From: Alphaproteobacteria bacterium
Lineage (GTDB): Bacteria > Pseudomonadota > Alphaproteobacteria > UBA828
Reading direction: 5' to 3'
NCBI GenBank assembly: GCA_011523425.1
Contig: WTGU01000002.1
Coordinates: forward strand, 1 to 45,128
DNA: 45,128 bases
Shown here: one piece after another, positions 1-45,128 of the stretch
How the letters are laid out: every line of letters starts with the position of its first letter
Position numbering within the stretch: the first letter of the stretch is position 1
Translations under genes and position numbers: made by a program
Notes under the pieces: model-generated
The model's database searches: none
The model's input: the letters and a program-made list of their open reading frames with translations, nothing else
Told to the model about the DNA's origin: nothing

Positions 1-108
1 CTCGCCCTCGGGCCGTCCTTCGGCGTGAGCCTCGAAGGCGACCGCCGCGAGCGCCAGCACGGCAGTCCCGACCACGGCCTCATGCTGCGCGGCGCACTCC
101 GCTGGTAG
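1..108 (+). CDS. C-terminal end of a probable outer-membrane beta-barrel protein (partial)
   Basis: Frame 1 is open from the window edge to a TAG at 106-108, giving 35 residues that end in ...LMLRGALRW. Alternating hydrophobic and polar residues with a terminal aromatic (Trp) are typical of the last strand of outer-membrane beta-barrels such as autotransporter or porin-like proteins. It converges on radC. The family cannot be fixed from 35 residues; the beta-barrel reading is inferred from the C-terminal pattern only. Confidence 0.4.
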   Translation, partial: LALGPSFGVSLEGDRRERQHGSPDHGLMLRGALRW

Positions 109-156
109 GGCGAGCTACGCCGGGACTCTCTTCCGCGCGCACGCGACCTCGTTCCG

Positions 157-183
157 CGCCCGTGACCCTGGCGGGCACGGGCG
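157..183. terminator. Possible bidirectional terminator hairpin
   Basis: Perfect 8-bp inverted repeat (CGCCCGTG at 157-164, CACGGGCG at 176-183) with an 11-nt loop, between the convergent ends of the partial gene ending at 108 and radC ending at 202. It has no U-tract on either side, so termination is inferred from position only. Confidence 0.3.
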
Positions 184-201
184 ACCCGGGCGTGCGCGAC
201 G

Positions 202-888
202 TCACTCCGGCAGCAGGCCTGCCTCCCGCAGCGAGACGTGGCGGGAGCGGCCGATCACCAGATGGTCGTGCACGGTCACGCCGAGCGTGGCGCCCGCCTT
301 CGCGATCTCGGTGGTGAGCTCGATGTCGGCGCGGGACGGGCTGGGGTCGCCCGAGGGGTGGTTGTGCACGAGGATGATGGCGCTGGCGCCGAGCTCCAGC
401 GCGCGCTTGATCACCTCGCGCGGATAAAGCACCACGTGGTCGACGGTGCCCTGCTGCAGCTCCTCCTCCTCGATCAGCACGTTGCGGTTGTTGAGGAAGA
501 GCACGCGGAAATGCTCGGTCTCGCGGTGGCCGAGGCGCGCGGTGCAGTAGTCCACCACCGCCTGCCACGAGCTGAGGACGGGGCGGCCGATCATCGGCTC
601 CCTGAGCGCCCGCTCGACCAGCGCCTGGGAGAGCTTGAGCGTGTGGACCACGGCCTCGCCGGCGCCGTCGACCGTTGCCAGCGTCTCCCGCTCGGCGCCG
701 AGCACGGCGCCGATGCTGCCGAAGCGCTTGAGCAGCCGCTTGGCCAGCGGCTTGACGTCGCCTCGCGGCAGCGCGCGGAAGAGCAGCAGCTCGAGCAGCT
801 CGTAATCCGGCATCCCTTCGGCGCCCGCCTGGTCGAAGCGCGCGCGCAGGCGCTCGCGATGGCCGTGGAAATGTGGCTTGTCGGCCAT
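202..888 (-). CDS. radC: RadC family JAB/JAMM-domain protein
   Basis: 228 aa, the usual RadC length. The N-terminal UPF0758/HhH part (about residues 1-100, starting HGHRERLRARF) is followed by a JAB1/MPN-type metallo domain (about 105-226). The JAMM metal motif is complete: H175 and H177 in VHNHPSGDPSPSRAD with D188, plus E139-E142 upstream. RadC was once called a DNA-repair protein; its real biochemical role is unresolved. ATG start at 888. It lies 17 bp downstream of map on the same strand, so the two are probably co-transcribed. No defects are seen. Confidence 0.95.
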   Translation of the reverse strand: MADKPHFHGHRERLRARFDQAGAEGMPDYELLELLLFRALPRGDVKPLAKRLLKRFGSIGAVLGAERETLATVDGAGEAVVHTLKLSQALVERALREPMIGRPVLSSWQAVVDYCTARLGHRETEHFRVLFLNNRNVLIEEEELQQGTVDHVVLYPREVIKRALELGASAIILVHNHPSGDPSPSRADIELTTEIAKAGATLGVTVHDHLVIGRSRHVSLREAGLLPE

Positions 889-905
889 GGCGGCGGCCTC
901 GACCC

Positions 906-1757
906 TCAGCAGTCGTAGGGCGGTTTGGAGAGTCCGCGGGGCGAGAGGGTGAAGATCTCGTGGCCCTCCTCGGTCACCCCGATGGTGTGCTCGAACTGGG
1001 CCGAAAGCGAGCGGTCCTTGGTCACCGCGGTCCAGCCGTCCCTCAGCAGCTTCACCTGCCAGCCGCCGAGATTGATCATCGGCTCGACGGTGAAGAACAT
1101 GCCGGGCCGAAGCTCGATCCCGGTGCCGGGCTCGCCGTAGTGCAGCACGTTGGGCGCGTCGTGGAAGACCCGGCCGATGCCGTGGCCGCAGAAGTCGCGC
1201 ACCACGGCGCAGCGCTCGCCCTCGGCGTAGGCCTGGATGGCGTGGCCGATGTCGCCGAGCCGCGCGCCGGGCCTCACGGCCGCGATGCCGCGCATCATGG
1301 CCTCGTAGGTGATGTCGATCAGCCGGCGCGCCTTCACGCTCGGCTTGCCCACGTGGAACATGCGGCTGGTGTCTCCGTGCCAGCCGTCGAGGATCACGGT
1401 CACGTCGACGTTCACGATGTCGCCCTTCTGCAGGCGCTTGTCGCCGGGGATGCCGTGGCAGACCACGTGGTTCACGGACGTGCAGATCGATTTCGGAAAG
1501 CCGCGATAGCCGAGCGGGGCGGGCACCGCGTCGTGGGCGACGATGTAGTCGTGGCAGAAGGCGTCGAGATCGCCGGTGCTGACGCCGGGCCGCACCTCGG
1601 GCGTCAGCGCGTCGAGCACCTCCGCCGCCAGCCGCCCGGCCCGGCGCATCGCCTCGAACCCCTCGGGCCCGTGCGTCTTGACGCTCCGCTCGATGACCTG
1701 AGCGCCACTGGCAGCGCCGGAGAGGGGCTGCGGCGTGGCGTCGACGCCTGTGGACAC
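906..1757 (-). CDS. map: Type I methionine aminopeptidase
   Basis: 283 aa. Removes the initiator methionine from nascent proteins in the cytosol. All five metal ligands of the pita-bread fold are visible: D118, D129, H192 (GHGIG), E225 (TVEPMI) and E256 (QFEHT), plus H101 (HGIPGD) in the substrate pocket. The start is GTG at 1757 with a GAGG-type ribosome site a few bases upstream. This gives about 25 residues before the conserved core, slightly longer than the short E. coli form; an internal start cannot be excluded. Next gene on the strand is radC. Confidence 0.95.
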   Translation of the reverse strand: MSTGVDATPQPLSGAASGAQVIERSVKTHGPEGFEAMRRAGRLAAEVLDALTPEVRPGVSTGDLDAFCHDYIVAHDAVPAPLGYRGFPKSICTSVNHVVCHGIPGDKRLQKGDIVNVDVTVILDGWHGDTSRMFHVGKPSVKARRLIDITYEAMMRGIAAVRPGARLGDIGHAIQAYAEGERCAVVRDFCGHGIGRVFHDAPNVLHYGEPGTGIELRPGMFFTVEPMINLGGWQVKLLRDGWTAVTKDRSLSAQFEHTIGVTEEGHEIFTLSPRGLSKPPYDC

Positions 1758-1862
1758 GGCCGACCTCGCTTGCTTACGCCAAACGGCGGCCCGGTGTCGA
1801 AGAGGGTAGGGCCGCCGCCCACAATCTAGCCCCTATCGCGCCCCGTTCAATAGACGCGCCGC

Positions 1863-2567
1863 TCAGGCCGGATCGTCGATCGGGAGCGGGCGGTCCACGG
1901 CGATGCCGTCTGGACTGAGCCGGCAGGCGTAGGCGAGCGCCTCCACGCCGCCGGCGCGGGCCTGGGCGAAGGCGGCGGCATAGGCCGGGTCGATGTCGGC
2001 CGCGAGCGCGAAACGCGCGCAGTCCGCGCGCTGGACGATGTAGAGCATCACCGCGCGCCCGCCGCCCTCGGCCACCGCCGCCAGCTCATGCAGGTGCTTC
2101 GTGCCGCGCGCGGTCACGCTGTCGGGGAACGCCGCGACCGGGCCGCGCTTCAGGTGGACGTTCTTGACCTCGACGTAGCAGGGCGGGCGCGCCGCTGCCT
2201 CCAGCAGCAGGTCCACGCGCGAGCCGGCACCGTAGGCGACCTCGCGGCGCATGCCGTCGTAGCCGGCGAGCGCCGGAATCGCCTCGGCCGCGATCGCCTC
2301 GGCGGCAAGGCGGTTGGGCCAGCCGGTGTTGACCCCCACCAGCCCGCCCTCGGCCCGCACCAGCTCCCAGCTCCAGGCGAGCTTGCGTTTCGGGCTTGCG
2401 GCGGGCGAGAGCCAGGTCTCGAGCCCTTCGTCCACGAGCCCCGTCATCGCGCCGGGGTTGGCGACGTGGGCGGTGACGGCGGTGCCGTCATCGAGGCGGT
2501 GATCGCTGAGGAAGCGCTTGTAGCGCCTGACCAGCGTCGCCCGCCGCAGCGGCAGGGGGAACTGCAT
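1863..2567 (-). CDS. sfsA: Sugar fermentation stimulation protein homologue SfsA
   Basis: 234 aa, normal for SfsA. Shows the N-terminal OB-like part (RRATLVRRYKRFLSD, then HVANPGAMTGL) and the C-terminal nuclease-like core with D-x-n-E-V-K (SRVDLLLE ... CYVEVKNVHLK) and the PDSVTARGTKHL block near residues 145-160. The E. coli protein was linked to maltose metabolism and DNA binding; the molecular function is not established. Start ATG at 2567 with GAGACGGG immediately upstream. It is divergent from the molybdopterin-binding gene across a 138-bp gap that must hold both promoters. Confidence 0.93.
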   Translation of the reverse strand: MQFPLPLRRATLVRRYKRFLSDHRLDDGTAVTAHVANPGAMTGLVDEGLETWLSPAASPKRKLAWSWELVRAEGGLVGVNTGWPNRLAAEAIAAEAIPALAGYDGMRREVAYGAGSRVDLLLEAAARPPCYVEVKNVHLKRGPVAAFPDSVTARGTKHLHELAAVAEGGGRAVMLYIVQRADCARFALAADIDPAYAAAFAQARAGGVEALAYACRLSPDGIAVDRPLPIDDPA

Positions 2568-2705
2568 CCCGTCTCATAGGCCGCGCCCCGGCCTCGGCTC
2601 AAGGGGCGCGGCAGCATCGGGCCATGGCCGCCGGGCGCGCGCCGCTCTATGCTCTGCGCCGCTCTCTGCCCCCCGCACGCGCACCCACGAGCGAGCACCA
2701 GCGCC

Positions 2706-3482
2706 ATGCCCGAGCCCGTCGTCACCGCCGCCGTCATCGTCATCGGCAACGAGATCCTCTCGGGCCGCACCAAGGACGTGAACGTGGCCTATCTCGCCCG
2801 CCAGCTCACGGCGCTCGGCATCGTGCTGGCGGAGGTCCGCATGGTGCGGGACGACGAGCGCGCCATCATCGCCGCCGTGAACGCCCTTCGCGCGCAGCAC
2901 GACTACGTGTTCACCACCGGGGGCATCGGCCCCACCCACGACGACATCACCTGCGAGGCGGTGGCCCGGGCCTTCGGCCTTCCCTACCGGATCAACCCGG
3001 AGGCGGAGCGCATCCTCGTGGACTTCTACCGGGACACCGGGCGCGAGCTGAACGAGGCGCGGATGCGCATGGCCCACACGCCGGAAGGGGCGACGCTCAT
3101 CGACAACCCGGTGAGCCGGGCGCCGGGTTTTCGGGTCGAGAACGTCCACGTGCTGGCCGGCATTCCGGCGGTGATGCGGGCCATGTTCGAGAGCGTGGCG
3201 CCGACGCTGAAGGGCGGGCGCACGGTCAAGTCGCGCGAGGTCGCGGTGCTGCTCGGCGAGGGCGACGTGGCGGCCCGGCTCGAGGGCCTGCAGGAGCGCT
3301 ATCCGGCGCTGGAGATCGGCAGCTACCCCTTCGTCCGCGACGGCAGCTTCGGCACCACGCTGGTGCTGCGCGGCACCGACGAGGCGGAGATCGACAGTGC
3401 CGCGGGCGAGCTCTGCACCATCCTGCGCGAACTCGGCGGCGAGCCGGAATCCCCGCCGGCGCCGCCCGCGCCCGTGGGCTGA
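2706..3482 (+). CDS. Molybdopterin-binding domain protein (CinA N-terminal / MoaB-MogA-like)
   Basis: 258 aa from ATG 2706. Contains the MoCF-biosynthesis fold: VIGNEILSGRTKD near the N-terminus, then TTGGIGPTHDDIT and NPVSRAPGF. It lacks the C-terminal nicotinamide-nucleotide amidase (PncC) domain of full-length CinA, as is usual for the standalone alphaproteobacterial form. Family members bind molybdopterin or act as ADP-ribose pyrophosphatases (COG1058); which applies here is unknown. A longer reading from 2649 exists, but MPEPVVTAAVIVIGNE fits the family start. The tRNA-Leu gene follows 105 bp downstream. Confidence 0.88.
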   Translation: MPEPVVTAAVIVIGNEILSGRTKDVNVAYLARQLTALGIVLAEVRMVRDDERAIIAAVNALRAQHDYVFTTGGIGPTHDDITCEAVARAFGLPYRINPEAERILVDFYRDTGRELNEARMRMAHTPEGATLIDNPVSRAPGFRVENVHVLAGIPAVMRAMFESVAPTLKGGRTVKSREVAVLLGEGDVAARLEGLQERYPALEIGSYPFVRDGSFGTTLVLRGTDEAEIDSAAGELCTILRELGGEPESPPAPPAPVG

Positions 3483-3587
3483 GTCGCGGTCCGGGCGTTC
3501 GTTTCGCCCGAGGTGCGCCGCCGGCGCTTGCCGCAGGCCCGCTCCCTTCCTATCGTGCGCCGTCGAACGCGACGTGCCGCGATCGCA

Positions 3588-3675
3588 GCCCGCGTGGCGG
3601 AATTGGCAGACGCAACGGACTTAAAATCCGTTGGCCCTATGGGCCGTCCCGGTTCGAGTCCGGGCGCGGGCACCA
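3588..3675 (+). tRNA. tRNA-Leu (anticodon TAA), island attachment site
   Basis: 88 nt including an encoded CCA. The 7-bp acceptor stem pairs GCCCGCG (3588-3594) with CGCGGGC (3665-3671), followed by A and CCA. The anticodon arm is ACGGA-CTTAAAA-TCCGT, so the anticodon is TAA. The long variable arm GGCCC-TAT-GGGCC pairs perfectly, as expected for a class II tRNA, and the T-loop GGTTCGAGTCC is normal. The 3' portion from 3620 onward is repeated at 36460-36516, marking this gene as the integration target. Confidence 0.96.
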
Positions 3676-3676
3676 A
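3620..3676 (+). repeat. attL: tRNA-Leu 3'-end repeat, left copy
   Basis: 57 bp from the anticodon-loop base C at 3620 through CACCAA at 3676. It matches 36460-36516 at 55 of 57 positions; the differences lie in the variable arm. Similarity continues weakly for another 11-12 bp (GATCAA is shared). This copy completes the functional tRNA. Confidence 0.9.
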
Positions 3677-3733
3677 CAAGATCAATGGGTTATGGAGCGG
3701 GCGCCGGGTAAGGGCAGGAAGGCGCGACGGGCG

Positions 3734-3752
3734 TATCAGTACTGTGTCAGTA
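3734..3752 (+). promoter_or_regulatory. Candidate integrase arm-type sites, left end
   Basis: Two direct repeats, TATCAGTA (3734-3741) and TGTCAGTA (3745-3752), start 11 bp apart and lie 58-76 bp inside attL. The same octamer with the same 11-bp period occurs inside the right end (36311-36329). The 320-bp stretch 3677-3998 holds nothing else recognisable. Assignment as integrase arm sites is inferred from position and symmetry. Confidence 0.5.
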
Positions 3753-3998
3753 TTCGGCCGCGAATCGGCGCCACCCGTGTCGGGAGCGGCAGTCGCCGTC
3801 AATCGAGCGACCGAAGGGTGACGACCAGCGTCGGCATGTGACCCCATGGCATCCGACGGTCAGCGCACCGCCACGCCGATTGGCGTCCGATCGGCGCCCT
3901 GAACAGCACATCGATCCGAAGAGGCAAGTGCGGTTACGGCGATTGGATCGTCCGCATGAACGCTTGCGCTCCCGCTTTCGCTCGACCACAAGGCGTCC

Positions 3999-6900
3999 AT
4001 GGCGGGAACAGTCGAAAAGCTGAGGGCTGCGGTCGAGGCCTACTTCGACGAGCTGGGGAAGGTCCGCGCGTCGGGCGGGGGCACGGGGGAGCTTTCCTAC
4101 TATCCCGCGCTGGAGAAGCTGCTCGGCGCCGTGGGCGGCTCCCTGAAACCGAAGGTGTTTCCGGTCAGCAACCTGGCGGACCAGGGCGCGGGCCATCCCG
4201 ACTTCGGCCTCTACGCAGCCAAGCAGGTCCGGAAGGGCCAGCCGTCCGAAGGCCAGATGCCGGAGCGCGGCGTGGTCGAGGTCAAGCCCGCCGCCGACGA
4301 TGCCTGGCTCACGGCGGCCGGCGATCAAGTGAGCCGCTACTGGAAGCAGTACCGGCTGGTTCTGGTGACCAACTTCCGTGACTTCGTGCTGGTCGGCGAG
4401 GATGCGGCGGGTCGGCCAGCGAAGCTCGAAACCTTCCGGCTGACAGACAGCGCAGACCAGTTTTGGCGGAACGTGGAGAAGCCCCGCGTCTTCGCCCGCA
4501 CGGCCGGCGCGGGCCTCGTCGAGTATCTCGCCCGCGCGCTGTCGCACCGTGCTGCGCTCGCAGAGCCGAAGGACTTGGCGTGGTTGCTCGCTTCCTACGC
4601 TCGCGACGGGCTGGCGCGGGTCGAGGCGGCGGGGGATGCGCCCTCGCTCAAGGCGGTGCGGTCGGCGCTGGAGGAGGCGCTGGGCGTCCGCTTCGAGGGC
4701 GAGAAGGGCGCGCGCTTCTTCCATTCGACGCTGGTGCAGACGCTGTTCTACGGCGTCTTCTCCGCCTGGGTGCTCTGGGCACGGCAGACACCGCCGCCAG
4801 CGGGTGCGTTCGATTGGCGCACGGCGGTCTGGCATCTGCGCGCGCCGGTGTTGCGGGCGCTGTTCCAGCAACTGTCCGATCCAGGGCGCCTGCAACCGCT
4901 TGGCCTGATCGAGGTGCTGGACTGGACCGCCGCCGCGCTCGACCGGGTGGACCGGGCCACGTTCTTCTCGCGCTTCGCCGAGGGCGAGGCGGTGCCCTAC
5001 TTCTACGAGCCCTTCCTGGAGGCCTTTGATCCCCAACTGCGCAAGCAGCTCGGGGTCTGGTACACGCCGACAGAGGTGGTCCGCTACATGGTCGCCCGCG
5101 TGGACAGGGCGCTGAAGGACGACCTGGACATCCCCGAGGGCCTGGCGGCGGAGAACGTCTACGTGCTCGACCCGTGCTGCGGTACCGGGGCCTATATCGC
5201 CGAAGTGCTGCGCCGAATCGCCGCCAATCTCGAGGGCCAAGGGCTCGGCGCGCTCGCCGGCGCGCGGGTGAAGCAAGCCGCGACGACGCGTGTGTTCGGA
5301 TTCGAGATCATGCCGGCGCCCTTCGTCGTCGCGCACCTACAGGTCGGGCTGACGATGCAGGACCTCGACGCGCCGCTCGCCGACGACGGGGCGGAGCGCG
5401 CCGGCATCTTCCTCACCAACGCGCTGACCGGCTGGGAGCCGCGCACCACCAAGCCGCTGCCCTTCCCGGAACTTGAGGAGGAGCGCGACCGGGCGGAACG
5501 CGTGAAACAGGACACGCCGATCCTCGTGATCCTCGGCAACCCGCCTTACAACGCTTTTGCCGGTGTAGAGATCGACGAAGAGCGAGAATTATTCGAAGCC
5601 TACCGCAAGACACGCAGAGTATCGCTTCATGAGAGCAAAGGGTTGGTTGACCTTTACGTTCGATTTTTCCGCATGGCCGAGAGACGCATCGCGGAGAAGA
5701 CAGGGCAAGGGGTGATCTGCTTTATCTCCAACTATTCCTGGCTCGATGGCCTGTCTTTCGCAGGAATGCGGGAGAGATACCTTGAGGCGTTCGACGCGAT
5801 CCGGATCGACTGCCTGAACGGCGACAAGTACAAGACCGGCAAGGTTGCGCCCGACGGCTCACCCGACCCCAGCATCTTCTCGACCGAGGGCGATCCGGTC
5901 GGCATCCAGGTCGGTACCGCCATCGCGACCCTGGTGCGCAAGGCTGATCATATGCCTGCCGAGAGAGTGGACTTCCGACATTTGTGGGGTCAGTCCAAGC
6001 ACGCGGATCTGATGGAAACGGCCGAAGCGAAAGCAGAGGCGCTCTACGAGGGGATTGCGCCGGTCCTGCCTCTCGGCCTGCCCTTCGTGCGGACGGCGGT
6101 AGGCACAGACTGGTTCGCTTGGCCACCGTTACCAGACCTATTCCCAGTGTCGTTTCCGGGGGCCAAGACGAACCGGGATTCGTTCCTTGTGGATATTGAC
6201 CTTGACCGACTCAAAGTACGAATTGGCGATTACTTTGAAGGGAGTTTGACTCACGACGAGATTGCCCGCCGCTATCCAGTAATCATGAAAGCCGCGCGGC
6301 ATTTTGACGCACGGTCAATACGAAAAACGTTACTTGCACGTGGTGGTCCAGACAACACCGGATTCATTCGCTTTTCGTACCGGCCGTACGATAACCGTTG
6401 GCTGTATTGGGAAGAAGAAACGAAGTTACTCAACGACAAACGTGCCGAATATAGGCCTCATGTGTTCGATGACAATTTGTGGTTATCTGCTGCTCAGCAT
6501 CTCCGAAAGGGTGCAGAAGAACCCCAAGCTTGTTTCGCGAAACACTTTGCCTGTCTCCACTTGATCGAACGGTCAGCTTTGATGTTTCCCGCATGGCTTC
6601 GAGATGACGCCTTGGGGCACGACGAAAGCGGAGATCGCCGCGCCAACCTCTCGGCCTCGGCGCAACGCTACCTCGACCGTCTGGGCCTCGGCGTGGAAGA
6701 CCTGTTCCACCACGTTCTCGCCACGCTTCACGATCCTGCCTATCGCGCGGCCAATGCCGGGGCGCTGCGCATGGAATGGCCGCGCATCCCGCTGCCGGGC
6801 TGGCCCGATGGTGAGGCCGAGGGCGCGGCCAACTCTCTCGCCCGGTCGGCGGCGCGCGGCCGGGAGCTCGCAGCGCTGCTCGATCCCGACACCCCCGTGC

Positions 6901-7361
6901 CCGGCGTGACGCAGGCGCCGCTTCGGCCGGAGATCGCCGCTATCGCCGTCCCCGCAACGACCGGCGGCCGCAACATGGCGGGCGACGATTTCGCGGTCAC
7001 TGCGGGTTGGGGCCACCACGGCCAGGGCGACGCCGTGATGCCCGGTCAGGGCCGCGCCGTCGAACGCGCCTTTACGCCCGAAGAACGTGCGGCGATGGGC
7101 GAGACGCTTCCCATCCTTGGCGATGCGACTGTGGACGTCCACCTCAACGGCGACGCCTTCTGGCGCAACGTCCCCGCCGCCGTCTGGACCTACAAGCTCG
7201 GCGGCTACCAGGTGCTCAAGAAATGGCTCTCCTACCGCGAGCGCCCCATTCTCGGGCGCGCGTTGCGGGCCGAAGAGGTGCAGCACTTCACCGATACCGC
7301 CCGGCGGATCGCCGCAATTATCAGCCTCACACACTCCGCCGACGGCGGCTTCTCTCCCTGA
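3999..7361 (+). CDS. Single-polypeptide restriction-modification enzyme, Type ISP / IIG-like
   Basis: 1120 aa. The N-terminus has a PD-(D/E)xK nuclease signature (P67-D68 in GHPDFG, then E94-V-K96 in VVEVKP). The adenine-N6 methyltransferase core shows GVWYTP (352-357), SAM motif I DPCCGTG (391-397) and catalytic NPPY (514-517). The C-terminal part, with its YKLGGYQVLKKWLSYRE block, matches the Type ISP (LlaBIII-like) specificity region. There is no SF2 helicase, so it is shorter than classical ISP enzymes (about 1500 aa). It is a one-protein defence system that both methylates and cuts. Base composition drops visibly between about 5570 and 6590, the putative target-recognition region. ATG 3999 has no strong ribosome site. 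It is the first island gene. Confidence 0.85.
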   Translation: MAGTVEKLRAAVEAYFDELGKVRASGGGTGELSYYPALEKLLGAVGGSLKPKVFPVSNLADQGAGHPDFGLYAAKQVRKGQPSEGQMPERGVVEVKPAADDAWLTAAGDQVSRYWKQYRLVLVTNFRDFVLVGEDAAGRPAKLETFRLTDSADQFWRNVEKPRVFARTAGAGLVEYLARALSHRAALAEPKDLAWLLASYARDGLARVEAAGDAPSLKAVRSALEEALGVRFEGEKGARFFHSTLVQTLFYGVFSAWVLWARQTPPPAGAFDWRTAVWHLRAPVLRALFQQLSDPGRLQPLGLIEVLDWTAAALDRVDRATFFSRFAEGEAVPYFYEPFLEAFDPQLRKQLGVWYTPTEVVRYMVARVDRALKDDLDIPEGLAAENVYVLDPCCGTGAYIAEVLRRIAANLEGQGLGALAGARVKQAATTRVFGFEIMPAPFVVAHLQVGLTMQDLDAPLADDGAERAGIFLTNALTGWEPRTTKPLPFPELEEERDRAERVKQDTPILVILGNPPYNAFAGVEIDEERELFEAYRKTRRVSLHESKGLVDLYVRFFRMAERRIAEKTGQGVICFISNYSWLDGLSFAGMRERYLEAFDAIRIDCLNGDKYKTGKVAPDGSPDPSIFSTEGDPVGIQVGTAIATLVRKADHMPAERVDFRHLWGQSKHADLMETAEAKAEALYEGIAPVLPLGLPFVRTAVGTDWFAWPPLPDLFPVSFPGAKTNRDSFLVDIDLDRLKVRIGDYFEGSLTHDEIARRYPVIMKAARHFDARSIRKTLLARGGPDNTGFIRFSYRPYDNRWLYWEEETKLLNDKRAEYRPHVFDDNLWLSAAQHLRKGAEEPQACFAKHFACLHLIERSALMFPAWLRDDALGHDESGDRRANLSASAQRYLDRLGLGVEDLFHHVLATLHDPAYRAANAGALRMEWPRIPLPGWPDGEAEGAANSLARSAARGRELAALLDPDTPVPGVTQAPLRPEIAAIAVPATTGGRNMAGDDFAVTAGWGHHGQGDAVMPGQGRAVERAFTPEERAAMGETLPILGDATVDVHLNGDAFWRNVPAAVWTYKLGGYQVLKKWLSYRERPILGRALRAEEVQHFTDTARRIAAIISLTHSADGGFSP

Positions 7362-7435
7362 TTCAACCCGAGTTCGAAAGCAACGGTGAAAGTGAAGGTC
7401 AAGCTCGGTCCAGCCACAGCGCCCAGAGTCGGCGG

Positions 7436-9319
7436 TCAAACGATTCCGGCGTCGGCGAGCATCTTCGCAAATTCCGCACGGGTAACCGGTGCGCTGCCGC
7501 AAGGGTCGGGTACATCGGCAGCCCTGCCGCCGATGCGCGCGAGCCAACGAATGCGATCTTCCGTCGAGATCGGATCGTCGGGCCGGAAGTCGAGGCTGTC
7601 CTGATCGTCCGAACCGCTGGCGGCCATGAAGAGGCGCTGCACCGCCCCGAATTCCACCTGAGACGCCGGCACGTCGATCAGCCAGCAAAGCGGAATGCCC
7701 TCGTCGAGCAGAGCTCGCTGGTAGCCGGTGCGCCGCCCTTCGTCGGCGTGAATCGCAGCCGGCGAGCACGCGGTCTCGATCGCCCAGGCGGCCAGCACGC
7801 CCGCCGCCTCGCCTGTGTTCCATTCCACCGGGTGCAGCCGGTAGCAGCCGTTAGTAATGTGCGTCGTGCCGATATTCTTGTTGGCTGCCAGCAGGTTCTC
7901 GACACGCGCCGCAATCAGGGCGCCCATGGATATCTGGAACGGCTTGGTTCGCGTGCTGGTGCCCACGTCGCCTTCGCCGGCCTGGTGGATGTCGATAGGG
8001 TACCAGCCAACTCCCACCGAATCGGCGAAGTGGGCAGCGCGGGCGCGGCGCTGGTGCGCGACGGCCACCTCCTGCTCGATGATGGTTTTGCGCGCCTGCA
8101 TGCGCCGGCACTCGCGGATATAGGGATACTTGGCGAGGCCATCGGCGCTGCCCATCACGTCCGGCCGCAGCTTGAGCTCGGGGAAGCCCGGCAGACCTGA
8201 CGGGTTCGGCGCCTCGGTCTGGAGCCAGTGCGCGAAGCCGAGACCCACACGCTTCGCGTCCTGCAGGGCGTGCGCAAGCGTCACCGGGTCCTGATCGACC
8301 ACCGGCAGGTCGCGGTAGTCGAGGCCCGGCCAATTGAACATCGTGACGTCGTTGGCGGCCGCCGGGAACTGCGCCGCATCGACGAGCCGCCGGTAGCGCC
8401 AGAGCGGCCCCTTCGTGTCCGGACTCTCCTCGAACACCTGGTAGTCCAGCCAGCCGGTCTCCTCGCCGTAGACTTCGCCGCCGTGAACGTGGATGCGGAG
8501 CGAGAAGGGCTGCGCGTCGCGGTAGTGATCGTAGCGCGCGGGCCGCTCGATCGTGTGGTTCTCGCCTGCGGGCCGGCGCTCCATGGCGAAGACGTAAGAG
8601 AGGCTTTGCACGCAGTGCGCCTTGGCCTCTGCCGGCTGGGCATGGGGCTCACCTGTCTCCGCGACCGATTCAGCGCCCACCACGTATTCGGTTCCAGTGA
8701 GCGGCAGCAAATCTCCGAGCTCGGTCGCGTCGAGCACGTAGCGGAAGCGGAATTCGCGCTGGCGCCCGTCATCGAGATCGACCGCGCGGATGCCCGTCAC
8801 CCGGTCGCCCTCGACCTCCGCCGCGCACGCTTTGGAGCGGAGGAAGATGCGGAGACGCCCCGCCTCCACCTCGGGCGCGAGCAGGCGCTCTAGAACCGCG
8901 AGGCCCACGCGTGGCTCGAAGGCCAACGCCGTCACCCAGCACGTGCCGGGATTGAGCGGCTCGGGCGCATCGTCGACGCAGAGTGCCCGGTAATGGTCGC
9001 GGATCGCCTCGCGCATCGCGTAGTAGCTGCGCGTGCCGCCCATGCGTTCGATATGGGCGTGCTCGTCCAAGGCGGAGATGCCCTGGGCGGTCATCTGCCC
9101 ACCGATCCAGTCGGTCTCCTCGAGCAGGCACACCCGGTGACCGCGCCGCGCGGCCGCCCAGGCGCCCGCCACGCCGCCCATGCCGCCGCCCACCACCAGA
9201 ACGTCGCACTCGACCGTTTCGGTTGGCGCCCGCGCATCGACAGGCACGACCGCGCGCGTCGGATCGCCCGCCGCCGGCACCTTCATCACATCCAGCACGG
9301 ATTCGTCACTCCGCACCAT
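7436..9319 (-). CDS. FAD-dependent oxidoreductase (FAD_oxidored family)
   Basis: 627 aa from ATG 9319, chosen because GGGAGGG sits just upstream; an upstream in-frame start at 9337 lacks one. The N-terminal dinucleotide-binding motif VLVVGGGMGGVAGAW is followed by EETDWIGGQMTAQG, typical of FAD-dependent oxidoreductases of this family. The last 60 residues (FRPDDPISTEDRIRWLARI ... PVTRAEFAKMLADAGI) resemble an S-layer-homology-like repeat. The substrate is unknown. It is the third gene of a minus-strand unit with the amidase (28 bp upstream) and the binding protein, so a role in oxidising an amide-derived compound is plausible but inferred. It converges on the restriction gene. Confidence 0.8.
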   Translation of the reverse strand: MVRSDESVLDVMKVPAAGDPTRAVVPVDARAPTETVECDVLVVGGGMGGVAGAWAAARRGHRVCLLEETDWIGGQMTAQGISALDEHAHIERMGGTRSYYAMREAIRDHYRALCVDDAPEPLNPGTCWVTALAFEPRVGLAVLERLLAPEVEAGRLRIFLRSKACAAEVEGDRVTGIRAVDLDDGRQREFRFRYVLDATELGDLLPLTGTEYVVGAESVAETGEPHAQPAEAKAHCVQSLSYVFAMERRPAGENHTIERPARYDHYRDAQPFSLRIHVHGGEVYGEETGWLDYQVFEESPDTKGPLWRYRRLVDAAQFPAAANDVTMFNWPGLDYRDLPVVDQDPVTLAHALQDAKRVGLGFAHWLQTEAPNPSGLPGFPELKLRPDVMGSADGLAKYPYIRECRRMQARKTIIEQEVAVAHQRRARAAHFADSVGVGWYPIDIHQAGEGDVGTSTRTKPFQISMGALIAARVENLLAANKNIGTTHITNGCYRLHPVEWNTGEAAGVLAAWAIETACSPAAIHADEGRRTGYQRALLDEGIPLCWLIDVPASQVEFGAVQRLFMAASGSDDQDSLDFRPDDPISTEDRIRWLARIGGRAADVPDPCGSAPVTRAEFAKMLADAGIV

Positions 9320-9346
9320 GATCCCTCCCCTGTCCAATGCGCAGCC

Positions 9347-10906
9347 CTAGAGAGCCAACCAGTCGCAGCTCTGCTCGAAGGCGTCGGCGACCTGAAGCAC
9401 GGTGAGATCGTCGAAATGCTTGCCGACGATCATCATCCCGATGGGCAGGTCGTCCTCCACTCCGCAGGGAACGCTGATCGCCGGGTGCCCGGTGACATCG
9501 AACTGAGGCGTGTTGTTGATCATGTGAAGCGCGTAAAACATGGTGTCTTCAATCGAGCAGTCCACGTCTGGAATGGGCGGCGCGCGGAAGGGGACTGTCG
9601 GCATCACAAGAACGTCGTGCTCCGCCAGCACCTCATCGTATGCAGCCCGCAATTGGGCGCGGATGTTCTGGCCCTTGGCGTAGTAACGGCCGTGATAATT
9701 CCGGTGCATGTATTCCCCGAGAAGGATGACGGTCTTGACGGTGACCGGAAGGTCGTCGGCCTGATCGCGCCAAGCCCGGCCGTAGCTCTCGATCAGGTGC
9801 GTATTATAGAAGCCGGACCAGTTCGATCCGGCGCCGTTGCAGCGCCAGACGGCCTCGTTTGAGCCTTCGAGAATGATCGCGTTCCAGAGATGCACACCAT
9901 CGTAGTGCATGGGAACGGACACTTCGGTAACGACCGCCCCCTCCTCTTTCAGCCGCTCCACCGCGGCCATCACCTTGCGGTCGACCACCTCCTCGCTCCC
10001 CGGCAAGCCCAAATCGTCGCGCTGCGATTGATTGAAGCCTTCCTTGATGACTGCAATTTTGATGTTCTTGCAGCCTCGGCCGATGGCGGCGCCGTAGTCC
10101 CCAATGTAGTCGACCGGGATGACACCGCGCTGTCGCGGATCGAGCGGGTCGGGTCCTGCCATGGCAGATAGCATCTTCGCGCAATCCGCCGCGCTGTTGG
10201 CCATGGGGCCGAGGTGGTCGATCGTCGCCTCCAGGGTCATCGCACCGGTATAGGGAACCAGCCCATAGGTCGGCTTGAGGCCGACGATGCCGCTCCATGC
10301 GGCGGGAATGCGGATGGAACCGCCCTGGTCGGCGCCGATTGCAAGCTCGGCCTCGCCGGTCACCAGTACCACCGCGCTCCCGGTGGAGGAGCCTCCCGGC
10401 GCGTGGTCCGGCTTGCGCGGATTGCGCGTGGGACCCAGGGCCGTCGTGTGTCCCCCGGCGGAGAAGGAGTGGTCTTCGGTGTGAACCTTCCCGGCGATGG
10501 TCGCGCCCGCATCCAGCAGTCGTGTGATGACCGTGGCGTCGATATCGGGCGTGAAGCCCTCAAGCGCCATGGAACCGCCCATCATGGGCACGCCGGCCAC
10601 GCAGACCGCGTCCTTGACCGCGACCCGCATGCCGGCGAGCGGGCCCTCCTCGGCCCCCTTGATATCGGTCTTCACGTACCAGGCGTTGTAGGGGTTCTCT
10701 TCGGGCGGTGGGCGGTAACCGGGCGTGCGCGGATACTTGACCGGCGGCTTCGCCTCGGCAAACTCGTCGAGGCGCCGGTACGAGTTGATGGCGCCCACCA
10801 TGAGGCTCTGGTAGGAGGCGGCATCGGCCTCCGACATCTCCATCCCGAATTCCGTCGCCAGCGCGACGATTTGGGAAATGGTCGGCAGTCGAGCGCCTTT
10901 AGGCAT
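9347..10906 (-). CDS. Amidase-signature enzyme (nitrile-hydratase-type amidase)
   Basis: 519 aa. The Ser-cisSer-Lys triad is visible: K98 in VAVKDAV, the GGSSTGS block (171-177) holding the cis-Ser, and nucleophile S197 in DQGGSIRIPAA. The surrounding text (NPYNAWYVKTDI, VAGVPMMGGS, GLVPYTGA, IDHLGPM, FDVTGHPA) follows the Rhodococcus/Pseudomonas amidases that accompany nitrile hydratase, including their roughly 70-residue N-terminal helical region. It hydrolyses a carboxamide to acid and ammonia; substrate not determinable. Start ATG 10906 with a strong AGGAGG. No nitrile hydratase genes are nearby. It lies 90 bp downstream of an amide/urea-type binding protein. Confidence 0.9.
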   Translation of the reverse strand: MPKGARLPTISQIVALATEFGMEMSEADAASYQSLMVGAINSYRRLDEFAEAKPPVKYPRTPGYRPPPEENPYNAWYVKTDIKGAEEGPLAGMRVAVKDAVCVAGVPMMGGSMALEGFTPDIDATVITRLLDAGATIAGKVHTEDHSFSAGGHTTALGPTRNPRKPDHAPGGSSTGSAVVLVTGEAELAIGADQGGSIRIPAAWSGIVGLKPTYGLVPYTGAMTLEATIDHLGPMANSAADCAKMLSAMAGPDPLDPRQRGVIPVDYIGDYGAAIGRGCKNIKIAVIKEGFNQSQRDDLGLPGSEEVVDRKVMAAVERLKEEGAVVTEVSVPMHYDGVHLWNAIILEGSNEAVWRCNGAGSNWSGFYNTHLIESYGRAWRDQADDLPVTVKTVILLGEYMHRNYHGRYYAKGQNIRAQLRAAYDEVLAEHDVLVMPTVPFRAPPIPDVDCSIEDTMFYALHMINNTPQFDVTGHPAISVPCGVEDDLPIGMMIVGKHFDDLTVLQVADAFEQSCDWLAL

Positions 10907-10996
10907 GGTCGTGTCCTCCTGGAAATGTCGTGAAGTCGCTAGGAAGGGGCGGGGCGGTTCGCCCCCGCCCCGGTCGTTGCCGCGTGCTATGGCTTG

Positions 10997-12229
10997 TCAG
11001 ACTTTGGGTTCGTATTGCTGATTGTCGTCCGGATTCTGAATCAAGTCGCATACCTCCGCAGTGTCCGTCGGCGGCTGCTGCGGGAACGTCTCCACCACCC
11101 TCATGGCATGGTCTTGCACCTCGGCAATGTGAACGTCGACCAGCACGTGATGGGTTTGGGGATGGATGGTCACGCGCCCGCTCGGTGCGTCGATACCGAT
11201 GCCCGTCTCCAAGGTCTCTATCAGCGCCATGCGGTCAGTCGTCCCGGCCGTTCGCACGGCCTCCGCCCAAAGCATTATTCCCTGATAGGTGCTCATCGCG
11301 AGTTCAGAGATATAGGGATAGTCCGCGCCGAAGCGGGCGTGCCACTTTTCGACGAACGCCTGGTTGGCGGGCGTCTCGATCTCTTGGAAATAGTTGTAGG
11401 AGACCCGAAGACCGTTGACCTCCGACGGGTTGAGCATGATGTGCTCGTTGCCCAACGCAAACGTGGTGGAGGCGATGGGGATCTTGCCCAGCATTCCCGC
11501 CGCGCCCCATTGGCGGTAGAAACCCATGTGAGCGCCGCCGACCAGCGATGACCACAGTATGTCGCAGCCGGAGCCGGTGACTTGCCCGATCGCGGGCCCG
11601 AACTCGGTCACGTTGAGAGGAAAGAAATCGTCGCCCACGATCTCGCCGCCGTTCTCTTCGACATACCTCCTCACCCACTTTGACGTGATCTGCCCGTAAT
11701 TGTAGTCCGCCGAAACTTGGTAGACCTTCTTGCCCCACATGCCCATCGCATGGGGAACGAGTTTTTGGATCGTTTGCGCCGGCGTTACGCCGGTGGCGAA
11801 CGTGTTGCGGTCGCAGACGCCGCCCTCGTACTGCATGTTGTAGAAGTAAAGCGTGTTGAAGCGCCCGAAGACCGGCCGGATGACCTCACGCGATGCAGAG
11901 GTAATGCCGGCGTGGGCGGCGTGGACCTGGTGCTTGAGCGCCAGCTCCTGGGCGTACTGCGCGTAGAGCTGCATGTCCGACTGGGAATCGAACAAGATCA
12001 GTTCGACTTCCCGGTCCAGGAGTCCGCCTTGGGCATTGAGTTCTTCGACCGCGAACGTCGCAGCGTCAGCGGGCGGTTTCCCGTAGATTTCCAGTCCGCC
12101 TGAGAGGTCGAGAATGGACCCGACCTTGATCGGGCCGTCCTGAGCGTTCGCGCGCGAGGCCGTCCCCAGCCCGAGCGCCACTACGGCGGAGGCCGAGGCC
12201 CCCGTCAGGAGTTGCCTTCGATCGATCAT
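10997..12229 (-). CDS. Periplasmic urea/short-chain-amide-type ABC substrate-binding protein (UrtA/FmdD-like)
   Basis: 410 aa from ATG 12229 (GGGAGA upstream). The N-terminus has a twin-arginine-like signal (DRRQLLTGASASAVVALGL ... ANA), then the Periplasmic_6 fold (GSILDLSGGLEIYGKP, YFYNMQYEGGVCDRNTF, ISELAMSTYQGIMLWAEA). The YEGG...C..N block is characteristic of the urea/amide (UrtA, AmiC, FmdD) branch. It likely delivers an amide to a HAAT-type ABC transporter, but no permease or ATPase genes of that type are next to it, so it may use a transporter encoded elsewhere or be a remnant. It probably heads a three-gene unit with the amidase and the FAD oxidoreductase. Confidence 0.88.
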   Translation of the reverse strand: MIDRRQLLTGASASAVVALGLGTASRANAQDGPIKVGSILDLSGGLEIYGKPPADAATFAVEELNAQGGLLDREVELILFDSQSDMQLYAQYAQELALKHQVHAAHAGITSASREVIRPVFGRFNTLYFYNMQYEGGVCDRNTFATGVTPAQTIQKLVPHAMGMWGKKVYQVSADYNYGQITSKWVRRYVEENGGEIVGDDFFPLNVTEFGPAIGQVTGSGCDILWSSLVGGAHMGFYRQWGAAGMLGKIPIASTTFALGNEHIMLNPSEVNGLRVSYNYFQEIETPANQAFVEKWHARFGADYPYISELAMSTYQGIMLWAEAVRTAGTTDRMALIETLETGIGIDAPSGRVTIHPQTHHVLVDVHIAEVQDHAMRVVETFPQQPPTDTAEVCDLIQNPDDNQQYEPKV

Positions 12230-12643
12230 CGTCGTCTCCCTATGTCGACTAGCAGCCCGGCAGTTTCTTTGACGCCGCCTCCTGTGGGCGGCGATGCTCC
12301 GGTGCTGTCCGAGGAAGCCTCGCTCGGCTTTTCTCGCTTGGAAGTCGCGTAAGTAGTGTGCGGCCGACTGTCTGGGCTTGCAAACGAATTGTAAGCTCCA
12401 GCCTGGGCTGCCCCACTTGGGCGCCGAAGCCGAGCCGGCCCAAGACGTACCGGAAGCCTGCCGGTTGATGAGCGTCAGATACATGTCACCTATGAGGCCG
12501 CGCCAATGGCCCTTGACGGGCACGCTTACCACCTATGCCAATGCTGCCTACACAGGACGCTGGTGTGATCCTCCGGGCCCCTTCCGTTCCCGGTGACGAT
12601 GGCTGATCACGCTGCTAACCTAAAGCAGTAAGGGGGGCGAGCG
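12230..12643. other. Intergenic region, divergent promoters expected
   Basis: 414 bp between the start of the minus-strand amide unit and the plus-strand small genes. Open frames cross it on the minus strand but lack starts, ribosome sites or recognisable motifs. No RNA gene or repeat was seen. It must hold promoters for both sides. Confidence 0.5.
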
Positions 12644-13024
12644 ATGAGTATCTATGCGGTTTTCCTCAACCAAGCCGACGTGCCCGCCTGGACAACCCTG
12701 CGGGAGGAATGGCCTGAGCGGCATTTCATCCTCGCTGATCACATGGCGTTCGTTGCGCCTGAGGGCATCACCACGACGGCGCAGATTGCCGAGGCGGTAG
12801 GGAGGAGCCGTGATCGCCACCATAGTCGTCAAGGCCTTTTTCTAGACGCTTCGGCACTTTCCCACATAATCCCCGTGATCGGCGCTGGTTCGCATGTTTG
12901 TCGGCTAGGAGAGCATAATGCCATCGACCATCCAGGACATCCGACTGCGGCCCGACTATCTCGCAATGATCGGGGGCGAGAGCCCAGACGCGCTTGCGGA
13001 ACTCGTCAAGGAAGTGGGGTGTAG
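12644..13024 (+). CDS. Small conserved-looking protein, probably frameshifted
   Basis: ATG 12644 has a good ribosome site (GGGGGGCGAGCG upstream). The first 55 residues (MSIYAVFLNQ ... TTTAQIAEAVG) read like a compact, well-formed small protein. After about 12800 the frame becomes Arg/His-rich and loses that character, while another frame continues as ATIVVKAFF to a TAG at 12843-12845. The simplest reading is a one-base frameshift that turned a roughly 65-residue protein into a longer artefactual tail. A separate gene (12918-13085) overlaps the tail in another frame, supporting this. Function unknown. Confidence 0.4.
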   Translation: MSIYAVFLNQADVPAWTTLREEWPERHFILADHMAFVAPEGITTTAQIAEAVGRSRDRHHSRQGLFLDASALSHIIPVIGAGSHVCRLGEHNAIDHPGHPTAARLSRNDRGREPRRACGTRQGSGV

Positions 13025-13085
13025 GGAACTCGGAATGACGCGGCACCCTATGGGCTTCGATCTCTCACCGCGACCGCGCCAGTGA
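12918..13085 (+). CDS. Hypothetical 55-aa protein
   Basis: Reads MPSTIQDIRL ... DLSPRPRQ and stops at TGA 13083-13085. A TAGGAGA ribosome site sits about 8 bases before the ATG. Composition is mixed hydrophilic with an amphipathic stretch (DALAELVKEVG). No known domain. It lies between two other small plus-strand genes and may share their transcript. Confidence 0.45.
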   Translation: MPSTIQDIRLRPDYLAMIGGESPDALAELVKEVGCRELGMTRHPMGFDLSPRPRQ

Positions 13086-13098
13086 CGATTGGGATGGG

Positions 13099-13290
13099 AT
13101 GAGATATGCCCATTCTGCGATTGTAGCAGCAGCCATCGTCAGCCTCCTCATCTTGCTCGGTGCCTGCGACTCCGAGGACGAAGCAGCTGAGGAATACCAG
13201 CGCGGCTACGCCGTGGGCTACGAGGACGGCTACATTGCCGCCTGCATCGATATCGAGAGAGAGTTCAACCGCACGTCGCGCTGGTGCTGA
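13099..13290 (+). CDS. Small lipoprotein with GY-repeat motif
   Basis: 63 aa from ATG 13099. A hydrophobic signal (AIVAAAIVSLLILLGAC) ends in a lipobox LLGAC, so the mature protein should begin at the Cys and be lipid-anchored. The mature part starts with an acidic stretch (DSEDEAAEEY), then a short repeated pattern YQRGYAVGYEDGY, and ends with two further Cys (CIDIER...WC) that could form a disulfide. Function unknown. It sits 14 bp after the 55-aa gene and 100 bp before a tyrosine recombinase. Confidence 0.6.
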   Translation: MRYAHSAIVAAAIVSLLILLGACDSEDEAAEEYQRGYAVGYEDGYIAACIDIEREFNRTSRWC

Positions 13291-13360
13291 GTGAGCACCC
13301 TGAGATTTCAAACTGAGACACTACCCGGATGCTATGCTCTTGACAGGCTGCCCCTCAACT

Positions 13361-13382
13361 TCCGATAATAAGGATTATCGGA
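13361..13382. promoter_or_regulatory. Near-perfect 22-bp palindrome upstream of a tyrosine recombinase
   Basis: Arms TCCGATAAT (13361-13369) and ATTATCGGA (13374-13382) pair over 9 bp around a 4-nt centre AAGG, ending 25 bp before the recombinase start. The arms are AT-rich inside and GC at the edge, as in XerC/D or Cre core sites or dimeric operator sites. It could be the recombinase core or an autoregulatory operator. No second copy was noticed in the window. Confidence 0.45.
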
Positions 13383-13407
13383 TTCTATCGACCGCGGAGA
13401 CAGGGCA

Positions 13408-14412
13408 GTGATCGCCAGCAAAATCGCCACCCGTTCCGCCGATCCTTCCGCCTCGCGTTCCGCCGATCCTTCCGCCTCGCGTTCCGCCGATCCTTCCGCC
13501 TCGCGTTCCGCCGTCATCGTCCCGGCCGCCGCACGGCACCTGGCCGAAGCCTCGATAAGCGCTAACACCCGGCGCGCATACGGCTCGGCACTGGCCCGCC
13601 TCGACGCATGGCTTGACGGGCGCCCCCTCGATGATGCGGCGCTCAGCACCTACCTCGCCGAAATGTTCGCAGTCGGGCGCTCGCCGGCCACCGCCGGCCA
13701 GACCGCCGCCGCGATCCGCTTCCGCGCGAAGCTCACCGGCCAGGGCGATCCCATCGGCCCGGCAAGCGCGCGCGTGCTTGCAGGCTTTCGCCGCGAGGGC
13801 AACGGCCGGGGCCGGGGCCAGGTCACCGGCATGCGGTGGGAACAAGCCGACGCAACCGCCGCCGTCGCCGCGAACGGTGGCGGAGCCATCGCCGGACTGC
13901 GGGACGCGGCAATCGTCGCAATCATGTCGGACGCGATGCTGCGGGTTTCGGAATGCGCCGCCCTCGACGTTGTCGACCTCGCCACCGAAGCGGACGGTAC
14001 GGGCCGGCTCACCATCCGCAGCTCGAAAACCGACCAAGCCGGGGAGGGCGCGGTGCAGTACATCGGGGCGCCGACCGTGCGCCGGGTCCGGGCTTGGCTC
14101 GAGGCGGCCGGGATCACGGACGACGCCATGTTCCAAAGCATCCGCCGGGGCGATCACCCGACCGGCAAGCGCATCACCCCGCGCGCGATCCGCACCATTA
14201 TCGCTAAGCGCGCGGCCGAAGCCGGGGTAGAGGGCCGCGTGTCCGGCCATTCGCTGCGGGTCGGCTCCGCGCAATCGCTGGCAGCGGCCGGCGCGGGCTT
14301 GGTCGAAATGCAGACCGCCGGGCGGTGGAACTCCCCCGACATGCCGGGCCGCTATGCCGCCGGTCAGCTGGCAGCACGCGGCGCGGTCGCGAGGCTCCGC
14401 TACAACGCTTGA
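13408..14412 (+). CDS. Tyrosine recombinase / phage-type integrase
   Basis: 334 aa, GTG start at 13408 preceded by GGAGA. An N-terminal SAM-like core-binding domain (about 40-135) is followed by the catalytic domain with R179 (MLRVSE), K207, H281-x-x-R284 (HSLRVG), W307 in place of the second His, and nucleophile Y316 (PGRYAAGQ). The catalytic set looks complete. Residues 9-33 are three copies of an 8-residue repeat (SADPSASR), encoded by a 24-bp tandem repeat and probably disordered. It is unrelated in layout to the P4-type integrase at 35103 and lacks its N-terminal arm domain. It may be a leftover integrase of an element that merged into this island. Confidence 0.85.
   Translation: MIASKIATRSADPSASRSADPSASRSADPSASRSAVIVPAAARHLAEASISANTRRAYGSALARLDAWLDGRPLDDAALSTYLAEMFAVGRSPATAGQTAAAIRFRAKLTGQGDPIGPASARVLAGFRREGNGRGRGQVTGMRWEQADATAAVAANGGGAIAGLRDAAIVAIMSDAMLRVSECAALDVVDLATEADGTGRLTIRSSKTDQAGEGAVQYIGAPTVRRVRAWLEAAGITDDAMFQSIRRGDHPTGKRITPRAIRTIIAKRAAEAGVEGRVSGHSLRVGSAQSLAAAGAGLVEMQTAGRWNSPDMPGRYAAGQLAARGAVARLRYNA
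13432..13512 (+). repeat. 24-bp tandem repeat within the recombinase gene
   Basis: Three exact in-frame units at 13432-13455, 13456-13479 and 13480-13503 (each beginning CGTTCCGCCGATCC), plus a 9-bp partial fourth. Being a multiple of three, copy-number change would only lengthen or shorten the N-terminal linker. Likely slippage-prone. Confidence 0.9.
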
Positions 14413-14432
14413 CCGCTTCGAACCCGGGCGCG

Positions 14433-14582
14433 CCCTTCGAGGCGTGCGAGCATGTGCCGGGTCAGGTCTCGTCGACGGCCCTGGTACGCTACCGGCTGGT
14501 GGACTACTCGGCGCCGGCGGTGCACGCCCACAAGAAGGTGACGATCAAGAGCTATGTCGACCGGGTGGAGATCGCGCCCGGC
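14433..14582 (+). pseudogene. Fragment of IS21-family transposase IstA
   Basis: About 50 codons reading PFEACEHVPGQVSSTALVRY, then RLVDYSAPAVHAHKKVTIK and SYVDRVEI. This matches the segment near the C-terminal end of IstA (the usual V.sLSLVRYRtNDYSVP block). Upstream catalytic DDE parts, IstB and terminal repeats are absent. It begins about 20 bp after the tyrosine recombinase stop, so an IS21-type element was inserted here and mostly deleted. Confidence 0.7.
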
Positions 14583-14600
14583 CCTTTCTACCTCCTCCTC

Positions 14601-15293
14601 TCACTTTTCCAGGCGGCAATCCAGCCTCACCGCCTCCAAGCGCATTCCGGAAAGCGTCGCGATGCGCTTCCGCGCCCACTCCATGACGTCCGCGATCGTG
14701 TCAGGCGACGGGCTGAACGACCCGCTCTCGTCATCACCTTCCTCCTCGTCGCCAGCGGCGGCCTCGATCGTCTCCGCGCCGCTCTCCTCGAACACATCCT
14801 CGAGCGGGTAAACGGCGATCGGGGCATGCTCGCTCGCAAGCCCCGCCCCGACGCTCGCGGGAATCTCCCGATTGTCGACGTCGAGGTTCACCCACATGCC
14901 GAAGTCCTCTATGACGATGTGACCCGCCGCGATGCGCGCCTCATAGGACGCCTTGAACCGCTCCCGGACCTCATTCGCATCGAACCGGTACACCTCGACG
15001 CTCCGCGGGTCCTCCCGATCGTCGACAGCCGCGACCACCACGATCTCCACCTTGTCGAGCGTCTTCCACTCGGTCCCGTTCTTCAAAGGCGGAAAGGCGA
15101 ACCACCGGTCCTTGGTGGTCCGGATGGACACCTTTTTGCTGCGTCCCTCTTCCTCGATCTCCCAGATGTTCGACCTTCCGCGACCGGGCAAGCGCGAGGG
15201 CGACAAGCCCTGCTCCTTGAGCGCGCACACCGCCGCGCGGACAAGGACGTTCCAGGTCTTGGAGGCCGACATTTCGCTGAATTGGTTGCTCAT
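14601..15293 (-). CDS. Hypothetical protein, acidic C-terminal segment
   Basis: 230 aa from ATG 15293, preferred because GGAAGGG lies 7 bases upstream; an in-frame ATG at 15323 lacks a site. The N-terminal half has alternating strand/helix character (GRGRSNIWEIEEEGRS, RTTKDRWFAFPPL, DKVEIVVVAAVDDRED, SVEVYRFDANEV) reminiscent of small alpha/beta nuclease-like folds, but no catalytic motif is clear. Then comes an acidic linker (EEEGDDESGS) and a C-terminal helix. Not recognised as a named family. It lies between an IS21 remnant and a 386-bp gap and is transcribed against its neighbours. Confidence 0.6.
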   Translation of the reverse strand: MSNQFSEMSASKTWNVLVRAAVCALKEQGLSPSRLPGRGRSNIWEIEEEGRSKKVSIRTTKDRWFAFPPLKNGTEWKTLDKVEIVVVAAVDDREDPRSVEVYRFDANEVRERFKASYEARIAAGHIVIEDFGMWVNLDVDNREIPASVGAGLASEHAPIAVYPLEDVFEESGAETIEAAAGDEEEGDDESGSFSPSPDTIADVMEWARKRIATLSGMRLEAVRLDCRLEK

Positions 15294-15601
15294 CTCTTTT
15301 CCCTTCCGAGGTTTGGTTTCCATATCGCTCTACAGATCATATAAGGTGTTCCGTCAAACCGTCAAGTAATTTGTATATAGTCTAGACCGTTTCCGGCCCC
15401 ACCCAATTGGTTTGCCCCTCCGATCTTCATCGTCCGACGTACCGCCCGCAGCAGCCGTCCCAGGACCAAGCTGTCGCGCCGGCCGGCCGGGGGAACTCAC
15501 GCGCGCCACGATCACGAGCCCTCGGACGCCTCTTTGCATCAGGCCCCTGAATGCCGGAGCAACGTGTGCCCCGATCGCCCAGGTTCGTTCACCCCTACGG
15601 G

Positions 15602-15617
15602 ACGTGGTTTTCCACGT
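15602..15617. promoter_or_regulatory. Inverted repeat upstream of the MetE-like gene
   Basis: ACGTGG (15602-15607) and CCACGT (15612-15617) around TTTT, 62 bp before the MetE-like start. Possible operator; function inferred from position. The rest of 15294-15679 shows no gene or RNA. Confidence 0.3.
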
Positions 15618-15679
15618 TCTCGCGCGCCTGATCCTGGCATAGGCTCATCCTCCACGGGTTTTTTCGCGGGAGACTGAGC

Positions 15680-16708
15680 ATGACCTTCCCTTTGTTGCCG
15701 ACGACCGTTGTCGGCAGCTACCCCCAGCCAGGCTGGCTGATCGATCGCGACAAGCTGATGAGCAAGCTCCCGCCCCGCGTGCGGCTGCACGAGCTGTGGA
15801 AGCCCGACCGGGACGACCTGGAACAGGCACAGGACGACGCAACGTTGATCGCGATCCGCGATCAGGAGCGAGCGGGCATCGACATCATCTCCGACGGCGA
15901 AATGCGGCGTGAGAGCTATTCCAACCGCGTTTCCAACGCGCTGGGCGGCATCGACATCGACAACCCCGGAACCGCAATCGAGCGAACCGGGGCGAAGAAC
16001 GTGGTGCCGCGCGTGGTCGGCGAGATTTCGTGGAATGGGCCCATCGAGGCCGACGACGTGCGCTTCCTGCGCGCGAACACGGAGCGCAGGATCAAGATCA
16101 CCCTCCCCGGCCCCTTCACCATGACGCAGCAGGCGCAGGACGATCACTATGGCGATGACGCCGCACTCGCCATGGACTACGCGGCTGCTATCAGCCACGA
16201 GGTGAAGGCGCTGTTCGCCGCGGGCGCAGACTACGTGCAGCTCGACGAGCCCTACATGCAGGCGCGACCGGAGAAGGCGAAGACGTTCGCGACCCGCGCG
16301 ATCAACCGTGCGCTGGAGGGTGCGCCGGGTCCGACGATCATCCACATGTGCTTCGGCTACGCGCACTTCGTCAGCGACAAGCCGAGCGGCTATTCGTTCC
16401 TGCCGGAGCTCGACGAGACGACGGCCGATCAGATTTCGGTCGAGGCGGCGCAGCCCGATCTCGATCTTTCGATGCTGAAGACGCTCCCCTCCAAGACCAT
16501 CGTGCTCGGCGTCATCGACAACGGCGATCCGGCCGTCGAGAGCCCGGAGCTCGTGGCCGGGCGCATCCGCTCCGCGCTCGAGGTCGTACCTGCGGAGCGT
16601 CTCGTCATCGCGCCGGACTGCGGCATGAAGTATCTCGACCGCGACGTTGCCTTCGGCAAGCTGCAGGCAATGGTGAGAGGCGTCGAGCTCGTGAGAGGCG
16701 AGCTCTGA
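15680..16708 (+). CDS. Cobalamin-independent methionine synthase C-terminal-type methyltransferase
   Basis: 342 aa, matching the standalone MetE C-terminal (Meth_synt_2) form rather than the 750-aa full MetE. The zinc/thiol-binding ligands are present: H222 and C224 (IHMCFG), E255 (SVEAAQPD) and C314 (APDCGMKYL). VGSYPQP near the start and QLDEPYM at 187 are family blocks. Such proteins transfer a methyl group to homocysteine or a related thiol; without the N-terminal folate domain the donor may not be polyglutamyl-methylfolate. Strong ribosome site (GGGAGA) before ATG 15680. Tail-to-tail with the ABC transporter operon, with a short GAGGC/GCCTC hairpin spanning the 4-bp gap. Role in the catabolic block unknown. 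Confidence 0.85.
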   Translation: MTFPLLPTTVVGSYPQPGWLIDRDKLMSKLPPRVRLHELWKPDRDDLEQAQDDATLIAIRDQERAGIDIISDGEMRRESYSNRVSNALGGIDIDNPGTAIERTGAKNVVPRVVGEISWNGPIEADDVRFLRANTERRIKITLPGPFTMTQQAQDDHYGDDAALAMDYAAAISHEVKALFAAGADYVQLDEPYMQARPEKAKTFATRAINRALEGAPGPTIIHMCFGYAHFVSDKPSGYSFLPELDETTADQISVEAAQPDLDLSMLKTLPSKTIVLGVIDNGDPAVESPELVAGRIRSALEVVPAERLVIAPDCGMKYLDRDVAFGKLQAMVRGVELVRGEL

Positions 16709-16712
16709 GGCG

Positions 16713-17693
16713 CTACTTGCCTCGCATTTTCTGAAGGTAGGAGTCGAAGCCGATCGCGATGATTAGGAACACGCCGCCGACGGCGTTCTGGGTGTAGTGC
16801 GGCAAATTCATGATGATCATGGCGTTCTTCAAGACGCCGAGGATCAGGACGCCGAGTATCACAGCGCCGATCGAGCCGATCCCACCGAAGAAGCTCACGC
16901 CGCCGATCACCACGGCGGTGATCACGTCGTAGAGATAGGACACGTTGAAGACGGCCGAGAGGCCGCCCACCGACGACACGTTGACGACACCTGCGATGCC
17001 TGCGCAGAGCCCGCAGATGCCGTAGGCGGCGACCTGCGTCATGCGTACGCGCACGCCGGAAACATGGGCCGCCCGCGCGTTGGCGCCGCTCGCGAACACC
17101 CGCCGTCCGTAGGCCGAGTACGCGAGGACGAGGTGGGCGATCAGCGCGATCGCGATGAACAGGTAGACCGAGAAGGGCACCCCGCCGAGGGCACCCTGTC
17201 CGATGAAGAGGAATGCCGTCGCCTCGCCCGGAATCTCCATCCACGTTTCCATGACGTAGAGGACGCCGAGGGCGCGGATGATGAGCGAGTTGGCAATGGT
17301 GCCGAGAAGCGGCGAGATCCCGCTGAAGACAACGATCGCCCCGTTGGCGAGCCCGATCGCGCCGCCCACCAGGGGTGCGACGATCAGCGCGAGCGGCGTG
17401 CTCGGCGCGTCACCCACCATGAAACGCGCCGCCACCGCGCCGCAGAACAGCATCGTGGCGGCGAAGGACAGGTCGAAGCCGCCGCTGATCATGACGAAGG
17501 AAAGCCCGATCGCCATGACGCCCACGATCACCGAGGACTGCAGGATCAGAATCCAGTTGTTCGCCGTGAAGAAGGTGGGGAAGGCGATACCGAGGGCGAT
17601 GCAGAGGACGACGAAGAGGACCAGAAGGACGTTCTTCTGCGCCCAGTCCTGAAGGGCGGACGGCTTCACGATCGCGGATGAGAGCATCGACAT
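16713..17693 (-). CDS. CUT2-type sugar ABC transporter permease (RbsC-like)
   Basis: 326 aa with about 9-10 hydrophobic segments. Contains FVMISGGFDLSFAATM, the family's GG-iDLSvG-like block, and the C-terminal VVIGGVSFFGGIGSI EAA-like cytoplasmic loop. It forms the membrane channel with the second permease (19176-20216). Its ATG lies 4 bp downstream of the ATPase stop, so translation is probably coupled. Last gene of the operon. Confidence 0.9.
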   Translation of the reverse strand: MSMLSSAIVKPSALQDWAQKNVLLVLFVVLCIALGIAFPTFFTANNWILILQSSVIVGVMAIGLSFVMISGGFDLSFAATMLFCGAVAARFMVGDAPSTPLALIVAPLVGGAIGLANGAIVVFSGISPLLGTIANSLIIRALGVLYVMETWMEIPGEATAFLFIGQGALGGVPFSVYLFIAIALIAHLVLAYSAYGRRVFASGANARAAHVSGVRVRMTQVAAYGICGLCAGIAGVVNVSSVGGLSAVFNVSYLYDVITAVVIGGVSFFGGIGSIGAVILGVLILGVLKNAMIIMNLPHYTQNAVGGVFLIIAIGFDSYLQKMRGK

Positions 17694-17697
17694 CCTG

Positions 17698-19179
17698 CTA
17701 GCCGAACGCCGCCGCCATGACGGTCTCCTCGGCCAGGTCGTCTGCGGCGAAGTCGGCGACGAGCTCGCCGTTCCGCATCACCAGCACGCGGTCCGAGAGC
17801 GCCATGATCTCCGGCAGGTAGCTCGAGATCACGAGGATCGCCTTGCCGTCCTGCGCCAACGAGCGGATCGTCCGGTGGATCGCTTCGATGGCGCCGACGT
17901 CGACGCCCTTCGTGGGCTCGTCGAAGATCAGGATCTCGGGATCGGTGGCGATCAGCCGGGCGATCAGCGACTTCTGCTGATTCCCGCCGCTGAGCGTCTG
18001 GGCCTTGGCTCTGATCCCGGGGACCGAGATGGCGAAGTCCGCAATGAGCGAACGCCCGGTTCGCATCTCTTGCCCCCGGCGCACCAAGCCCAACCAGCCA
18101 GTCAGGCGATCGAGCACGGAAATGGTCAGGTTGTGCAGGATGCCCAGCTGGAGGAAGAGTCCGTCCTCCTTGCGGTTCTCCGACAGGTAGGCGATGCCGC
18201 GGCGCACCGCCGCGCGCGGTGAGCCGATATTCGCCGGCTCGCCATTGATGCGGATGGTGCCGGCCTTCGGTTTCAGGACGCCACAGATCGACATGGCAAG
18301 CTCGCTGCGGCCGGAGCCCACTAGGCCGGCGAGGCCGACCACCTCGCCGCGCGAGAGCGCGAAGCTCACGTCCTTGACGCGGTTCTCGAAGGAGAGGTTC
18401 TCGACCTGAAGCACGCGGTCGCCAGCCACGGCGTGGCTGCTCGGCCGTTCGACGATGCCCACGTGGCGGCCCACCATGAGTTCCACCAGAGCCTCTTGCG
18501 AGAGCTCGCTGGTGGACCGGCATGCCACCACCTCGCCGTCGCGCAGGACCGTGATGTTGTCGGCAAGCTCCAGCGCTTCCTCCAGCGCGTGCGAGATGTA
18601 GATCACGCTCACCCCGGTCGCCGCCACGTCCCGGATCACCTGATGAAAGGCCTGTGCTTCGTGCATGCTGAGCGCGGCGGTCGGCTCGTCCATGATGATG
18701 ATCTTGGACTCGCCGTAGAGCGCCTTGGCGATCTCGGCCATCTGCATCTGCGCGCCGGAGAGCTGCGACGCCTTGACCGAGGGGTCCAGCTTGAAATCGA
18801 GACGGTTCAGAATCTCTCCTACGCGGGTATCGGTATCGCCCCGGTCGAGAATGAAGGTCTCGTGGCCGAGGGCGATGTTCGCCGAGACGGTCAGCTCGGG
18901 CACGAGATTGGATTCCTGGTACATCATGCTCACGCCGAGCGACTGGGCATGACGCGGGTTCGCCGGCTCCACCCGCTCGCCGTCGATCTCGATCTCTCCC
19001 GCGTCGCGCTGGTAGACGCCGGAAAGGGCCATGCAGAGCGTCGACTTGCCCGATCCGTTCTCGCCGACGAGCGCATGAATTTCGCCGGGCTGGAGTTCGA
19101 GGTCCGCCTCGCTCACCGCGCGAACGCCGGGGAATGTCTTGGTCAGGCCGCGGATGGCGAGCCGGGGAACATCCGTCAT
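17698..19179 (-). CDS. CUT2-type sugar ABC transporter ATP-binding protein (RbsA-like)
   Basis: 493 aa, two tandem nucleotide-binding domains as in RbsA/MglA. NBD1 has Walker A GENGSGKST (39-47), signature LSGAQMQMAEIA and Walker B IIIMDEPTAALS. NBD2 has the degenerate Walker A GLVGSGRS, signature LSGGNQQKSLIARL and Walker B ILIFDEPTKGVDVG. Start ATG 19179 overlaps the upstream permease stop by ATGA, which favours it over a longer reading from 19248. Energises import with the two permeases and the binding protein at 20354. Confidence 0.93.
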   Translation of the reverse strand: MTDVPRLAIRGLTKTFPGVRAVSEADLELQPGEIHALVGENGSGKSTLCMALSGVYQRDAGEIEIDGERVEPANPRHAQSLGVSMMYQESNLVPELTVSANIALGHETFILDRGDTDTRVGEILNRLDFKLDPSVKASQLSGAQMQMAEIAKALYGESKIIIMDEPTAALSMHEAQAFHQVIRDVAATGVSVIYISHALEEALELADNITVLRDGEVVACRSTSELSQEALVELMVGRHVGIVERPSSHAVAGDRVLQVENLSFENRVKDVSFALSRGEVVGLAGLVGSGRSELAMSICGVLKPKAGTIRINGEPANIGSPRAAVRRGIAYLSENRKEDGLFLQLGILHNLTISVLDRLTGWLGLVRRGQEMRTGRSLIADFAISVPGIRAKAQTLSGGNQQKSLIARLIATDPEILIFDEPTKGVDVGAIEAIHRTIRSLAQDGKAILVISSYLPEIMALSDRVLVMRNGELVADFAADDLAEETVMAAAFG

Positions 19180-20216
19180 GATCGGTCGCCCCTCACGGTG
19201 AGCTGGCGGATCCACGCCATCGCCTGGCCGATGTCCGCCATCTTCCACGTGCCGCTACCGCCGCGAAGCCTATAGGTCAGGCGGTCGCTGAAGAGCGCGA
19301 ACAGGAGGAAGAGCGCGACGACGATGTCCTGCACGTCGCGGTCGGTCGCCGTCATCACCATGCCGTTGTTGAGAATGGCGATGAGGCTGATCCCGAGAAT
19401 GGTCCCCCAGATGGTGCCGACACCGCCGGCGATGCTGGTCCCGCCCAGGATGACGGCGATCAATACCTGGAACTCGAGATATTGCCCGGTCTGGTAGGTG
19501 ACCGAGTCGAGGCGCGAGGCGAGCAGGACACCGGCAAGTGCCGCGCAGACCCCTGAAAAGGCGAAGACGCCGACCTCGAGCAGCTTGATGCGGATGCCGG
19601 CGCGGGTCGCGGCCTGGAAGTTGCCGCCGAAGGCATAGATGGCGGTGCCGATCCTGGTGTAGCGGAGGACGAAGAGAACCGCCGCAAACAGGATTGCGAG
19701 GAGAACCACCGAGAGCGGAACGACGCCACCCACATCCCCCCCGCCGATGAACTGGAATGCCGCATCGGTCGAAAAGACGGAGTTGGCCTCGCGCATCCAC
19801 TCGGTCGACGCGGCCCATTGCATCAGGCCGCGCAGGATGATCAGCGTGCCGAGCGTCGCGATGAAGGACGGCACGCCGATGATCGCCGTCAGCAGGCCGT
19901 TGATGGTGCCGATTAGCAATCCGAAGAGAAGGCAGATGGGGATCAGGTAGCCCCAGTGAATCTCCAGCGTCTTGTAGCCGATGATCATGATGAGGGCGCT
20001 GACCGCCATCACCGACCCGACGGAAATGTCGAGGCGCCCCAGGATCATCACCAGCGTTACGCCGATGCAGATGAGGCCGAACTCGGCGCCCTCGCGGCCG
20101 AGCGTGATGAGGTTGAAGCCGGTCGCGAAGAACGGTGAGGCGAAATGGAAGTAGAGGAAGACCCCCAGGAGGATGAGCAGGAGCTGATTGCGGATCCCGA
20201 AACGCAGTATCTGCAT
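19176..20216 (-). CDS. CUT2-type sugar ABC transporter permease (RbsC-like), first copy
   Basis: 346 aa, multiple membrane spans, with MILGRLDISVGSVMAVSALI near residue 60 and VLIAVILGGTSIAGGVGTIWG near 240, both diagnostic of BPD_transp_2 permeases. Stop codon overlaps the ATPase start (ATGA). It follows the binding-protein gene after 137 bp that contain a 12-bp hairpin. Two distinct permeases imply a heterodimeric channel, common for CUT2 systems. Substrate cannot be inferred from the sequence. Confidence 0.9.
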   Translation of the reverse strand: MQILRFGIRNQLLLILLGVFLYFHFASPFFATGFNLITLGREGAEFGLICIGVTLVMILGRLDISVGSVMAVSALIMIIGYKTLEIHWGYLIPICLLFGLLIGTINGLLTAIIGVPSFIATLGTLIILRGLMQWAASTEWMREANSVFSTDAAFQFIGGGDVGGVVPLSVVLLAILFAAVLFVLRYTRIGTAIYAFGGNFQAATRAGIRIKLLEVGVFAFSGVCAALAGVLLASRLDSVTYQTGQYLEFQVLIAVILGGTSIAGGVGTIWGTILGISLIAILNNGMVMTATDRDVQDIVVALFLLFALFSDRLTYRLRGGSGTWKMADIGQAMAWIRQLTVRGDRS

Positions 20217-20301
20217 GCGCTGGATCTACTCCGTCCTCAGTCGCTTTGGAGGCTGATCGCTATTCGCCACCCATACCAGAAGAAAGCGCCCCGAAACGCA
20301 A

Positions 20302-20331
20302 GCGGCAGCGGTGCGTCAACACCGCTGCCGC
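20302..20331 (-). terminator. Intercistronic stem-loop / attenuator between binding protein and permease
   Basis: Perfect 12-bp stem (GCGGCAGCGGTG at 20302-20313, CACCGCTGCCGC at 20320-20331) with a 6-nt loop, starting 22 nt after the binding-protein stop on the minus strand. The downstream sequence is only mildly T-rich. Such hairpins commonly stabilise the binding-protein mRNA and partly terminate transcription, raising binding protein over permeases. Confidence 0.65.
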
Positions 20332-20353
20332 CAAGGCGAATGTTCTCGAAGAG

Positions 20354-21379
20354 CTATTCGAGCGTGCCGCGAACGTAGCCAGTGGCCTCGCCGAAGGCGA
20401 GCTTCTGGATCCGCGCGTCGTTGATGTTCTCGGCGCTGATGACGTAGAGCGGCACGTTCCAGACGAGCGGCTTGTCGCCCGGCTGCCAGCCGCTGGTCAC
20501 GAGCATCGACAGCGCATCGACCGCGCGCTTGACCTGATCACGCGTGTCCCAGGCCACGCACTTCGTGTACCAGCCGTTGTTGATGCCGGTGAAGCACACG
20601 TCCGACGACGCCTCGGTCCATGTCTTGATCTTGCCGACGAGGCCCGCTTCTTCAAGGGCCTGGCCCATGCCGACGCACATGACGTCCCAGTTGCACCAGA
20701 TCCCGTTGAGATCGGGATGCTGCTGGATGAGCGTCTTTGTGACCTGCTTAGCCTTCTCGGCGTCCCAATAGGCCGGCTGTTCGGCGACGACCTCGAGCCC
20801 GCTCGAGTTCTCCTCGAACCAGTCCTTGATGCCCTTCATGTCGTTCACGGTCGAATCCGAGTTCGGGTCGCCGAGGATCAGCGCGACCTTGCCCGAACCG
20901 CCCAGATCGTCGTGCATCGTCTGCGCGAAGAGCTTGCCCATCTCGTAGAAGTTCGGCCCGACGTGGGCGGCGTTGGGGTAGCTGATCCCCATGTGGTAGG
21001 TCACCACCGGCCGGCCGGTCTTCTCGAAGTTGCGTGCCGCGTTGTTGTTCGCCGCGTAATCGATCGACAGCATGACCACGCCGGCGATATCACGCTGGGC
21101 AGCAAGCGCGTTGAGGTTTTGCGACTGATTCGCGACGTCCCACTTGGCGTCGGTCTCGACGACCTCCCAGCCAAGCTCGCGCGCGCGGGTCACCGCGTTG
21201 TCCCGGAACACCTTCTGGATGTTCATCGACTGGCGGTCAGGAAAGGCGAAACCCACCTTCTTGGCCGCGAAGTCCGAATAATCTGGCGCGAGCGGCTGGT
21301 AGTCGTCTCCAGCAAGAGCCGCGCTCCCCACAGCGACCAGTCCGATCACCGCGACTGCCGACGTGATCCCTCTCAACAT
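20354..21379 (-). CDS. CUT2-type sugar ABC transporter substrate-binding protein
   Basis: 341 aa from ATG 21379, preceded by GGGAGACGAGG. A Sec signal peptide (MLRGITSAVAVIGLVAVGSAALA) leads into a Periplasmic_4/ribose-binding-like fold (KVGFAFPDRQSMNIQKVF, YAANNNAARNFEKTGRPVV, LILGDPNSDSTVNDMKGIK, LNGIWCNWDVMCVGMGQAL). An upstream in-frame extension to 21466 is unlikely, since it would bury the signal peptide. It heads the transporter operon and is divergent from the GAF-LuxR regulator. Ligand unknown; the family binds sugars, polyols and related compounds. Confidence 0.9.
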   Translation of the reverse strand: MLRGITSAVAVIGLVAVGSAALAGDDYQPLAPDYSDFAAKKVGFAFPDRQSMNIQKVFRDNAVTRARELGWEVVETDAKWDVANQSQNLNALAAQRDIAGVVMLSIDYAANNNAARNFEKTGRPVVTYHMGISYPNAAHVGPNFYEMGKLFAQTMHDDLGGSGKVALILGDPNSDSTVNDMKGIKDWFEENSSGLEVVAEQPAYWDAEKAKQVTKTLIQQHPDLNGIWCNWDVMCVGMGQALEEAGLVGKIKTWTEASSDVCFTGINNGWYTKCVAWDTRDQVKRAVDALSMLVTSGWQPGDKPLVWNVPLYVISAENINDARIQKLAFGEATGYVRGTLE

Positions 21380-21537
21380 GCCTCGTCTCCCGATTGCGAC
21401 GCCCACCGTACCCGGCCTAAGGATTGTGCCGGTTGGCCGAGTGTCGCAAGCTAGCACCGCGCCCATGGCTCCGCATCGTGGATTCTACGGAGTGCCGAGG
21501 CTGCGGGCATCGTGACAACCCCCAACGGAGAGGCGTC

Positions 21538-22428
21538 GTGGCAAAGCGATCGAACGTCGAGCCGTTTTCCGGCCAGTCCAGATCGCGCGGCCAACCCGTC
21601 GACAGCAGCGCGTTTCATGCTCTCTTCGTGGCGGTGGCAGGCGCGTGCGCCCGCATTGACGAGCTCGACGAGCTGCTCCACGACGTGGTCAATGCGGCGG
21701 GGTCTGCGCTCGACGTCTCGCGCTGCATGATCGGCCTCTATCCGCCGGACGCAGGCAGCTACACGTTTCAGTACGTGTATCGGGGGCCCGATGCGCCGGA
21801 CACAGGGCAGCTCGTGATGATCGGCTACGACAGAAACCCCTCATTCCAGATGCTGGTGCGCGGCGACGTCTATCGTTGCGACGACACCGCGAACGATCCG
21901 CGCTTCGCGGCGCTCCGCCACTTCTATGCGGCCCACAGGATCGGTGCGACGCTGTTCACCGGGCTCCGGCGCAACGATGAATGGCTCGGGAGCCTGGGCG
22001 TGCATCAATGCGACCGGGCGCGGCCATGGAGCGATGCCGAGGTGGCGATCCTCAGCCTGATCGCCGACCAAGTGGCGCTCACCATCGACCTGATCCGGTA
22101 TCGGGAGCGCGTCGAGCACCAGGAGGAGAGCTCCGCTTACCAGACCCGCGAGCTGAAGCGACTGAAGGCGCTGAAGGACTCGATGCTGTCTCGGTCGTGG
22201 AGCGAGGCTGGCCACGGCGCAGTCGAGCGCGACGGCGCTGCGGTGTCGGACGCCGAGTTCCGGGTGTTGCGGCTGGTCTCGGAAGGCCGTACCAACGCCG
22301 AGATCGCGGGCGCCCTCAATCTGAGCCGGCGCACGGTGGAGAGTCACATCACCAGCATGCTGTCCAAGCTCGATCTGAGAAACCGGGTCGAACTGGCCCG
22401 CTTCGCGCTGCGTCAGGAGGTCGAATAA
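21538..22428 (+). CDS. GAF-domain LuxR-family transcriptional regulator
   Basis: 296 aa from GTG 21538, chosen for the GGAGAGG just upstream; an in-frame ATG lies at 21424 without a ribosome site. A GAF sensor domain spans about residues 20-175 (DELLHDVVNAAGSALDVSRC ... ILSLIADQVALTIDL). A short helical linker follows, then a LuxR/GerE helix-turn-helix (about 232-292) with VSDAEFRVLRLVSEGRTNAE and NLSRRTVESHITSMLSKL. It is divergent from the CUT2 operon across 158 bp and convergent with the dehydrogenase/hydantoinase operon, so it probably senses the transported compound and controls both. That role is inferred from position. Confidence 0.85.
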   Translation: MAKRSNVEPFSGQSRSRGQPVDSSAFHALFVAVAGACARIDELDELLHDVVNAAGSALDVSRCMIGLYPPDAGSYTFQYVYRGPDAPDTGQLVMIGYDRNPSFQMLVRGDVYRCDDTANDPRFAALRHFYAAHRIGATLFTGLRRNDEWLGSLGVHQCDRARPWSDAEVAILSLIADQVALTIDLIRYRERVEHQEESSAYQTRELKRLKALKDSMLSRSWSEAGHGAVERDGAAVSDAEFRVLRLVSEGRTNAEIAGALNLSRRTVESHITSMLSKLDLRNRVELARFALRQEVE

Positions 22429-22447
22429 GAGCCGGCAGGCGCGCCGC

Positions 22448-23563
22448 CTAGGGCCCGCCCGGGTGCAGCGATACGCAGATCGCCTCCTCTCCCTCGACCT
22501 CGCCTCCGAGCGTCAGGATCGCCTGCTCCGCATCGTCGAGCGCGAACCGGTGTGTCTTGAGGCGCCCGAGGTCGTACCTGTTCTCGGAAAGGATGCGGAG
22601 GGACTCCTCGTAGGCCTCCCGTCCCTGCGAATAGACCCCCTTCACGACCAGTTCCTTGTAGAGGATCTTGTCGGTGTCGATCTCGACCGTCGTGTCGCGC
22701 CCCTTGACCCCGCCGATGACGATGGTCGCACCGAGGCGTGCGACCTCGATGGCGTGCACGATGGGATGAGCCGCCGCGGGAACGACATCCACGATCACGT
22801 CGGCGCCTTCGCCATTGGTGAGTGCCATCACGCGGGCGACCGTGTCCTCCCGATCGACGACGATGGTGTGGTCGGCACCGAGCGCCTCCGCCAGCGCCAG
22901 CTTGTGGCGGTCCTTCGCAAGCCCGGTGACGATGATCGTGCCCGCACCCGCCTCGCGGCAGGCGATCACGGAGCCCAGCCCGCGCTGCCCGCAACCCAGG
23001 ATCAGGACCGTGTCACCCATCGCCGTCTCCGGCACGTGGACGGCCCAGCGCACGCCCGCAGCGAGCGCCTGGTACATTGTAGCCATCTCCAGGGGAATCC
23101 CGTCCGGGATAACGTGCATGATCGTGCGCGGGTGCAGGTGGATGTACTCGCCGTAGCCGCCCCAGAGCCCGTGACCGAAGGTCAGCGGCATGTAGCCGTA
23201 CGCCGGCAGTCCCTCCGACCGCACCGCCTTGCACAGGTGATAGGAGCCGGCGAGGCACAGGTGGCAGAGCCCGCAGCTCAGGTGCGGCTCGAGCGCCACG
23301 CGGTCGCCCTCCTTCACGCCCCAGGCCCTGGCGGCTTCTGCGCCCAGCTCCTCGATGATGCCGACCGGCTCGTGCCCCGGGATCAGTGGATACTGCACCA
23401 GGCCCTTGGCGGTGAAGGCGCCGCGATACTGCTCGACGTCGCTGCCGCACAGTCCGCATGCCTCGACGCGGAGGAGCGCGTTCTCCGGCCCCAACCTCGG
23501 AATCTCGACCTCGTCGGCCTCGATGCGCCGGTCGTCGACCTGGATCATCGCCTTCGACTTCAT
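22448..23563 (-). CDS. Zinc-dependent alcohol dehydrogenase (MDR family)
   Basis: 371 aa. Catalytic-zinc residues C39 (CGLCGSD) and H64-E65 (PGHEPVG) and the four structural-zinc cysteines C97, C100, C103 and C111 are all present. The NAD(P) fold shows ILGCGQRGLGSVIAC near 188-202. It oxidises a secondary alcohol or polyol; substrate unknown. The start overlaps the preceding dehydrogenase stop by 4 bp (ATGA). Last gene of the hydantoinase operon. Confidence 0.9.
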   Translation of the reverse strand: MKSKAMIQVDDRRIEADEVEIPRLGPENALLRVEACGLCGSDVEQYRGAFTAKGLVQYPLIPGHEPVGIIEELGAEAARAWGVKEGDRVALEPHLSCGLCHLCLAGSYHLCKAVRSEGLPAYGYMPLTFGHGLWGGYGEYIHLHPRTIMHVIPDGIPLEMATMYQALAAGVRWAVHVPETAMGDTVLILGCGQRGLGSVIACREAGAGTIIVTGLAKDRHKLALAEALGADHTIVVDREDTVARVMALTNGEGADVIVDVVPAAAHPIVHAIEVARLGATIVIGGVKGRDTTVEIDTDKILYKELVVKGVYSQGREAYEESLRILSENRYDLGRLKTHRFALDDAEQAILTLGGEVEGEEAICVSLHPGGP

Positions 23564-24522
23564 GCGCCCCCGCCGATCCGCAGCATGTTCTTGATGACGC
23601 TCGTGCGCCCGTCCCGCGCCTCGTCGAAGGCCTGTTGGCCCTCGTCGAGCGCGTAGGTCCGGATCAAGCCATCCGCCTTGAGGGCGCCGCCCTTCAGTAA
23701 CGCCGCAGCCTCGCGGAACGCGGCTGCCGTGTAGGCCATCACGCCGTGCAGGTGGATTTCGCGGCGGACGACATCGACGAAATCGATGCCGCCGACGGCC
23801 TCCTTGTAGCCCACGAGCACGATATGCCCGCCCGACTTGACAGCGCGTCCTGCCGCAGCGTGGGTCTCAACTGCGCCCACGCAGTCGAACACGTGATCGT
23901 AAGCCATGGGCTCGGTGGCATCGGCATCGACGGCACGTCCGCCGAAGCGCTCGCCGAGCGCAGCGCGCGCCGGCGCCGGCTCGACGACGTCGATCTGAGT
24001 CGCCCCCTTGTGCTGGAGCACCGCGCCGATCATGGAGCCAAGGCAACCGAAGCCGATGATCAGGAATCGATCTTCGGCGGCAAACGGAACCATGCTTACC
24101 GAATGGAGCGCACACGCGTACGGCTCGGTCATGGTCATCACATGGGCGGACGCGCCGCCGTCGAACGCGATCATGTTGTCCCGGGGCACATTGACGTGCT
24201 CGCGCATCGCGCCGTGGCGATGCAGGCCGATCAGCTGCATGTCCGGGCAAATGTTGTCGCGCCCGGCTTCGCATGCGGGGCATTGCCCGCACGAGGCGAT
24301 GGGGTTGACGACGACCGTCTGGCCGTCCGCCCGGCCCGTGAACTCGTGGCCAAGGACGAGCGGGGGGACGCGTCCGCGGCTCTTGCCCATGTAACCCAGG
24401 ACGTCCGACCCGCAGATCCCGACCAGCCCGACGTCGACCGTCACCTCGCCGGCCCGGCAGGGCTCGTCCCGGAGCTCCTGAATCTCGACCCGGCCGGGTT
24501 CGGTGAAAACAAGCGCGCGCAC
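23560..24522 (-). CDS. Zinc-dependent alcohol dehydrogenase (MDR family), short form
   Basis: 320 aa. Shows C37 (GICGSD), H59-E60 (LGHEFTG) and structural-zinc cysteines C78, C81, C84 and C92. The Rossmann motif LIIGFGCLGSMIGAVL is present. It is shorter than its neighbour and diverged from it, so the two are not a recent duplication. Starts 10 bp after the hydantoinase A stop. Two successive dehydrogenases in one operon suggest sequential oxidation, or use of two related alcohols. Confidence 0.88.
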   Translation of the reverse strand: MRALVFTEPGRVEIQELRDEPCRAGEVTVDVGLVGICGSDVLGYMGKSRGRVPPLVLGHEFTGRADGQTVVVNPIASCGQCPACEAGRDNICPDMQLIGLHRHGAMREHVNVPRDNMIAFDGGASAHVMTMTEPYACALHSVSMVPFAAEDRFLIIGFGCLGSMIGAVLQHKGATQIDVVEPAPARAALGERFGGRAVDADATEPMAYDHVFDCVGAVETHAAAGRAVKSGGHIVLVGYKEAVGGIDFVDVVRREIHLHGVMAYTAAAFREAAALLKGGALKADGLIRTYALDEGQQAFDEARDGRTSVIKNMLRIGGGA

Positions 24523-24532
24523 GCCGGTCCCT

Positions 24533-26614
24533 TCAGCTCAGATGCATGAGACAATTGTGATAGCGGTCGATCTCGATCTCCGAGCCCGGGATCACGTAGA
24601 TGGTGGTGTTCTTGCGCTCGACCACAACCGGGCCGGCCACACGCATCCCGGTGTCGAGCCTTGCGCCGTCCAGCACCTCGATATCCTGCCAGGCGCGTGT
24701 CTCCGGCAGGAACACCCTGCGGGTTCCCTTGACCGCAGACGCATAGTCGGCGCCGGCGCCTCGCTCGGATACGAGGATTTCGGGCTTGGGCTTGATGCCC
24801 TGCGCGATCACGCGCAGGTTCAGAATGTCGCACTGCTCGAGCTCGCCCACCATCGCCTCGCCGTAGGCACGGCTGTATTCGCTCTTGAAGGCTTGGTAGA
24901 TCGAGTCGTTGCCGCCGGCTTCGTCCAGCGGATTGGCCGGGCACGGGATAGTGATCTCCCAGAGCTGCCCGTGGATGCGCATGTCGAGTTCGTAGGTCAG
25001 CTCGATGCTCTCGCGGGCGATTCCGTCGCTCTGCACCAGGGTCAGCGCCTGCTCCGCCAGCGCGCCGAACGCCTGGTTCACCTCGGCGATGGGTGCGGGC
25101 AGTGCGTGATAGAAGGTCTGCGCCACATCCCTCTGCACGTCCGCGACGCAGGCGCCGAAGGCGCTGAACACCGCCGACGTCTCAGGGATCACGATCGAGC
25201 GGATGTTGAGCTCCCTGGCGATATTCGCGATGAGCAGCGGGCTGCACCCGCCGTAAGCGACCAGTGCGAATTCACGCGGGTCATAGCCCCGCTCGATGGT
25301 CACATTGCGCAAGGCGTTGCCCATGTTGGCGCTGATGGTGCGGTATATTCCGACCGCCGCCTCCGCCGTCTCGAGACCCATTGGCTCTGCCAGCCTGTCC
25401 GCGATGGCCCGGATCGCAGCGTCCTTGTCGAGCCTGATCGCGCCGCCGAGAAAGAACGCCGGGTCGATCAGCCCGAGCGCCACCGCCGCGTCTGTCACGG
25501 TCGGCTCGCTGCCGCCCTGGCCGTAGCACACCGGTCCCGGGCTCGCGCCGGCGCTCTGCGGGCCGACCCGCATCATGCCGCGATTGTCGATCCAGGCGAT
25601 CGAGCCCCCGCCCGCGCCGATCGCCGTGATGTCGAGGATCGGGAGGTTGGTCTGGAAGGGGCCGATCTGCGCACGGCTCACGGTGGTCGGCTCGCCCTGG
25701 TAGATCACCGAGACATCGAAGCTCGTTCCCCCCATGTCTGCCGTCAGGATATTCTTCGCGCCGATCGTCTTGCCGAGGTGGCTGGAGCTCACGATGCCGC
25801 CGGCCGGCCCCGAGACGGCGAGCGTCACCGGCTTAGTCCGCGCCTCCGCAGCCGAGAGCGAGCCGCCGTTGGATTGCATGACCAGCAGCCGCCCGTCGAA
25901 ACCCTGGTCCTCCAGGCGCCCCTCGACCTCCCCCATGTAGCGGGAGAAGCCGCGTCCCGAATAGGCGTTGAGGATGGTCGTGACCATCCGCTCGTATTCG
26001 CGGAAGACCGGGTTCACCTCGCTCGAGACGGAGACATAGACGTCCGGGTAGCGCGACTGGATCGCCTGTTTGATGCGCTGCTCGTGGGAGTCGTTCTTGA
26101 AGGCGAAGAGGCAGCAGATCGCGATGGCCTCGCACCCGCCTTCCTCCACCAGACGCGTGATCGCCGCCTCGGTGCCGTCGAGATCGAGGGGCACGACGAC
26201 GCGGCCGGCATAGTCGATCCGCTCGTCGACCTCGGCGATGCAGTCCCGCGTCACGATCTCGGGCCGGTCGATCTGGGTGTAGAAGTCCATCTCGTTGGTG
26301 CGCGGGCTGCGGCCGATGTTCAGGAGGTCGCGAAAGCCGCGGGTGGTGATGAAGCCCGTCTTGGCACCGCGCATTTCGGCCAGGATGTTGGTGATAATCG
26401 TGCTGCCGTGGGTGAGAATCCGGGTGCCGCCGAGGAGCGTTGCGCGTTCGACGCCCATTTCGCCCGAGACCACCCCGAGCGCGTCGAGCAGCCCCTCATG
26501 CAACCTGCCGGGCGTGGTGGCCGACTTGCCTTCCCAGTAGCTCTTGCCGTCGCTGACGAATACGTCGGTGAACGTTCCGCCGATATCGACGCCGATGTAG
26601 TAGGTGTCGTCCAT
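24533..26614 (-). CDS. hyuA: Hydantoinase/oxoprolinase A (HyuA) / acetone-carboxylase-type subunit
   Basis: 693 aa. ASKHA-type ATPase core: phosphate-1 motif VDIGGTFTDVFV (9-20), then ADMGGTSFDVSV and GAGGGSIAWID, matching the Hydant_A_N and Hydantoinase_A domains. Members are the ATP-using subunit of 5-oxoprolinase, N-methylhydantoinase or acetone/acetophenone carboxylases. It follows hyuB by 2 bp, so the two form a complex and are coupled. The substrate (cyclic amide or ketone) cannot be decided here. Confidence 0.92.
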   Translation of the reverse strand: MDDTYYIGVDIGGTFTDVFVSDGKSYWEGKSATTPGRLHEGLLDALGVVSGEMGVERATLLGGTRILTHGSTIITNILAEMRGAKTGFITTRGFRDLLNIGRSPRTNEMDFYTQIDRPEIVTRDCIAEVDERIDYAGRVVVPLDLDGTEAAITRLVEEGGCEAIAICCLFAFKNDSHEQRIKQAIQSRYPDVYVSVSSEVNPVFREYERMVTTILNAYSGRGFSRYMGEVEGRLEDQGFDGRLLVMQSNGGSLSAAEARTKPVTLAVSGPAGGIVSSSHLGKTIGAKNILTADMGGTSFDVSVIYQGEPTTVSRAQIGPFQTNLPILDITAIGAGGGSIAWIDNRGMMRVGPQSAGASPGPVCYGQGGSEPTVTDAAVALGLIDPAFFLGGAIRLDKDAAIRAIADRLAEPMGLETAEAAVGIYRTISANMGNALRNVTIERGYDPREFALVAYGGCSPLLIANIARELNIRSIVIPETSAVFSAFGACVADVQRDVAQTFYHALPAPIAEVNQAFGALAEQALTLVQSDGIARESIELTYELDMRIHGQLWEITIPCPANPLDEAGGNDSIYQAFKSEYSRAYGEAMVGELEQCDILNLRVIAQGIKPKPEILVSERGAGADYASAVKGTRRVFLPETRAWQDIEVLDGARLDTGMRVAGPVVVERKNTTIYVIPGSEIEIDRYHNCLMHLS

Positions 26615-26616
26615 CT

Positions 26617-28854
26617 CTAGCTGGCCTGCCGCCGGGCGTCGGCGGTGGCACGCTCGAAGTAGTGCGCGGGCCGGCAGTCGTGCTCGACGGGATCGCCCTC
26701 GATGGCGAGCTCAACCTCCAGCAGGACCCCGCTCACGGGACAAATGTACTCGCGGCTGATCAGTGACGGGTCGGCGCGAAGCCCGATCTCCACCACGCGA
26801 TCGGCCAGATAGCTCGCGTCGATCGGGCGCTCGATACGCGGCACCATCTCCTTCCAGTTCTTCTGCGCCGGGCCGATGATCGCCGCGGTCTCGGCGCACT
26901 GGAACATGAGGTTGCCGTCGTAGCGGCCGACATCGAGACCGGGGCTGTGGTGGAAGACGACCGCGTCCCTGCTGCCGATCTCGTAGTTGGCAGTGCTGCA
27001 GCCGCTCGCCTCGGCCTGGCGCCGTGACCGGATTCCCCCTCGCAGCGTCTCGGTTTCGACAGCATCGACCTCCCCGTTCTCATCGAGGGCAACACCGTAG
27101 ACCTCCCGCGCCTGCGTGCGATCGACCCACTCGTCCCGCACGTCCTTGGCGACTAGGTCCGGCGCGCGCGAGAGCGGATCGCCGAAGCCGCCGCCACCGA
27201 GATTGGCGACGTAGAAGACATCGCGGTTGCTCAGCACGGTCGTCTGGTCGTTCACCGACGTCACGGCATGCTCGCCGGGCAGGCCATCGAGAGACACAGG
27301 ATGTGGCTCGCCCTTCTCCAGCCGCTCCAGAACGTCGGAGTCCTTGACGTGGACGAAGGTGGAGCTCGAAACCAGCGGGGCGCCGAACATGCCGATGTGC
27401 GGCACGACGTGGCGCTGGTTGAAGAGGACCGTGTTCATTTCGGGCACGTCGTAGATGGACCAGCCGTATTCCAGCCCGAGGCCGCCCCGGTAGCGGCCGG
27501 GGCCGCCGGAATTGGCGCGCAGCTTCTTGAACTGGAAGAACAGCGGGAAGTTCATCTCGTTGAACTCGACGTCGGGAAGGTCCATGCCGCACTGCTGCGG
27601 GCAACCCGCCGCCGGGATGCCGTCGCGCGTGGAGAAGGCCGCACCGCCGCAGCCGCCGCCATCCATGTTGATGTAGATGTCGAATTTGCCTTCGCGGTTG
27701 ATGCCGTGGCAGAGGTGCAGCGCCCAGTTGTCGCCCCAGATGCCCATGGCCCGCTCCCGCCAGGGCGAGCCGCTGACCGCCAGCATCTTGTTGATTGCGG
27801 CCATGCAGGCTTCCTGAATCTTGAACGTCGCGTTCATGTGCCCGGCACCGATGGGTGCCGGCTTCTCGGCATTCACCAGCTTGCCCTTGTCGGCGACGAA
27901 GTGGATCGGCCTGATGAAGCCGTCGTTGAAGGGAATGTCGTAGCCGAACATCTGCAGGACGTTCACCAGAATGCCGCCGGAAAGCCCCGACGGACCGCAG
28001 TTGATGAAGCCGTCCGTCTGCGGATCGGACTTGTTGTAGTCGAAGGTCATCTCGTCGCCTTCGACGCGCAGCTCACAATGGACCTTCCAGAGCCCGTCCT
28101 CGTGACCGTTGTTCTCGATCCAGTCGGCGGCGCTGTAGACCCCGTCGGCTAGGTCCGAGATGCGCTGGCGCATGCTGACCTCGGAGAGATCGAGGATCTC
28201 GTCCTGCATCGCCTTGAACTCGTCCGTTCCGTAACTCGCCGCCAACTCGGAGATGCGCTTTCCGGCAACAATGTTGGAGGAAATCAGTCCCTTGAAATCC
28301 AGGCCGACCCGCTCCGGCATGCGGATGTTGTTCATCAGCAACATCCACATGCTGCGGTCGATCACGCCCTTGCGCATGACCTTGACCGGCGGCAGCAGCA
28401 GCGCCTCGGCGAAGCACTCGGTGGCGTCGCAGTTCCAGCCGCCCGCGACGCCGCCGCCGACATCGATCTGATGCGATGCGCAGGCCGACCAGGCGACGAT
28501 GCCGCCATCGTGGAAGTGCGGCTGGAACACGCAGACGTCGCCGGGGTGAATGCCGCCGCCGTAGCAGGGATCGTTGGCGATGAAGACGTCGCCGTCGTCG
28601 ATCTCGTCCAGCGGAAAGTCCCGGAGGATCGTCTGGATGCCCTCCCAGTTCGACGAGGCGTGGTAGAGAATGTAGCCGGAGAACGCCAGTTGGCGACCGC
28701 GATAGTCGAAGAGCGAAGTCGAGAAATCCTTCGTCTCGGTGGTGGTGGGCGAGCTCGACGTCTTGATCAACGTGGTCGCCATCTCCTGCACGATGCTGTC
28801 CAGCCGGCTCCGGCAGATTTCCAGCGTGAAGGGGTCTGTCTTGCGCGCAGTCAT
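26617..28854 (-). CDS. hyuB: Hydantoinase/oxoprolinase B (HyuB) with C-terminal acetone-carboxylase-gamma-like extension
   Basis: 745 aa from ATG 28854, with GGAGAGAG upstream. The Hydantoinase_B domain covers about 1-560 (SRLDSIVQEMATTLIKTSSS, IANDPCYGGGIHPGD, GGPGRYRGGLGLEYGW, GGGGFGDPLSRAP). The last 120 residues (RIERPIDASYLADRVVEIGL ... REYICPVSGVLLEVELAIEG) are not part of ordinary HyuB and resemble the small gamma subunit of acetone/acetophenone carboxylase, though only one of its cysteine pair is kept. This fusion points to a carboxylase-type reaction (ATP- and bicarbonate-dependent) rather than simple hydantoin hydrolysis; that is inference. First gene of the hyuB-hyuA-adh-adh operon. 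Confidence 0.88.
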   Translation of the reverse strand: MTARKTDPFTLEICRSRLDSIVQEMATTLIKTSSSPTTTETKDFSTSLFDYRGRQLAFSGYILYHASSNWEGIQTILRDFPLDEIDDGDVFIANDPCYGGGIHPGDVCVFQPHFHDGGIVAWSACASHQIDVGGGVAGGWNCDATECFAEALLLPPVKVMRKGVIDRSMWMLLMNNIRMPERVGLDFKGLISSNIVAGKRISELAASYGTDEFKAMQDEILDLSEVSMRQRISDLADGVYSAADWIENNGHEDGLWKVHCELRVEGDEMTFDYNKSDPQTDGFINCGPSGLSGGILVNVLQMFGYDIPFNDGFIRPIHFVADKGKLVNAEKPAPIGAGHMNATFKIQEACMAAINKMLAVSGSPWRERAMGIWGDNWALHLCHGINREGKFDIYINMDGGGCGGAAFSTRDGIPAAGCPQQCGMDLPDVEFNEMNFPLFFQFKKLRANSGGPGRYRGGLGLEYGWSIYDVPEMNTVLFNQRHVVPHIGMFGAPLVSSSTFVHVKDSDVLERLEKGEPHPVSLDGLPGEHAVTSVNDQTTVLSNRDVFYVANLGGGGFGDPLSRAPDLVAKDVRDEWVDRTQAREVYGVALDENGEVDAVETETLRGGIRSRRQAEASGCSTANYEIGSRDAVVFHHSPGLDVGRYDGNLMFQCAETAAIIGPAQKNWKEMVPRIERPIDASYLADRVVEIGLRADPSLISREYICPVSGVLLEVELAIEGDPVEHDCRPAHYFERATADARRQAS

Positions 28855-29976
28855 GTCGTCTCTCTCCGATCCGCGGTAAAGCGCCCGCCCGAACCGTCGG
28901 TCACGCCCGATCCAACAGGCTAAGGGAGAGCCGAGCAAGATGTCATCGTGGAATCCACTGACAATCTTCCGCTCTCATTCGCGGGCAGTGGGGGTTGCGG
29001 TACGGATGCGTGCGCCGAGCGGCGGTGAGCCTCCCCCATCGAACTGGTCCACCCTTAGGTTATGGAAAGAGGAGGGCCGACGAGGGCACGGCGGCGCCGA
29101 GAGTCTCCTGACGTAAAGCGCAGGGTCGTGCAGCCCCGCCGGGGGGCACCGCCCGAGGGTGTCGGAGGCGCCGGCTCCACCTTGGCGTGTAGGGCCGATA
29201 CCTCGATCCCGTCTCTCCATATCTCTCTATGTCTCGCCATATCTCAGCAATTGCCCTATATGGTGGTCATTACGACCCGACTTCCGGGTGTGTACACTCG
29301 CCGCCCGTGCACGGCCCCGCAGGGAGGGGGGGGAGCCCTTCGGCGAACGGGGGTCCCTCTTCTTGCGGGTCGGCACAGACTCCAGCCCAATTTTGCGACA
29401 ATCGGGGGGACAAAACCCCTCCCGAAACCCGAATTGGCCCCAGAAGGCCGCTGGAGCCCCGTCGGCGCGCGACAGGCTCTGGGTGTCTCCGACAGCCGCT
29501 TTGCGCGATCTGCCCACGGTTCCGGCCGCCCTGCGGGCCATCTTCCGCGCCGCGCCCCCTGGGGCCCCACCCGCAGGCAACCGCCAAGCGACCGAAACCC
29601 GCCCGAGCGCAGCCCCGATTCCACCGCGTGTGAGCGATCCCCCGCATTTCGGCCCTGGTACCCCTCCCATTCCCTGCACGATCCCCTGCATGATCCCGCC
29701 CTGAACCCGCCTCGCGGGCCAGAGCGCGCCGAAAGCCGGCCGAGGGGGCCGGAATCAGGGCGGAGGGCGGGATTGCACACGCGCCAGCGCTGGGGAGCGC
29801 CGAAATCTCCGGCCCGATCCCCGCCTATCCACCCGCACGGCGCGCGCGATGCGTTTTGCATCAGCGGTTTAGCCAGCCGCGTGGCCGCAAACCGATCCCC
29901 CCGCGTGCCTCGCGCGCTTCGCGGCCGGCGGAGTATACTTCGGCCGGAGCAGGCGGCAGTCGTGAGGGGGTGTTTC
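28855..29976. other. 1.1-kb GC-rich intergenic region, no convincing gene
   Basis: Holds the promoter of the hydantoinase operon at its left end and that of the 197-aa gene at its right end. Long open frames exist on both strands, but they overlap one another, are Pro/Arg/Gly-rich and lack ribosome sites, as expected for very GC-rich DNA. A CCATATCTC repeat cluster lies at 29217-29263. No tRNA or IS was recognised. Confidence 0.5.
29217..29263. promoter_or_regulatory. Paired CCATATCTC direct repeats plus inverted half-site
   Basis: CCATATCTC occurs at 29217-29225 and 29237-29245, exactly 20 bp (two helical turns) apart. An inverted ATATGG follows at 29258-29263. Helical phasing suggests a protein-binding array, such as an operator or iteron-like site. 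It lies in an otherwise empty region. Confidence 0.4.
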
Positions 29977-30570
29977 ATGGGCCGGGAAGAGCCCTGGTCC
30001 CCGCCGGAGCGGGGATCGCGCGAGGATCGCGCGTTGCAATGGCTCGCGTTGGCCGAGCCGCCGCGCGGGATCGTGGTGCCGCCCGCCCTGTGGAAAGCGA
30101 CGGCGCGGGTCTCGGGGATGAAGGTTCCCGCGATCAAGCGGCTGGCGCGGCGCGCGGCTGCCGGCGGCGATCCCCGCGTCGCGTGGCTCGCGGCGCACTT
30201 GGAACGGCTCGGTCGGCGGACGCCACGGGGGCCGGGCGATCTCCGCCGCGTCCGGCAAGCGGACTGGCTGCGGCGGCGAGGCCTGACGTGGCGGCGGGTC
30301 GCGATCGCCTGCGGCTACTCGGTGCGGGACAGCGGGGCCGACGCCCGCCGAGCGGTGAAGCTCTACCGGGAGCAGCTGGAGAACGGCGGCACGCTTCCCA
30401 GGGCGCGCAAGGCCTACCAGCTCCGGGCGAACGGCGAGACGTGGCCGCAGATCGCGCGCCGGGTCGGCTACCGGAGCGGCCGCGCGGCGATGGGCATGTC
30501 GCGCCGCTACGCGGCGCGGGCGGGGCTGCCCTGGCCGGTGCCCGTGTGCGACGCGGCGAGCGCAGATTGA
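29977..30570 (+). CDS. Hypothetical basic protein with two helix-turn-helix-like segments
   Basis: 197 aa from ATG 29977, supported by GAGGGGG just upstream; the same frame stays open back to 29062 without a better start. Strongly Arg-rich. Two similar segments look like helix-turn-helix units: RRGLTWRRVAIACGYSVRDS (near residue 95) and RANGETWPQIARRVGYRSG (near residue 150). No catalytic motif. DNA binding is likely from charge and motif; a role in element regulation or replication is only inferred from the neighbouring primase and excisionase genes. Confidence 0.6.
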   Translation: MGREEPWSPPERGSREDRALQWLALAEPPRGIVVPPALWKATARVSGMKVPAIKRLARRAAAGGDPRVAWLAAHLERLGRRTPRGPGDLRRVRQADWLRRRGLTWRRVAIACGYSVRDSGADARRAVKLYREQLENGGTLPRARKAYQLRANGETWPQIARRVGYRSGRAAMGMSRRYAARAGLPWPVPVCDAASAD

Positions 30571-30597
30571 CGTCGATTGGCGCGATTTGACGTCGAT
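30567..30597 (+). repeat. Two 11-bp direct repeats TTGACGTCGAT, 20-bp period
   Basis: Exact copies at 30567-30577 and 30587-30597, each holding the palindrome GACGTC. They straddle the stop of the 197-aa gene. Two-turn spacing suggests a binding array; possibly iterons near the primase gene. Confidence 0.5.
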
Positions 30598-30663
30598 GGG
30601 TGCAAACTGTTGCAGATAGAGTATCAAGATCAACCATCGAGAAAACAACACACAACAGTGATT

Positions 30664-30872
30664 GGTTCGTGCAACACTCCGGGTCGTCTGGCGCCGCTAT
30701 CCGCATCAATCGCGACCGTCGACGGGCGCGTCATTCATTCAGACGGTGAAAGGTTCGTGCAACACTCCGGGTCGTCCGGCGCCGCTATCCGCATCAATCG
30801 CGACCGTCGACGGGCGCGTCATTCTCGCTCGGTGAAAGGTTGGCGCAACACTCCTCGTCGCACGATGCGCAT
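30664..30872 (-). repeat. Tandem repeat of about 88 bp overlapping the primase gene 3' end
   Basis: A 73-bp block at 30664-30736 recurs at 30752-30824 with one mismatch. A third, diverged copy (GGTTGGCGCAACACTCC...) starts at 30838 and continues into the primase gene, where it encodes the C-terminal tail (VMRIVRRGVLRQPF). The arrangement suggests the gene's last segment was duplicated twice downstream of its stop. The 93 bp before it hold no gene. Confidence 0.8.
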
Positions 30873-31805
30873 GACTGTGGACGGGGACAGACCGTATTCC
30901 TCGGCGATGCTACGCATGGACTGTCCGGCCTCGACGGCCTCGACAATTGCCCTATCACGCCTGCGTGTCGCTGCGCGCCGCACCCGCCCGGACTTGAGCC
31001 CCCTGCGGCGTTGGGCCTCAGGGGTATGGTCCATGGAGTGACCACCGGCCCAGGTCCAAGATGAAACCGACCGAGCGATCTTGCTAACCTCTTTTGCCGC
31101 GAGAGGAACTGGAAAGCTCTCGTTCAACTGGCTCGCTATCCTGCTCACCCGGTCTGCCCAAGCGTCAAAGTCCGCGCCCTCGTCCTGCGCATAGGCCCAA
31201 AAGCGAACGTGACCGAAGAGGGCGTTATTGCGCCCGCCCGGGAACACTGTTGCCAGGTCGAGCAAATCATCCGGCGTCCTTATCTTGAAGGTGCGCGACG
31301 CCTCGACAGGGAGCTTATGGGGCGCCTCTTCAGGGGCTGTGTGCGGCGCCTCAACACCCATCGCCTCGAATAGATCAGCGGGGAACGGCGCCGAACCGGG
31401 TGGCGTGAGCCGCAAGGCGCTCGCCAGACGCTCCGCACCGCCTTCATAGAGCCGCAGATTTCCGCGCGCAGACCGGACCTCACCTCGGCACCCGAACGCC
31501 TGCCACTCCTGGTTACGGCGTGGTGTGTCGTCTTGGTAGTACGCATGGGCACCGCCGCGCGGTGACGGGACTGTCACCAGGGGCGGCTTTGCCTCAATGA
31601 GTTTGCCAAAGTCGCCATGGTCGATGTCAAGAGCTGACGTGCCAACGCTGTAGGGGATCAGACCGATCTCCGGCCCGTGCTTGAGGACTGACTCCAGATT
31701 TGGTCGTCGGCGTTGCCAGCCTCGCTGGAACGCCTCCTTGCCACGGCACAAGACGAAATGCGCGCCCCTGTCGTACAGGTATGCGACGGCCTCAAGCCTG
31801 ACCAT
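30819..31805 (-). CDS. Prim-pol / PriCT-1 replication primase with C-terminal helix-turn-helix
   Basis: 328 aa. The N-terminal prim-pol domain shows ALDIDHGD with D60 and D62, then SPRGGAHAYYQ (81-91) and GEVRSARGNLRLY. A PriCT-1 domain (about 190-255) reads GGRNNALFGHVRFWAY ... PLAAKEVSKIARSVSSW. The tail has an HTH (QSMRSIAEEYGLSPSTVMRI, about 294-313). Such proteins prime replication of plasmids, satellites and integrative elements. ATG 31805 has a weak ribosome site, so coupling to the upstream excisionase-like gene (31 bp away) is likely. The stop codon coincides with the boundary of the 88-bp repeats. Confidence 0.82.
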   Translation of the reverse strand: MVRLEAVAYLYDRGAHFVLCRGKEAFQRGWQRRRPNLESVLKHGPEIGLIPYSVGTSALDIDHGDFGKLIEAKPPLVTVPSPRGGAHAYYQDDTPRRNQEWQAFGCRGEVRSARGNLRLYEGGAERLASALRLTPPGSAPFPADLFEAMGVEAPHTAPEEAPHKLPVEASRTFKIRTPDDLLDLATVFPGGRNNALFGHVRFWAYAQDEGADFDAWADRVSRIASQLNESFPVPLAAKEVSKIARSVSSWTWAGGHSMDHTPEAQRRRGLKSGRVRRAATRRRDRAIVEAVEAGQSMRSIAEEYGLSPSTVMRIVRRGVLRQPFTERE

Positions 31806-31836
31806 TGGCCGGCTCGCGCCAGGGGCCGGTTCACGC

Positions 31837-32037
31837 TCAGGCTGCTTGGTCCTTGGGCTGAATCGTTCGGGTCGCCAGCCATCTGTTCAGCTCGCGGCCG
31901 CAGTAGGCCACTCGGCTGCCGAGCTTCACATAGCTTGGCCCCCTGCCCTCGGACCGCCAATGCGACAATGTCGAATAGCTACCGAGCACCTTGAGTGCTG
32001 GATCGTCGGTGAGATAGATCTTGTCGTTGTCGAACAT
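31837..32037 (-). CDS. AlpA/MerR-type helix-turn-helix protein, probable excisionase
   Basis: 66 aa from ATG 32037 with AAGGAG upstream. Contains the compact winged-HTH seen in AlpA/Xis proteins: LGSYSTLSHWRSEGRGPSYV and KLGSRVAYCGRELNRWLATR. In P4-type islands this protein activates or assists integrase-mediated excision. It lies directly upstream of the primase on the same strand; the integrase is 3 kb further right, also on the minus strand. Confidence 0.8.
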   Translation of the reverse strand: MFDNDKIYLTDDPALKVLGSYSTLSHWRSEGRGPSYVKLGSRVAYCGRELNRWLATRTIQPKDQAA

Positions 32038-32089
32038 GTCCCGCTCCTTCCTGGGGTAGCGGGACGATGCATCTGCTTGTGACGGATGC

Positions 32090-32431
32090 CTACGTGCAAT
32101 AAATGCGGCTATTTGTTTCCGAGCTTGGCTCTCGCTCCGAACGCTCCCAGTCGCGGATGATCTTGGAAACTGCATCTGGCTTTGTACAAATCAAATCGCC
32201 GATCTTTCGTTGAGCCTCTCCCACCGTATATCCCATACGCATTATCAATATTTTGTAGAATACATATATAGCATACTTTTCCCTTTTACTTCGGCGTGGA
32301 CGACCTCGCGCTCTCTTTTCCTGTATTCGCCCAGCCATAACCTCCACCGCGTATAGGGCCAATTCGTCCGGAATCTCTTCGCCGCACTCCAGAATACGTT
32401 CGCTCAGCTCCCCCAAGACTGCCTGTGCCAA
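32090..32431 (-). CDS. Hypothetical protein with basic central region
   Basis: 113 aa from a TTG at 32431. The frame stays open about 60 bp further upstream (ARYIIPNIEAARSLDPSAEP) without ATG or GTG, so the true start may be a rare codon or the start has been lost. Contains a basic stretch (KRARGRPRRSKREK) and a helical segment (TVGEAQRKIGDLICTKPDAV) that could be an HTH. Lower G+C than its neighbours. Probably the first gene of the unit with the excisionase and primase. Function unknown. Confidence 0.5.
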   Translation of the reverse strand: MAQAVLGELSERILECGEEIPDELALYAVEVMAGRIQEKRARGRPRRSKREKYAIYVFYKILIMRMGYTVGEAQRKIGDLICTKPDAVSKIIRDWERSEREPSSETNSRIYCT

Positions 32432-32570
32432 CTGAGGCTCGGCGGATGGGTCGAGGCTACGAGCAGCCTCAATATTGGGGATTATATATCTAGCTATCCC
32501 TCACCCGCCGACCCCTATCACGCTAGCAAAATCTGCCGAGCGTTCAAGACGTTGGAGCTTGCAGACGGTC

Positions 32571-33392
32571 TTAGTTCAGGTTCAACCCGTACTCGCGTGA
32601 GCCGAGGGCCGTCTTCCAGTAGCTCTCCCTCTCCAGGACCTCCCCGTGATCCACGTGGCTCCCGAAGGTCTCCAGAACGACGAACTTGTAGTCTCGGCCC
32701 TCGCGGAGCCGCAGGCCCTCGTTCCCGCCGTGCCGGTCCCTGACGTAGCTGCTGAGCCTCTGGTAGAGTCCGTCTTCTCCCGAGGCGGAGCCTACGTACT
32801 GCTTCCCGTCCTGCGTATCCACGAGAAGGTAGACCCCGCTGACGGCGCGGAGGGCCTCGCGCCACGTGGCCGGAATCTCCTCGGCCTCAGAGACGAGGAT
32901 CGTGAACCTCGTGAAGCCGGGGAACGGCTGAACGTTCCACCCCTCCTCGTGTATCTCTAGTACCCTAATGGTCACGTTCGACAGTCTCCGATGCCACACC
33001 CTCCCGGAGGGCCAGTCTACCACCATACGCCCGCAGTAATCTCGAAGCAAGTCGTGGGGGCGTAACTCGTAGTAGTGCCTCTTAGTTCTTTTGATTAGGG
33101 GATCGACCACTTCACTCGGACAGTCTCTCCGACCTGTTACCTCCCATACTCCAGCGAATACTCCCCTCTTCGGTGCTGGAGCGAGGAGGGACACGATGTA
33201 GTCGCTTTCTCCGATCGGTCTGGTGCTGTTGTAGAGGGACTGGTGGAGCTCGAACTTCTCCCTACCCTCGTGCCAGAGGTCCCACGAGGTTCGACCCGTC
33301 TCCGCGTCCGTCTCCTGGTGCCGTAGGACCTTCACCTTCTCAACGTCGAGACCGGCCGCCTCGGCCAGCTCGTTGATGACGAGTGTCCGCAT
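32571..33392 (-). CDS. GIY-YIG nuclease-domain protein
   Basis: 273 aa from ATG 33392 (GGGAGG upstream). The C-terminal 90 residues form a GIY-YIG domain: GVYLLVD (186), YVGSA (199), R212 in LYQRLSSYV, catalytic-type E255 in ERESYWK, and terminal N271 in YGLNLN. The N-terminal 180 residues (TSWDLWHEGREKFELHQSLY, APAPKRGVFAGVWEVTGR) are of unknown fold and may recognise DNA or a modified base. Similar two-part proteins occur in defence islands as restriction-like nucleases. No partner methylase is adjacent; the Type ISP-like enzyme is 25 kb away. Activity is inferred. Confidence 0.75.
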   Translation of the reverse strand: MRTLVINELAEAAGLDVEKVKVLRHQETDAETGRTSWDLWHEGREKFELHQSLYNSTRPIGESDYIVSLLAPAPKRGVFAGVWEVTGRRDCPSEVVDPLIKRTKRHYYELRPHDLLRDYCGRMVVDWPSGRVWHRRLSNVTIRVLEIHEEGWNVQPFPGFTRFTILVSEAEEIPATWREALRAVSGVYLLVDTQDGKQYVGSASGEDGLYQRLSSYVRDRHGGNEGLRLREGRDYKFVVLETFGSHVDHGEVLERESYWKTALGSREYGLNLN

Positions 33393-33423
33393 GACCGCCT
33401 CCCACCCTGGTGTCGGGCCGGTT

Positions 33424-33549
33424 GCACACAGACACGCGGATGGCGTGCTCTCCCGCCTATTCGCCGGGCGCGGGTAGCTAACCCGAGCCGGGTCTCGGCT
33501 GTTGTATTCGACGGGCGACCCGACGTGCGGGCGCCATCCGCCTGTGTGC
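33424..33549. other. Multi-hairpin structured element
   Basis: Outer stem: GCACACAG (33424-33431) and GCGGATGGCG (33436-33445) pair with CGCCATCCGC (33532-33541) and CTGTGTGC (33542-33549), 18 bp with a 4-nt bulge. Inside are three small hairpins: CGGGT/ACCCG (33471-33485), AGCCG/CGGCT (33486-33500) and CGGG/CCCG (33512-33522). It begins 32 bp upstream of the GIY-YIG start. It could be a structured RNA, a recombination site or an origin. The rest of 33393-33695 shows no gene. Confidence 0.5.
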
Positions 33550-33695
33550 GATTCAGGAGGCTACAGGATTCGGGAGAGCGCAGGAAGGACGAGATTCTGG
33601 ACCGGCAAGAATGTTGCTGGTAGGCTGCTAACGAAGCGCGGCCGAGGTGCACCACCACCTCGGCCGCAGGTCATTGCTTCCAACCGGAAAGAAGG

Positions 33696-33890
33696 ATGAC
33701 AACAACATCTGGTAGTATAGCGCCCGTTCGTCTCGCAGAAAACCTAGATTTAGGCTACGTCGAGAAGCTGCGAAGAACGGCACGCATCCTTTACACGATC
33801 CCGGACCGTGACTGGCGCGACCGGCTAAAGGCTCTCGCCAGCGAGATCGAGGGGCACATACCTGAGCGCATCTCGCTGGCTAGCGGCTGA
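33696..33890 (+). CDS. Hypothetical 64-aa protein, possibly truncated by the IS element
   Basis: ATG 33696 follows GGAAAG. The product is helical and charged (YVEKLRRTARILYTIPDRDW, ALASEIEGHIPER). Its stop lies inside the candidate terminal repeat of the IS1595-type element, so the original C-terminus may have been replaced. Not recognised. Confidence 0.4.
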   Translation: MTTTSGSIAPVRLAENLDLGYVEKLRRTARILYTIPDRDWRDRLKALASEIEGHIPERISLASG

Positions 33891-34884
33891 GGCGCCGTCA
33901 GGCGTAAGCCGGCTCTCCACCCACCAGCTCCGCCCGCGTCAGCCGCCGCCCGACCATCCCGCGCACGATCTCGCCCATCGCGTCGACCGTGTCTAACGGC
34001 CGCAGGTTGTGCCGCCCAGAGAACTCGCTGACGTAGCGGTCGCTGTGCTTCTCGCTGAAGTGGTGGAAGGTGCCCTGGTAGGCCCGCTTCAGCTGCGCCC
34101 AGAAACTCTCGATGCCGTTGGTGTGGACGGGGCCGCGCACGTACTCCTCCGCCGAGTGGTCGACCGCCTCGTGGGCGTAGGGGGAGTTGTCGTAGATTCT
34201 GCTCCCGTCGGTGTAGATCGTCGCGTCGGGGCGGACGCGGACCTCCATGAACCGGCGCAGATCGTGGCGGGTCGCCGCCCTCACGACGCGGGCCGACACT
34301 TTCTTCGTCTCGCGATCCTTGGCGCCGGCAACGACGGTCTTGCCGGACGTCCCGCCCTCGCCGAGCGTCTTCTTCGCTTCCGCGCGCTTGCTCTTGGGCA
34401 TGTTCTTCCGCTTGCCGCCCAGGAAGGTCTCGTCGACCTCCACCGGGCCGTCGAACAGCCGGCCGGGGTTGGAGAACGCCTCGCGGAGCCGGTGGCCGAG
34501 GAACCACGCGCTCTTCTGCGTGATGCCGAGGTCGCGGTGCAGCTTCATGCTGCTGACGCCCTTCAGGCTCGTCGCCCAGAGGTAGACGGCGAAGGCCCAC
34601 TTGCGAAGCGGAATCTTCGACTCCTCCATCACCGTGCCTGTGCGGACGGAGAAGTGGCGCCTGCAAGAGCGGCAGCGCCAGGGCATGGGCTTCTCCGAGG
34701 CGATCGCCGAGACGGCCGTGGACGAGCAGTGGGGGCAGGTCGGGCCGTGGGGCCAGCGCCGGGCCTCGAACCACGCCTTGGCGGCGGCCTCGTCCGGGAA
34801 CATCTCCGCCAGCTCCATGAGGCTGATGCCCTCGCGGTCGTGGCGGCCGGGTGCGCTGTGTGCCATGGTGCCTCTCCCTCTAGC
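33879..34884 (-). mobile_element. IS1595-family insertion sequence
   Basis: About 1.0 kb around a complete transposase gene. Candidate terminal inverted repeats: GCTAGCGGCTGAGGCGCC at 33879-33896 and, read on the minus strand, GCTAGAGGGAGAGGCACC at 34867-34884 (14 of 18 match). No clear target duplication was found, so the exact ends are uncertain and may lie further out. Confidence 0.6.
33898..34866 (-). CDS. IS1595-family (ISXO2-like) transposase
   Basis: 322 aa, normal length. An N-terminal zinc ribbon (C44, C47, C65, C68 in CPHCSS ... CRSCRRHF) is followed by the ISXO2-like DDE core: D145 (VEVDETFLGG), D220 (IYTDGSRIYDN), N250 and E253 (HTNGIESFW) with K260. All key residues are present and the frame is intact, so it may be active. 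Runs ATG 34866 to TGA 33898. Confidence 0.93.
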   Translation of the reverse strand: MAHSAPGRHDREGISLMELAEMFPDEAAAKAWFEARRWPHGPTCPHCSSTAVSAIASEKPMPWRCRSCRRHFSVRTGTVMEESKIPLRKWAFAVYLWATSLKGVSSMKLHRDLGITQKSAWFLGHRLREAFSNPGRLFDGPVEVDETFLGGKRKNMPKSKRAEAKKTLGEGGTSGKTVVAGAKDRETKKVSARVVRAATRHDLRRFMEVRVRPDATIYTDGSRIYDNSPYAHEAVDHSAEEYVRGPVHTNGIESFWAQLKRAYQGTFHHFSEKHSDRYVSEFSGRHNLRPLDTVDAMGEIVRGMVGRRLTRAELVGGEPAYA

Positions 34885-35110
34885 TTAGGGTCTCAATACT
34901 GGCGGGAGAGGAGCGGGTAGTCAAGTATATAATCCCCTCAATATTTGACAGGAGATGGAGCGCCCTCTCGTCAGGTCTCATTCCCTCATGTGCCTCGACG
35001 CGTTCGATCACGGCCGGAGAAACGCCCAGTAGTGCTCTGTTGCGAATTTCCGCTTCCAGATTGGGCAGCAGTTTCAGCGCGTCAGCGCTCTGAACGAGAC
35101 TCTCAACCAT
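34880..35110 (-). CDS. Hypothetical 76-aa protein coupled to the integrase
   Basis: ATG 35110 overlaps the integrase stop by 8 bp, with GGAGCG just upstream, so it is translated with the integrase. Helical, acidic (SLVQSADALKLLPNLEAEIR, RVEAHEGMRPDERALHLLS). The last residues (SPASIETLS) run into the candidate right IS repeat, so the C-terminus may be secondary. No known family. Confidence 0.5.
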   Translation of the reverse strand: MVESLVQSADALKLLPNLEAEIRNRALLGVSPAVIERVEAHEGMRPDERALHLLSNIEGIIYLTTRSSPASIETLS

Positions 35111-36299
35111 TGCGGCGCTCCATCGGCACAATGTCGCCGGCCCTGCCGGCCATCATGGCGGCCATTTCGGCGCCCACCCGTTCCCGAGCATCGCGCACCG
35201 GATTGCCAACGGCCCGGACGTATCGATCGGCCATCGCCGTCGTCTTGTGGCCCAAGAGGTCGCGGAGAACGTGAGTACCGACGCCCGTCGCCGCCGCGCG
35301 CGTCATCACGGTGCGGCGAAGGTCATGCAGGCGGACATCCTTGAGGCCCGCGTCGCGCGTCACGCGCTTGAAGACGTTGCGCACGCCGCCATAGCTGATT
35401 GGGCGGTCCCGCCCGGTTGTGAAGGCCCAGCGATTGAGGCGGGGCAGCGCCACCAATGCCTCGGTCGCAGGAGTCGGCAGGTCATGCACGCGCCGGCCGG
35501 TTTTCGTCGCCGGCAAGATCAGGCGTCCGGTTTCGAATTCGACGTCTTCCCACTGGATCGCTAGGACCTCACCGATGCGAAGCCCGGTTACGGCCGCGAA
35601 GCGGATCGCCGCGACGGCGGCCGGGCTACGGGCTTCGGCCGCGTCCAACGCTATAGCCAGCGTCGCCAGTTCGGATGGCGCAAGCACGCGGTCGCGTGGT
35701 TCCTCGCGGGCCCGCTCTATGCCGCGCACGGGGTTGGAGTGCTGCGGTCGCCAGCCCCATCGCTCAAACTGTGTGAAGAGCCGTGACGCAAAACCGAGCG
35801 TTCGGTTGCGCTGCACTGGGGCCCGCGGAGCGACAGCGAGCTCGATGTCTTCGCGCGTGACCTCGGCAATGCGGAGTCGTCCGATGACAGGGCGGAGCGA
35901 GCGTTCGGCTTGCGCACGATACTCTGCCACGGTGCTGGTAGCCATGCGGCCAATACGGACTCGCTCGGGGGCGAATTCGCCAAAGAACCTATCCAGGCCC
36001 TCGGCGACGGTCGGCGCTCGCGCAGCCTCTTCGCGCCGGCGGAGCGGGTCAGCCTCGCCGGCTCGAATGGCAGCAAGCTCGGCGCCCGCACGTTCGCGCA
36101 CCGCCTTGAGACTGATTTCAGAGCACCTGGCGAGCGTTGCCCGACGGTATCGACGTCTTCCAAGGTGGTAGTTCAAAATGTAGGACTTCGCGCCGGCCGG
36201 TGTGACGCGAACGCCGAGTCCCTTCACGGTTTCGTCCCACAAGATGACCGTCTTCGGACCCGGCTTCGCGTCCCGGATGCGCCGCTCGGTCAGCCCCAT
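35103..36299 (-). CDS. P4-type tyrosine integrase of the island
   Basis: 398 aa. The N-terminal arm-binding domain (DUF4102-like: LTERRIRDAKPGPKTVILWD ... KGLGVRVTPAGAKSYIL) is followed by a core-binding region (about 97-200) and the catalytic domain with R241 (TGLRIGEV), K266, H325 and R328 (HDLRRT), H351 (LLGHKT) and nucleophile Y360 (ADRYVRAV). All catalytic residues are present. Such integrases recombine at the 3' ends of tRNA genes; here the tRNA-Leu 3' repeat lies 161 bp upstream of its start. TGTCAGTA repeats in its promoter region suggest self-regulation. Confidence 0.95.
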   Translation of the reverse strand: MGLTERRIRDAKPGPKTVILWDETVKGLGVRVTPAGAKSYILNYHLGRRRYRRATLARCSEISLKAVRERAGAELAAIRAGEADPLRRREEAARAPTVAEGLDRFFGEFAPERVRIGRMATSTVAEYRAQAERSLRPVIGRLRIAEVTREDIELAVAPRAPVQRNRTLGFASRLFTQFERWGWRPQHSNPVRGIERAREEPRDRVLAPSELATLAIALDAAEARSPAAVAAIRFAAVTGLRIGEVLAIQWEDVEFETGRLILPATKTGRRVHDLPTPATEALVALPRLNRWAFTTGRDRPISYGGVRNVFKRVTRDAGLKDVRLHDLRRTVMTRAAATGVGTHVLRDLLGHKTTAMADRYVRAVGNPVRDARERVGAEMAAMMAGRAGDIVPMERRNG

Positions 36300-36329
36300 G
36301 TCAGGCCCCGTGTCAGTACCATGTCAGTA
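36299..36329 (+). promoter_or_regulatory. Candidate integrase arm-type sites, right end
   Basis: TGTCAGTA at 36311-36318 and 36322-36329 (11-bp period), with a weaker TGTCAGGC at 36299 touching the integrase start codon. They match the pair inside the left end in sequence, orientation and spacing. They lie between the integrase start and attR, where they could also repress the gene. Confidence 0.5.
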
Positions 36330-36459
36330 CGTGGACAGAATATCGGCGCAAGGCGGCGCACGCAAGCGCAGCAATGGGACCGAAAGAGGTGTGTAAAATT
36401 AGCATGTTATGAACAAAGCGGCAAAATTCCGAAAATGCGTGCAACACCTCTTCAGGAAG

Positions 36460-36516
36460 CTTAAAATCCGTTGACCCTAAGGGCCGTCCCGGTTCGAGTC
36501 CGGGCGCGGGCACCAA
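36460..36516 (+). repeat. attR: tRNA-Leu 3'-end repeat, right copy
   Basis: 57 bp matching 3620-3676 at 55 positions. It begins at the anticodon loop and runs through CACCAA. The variable-arm stem reads GACCC/GGGCC, giving one A-C mismatch, consistent with loss of selection. The upstream half of a tRNA is absent, so this is not a functional gene. Confidence 0.9.
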
Positions 36517-36588
36517 TGGGATCAACGGCCCGGTTTGGTTTCCGGGACCGCCGACTCGTTACAACGGACCATCGCATCGGGAGAGATC

Positions 36589-37074
36589 ATGAGCTCGAAG
36601 ACCACCGCGACCCCTGAGAACGCGCTATCCAAGGAGGAGATCGACGAGCGGCTGGCGGCCGGCACGCTGGCCAGGCTCGCGAGCTACCGCGAGGACGGGA
36701 TGATCCACCTCACGCCGATCTGGTTCGACTGGAACGGCGAGGTGTTCCGGCTCACCCTCGGCGCCGGCCGCATCCACCTCCAGAACCTCGCGCAGGATTC
36801 GCGCGTCTCCATCCTGATCGACCGCGACCCGCGCGTGGACGAGGGCGCGCAAGGGCTGGGCGCCGGCGCCTGGGCGATCATGTGCCGGGGCCACGCCACC
36901 CTCTCGCAGGACGACGCGCTGATCCGCGAGGTCACCCTCGCGGTGCTGGCGAAGGCGCTGGGGCCCGACGATGCGGACAGGTACGCCGAGCCGGTGATGG
37001 CGGAGGGCCGCACCATCGTCACCATCACGCCGCAGGACTGGCTGACCTGGGACTACAACAAGGCCGACGACTAG
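36589..37074 (+). CDS. Pyridoxamine 5'-phosphate oxidase-like flavoprotein
   Basis: 161 aa from ATG 36589 (GGGAGAG upstream; an in-frame upstream start at 36535 is less likely). Split-barrel PNPOx-like core: ARLASYREDGMIHLTPIWFD and LAQDSRVSILIDRDP, with ITPQDWLTWDYNK at the end. Members bind FMN or F420 and act on varied substrates, so the PLP role is not assured. First chromosomal gene right of the island. Confidence 0.82.
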   Translation: MSSKTTATPENALSKEEIDERLAAGTLARLASYREDGMIHLTPIWFDWNGEVFRLTLGAGRIHLQNLAQDSRVSILIDRDPRVDEGAQGLGAGAWAIMCRGHATLSQDDALIREVTLAVLAKALGPDDADRYAEPVMAEGRTIVTITPQDWLTWDYNKADD

Positions 37075-37168
37075 GCGCGGGCACAGGCGCGAGCGCGGGC
37101 GCGGGCCGGCAGGGCAGGGAGGACGAGCCATCGGCAAGCGAATCGGCGTCGGCCGCCATCTCTACGAG

Positions 37169-38101
37169 GTGCAGGAGGGATGGGGCGAGCTGCCGCGCGG
37201 CTGGGAGTACGTGGAGGTGGTCGGCGTCGCCGTCGATTCGCGCGACGACGTCTACGTCTTCACCCGCGGCAAGCATCCGGTCATCGTCTTCGACCGCGAC
37301 GGCGTGTTCCTCAGAAGCTGGGGCGAGGACATCTTCGGCGGCCGGCCGCATGCCATCCACATCGACGTGGACGACTACGTCTGGTGCGTCGATGACCGCG
37401 ACCACATCGTCTACAAGTGCACCCGCGAGGGGCGCATCGTGATGGCGCTCGGCACCAAGGGCGAGTGCGCGCCGCGCTGGAGCGGCAAGCCCTTCAACCT
37501 GCCCACCCATGTCGCGGTCTCGAAGCACACCGGCCGCATCTTCGTCTCCGACGGCTACGGCAACGCGCGCATCCACCGCTACGCCAGCGACGGCACGCTG
37601 GAGCATTCCTGGGGCAGGCCGGGGGTGGGGCCGGGGGAGTTCGCCTGGCCGCACAATGTCGTGCTCGACGACGCCGACAATCTCTACGTCGCCGATCGCG
37701 AGAACCACCGCATGCAGGTGTTCGACGAGGAGGGCAACGTGCTGGCGATCTGGCACGACATCTACCGCCCCTGCGCGCTCGCCATCGACGAGGACGCGAC
37801 GGTCTTCATCGGCGAGCTCGGCGCCGACGTCGGCCTGCAGGCCTTCTCGCCGGGGCTGACCGACTGCCCCTGCATCGGCAACCGGGTGAGCATCTACGAC
37901 CCCAGCGGGGCGCTGATCTGCCGGGCGGGCGAGGATGTCGGCGGCGAGGGGCCGGGCCAGTTCCTCGCGCTTCACGGCCTCGATGTCGATTCGCGGGGCG
38001 ATCTTTACGTGGGCGAGGTCTCCTGGACCATGCGGGGCATGCACCTGAAGCCGCCGCGCTATCTCCGCAGCCTGCAGAAGCTCGCGCGGGTGCAGGGCTG
38101 A
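37169..38101 (+). CDS. NHL-repeat beta-propeller protein (amidating-lyase-like family)
   Basis: 310 aa from GTG 37169. Six-bladed NHL-type repeats: VVGVAVDSRDDVYVFTRG, IHIDVDDYVWCVDDRDH, VAVSKHTGRIFVSDGYGNAR, VVLDDADNLYVADRENHR, LHGLDVDSRGDLYVGEVSW. The family is annotated as peptidyl-alpha-hydroxyglycine alpha-amidating-lyase-like, but the bacterial function is unknown. The coding pattern extends upstream (GKRIGVGRHLYEV) to an ATC at 37132 that sits 5 bases after GGGAGG, so the real start may be a non-canonical ATC. No signal peptide is visible. Confidence 0.8.
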   Translation: MQEGWGELPRGWEYVEVVGVAVDSRDDVYVFTRGKHPVIVFDRDGVFLRSWGEDIFGGRPHAIHIDVDDYVWCVDDRDHIVYKCTREGRIVMALGTKGECAPRWSGKPFNLPTHVAVSKHTGRIFVSDGYGNARIHRYASDGTLEHSWGRPGVGPGEFAWPHNVVLDDADNLYVADRENHRMQVFDEEGNVLAIWHDIYRPCALAIDEDATVFIGELGADVGLQAFSPGLTDCPCIGNRVSIYDPSGALICRAGEDVGGEGPGQFLALHGLDVDSRGDLYVGEVSWTMRGMHLKPPRYLRSLQKLARVQG

Positions 38102-38286
38102 TCCGGGCCGCTTTCTGCCCCGACCGGTCCCTGGCCTCCCCTATTCTCTTCCCTCAATCGCCGGACGCTCGCTCCGCTCGATCGTGCGCCCCGCGCACGT
38201 GGACGTACGACGCGCGGTCGCGCCGTCCGGGCCGCTGCGCGACCCGACTCCTCATGTCCCACGCCTCGGTTGGCGCCGCGTACTCT

Positions 38287-38315
38287 CCCTCTCCTCCCCA
38301 ATGGGGAGGAGAGGG
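38287..38315. repeat. REP-like palindromic element
   Basis: Perfect 13-bp inverted repeat (CCCTCTCCTCCCC / GGGGAGGAGAGGG) around AAT, followed by GCCGGGGTGAGGAGGGG-type sequence. This resembles dispersed intergenic palindromes of many proteobacteria. It sits between the NHL gene and the antiporter operon and may also act as a terminator. Confidence 0.65.
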
Positions 38316-38411
38316 CCGGGGTGAGGAGGGGCCGAGGGCGCCATTCCTGGTTGCGAGCCGCGGCGCGAGGGGCATAATCCGGGCGCTCCCGGCTCCGCAC
38401 GAGGGATTCGC

Positions 38412-38891
38412 GTGCGTCACGCGCTCAGCCTGTTCGTCGGTCTCTACGGGCTCTGGCTCGTACTGTCCGGTCATTACACGCCTTTCCTGCTCGCCATGGG
38501 GGCCGCCTGCACGGTCTTCGCGGTGGCGGTGGCGCTGCGCATGGACGTGGTGGACCACGAGGGCCACCCCATGCATCTCGTCGGCTACCGCATCCCTCTC
38601 TACTGGGGCTGGCTGACCATCCAGATCGTGCTCTCCGCGCTGCAGGTGGGCCGCATCGTGCTCTCGCCCCGCCTTCGCATCGACCCGGTGCTGGAGACCG
38701 TGCCGGCGAGCCAGAAGTCGGACCTCGGCAGGGTGATCTACGCCAACTCCATTACGCTCACGCCGGGAACGCTCTCCACGTCGGTGACGGCGGACGGCAT
38801 CGAGGTCCACGCGCTCACCAGGCAGGGCATGGACGAGCTGAAGCAGGGCGGCATGGACCGGCGCGTCACGCAGGTGGAGGGCGAATCGTGA
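38412..38891 (+). CDS. mnhE: Mrp/Mnh Na+/H+ antiporter subunit E
   Basis: 159 aa, GTG start. N-terminal membrane segments (LFVGLYGLWLVLSGHYTPFL) are followed by the conserved MnhE tail IYANSITLTPGTLSTSV and VHALTRQGMDEL. First gene of a coupled operon; its stop overlaps the mnhF start. Part of the multi-subunit cation/proton antiporter in the inner membrane. Confidence 0.95.
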   Translation: MRHALSLFVGLYGLWLVLSGHYTPFLLAMGAACTVFAVAVALRMDVVDHEGHPMHLVGYRIPLYWGWLTIQIVLSALQVGRIVLSPRLRIDPVLETVPASQKSDLGRVIYANSITLTPGTLSTSVTADGIEVHALTRQGMDELKQGGMDRRVTQVEGES

Positions 38892-39199
38892 CGTCCCTCG
38901 CTGCCCTCGCTGCGGTCGCGGCCCTCGTGGTGACCGTCTTCCTCGCGCTGATCCGCGCCTATCTGGGGCCGACGGTCTACGACCGCGTGCTGGCCGTGAA
39001 CACGATCGGCACCATGACGGTGCTGCTGATCGCTGGCGTCGGCTTCCTCATGGGCCGGCCCGAGTTCCTCGACATCGCGCTGGTCTACGCGCTCATCAAC
39101 TTCATCGGCACCGTCGCGGTGCTGCGCTACATCAGGCGCCGGCGCGCGCGGGATGCGGAGGACGCGGAGAGCGCCGAGAGCGCCGAGGGCGCGCCGTGA
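38888..39199 (+). CDS. mnhF: Mrp/Mnh antiporter subunit F
   Basis: 103 aa, GTG start overlapping the mnhE stop. Three membrane segments with the MnhF signature RAYLGPTVYDRVLAVNTIGT and FLDIALVYALINFIGTVAVLR. The C-terminal tail (RRRRARDAEDAESAESAEGAP) is an unusual low-complexity acidic repeat, not needed for the family. Overlaps mnhG by 4 bp. Confidence 0.94.
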   Translation: MTSLAALAAVAALVVTVFLALIRAYLGPTVYDRVLAVNTIGTMTVLLIAGVGFLMGRPEFLDIALVYALINFIGTVAVLRYIRRRRARDAEDAESAESAEGAP

Positions 39200-39513
39200 T
39201 CGTCGACATCCTGAGCTGGATCAGCATCGGCATCGGCGCCGCGTTCATCCTGGTCGGCGGTCTCGGGCTGATCCGCATGCCGGACGTCTTCACCCGGGTC
39301 CATGCCGCGAGCGTGGCCGACACCGCCGGCGCGGGCTTCATCCTGCTCGGCTTCATGTTCCAGGCCGGCCTCTCGCTGACCACGCTCAAGCTCGTGCTGA
39401 TATTCGTCTTCCTGGTGTTCACCGCGCCGACCGCCTCCCATGCGCTCGCCCGCGCCGCCCTGCTCGGCGGGCTCGTGCCATGGAGCCGGAAGCCCAGGGA
39501 CCCAGCGCCATAG
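39196..39513 (+). CDS. mnhG: Mrp/Mnh antiporter subunit G
   Basis: 105 aa. PhaG_MnhG family: IGAAFILVGGLGLIRMPDVF, TRVHAASVADTAGAG, then VFLVFTAPTASHALARAALL. Three membrane segments. GTG start at 39196 overlaps mnhF; its end overlaps the next gene by 34 bp. Confidence 0.94.
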   Translation: MIVDILSWISIGIGAAFILVGGLGLIRMPDVFTRVHAASVADTAGAGFILLGFMFQAGLSLTTLKLVLIFVFLVFTAPTASHALARAALLGGLVPWSRKPRDPAP

Positions 39514-40091
39514 ACATCTACGTCGACATTCTGCTCCTGGTCCTGCTGGTCGCGGCGGCGCTCGTCGTGGTCACGCTGCGCAACATGCTCGCGGCCGCGC
39601 TCGTGCTCGGCATCTACAGCCTCGTCATGGCCGCGCTCTGGGTCGTGCTCGATGCGGTCGACGTGGCCTTCACCGAGGCCGCCGTCGGTGCGGGCGTGAC
39701 CACGGTCTTCATGCTTCTCGCCATCGCCGCCACCGGCCGGCACGAGAAGATCGCGCATCGCCGGCCCCTGCCCGCGATCGCGGCGTCGCTCGCCGTCGGC
39801 GGGCTGCTGATCTACGGCACGCTCGACTTGCCGGGCTTCGGCGATCCTGAGGCGCCGGCGCAGCAGCATGTCGCGCCCCACTATCTGGAGCACGGCGAGG
39901 CGGAGACCGGCGTGCCCAACATCGTGACCGCGGTGCTGGCCTCCTACCGGGGCTTCGACACGCTTGGCGAGGTGACGGTGATCTTCACCGCCGGCATGGG
40001 CGTGCTGCTGCTGCTCGGGATCGCCCGCCGCCGCCGCGAGGGCGCGGGCGCGAGCGAAGGCGGGAGCGAGGGCGAGAGGGACCGCGAATGA
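39480..40091 (+). CDS. DUF4040 / MbhD-MbhE-like antiporter subunit
   Basis: 203 aa from ATG 39480. N-terminal three-helix DUF4040 domain (LRNMLAAALVLGIYSLVMAA, AFTEAAVGAGVTTVFMLLAI), then an MbhE-like segment (NIVTAVLASYRGFDTLGEVT). These parts correspond to the C-terminal end of MrpA, so this gene supplies as a separate chain what MrpA carries in classical operons. Ends with a hydrophilic Gly/Glu/Arg-rich tail. Overlaps mnhB by 4 bp. Confidence 0.88.
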   Translation: MEPEAQGPSAIDIYVDILLLVLLVAAALVVVTLRNMLAAALVLGIYSLVMAALWVVLDAVDVAFTEAAVGAGVTTVFMLLAIAATGRHEKIAHRRPLPAIAASLAVGGLLIYGTLDLPGFGDPEAPAQQHVAPHYLEHGEAETGVPNIVTAVLASYRGFDTLGEVTVIFTAGMGVLLLLGIARRRREGAGASEGGSEGERDRE

Positions 40092-40495
40092 CGGACAACC
40101 TCGTGCTCCGCGTGGTCGCCAAGCTGCTGATCCCGCCGATCCTGCTCTTCGCGCTCTACGTGCAGATGCACGGCGACTACGGGCCGGGCGGGGGCTTCCA
40201 GGCGGGCGTGATCTTCGGCGCCGGCCTCATCCTCTACGGGCTCGTGTTCGGCACGCATGCCGTGCGCAGCGTGGCGCCGCCGCGCCTTCTCGCAATCATC
40301 GCCTCGCTGGGGATGCTCCTCTATGCCGGCGTCGGGATCGCCTCGATGATCGCCGGCGGCAGCTTCCTCGAGTACGGCGCCCTCTCCCTCGACGCGACCC
40401 ACGGCAATCACGTGGGGATCATTATCATCGAGATCGGCGTCGGCATCGCCGTCGCCGCGGTGATGACGATCATCTTCTGCGTCCTTGCCGAGTGA
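40088..40495 (+). CDS. mnhB: Mrp/Mnh antiporter subunit B
   Basis: 135 aa. MnhB family signature LYVQMHGDYGPGGGFQAGVI with four membrane segments and GNHVGIIIIEIGVGIAVAAV. Coupled to its neighbours by overlaps. Confidence 0.95.
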   Translation: MTDNLVLRVVAKLLIPPILLFALYVQMHGDYGPGGGFQAGVIFGAGLILYGLVFGTHAVRSVAPPRLLAIIASLGMLLYAGVGIASMIAGGSFLEYGALSLDATHGNHVGIIIIEIGVGIAVAAVMTIIFCVLAE

Positions 40496-40502
40496 CGCCG
40501 AG

Positions 40503-40853
40503 GTGGAGGCTCTCACCCACGTCAACTACTGGGCCGCGATCGCGCTGGCGATGATCGGGCTCTACGCCATCATCGCGCCGTCGAACCTGGTCAAGAAGCT
40601 GATCGGGCTCGGCATGTTCCAGACCGCGATCTTCCTGATCTACATCACGGTGGGGAAGGTCGAGGGCGGCACCGCGCCGATCATCGATCCGGCCTACGAC
40701 GTCTACTCCAACCCGCTGCCCCACGTGCTGATCCTCACGGCGATCGTCGTCTCCGTCTCGACGCTCGCGGTCGGCCTCGCGCTCACCGTCGCGATCAAGC
40801 GCGCCTACGGAACCGTCGAGGAGGACGACATCGACGAGCAGGATCGTCGATGA
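40503..40853 (+). CDS. mnhC: Mrp/Mnh antiporter subunit C
   Basis: 116 aa from GTG 40503, which gives the family-like start VEALTHVNYW; an in-frame TTG at 40485 is the alternative. NuoK-like: NLVKKLIGLGMFQTAIFLIY and NPLPHVLILTAIVVSVSTLA with three membrane helices. Overlaps mnhD by 4 bp. Confidence 0.94.
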   Translation: MEALTHVNYWAAIALAMIGLYAIIAPSNLVKKLIGLGMFQTAIFLIYITVGKVEGGTAPIIDPAYDVYSNPLPHVLILTAIVVSVSTLAVGLALTVAIKRAYGTVEEDDIDEQDRR

Positions 40854-42328
40854 TCGCCAGCCATCTGCCGGTGCTTCAGGTGGCGCTGCCGCTGATCGCG
40901 GCGCCGGTCTGCGTGCTGCTCAGGCGCGGGCGCTGGGCCTGGGCCTTCACCACGATCGTCTGCTGGGGCATGCTGGCGATCGCGGCGCTCCTGCTCGATC
41001 AGGCGATGGGCGCAGGCCCGATCTCCTACCGCCTCGGCGGCTGGGCGCCGCCCATCGGCATCGAGTACCGGCTGGACGGGGTCAACGCCTTCGTCCTCCT
41101 GATCCTCGCCGGCACCGCCGCGCTGATGATGCCCTACGCGCGCCAGAGCGTGGAGCAGGAGATCAGGCCCGAGCGGCAGCATCTCTTCTATTGCGTCTTC
41201 CTGCTCGCGCTCACCGGCCTGCTCGGCATCGCCGCGACCGGCGACGCCTTCAACATCTACGTCTTCCTCGAGATCTCCTCGCTCGCGAGCTACGTGCTGA
41301 TCGCGCTCGGCCGTCGCCGGCGGGCGCTGACGGCCTCCTACCAGTACCTCATCATCGGCACCATCGGCGCCTCGCTGATCCTGATCGGGATCGGCTTCCT
41401 CTACGCCAAGACCGGCACGCTCAACATCGCGGACCTGGCCGAGCGCGTGCCGGCGCTGGGCGAGACGCCGGCCATCCTCGCGGCCTTCGCCTTCATCACC
41501 GTCGGCGTGCTGATCAAGCTCGCGCTCTTCCCCTTCCACCTCTGGCTGCCCAATGCCTATGCCTACGCGCCGTCCTTCGTGAGCGCGTTCTTCGCCGCGA
41601 CCGCGACCAAGGTCGGCGCCTACATGCTGCTCCGCTTCGTCTTCACGGTGTTCGGCGCCCCCTTCGCTTTCGGCACGCTGCCCCTGAAGGAGGTGCTGCT
41701 CTCGCTCTCGCTGATCGCCGTGCTGGCCGGCTCGCTCGCGGCGCTCTTCCAGACCGACCTGAAGCGCCTGCTCGCGTTCTCCAGCGTCGGCCAGATCGGC
41801 TATCTCGGCGTCGGCATCGGGCTCGCCTCTGTGACCGGCGTGACCGGCGCGCTGGTCCACGTCTTCAACCACGCGCTGATGAAGGGCGGGCTCTTCCTCG
41901 CCGCCGGCGCGATCGCCTATCGCCTCGGCGCGACCGATCTCTCCGCGCTGCACGGCCTCGGCCGGCGCATGCCCTTCACCATGGCGGCGGTCGTGATCGG
42001 CGGCCTCGGCCTGGTGGGCGTGCCGATCACGTCGGGCTTCGTCAGCAAGTGGTATCTCGTCCAGGGCGCGTTCGAGGAGGGCCTTTGGCCGGTGGCGCTC
42101 TTCGTGCTCGTCGGCTCGCTGATCGCGCTTGCCTATGTGGGCCGCGTGATCGAGGCCGCCTATTTCCGCGCAGCCCCGGAGGGCGGCGAGCCGGTGCGGG
42201 AGGCGCCCTGGGCGATGCAGCTCTCGATCTGGGCGATGATCGCGGGCTCGGTCTATTTCGGACTCCACACCGATCTCACCGTCGGCATCGCCGAGCGGGC
42301 GGCCGCGGTGCTGCTGGGCGCGCCATGA
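40850..42328 (+). CDS. mnhD: Mrp/Mnh antiporter subunit D
   Basis: 492 aa, about 14 membrane helices. ND2/ND5-like proton-channel protein (Proton_antipo_M): FNIYVFLEISSLASYVLIAL with the conserved Glu, LIKLALFPFHLWLPNAYAYA with the conserved Lys, LKRLLAFSSVGQIGYLGVG, and VFNHALMKGGLFLAAGAIAY. All family motifs are present. Confidence 0.95.
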   Translation: MIASHLPVLQVALPLIAAPVCVLLRRGRWAWAFTTIVCWGMLAIAALLLDQAMGAGPISYRLGGWAPPIGIEYRLDGVNAFVLLILAGTAALMMPYARQSVEQEIRPERQHLFYCVFLLALTGLLGIAATGDAFNIYVFLEISSLASYVLIALGRRRRALTASYQYLIIGTIGASLILIGIGFLYAKTGTLNIADLAERVPALGETPAILAAFAFITVGVLIKLALFPFHLWLPNAYAYAPSFVSAFFAATATKVGAYMLLRFVFTVFGAPFAFGTLPLKEVLLSLSLIAVLAGSLAALFQTDLKRLLAFSSVGQIGYLGVGIGLASVTGVTGALVHVFNHALMKGGLFLAAGAIAYRLGATDLSALHGLGRRMPFTMAAVVIGGLGLVGVPITSGFVSKWYLVQGAFEEGLWPVALFVLVGSLIALAYVGRVIEAAYFRAAPEGGEPVREAPWAMQLSIWAMIAGSVYFGLHTDLTVGIAERAAAVLLGAP

Positions 42329-43788
42329 GCCACGCCCCGCAACTCCTCGCCGCTCTCGCGGCGCCGATCGCGGGCGCGCTGCTGGTCTGGGCGTGCGCCC
42401 GGTGGCCCAGGCTGCAGGAGCTCGCCTCGCTCGCGGCTGCCATAGCCCTCTTCGGCCTGGTGGTCTCGCTGGCGGCGGCGGTGATGGCGGGCGATGCGCC
42501 CCGCGTCGCCCTCTTCGACATCGTGCCGGGGCTGCCGGTCGCCTTCGCGCTCGAGCCGCTGGGCGCGCTCTTCGCGCTGATCGCCTCGTTCCTCTGGATC
42601 GTGACGACGGTCTATTCGATCGGCTACGTCCGCGCCAACCGGGAAGGCCACCAGACCCGCTACTACGCCTGCTTCGCCGCGGCGCTGGCGAGCGCCATCG
42701 GCGTCGCCTTCGCCGGCAACATGTTCACCCTCTTCCTCTTCTACGAGGCGCTGACGCTTTCCACCTATCCGCTGGTCACCCACAGCGGCACGGAGGAGGC
42801 GCGGCGCGCGGGCCGGACCTATCTCGGCTTCCTGCTCTCGACCTCCATCCTGCTGCAGCTCTTCGCCATCCTCTGGACCTGGGTGGAGGTGGGCACGCTC
42901 GACTTCCGCGCGGGCGGCATTCTCGCCGGCGCGGTGAGCGAGCGCACCGCCGCCGTGCTGCTGGTGCTCTACATGTTCGGCATCGGCAAGGCGGCGCTCA
43001 TGCCGCTGCACGCCTGGCTGCCGGCGGCGATGGTGGCGCCGACGCCGGTGAGCGCCCTGCTGCACGCGGTGGCGGTGGTGAAGGCCGGGGTCTTCACGGT
43101 GCTCAAGGTGCTGGTCTACATCTTCGGCCTCGATTTCGTCGCCTCGATGGCAGGCAGCGAGTGGCTCATCGCCGTCGCCTCGGCCACCATCGTGATCGCC
43201 TCGCTGATCGCGCTGCGCCAGGACGACCTGAAGCGCCGGCTTGCCTACTCGACGGTGAGCCAGCTCGCCTACGTGGTGCTGGGGGGTGCGCTCGCGACCG
43301 GCTTCGGCGTCGTGGGCGGCGCCATGCACATCGCCACCCACGCCTTCGGCAAGATCACGCTCTTCTTCTGCGCGGGTGCGATCTACACCGCCGCCCACAA
43401 GCGGCTGGTGAGCGAGCTCGACGGCATCGGCTACCGCATGCCCGTGACCATGGGGGCGTTCACCGTCGGCGCGCTCGGGCTGATCGGCCTGCCGCCCTTC
43501 GCCGCGCTCTGGAGCAAGTGGTATCTGGTGGGCGGCGCCGACGAGGGCAGCCTCGTGCCCGTGATCGCGGTGCTGCTCGGCAGCTCACTGCTCAACGCGC
43601 TCTACTTCGTGCCGATCCTGGCGCGCGCCTTCTTCCCGGCGGGCGGTCTCCCGGTGGCGGCCGGCAGGGAGGAGGCGCCCTGGCCGATCCTCGCGGCGAC
43701 GCTGGTGGCGGCGCTGGGCACGGCCGCGCTCTTCTTCTACCCGCAGGCCCTGCTCGAGCTCGTGCAGCCCCTCGCCGGATCGCCCTGA
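42325..43788 (+). CDS. Second MnhD/NuoL-type antiporter subunit
   Basis: 487 aa from ATG 42325. The same ND5-type core, with MFTLFLFYEALTLSTYPLVT, IGKAALMPLHAWLPAAMVAP, LKRRLAYSTVSQLAYVVLGG and HIATHAFGKITLFFCAGAIY. The HxxTHAxxK stretch and loop lengths are closer to MrpA/NuoL than to MnhD, so it probably takes the place of the N-terminal MrpA channel. Overlaps mnhD by 4 bp. Confidence 0.92.
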   Translation: MSHAPQLLAALAAPIAGALLVWACARWPRLQELASLAAAIALFGLVVSLAAAVMAGDAPRVALFDIVPGLPVAFALEPLGALFALIASFLWIVTTVYSIGYVRANREGHQTRYYACFAAALASAIGVAFAGNMFTLFLFYEALTLSTYPLVTHSGTEEARRAGRTYLGFLLSTSILLQLFAILWTWVEVGTLDFRAGGILAGAVSERTAAVLLVLYMFGIGKAALMPLHAWLPAAMVAPTPVSALLHAVAVVKAGVFTVLKVLVYIFGLDFVASMAGSEWLIAVASATIVIASLIALRQDDLKRRLAYSTVSQLAYVVLGGALATGFGVVGGAMHIATHAFGKITLFFCAGAIYTAAHKRLVSELDGIGYRMPVTMGAFTVGALGLIGLPPFAALWSKWYLVGGADEGSLVPVIAVLLGSSLLNALYFVPILARAFFPAGGLPVAAGREEAPWPILAATLVAALGTAALFFYPQALLELVQPLAGSP

Positions 43789-43797
43789 GAGGCAGAG

Positions 43798-44040
43798 ATG
43801 AAGAAGAAATACTGGCTCGACGAGCGCCGCAACGTGTTGCGCCTGATCGCCGTCTTCGCCGCGCTCTGCGTGGGCGTACTGGTGATCGACGCCGGCTTCG
43901 ACCGGCACGACGAGTTCCCCTGGGAAGGCTGGTTCGGCTTCTACGGCTTCTTCGGCTTCATCGCCTGCGTGGTGCTCGTGCTTGCCGCGAAGGAGCTGCG
44001 CCGGCTGGTGATGCGGCGCGAGGACTACTATGACGAGTAG
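43798..44040 (+). CDS. Small membrane protein of the antiporter operon
   Basis: 80 aa. A basic N-terminus (MKKKYWLDERRN), two hydrophobic segments (VLRLIAVFAALCVGVLVI; GFFGFIACVVLVLAAKEL) and a charged C-terminus (RRLVMRREDYYDE). AGAGGCAG precedes the ATG. Its last 11 bases overlap the next antiporter gene. The position suggests a small accessory subunit. Confidence 0.8.
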   Translation: MKKKYWLDERRNVLRLIAVFAALCVGVLVIDAGFDRHDEFPWEGWFGFYGFFGFIACVVLVLAAKELRRLVMRREDYYDE

Positions 44041-45128
44041 CATCCCGCCCGCCTTCATCTTCCTCGCCGCGGCGCTGCTCACGGCGGTAGCGCCCGCGCC
44101 GCTGCGCCGCCTTCTGGTGCCGGCGGTGCCGCTGCTCGGCGGCATCAACCTGTGGTTCGTGTGGAACGGGACGCCGGGGCTCGAGGTTCCCCTGCTCGAC
44201 CACCGACTGGAGCTGCTGCGGGCCGATTCGCTGAGCCTCCTCTTCGGACTCCTCTTCCATATCGCCGCCTTCATCGGCGCCGTCTTCGCCTTCCATGTGC
44301 GCGACCGCCTGCAGCAGGCCGGGGTCCTGCTCTATGCGGGCTCGGCGCTGGGAGCCGTCTTCGCCGGCGACCTCATCAGCCTGGTGATCTTCTGGGAAGG
44401 CGCCACGCTCGGCTCGGTGCTGCTGATCCTTGCCCGGCGGGAGCCCCGGGCGGTGCGGGCTGCCATGCGCTACCTGGTGTTCCAGCTCGTCTCCGGCCTG
44501 CTGCTGCTGGGGGGCGCGGTGATCCTGATCGGCGAGACCGGGTCCGCCGCCTTCGACCATATCGGGATCGGCAGCCTCGGCGGGGTGATGATCTTCGTCG
44601 CCTTCGGCATCAAGTGCGGGTTCCCGCTGGTGCACACCTGGCTCACCGACGCCTACCCGGAATCGACGCCGACCGGGATGGTCTTCCTGAGCGCGTTCAC
44701 CACCAAGCTCGCGGTCTACGCGCTGGCGCGCGGCTATGCCGGCACCGAGGTGCTGATCCCCATCGGCACGGCGATGACGGCCTTCCCCATCTTCTTCGCC
44801 GTGATCGAGAACGATCTCCGCCGCGTGCTCGCCTACAGCATGATCAACCAGATCGGCTTCATGGTGGTGGGCATCGGCATCGGCACGTCGCTCGCGCTCA
44901 ACGGCGCGGTGAGCCACGCCTTCAACGACGTGATCTTCAAGGGGCTGCTGCTGATGTCCATGGGCGCGGTCCTGCACCAGACCGGCAAGATCAACGGCTC
45001 GGAGCTCGGCGGGCTCTACAAGTCGATGCCGCAGACCACCGGGCTCTGCATCGTGGGCGCGGCGTCGATCTCCGCCTTCCCGCTCTTCTCCGGCTTCGTC
45101 AGCAAGTCGATGGTGATGAGCGCGGCGG
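44030..45128 (+). CDS. Third MnhD-type antiporter subunit (cut by window end)
   Basis: ATG 44030 overlaps the 80-aa gene by 11 bp, and the frame is open to the window edge (366 codons). Begins MTSSIPPAFIFLAAALLTAV. Contains AGDLISLVIFWEGATLGSVL, FGIKCGFPLVHTWLTDAYPE, LRRVLAYSMINQIGFMVVGI and HAFNDVIFKGLLLMSMGAVL, the ND5-type channel motifs with their Glu, Lys and His. The MnhA/MnhD family assignment is firm; the C-terminus is not visible. Confidence 0.92.
   Translation, partial: MTSSIPPAFIFLAAALLTAVAPAPLRRLLVPAVPLLGGINLWFVWNGTPGLEVPLLDHRLELLRADSLSLLFGLLFHIAAFIGAVFAFHVRDRLQQAGVLLYAGSALGAVFAGDLISLVIFWEGATLGSVLLILARREPRAVRAAMRYLVFQLVSGLLLLGGAVILIGETGSAAFDHIGIGSLGGVMIFVAFGIKCGFPLVHTWLTDAYPESTPTGMVFLSAFTTKLAVYALARGYAGTEVLIPIGTAMTAFPIFFAVIENDLRRVLAYSMINQIGFMVVGIGIGTSLALNGAVSHAFNDVIFKGLLLMSMGAVLHQTGKINGSELGGLYKSMPQTTGLCIVGAASISAFPLFSGFVSKSMVMSAA

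Follow-up and report, generated by a model that had tools for sequence, protein, structure and literature searches.

Locus and Fold of the Structured Element

The window, namely the whole stretch of 45,128 nucleotides analyzed here, carries a GIY-YIG protein gene on the minus strand, and the start codon of this gene (33392) is located 32 nt downstream of a structured element of 126 nt (33424–33549). The element resides in an otherwise empty gap of approximately 300 bp just upstream of the gene, as the original prediction had described. Its outer stem, termed P1 hereafter, was also found as predicted, comprising 18 bp (8 + 10) with one 4-nt bulge and pairing 33424–33445 with 33532–33549. The fold energy was −71.8 kcal/mol for the plus strand (z = −4.63) and −67.9 kcal/mol for the minus strand (z = −4.13), and none of 200 dinucleotide shuffles folded as well, so that the element passed the comparison with shuffled sequences proposed for it. 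The interior had been read as three perfect hairpins; it is structured indeed, but the comparative data (see below) give a leader hairpin and one long arm with a conserved internal loop (P2-P2b-P3; 33452–33515) instead. The same data also support a helix, GUCGGGUC:GGCCCGAC, which forms a pseudoknot across the outer stem and involves 33412–33419, beyond the element as first delimited. The element is the start (5′ leader) of a predicted minus-strand RNA ahead of the downstream gene, with the features below.

33559–33565, minus strand: weak −10-like TGTAGCC upstream of the leader, with no good −35 (6/12 for the window copy)
33532–33549, minus strand: P1 5′ arm, the hypervariable leader arm pairing with the antisense arm (own versus swapped pairing in 58 copies); predicted 5′ end of the RNA
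33519–33531, minus strand: leader hairpin CCCG:CGGG, which competes with the acceptor-like helix (paired in 98.7% of cells, with few changes)
33517–33524, minus strand: 5′ strand of the acceptor-like helix, GUCGGGUC, pairing with 33412–33419 in ~98% of cells
33452–33515, minus strand: conserved core arm with P2, the internal loop GAAUACAACA/GAAUA, P2b, and P3 with a UAGCU loop (compensatory changes)
33430–33457, minus strand: putative antisense segment (P2 end, linker, and inner P1 3′ arm), complementary to the downstream ribosome-binding site and start
33424–33445, minus strand: P1 3′ arm including the 4-nt bulge (fold and swapped-partner pairing)
33412–33419, minus strand: 3′ strand of the acceptor-like helix, GGCCCGAC, alternatively a strand of a downstream hairpin (family alignment)
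33408–33411, minus strand: ACCA, the RCC(A) motif past the acceptor-like helix (ACC or GCC in 77 of 103 aligned rows)
33398–33403, minus strand: Shine-Dalgarno sequence GGGAGG of the downstream gene, the putative antisense target (sequence and predicted duplex)
32571–33392, minus strand: GIY-YIG protein gene, candidate UzuA-like anti-phage defence gene (Pfam, PADLOC)

The GIY-YIG gene lies within an apparent integrated island (30819–36299), which includes genes for a PriCT primase (30819–31805), an HTH_17 protein (31837–32175), and a phage-type integrase (35103–36299). An IS1595 transposase is encoded in the island region as well (33898–34866). Between the leader and a small ORF (33696–33890), there is a near-perfect, terminator-like palindrome, GCGGCCGAGGTG/CACCTCGGCCGC (33638–33667).

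Relatives and Their Distribution

We identified approximately 100 relatives of the element in Alpha- and Gammaproteobacteria, Acidobacteriota, Binatota, Chloroflexi, and others. A second copy is present in the same genome (G000:C148). Of the seven other genomes of the genus, blastn detected copies in five, and a covariance model built from nine copies did so in six. This model found no copy in other genera of the same family, and matched 23 of 385 genomes of the class, representing 15 genera. A 28-nt core pattern retrieved at least 80 stretches from GTDB contigs, and the matches listed are labeled as Alpha-, Gamma-, and Deltaproteobacteria, Acidobacteria, Binatota, Chloroflexi, Gemmatimonadetes, and Rhodothermales. 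The same pattern had no match in viral contigs, and a blastn search of plasmids and phages with the element returned chance matches only. The relatives share one order of parts on the minus strand, that is, a promoter, a variable arm, the conserved core, a second arm, GGCCCGRC-RCC, a Shine-Dalgarno sequence, and a start codon.

Many family members are apparently from marine sponges, a habitat inferred from the record names: the prefixes RHO, IRC, COS, CAR, and APA, found in many copies, fit the host sponges of PMC8163846, and one record (L100) names a sponge outright. In Binatota and Acidobacteria, several copies cluster in separate derived groups, which argues against simple binning contamination in these cases. 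Other copies, such as the gammaproteobacterial L084 and L138, are close to alphaproteobacterial ones, and for such copies transfer and misbinning are indistinguishable. Two individual loci are worth describing. In a sponge gammaproteobacterium, two convergent copies are placed ~55 nt apart (L100:3597–3953). In L018/L049 (G002:C10), a repeat (GAACAGGTAACC twice) breaks the P1 5′ arm, and this locus is regarded as a natural variant without the sequestering stem in which the downstream gene is retained.

Comparative Evidence for an RNA of the Minus Strand

Among 99 distinct sequences, 92.6% of the cells at paired positions were paired, compared with 71.5% in shuffles, and double compensatory changes were observed in 36 of the 43 pairs, the kind of change in homologues that the original prediction had proposed to look for. 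The pairing collapsed in slid controls. The alignment was fitted to the model and the counts thus lean toward the structure, but the effect size and the test on P1 described below do not depend on the model-fitted alignment alone. In the core, P2 and P2b were paired in 98.1% and 99.3% of cells, respectively, with compensatory changes present. On the transcribed strand, G.U cells numbered 432 as against 69 A.C cells, and the structure is therefore that of the RNA of the transcribed (minus) strand.

The arms of P1 are hypervariable. In 58 copies, the pairing of an arm with its own partner amounted to −28.3 kcal/mol versus −12.1 kcal/mol with swapped partners, and the own partner was the best one in 51 of the 58. 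In much of the family, a sigma-70-like promoter (−35/−10) is found at a fixed distance from P1 and ends at the outer stem, albeit the promoter of the window copy is poor (6/12). Of the roles offered for the element at the outset, that of a regulatory RNA is supported by the compensatory changes, the strand asymmetry of the wobble pairs, and this family promoter.

The acceptor-like helix, GUCGGGUC:RRCCCGRC in the family, was paired in ~98% of cells, and the changes are almost only among U.G, U-A, and C-G. The 5′ strand of this helix was within the pattern by which L061–L140 were retrieved, and its conservation there is by construction; in these copies, independent evidence thus comes from the 3′ strand only. 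After the helix, 77 of the 103 rows have ACC or GCC. In RNase P substrates, RCCA pairs through its RCC with the RNA of the enzyme (PMC12710915), and the acceptor-like helix with its ACC/GCC tail resembles such a substrate. GUCGGG and CCCGRC take part in mutually exclusive pairings.

Genes Downstream of the Leader

A start codon preceded by a Shine-Dalgarno sequence lies at a near-constant distance of 20–40 nt 3′ of the leader (positional test, n = 64). The downstream proteins mostly appear to be exported: by a simple hydropathy rule, applied without a signal-peptide predictor, a hydrophobic N-terminus was found in 57 of 73 (13% of other ORFs of the same loci), and a lipobox in 29 of 73 (3% of other ORFs). 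The families include TbpB-like barrels, glycosyltransferase 25, CsgG, porins, and a thermolysin-type peptidase.

The window protein matched Pfam GIY-YIG (2.7e-06) and, over its full length, the PADLOC model of UzuA (7e-70), by which sequence matches the gene is a candidate UzuA-like anti-phage defence gene. Two further, different GIY-YIG genes carry the leader (L048 and L110) and match PDC-S57 and PD-T4-3, so that the three leader-bearing GIY-YIG genes fall under three different defence models (UzuA, PDC-S57, and PD-T4-3). Because L048 and L110 carry the leader, its association with GIY-YIG defence-type genes is not zero. No model match was found near two homologues of the window protein in other genera.

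Complementarity to the Ribosome-Binding Site

The linker and the inner P1 arm together complement the ribosome-binding site (−25 to 0) of the gene that they precede, the own pairing amounting to −15.3 versus −13.1 when partners were swapped (z = −6.2, p < 2e-4; GC-matched Wilcoxon p = 0.001). The same test was negative for a control region at +15 to +40, and the 5′ leader, used as a control against the ribosome-binding site, showed a slight drift (p = 0.04; GC-matched, 0.11). Comparison of the 100 nt downstream with either the entire 3′ arm or the leader arm gave no clear signal; only the linker and inner arm against the ribosome-binding site did. The complementarity emerges as a statistical shift over the family. 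Many individual copies have little or none of it, and it is far weaker than the pairing within P1 (−12 to −15 versus −28 kcal/mol). For the window copy, 33430–33457 is predicted to form a duplex with 33388–33415 at −26.9 kcal/mol.

Removal of the leader arm in silico lowered the accessibility of the ribosome-binding site from 0.425 to 0.348 (p = 3e-6), a modest effect obtained by nested folding, which disregards the pseudoknot. This drop exceeds that in leader-gene chimeras (p = 0.01).

Proposed Mechanism and Alternatives

With moderate confidence, we regard a C4-like leader that closes its own ribosome-binding site once the P1 5′ arm is removed as the best explanation. The minus-strand leader RNA would fold into the conserved core, the long hypervariable P1, and the crossing acceptor-like helix, and its 3′ segment (linker and inner P1 3′ arm) would be an antisense of the C4 type, directed against the ribosome-binding site of the gene that follows. 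As long as the RNA is full-length, the P1 5′ arm would hold the antisense and leave the ribosome-binding site open, the outer stem serving as a safety catch. We infer that RNase P is the most likely agent for the removal of this arm, acting, as on phage C4, at the GUCGGG...RCCCGRC-RCC(A) helix with a predicted cut just 5′ of base 33524. Alternatively, a disturbance of the P1 pairing may free the antisense. The freed antisense would then close the ribosome-binding site on the mRNA that carries it, and perhaps those of sister mRNAs in trans. The RNA probably switches the translation of the mostly exported-protein genes that it precedes.

The leader may instead be a riboswitch or a protein-binding leader, in which the invariant core binds a ligand or a protein, translation is controlled as P1, the acceptor-like helix, and the downstream hairpin replace one another, and the complementarity to the ribosome-binding site is no more than a part of the expression platform. 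The highly conserved core loops, the mutually exclusive pairings of GUCGGG and CCCGRC, the position just 5′ of start codons, and downstream genes that make up a functional class agree with such a leader. Nevertheless, what the downstream genes have in common is export, not a pathway or a metabolite, the core and layout are related to those of sRNA-Xcc1, which itself bears antisense complementarity, and no Rfam riboswitch model matched; we thus consider this reading rather unlikely. That the RNA is mainly a trans-acting small RNA, placed ahead of genes for co-transcription only, appears improbable. Genomes with several copies bearing different variable arms would suit it, and sRNA-Xcc1 is so described in the title of a paper cited in PMC12444791, but the start codons lie at a near-constant distance and the complementarity prefers the own gene over swapped genes.

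The idea that the element acts as folded DNA, be it a mobile-element end, an integron attC site, or a target of the GIY-YIG nuclease, is largely refuted, and we give it hardly any probability. The element is near-palindromic, multicopy, and spread across distant phyla, and the integrase and the IS1595 transposase are close by in the window. However, wobble pairs are confined to the transcribed strand, the promoter and the start-codon distance are fixed, and the P1 arms vary between copies with no conserved terminal repeat. An arm fits its own partner (the best one in 51/58) and seldom the partner arm of a different copy, on which we rejected a MITE or other terminal-inverted-repeat element; an attC site was rejected as the RYYYAAC and GTTRRRY ends occurred in 0 of 99 sequences, and with the same count the proposed origin or transfer site gained no support. 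The suggestion of a GIY-YIG target fared no better, as most relatives precede unrelated genes and the two UzuA homologues lack the element nearby.

Returning to the C4-like leader, we tentatively propose an undescribed RNA family, found across several phyla with sponge hosts, in which a self-sequestered antisense is guarded by a hypervariable arm until RNase P removes the latter, and which may control exported lipoproteins, outer-membrane proteins, and some GIY-YIG defence genes. Such a family would provide a handle on how surface proteins are coordinated in these, apparently often sponge-associated, communities.

Comparison With sRNA-Xcc1 and C4 RNAs

At the gathering threshold, Rfam detected only one tRNA in the window. 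The nearest model is sRNA-Xcc1 (RF02221), and the scores stayed below its gathering threshold of 53 bits (28.6 for the window copy, 29.1 for the second copy, and 40.1 for the best, L050). Conversely, the model of the new family found none of the sRNA-Xcc1 loci (best E, 0.11). The two RNAs have in common the core internal loop AAUACAA/GAAUA between closing strands, of which the GAAUA loops are almost invariant in the new family, a closing helix G[U/G]C[G/C]GG...CCCG[A/G]C with a CC motif behind it, and a variable arm whose sequence complements the ribosome-binding site of the ORF downstream. On the other hand, sRNA-Xcc1 is ~88 nt long and has no long leader stem, in contrast to the new RNA with its P1: the pairing of the leader arm was −15.0 for own versus −14.1 for swapped partners in sRNA-Xcc1 (z = −1.9), compared with −28.3 versus −12.1 in the new RNA. 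The genes downstream of the new RNA mostly encode exported proteins, unlike those of sRNA-Xcc1.

In the sRNA-Xcc1 loci themselves (L142–L170), the variable arm complemented the ribosome-binding site of the very ORF that follows it (swapped-partner z = −8.0, GC-matched p = 5e-7), as in the mechanism that PMC5320573 describes for C4, and this ORF is often a phage antirepressor-like gene. In the literature, sRNA-Xcc1 is called a trans-acting small RNA with unsettled targets. It may be recast as an antisense RNA directed at the gene that it precedes, a reading open to direct test.

C4-type antisense RNAs are known mainly as phage immunity switches. The Rfam C4 model (RF01695) had no match in the window, nor in the same genome or genus at E ≤ 0.01. 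As described in the sections of PMC5320573 on the C4 of phages P1/P7, this RNA is likewise a structured RNA upstream of the gene it represses and antisense to a ribosome-binding site, its a′ and b′ loops binding at and upstream of that site. The corresponding complementarity was found in the new RNA (z and GC-matched p as above), weak in many single copies. The same sections describe processing by RNase P at the 5′ end of the tRNA-like closing stem, its proposed site, and the acceptor-like helix and RCC tail of the new RNA are compatible with this anatomy. The Group 1 C4-like small RNAs of Acinetobacter baumannii likewise have many chromosomal copies, one fold, a variable targeting segment, and apparent 5′ processing; however, they match the Rfam C4 motif, unlike the new RNA, and in the part of PMC5320573 devoted to them, their targets are given as unknown and a sequestering leader arm is not described.

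Altogether, the new RNA is an unlisted structured leader that resembles both C4 and sRNA-Xcc1 in anatomy and complementarity, and belongs by the models to neither family. C4 controls a phage antirepressor, whereas the new RNA precedes chromosomal genes of exported proteins, and would represent a C4-related architecture that is widespread as a leader of such genes in uncultured bacteria of several phyla. What is new, and distinguishes it from C4, is the long hypervariable leader arm predicted to sequester the antisense.
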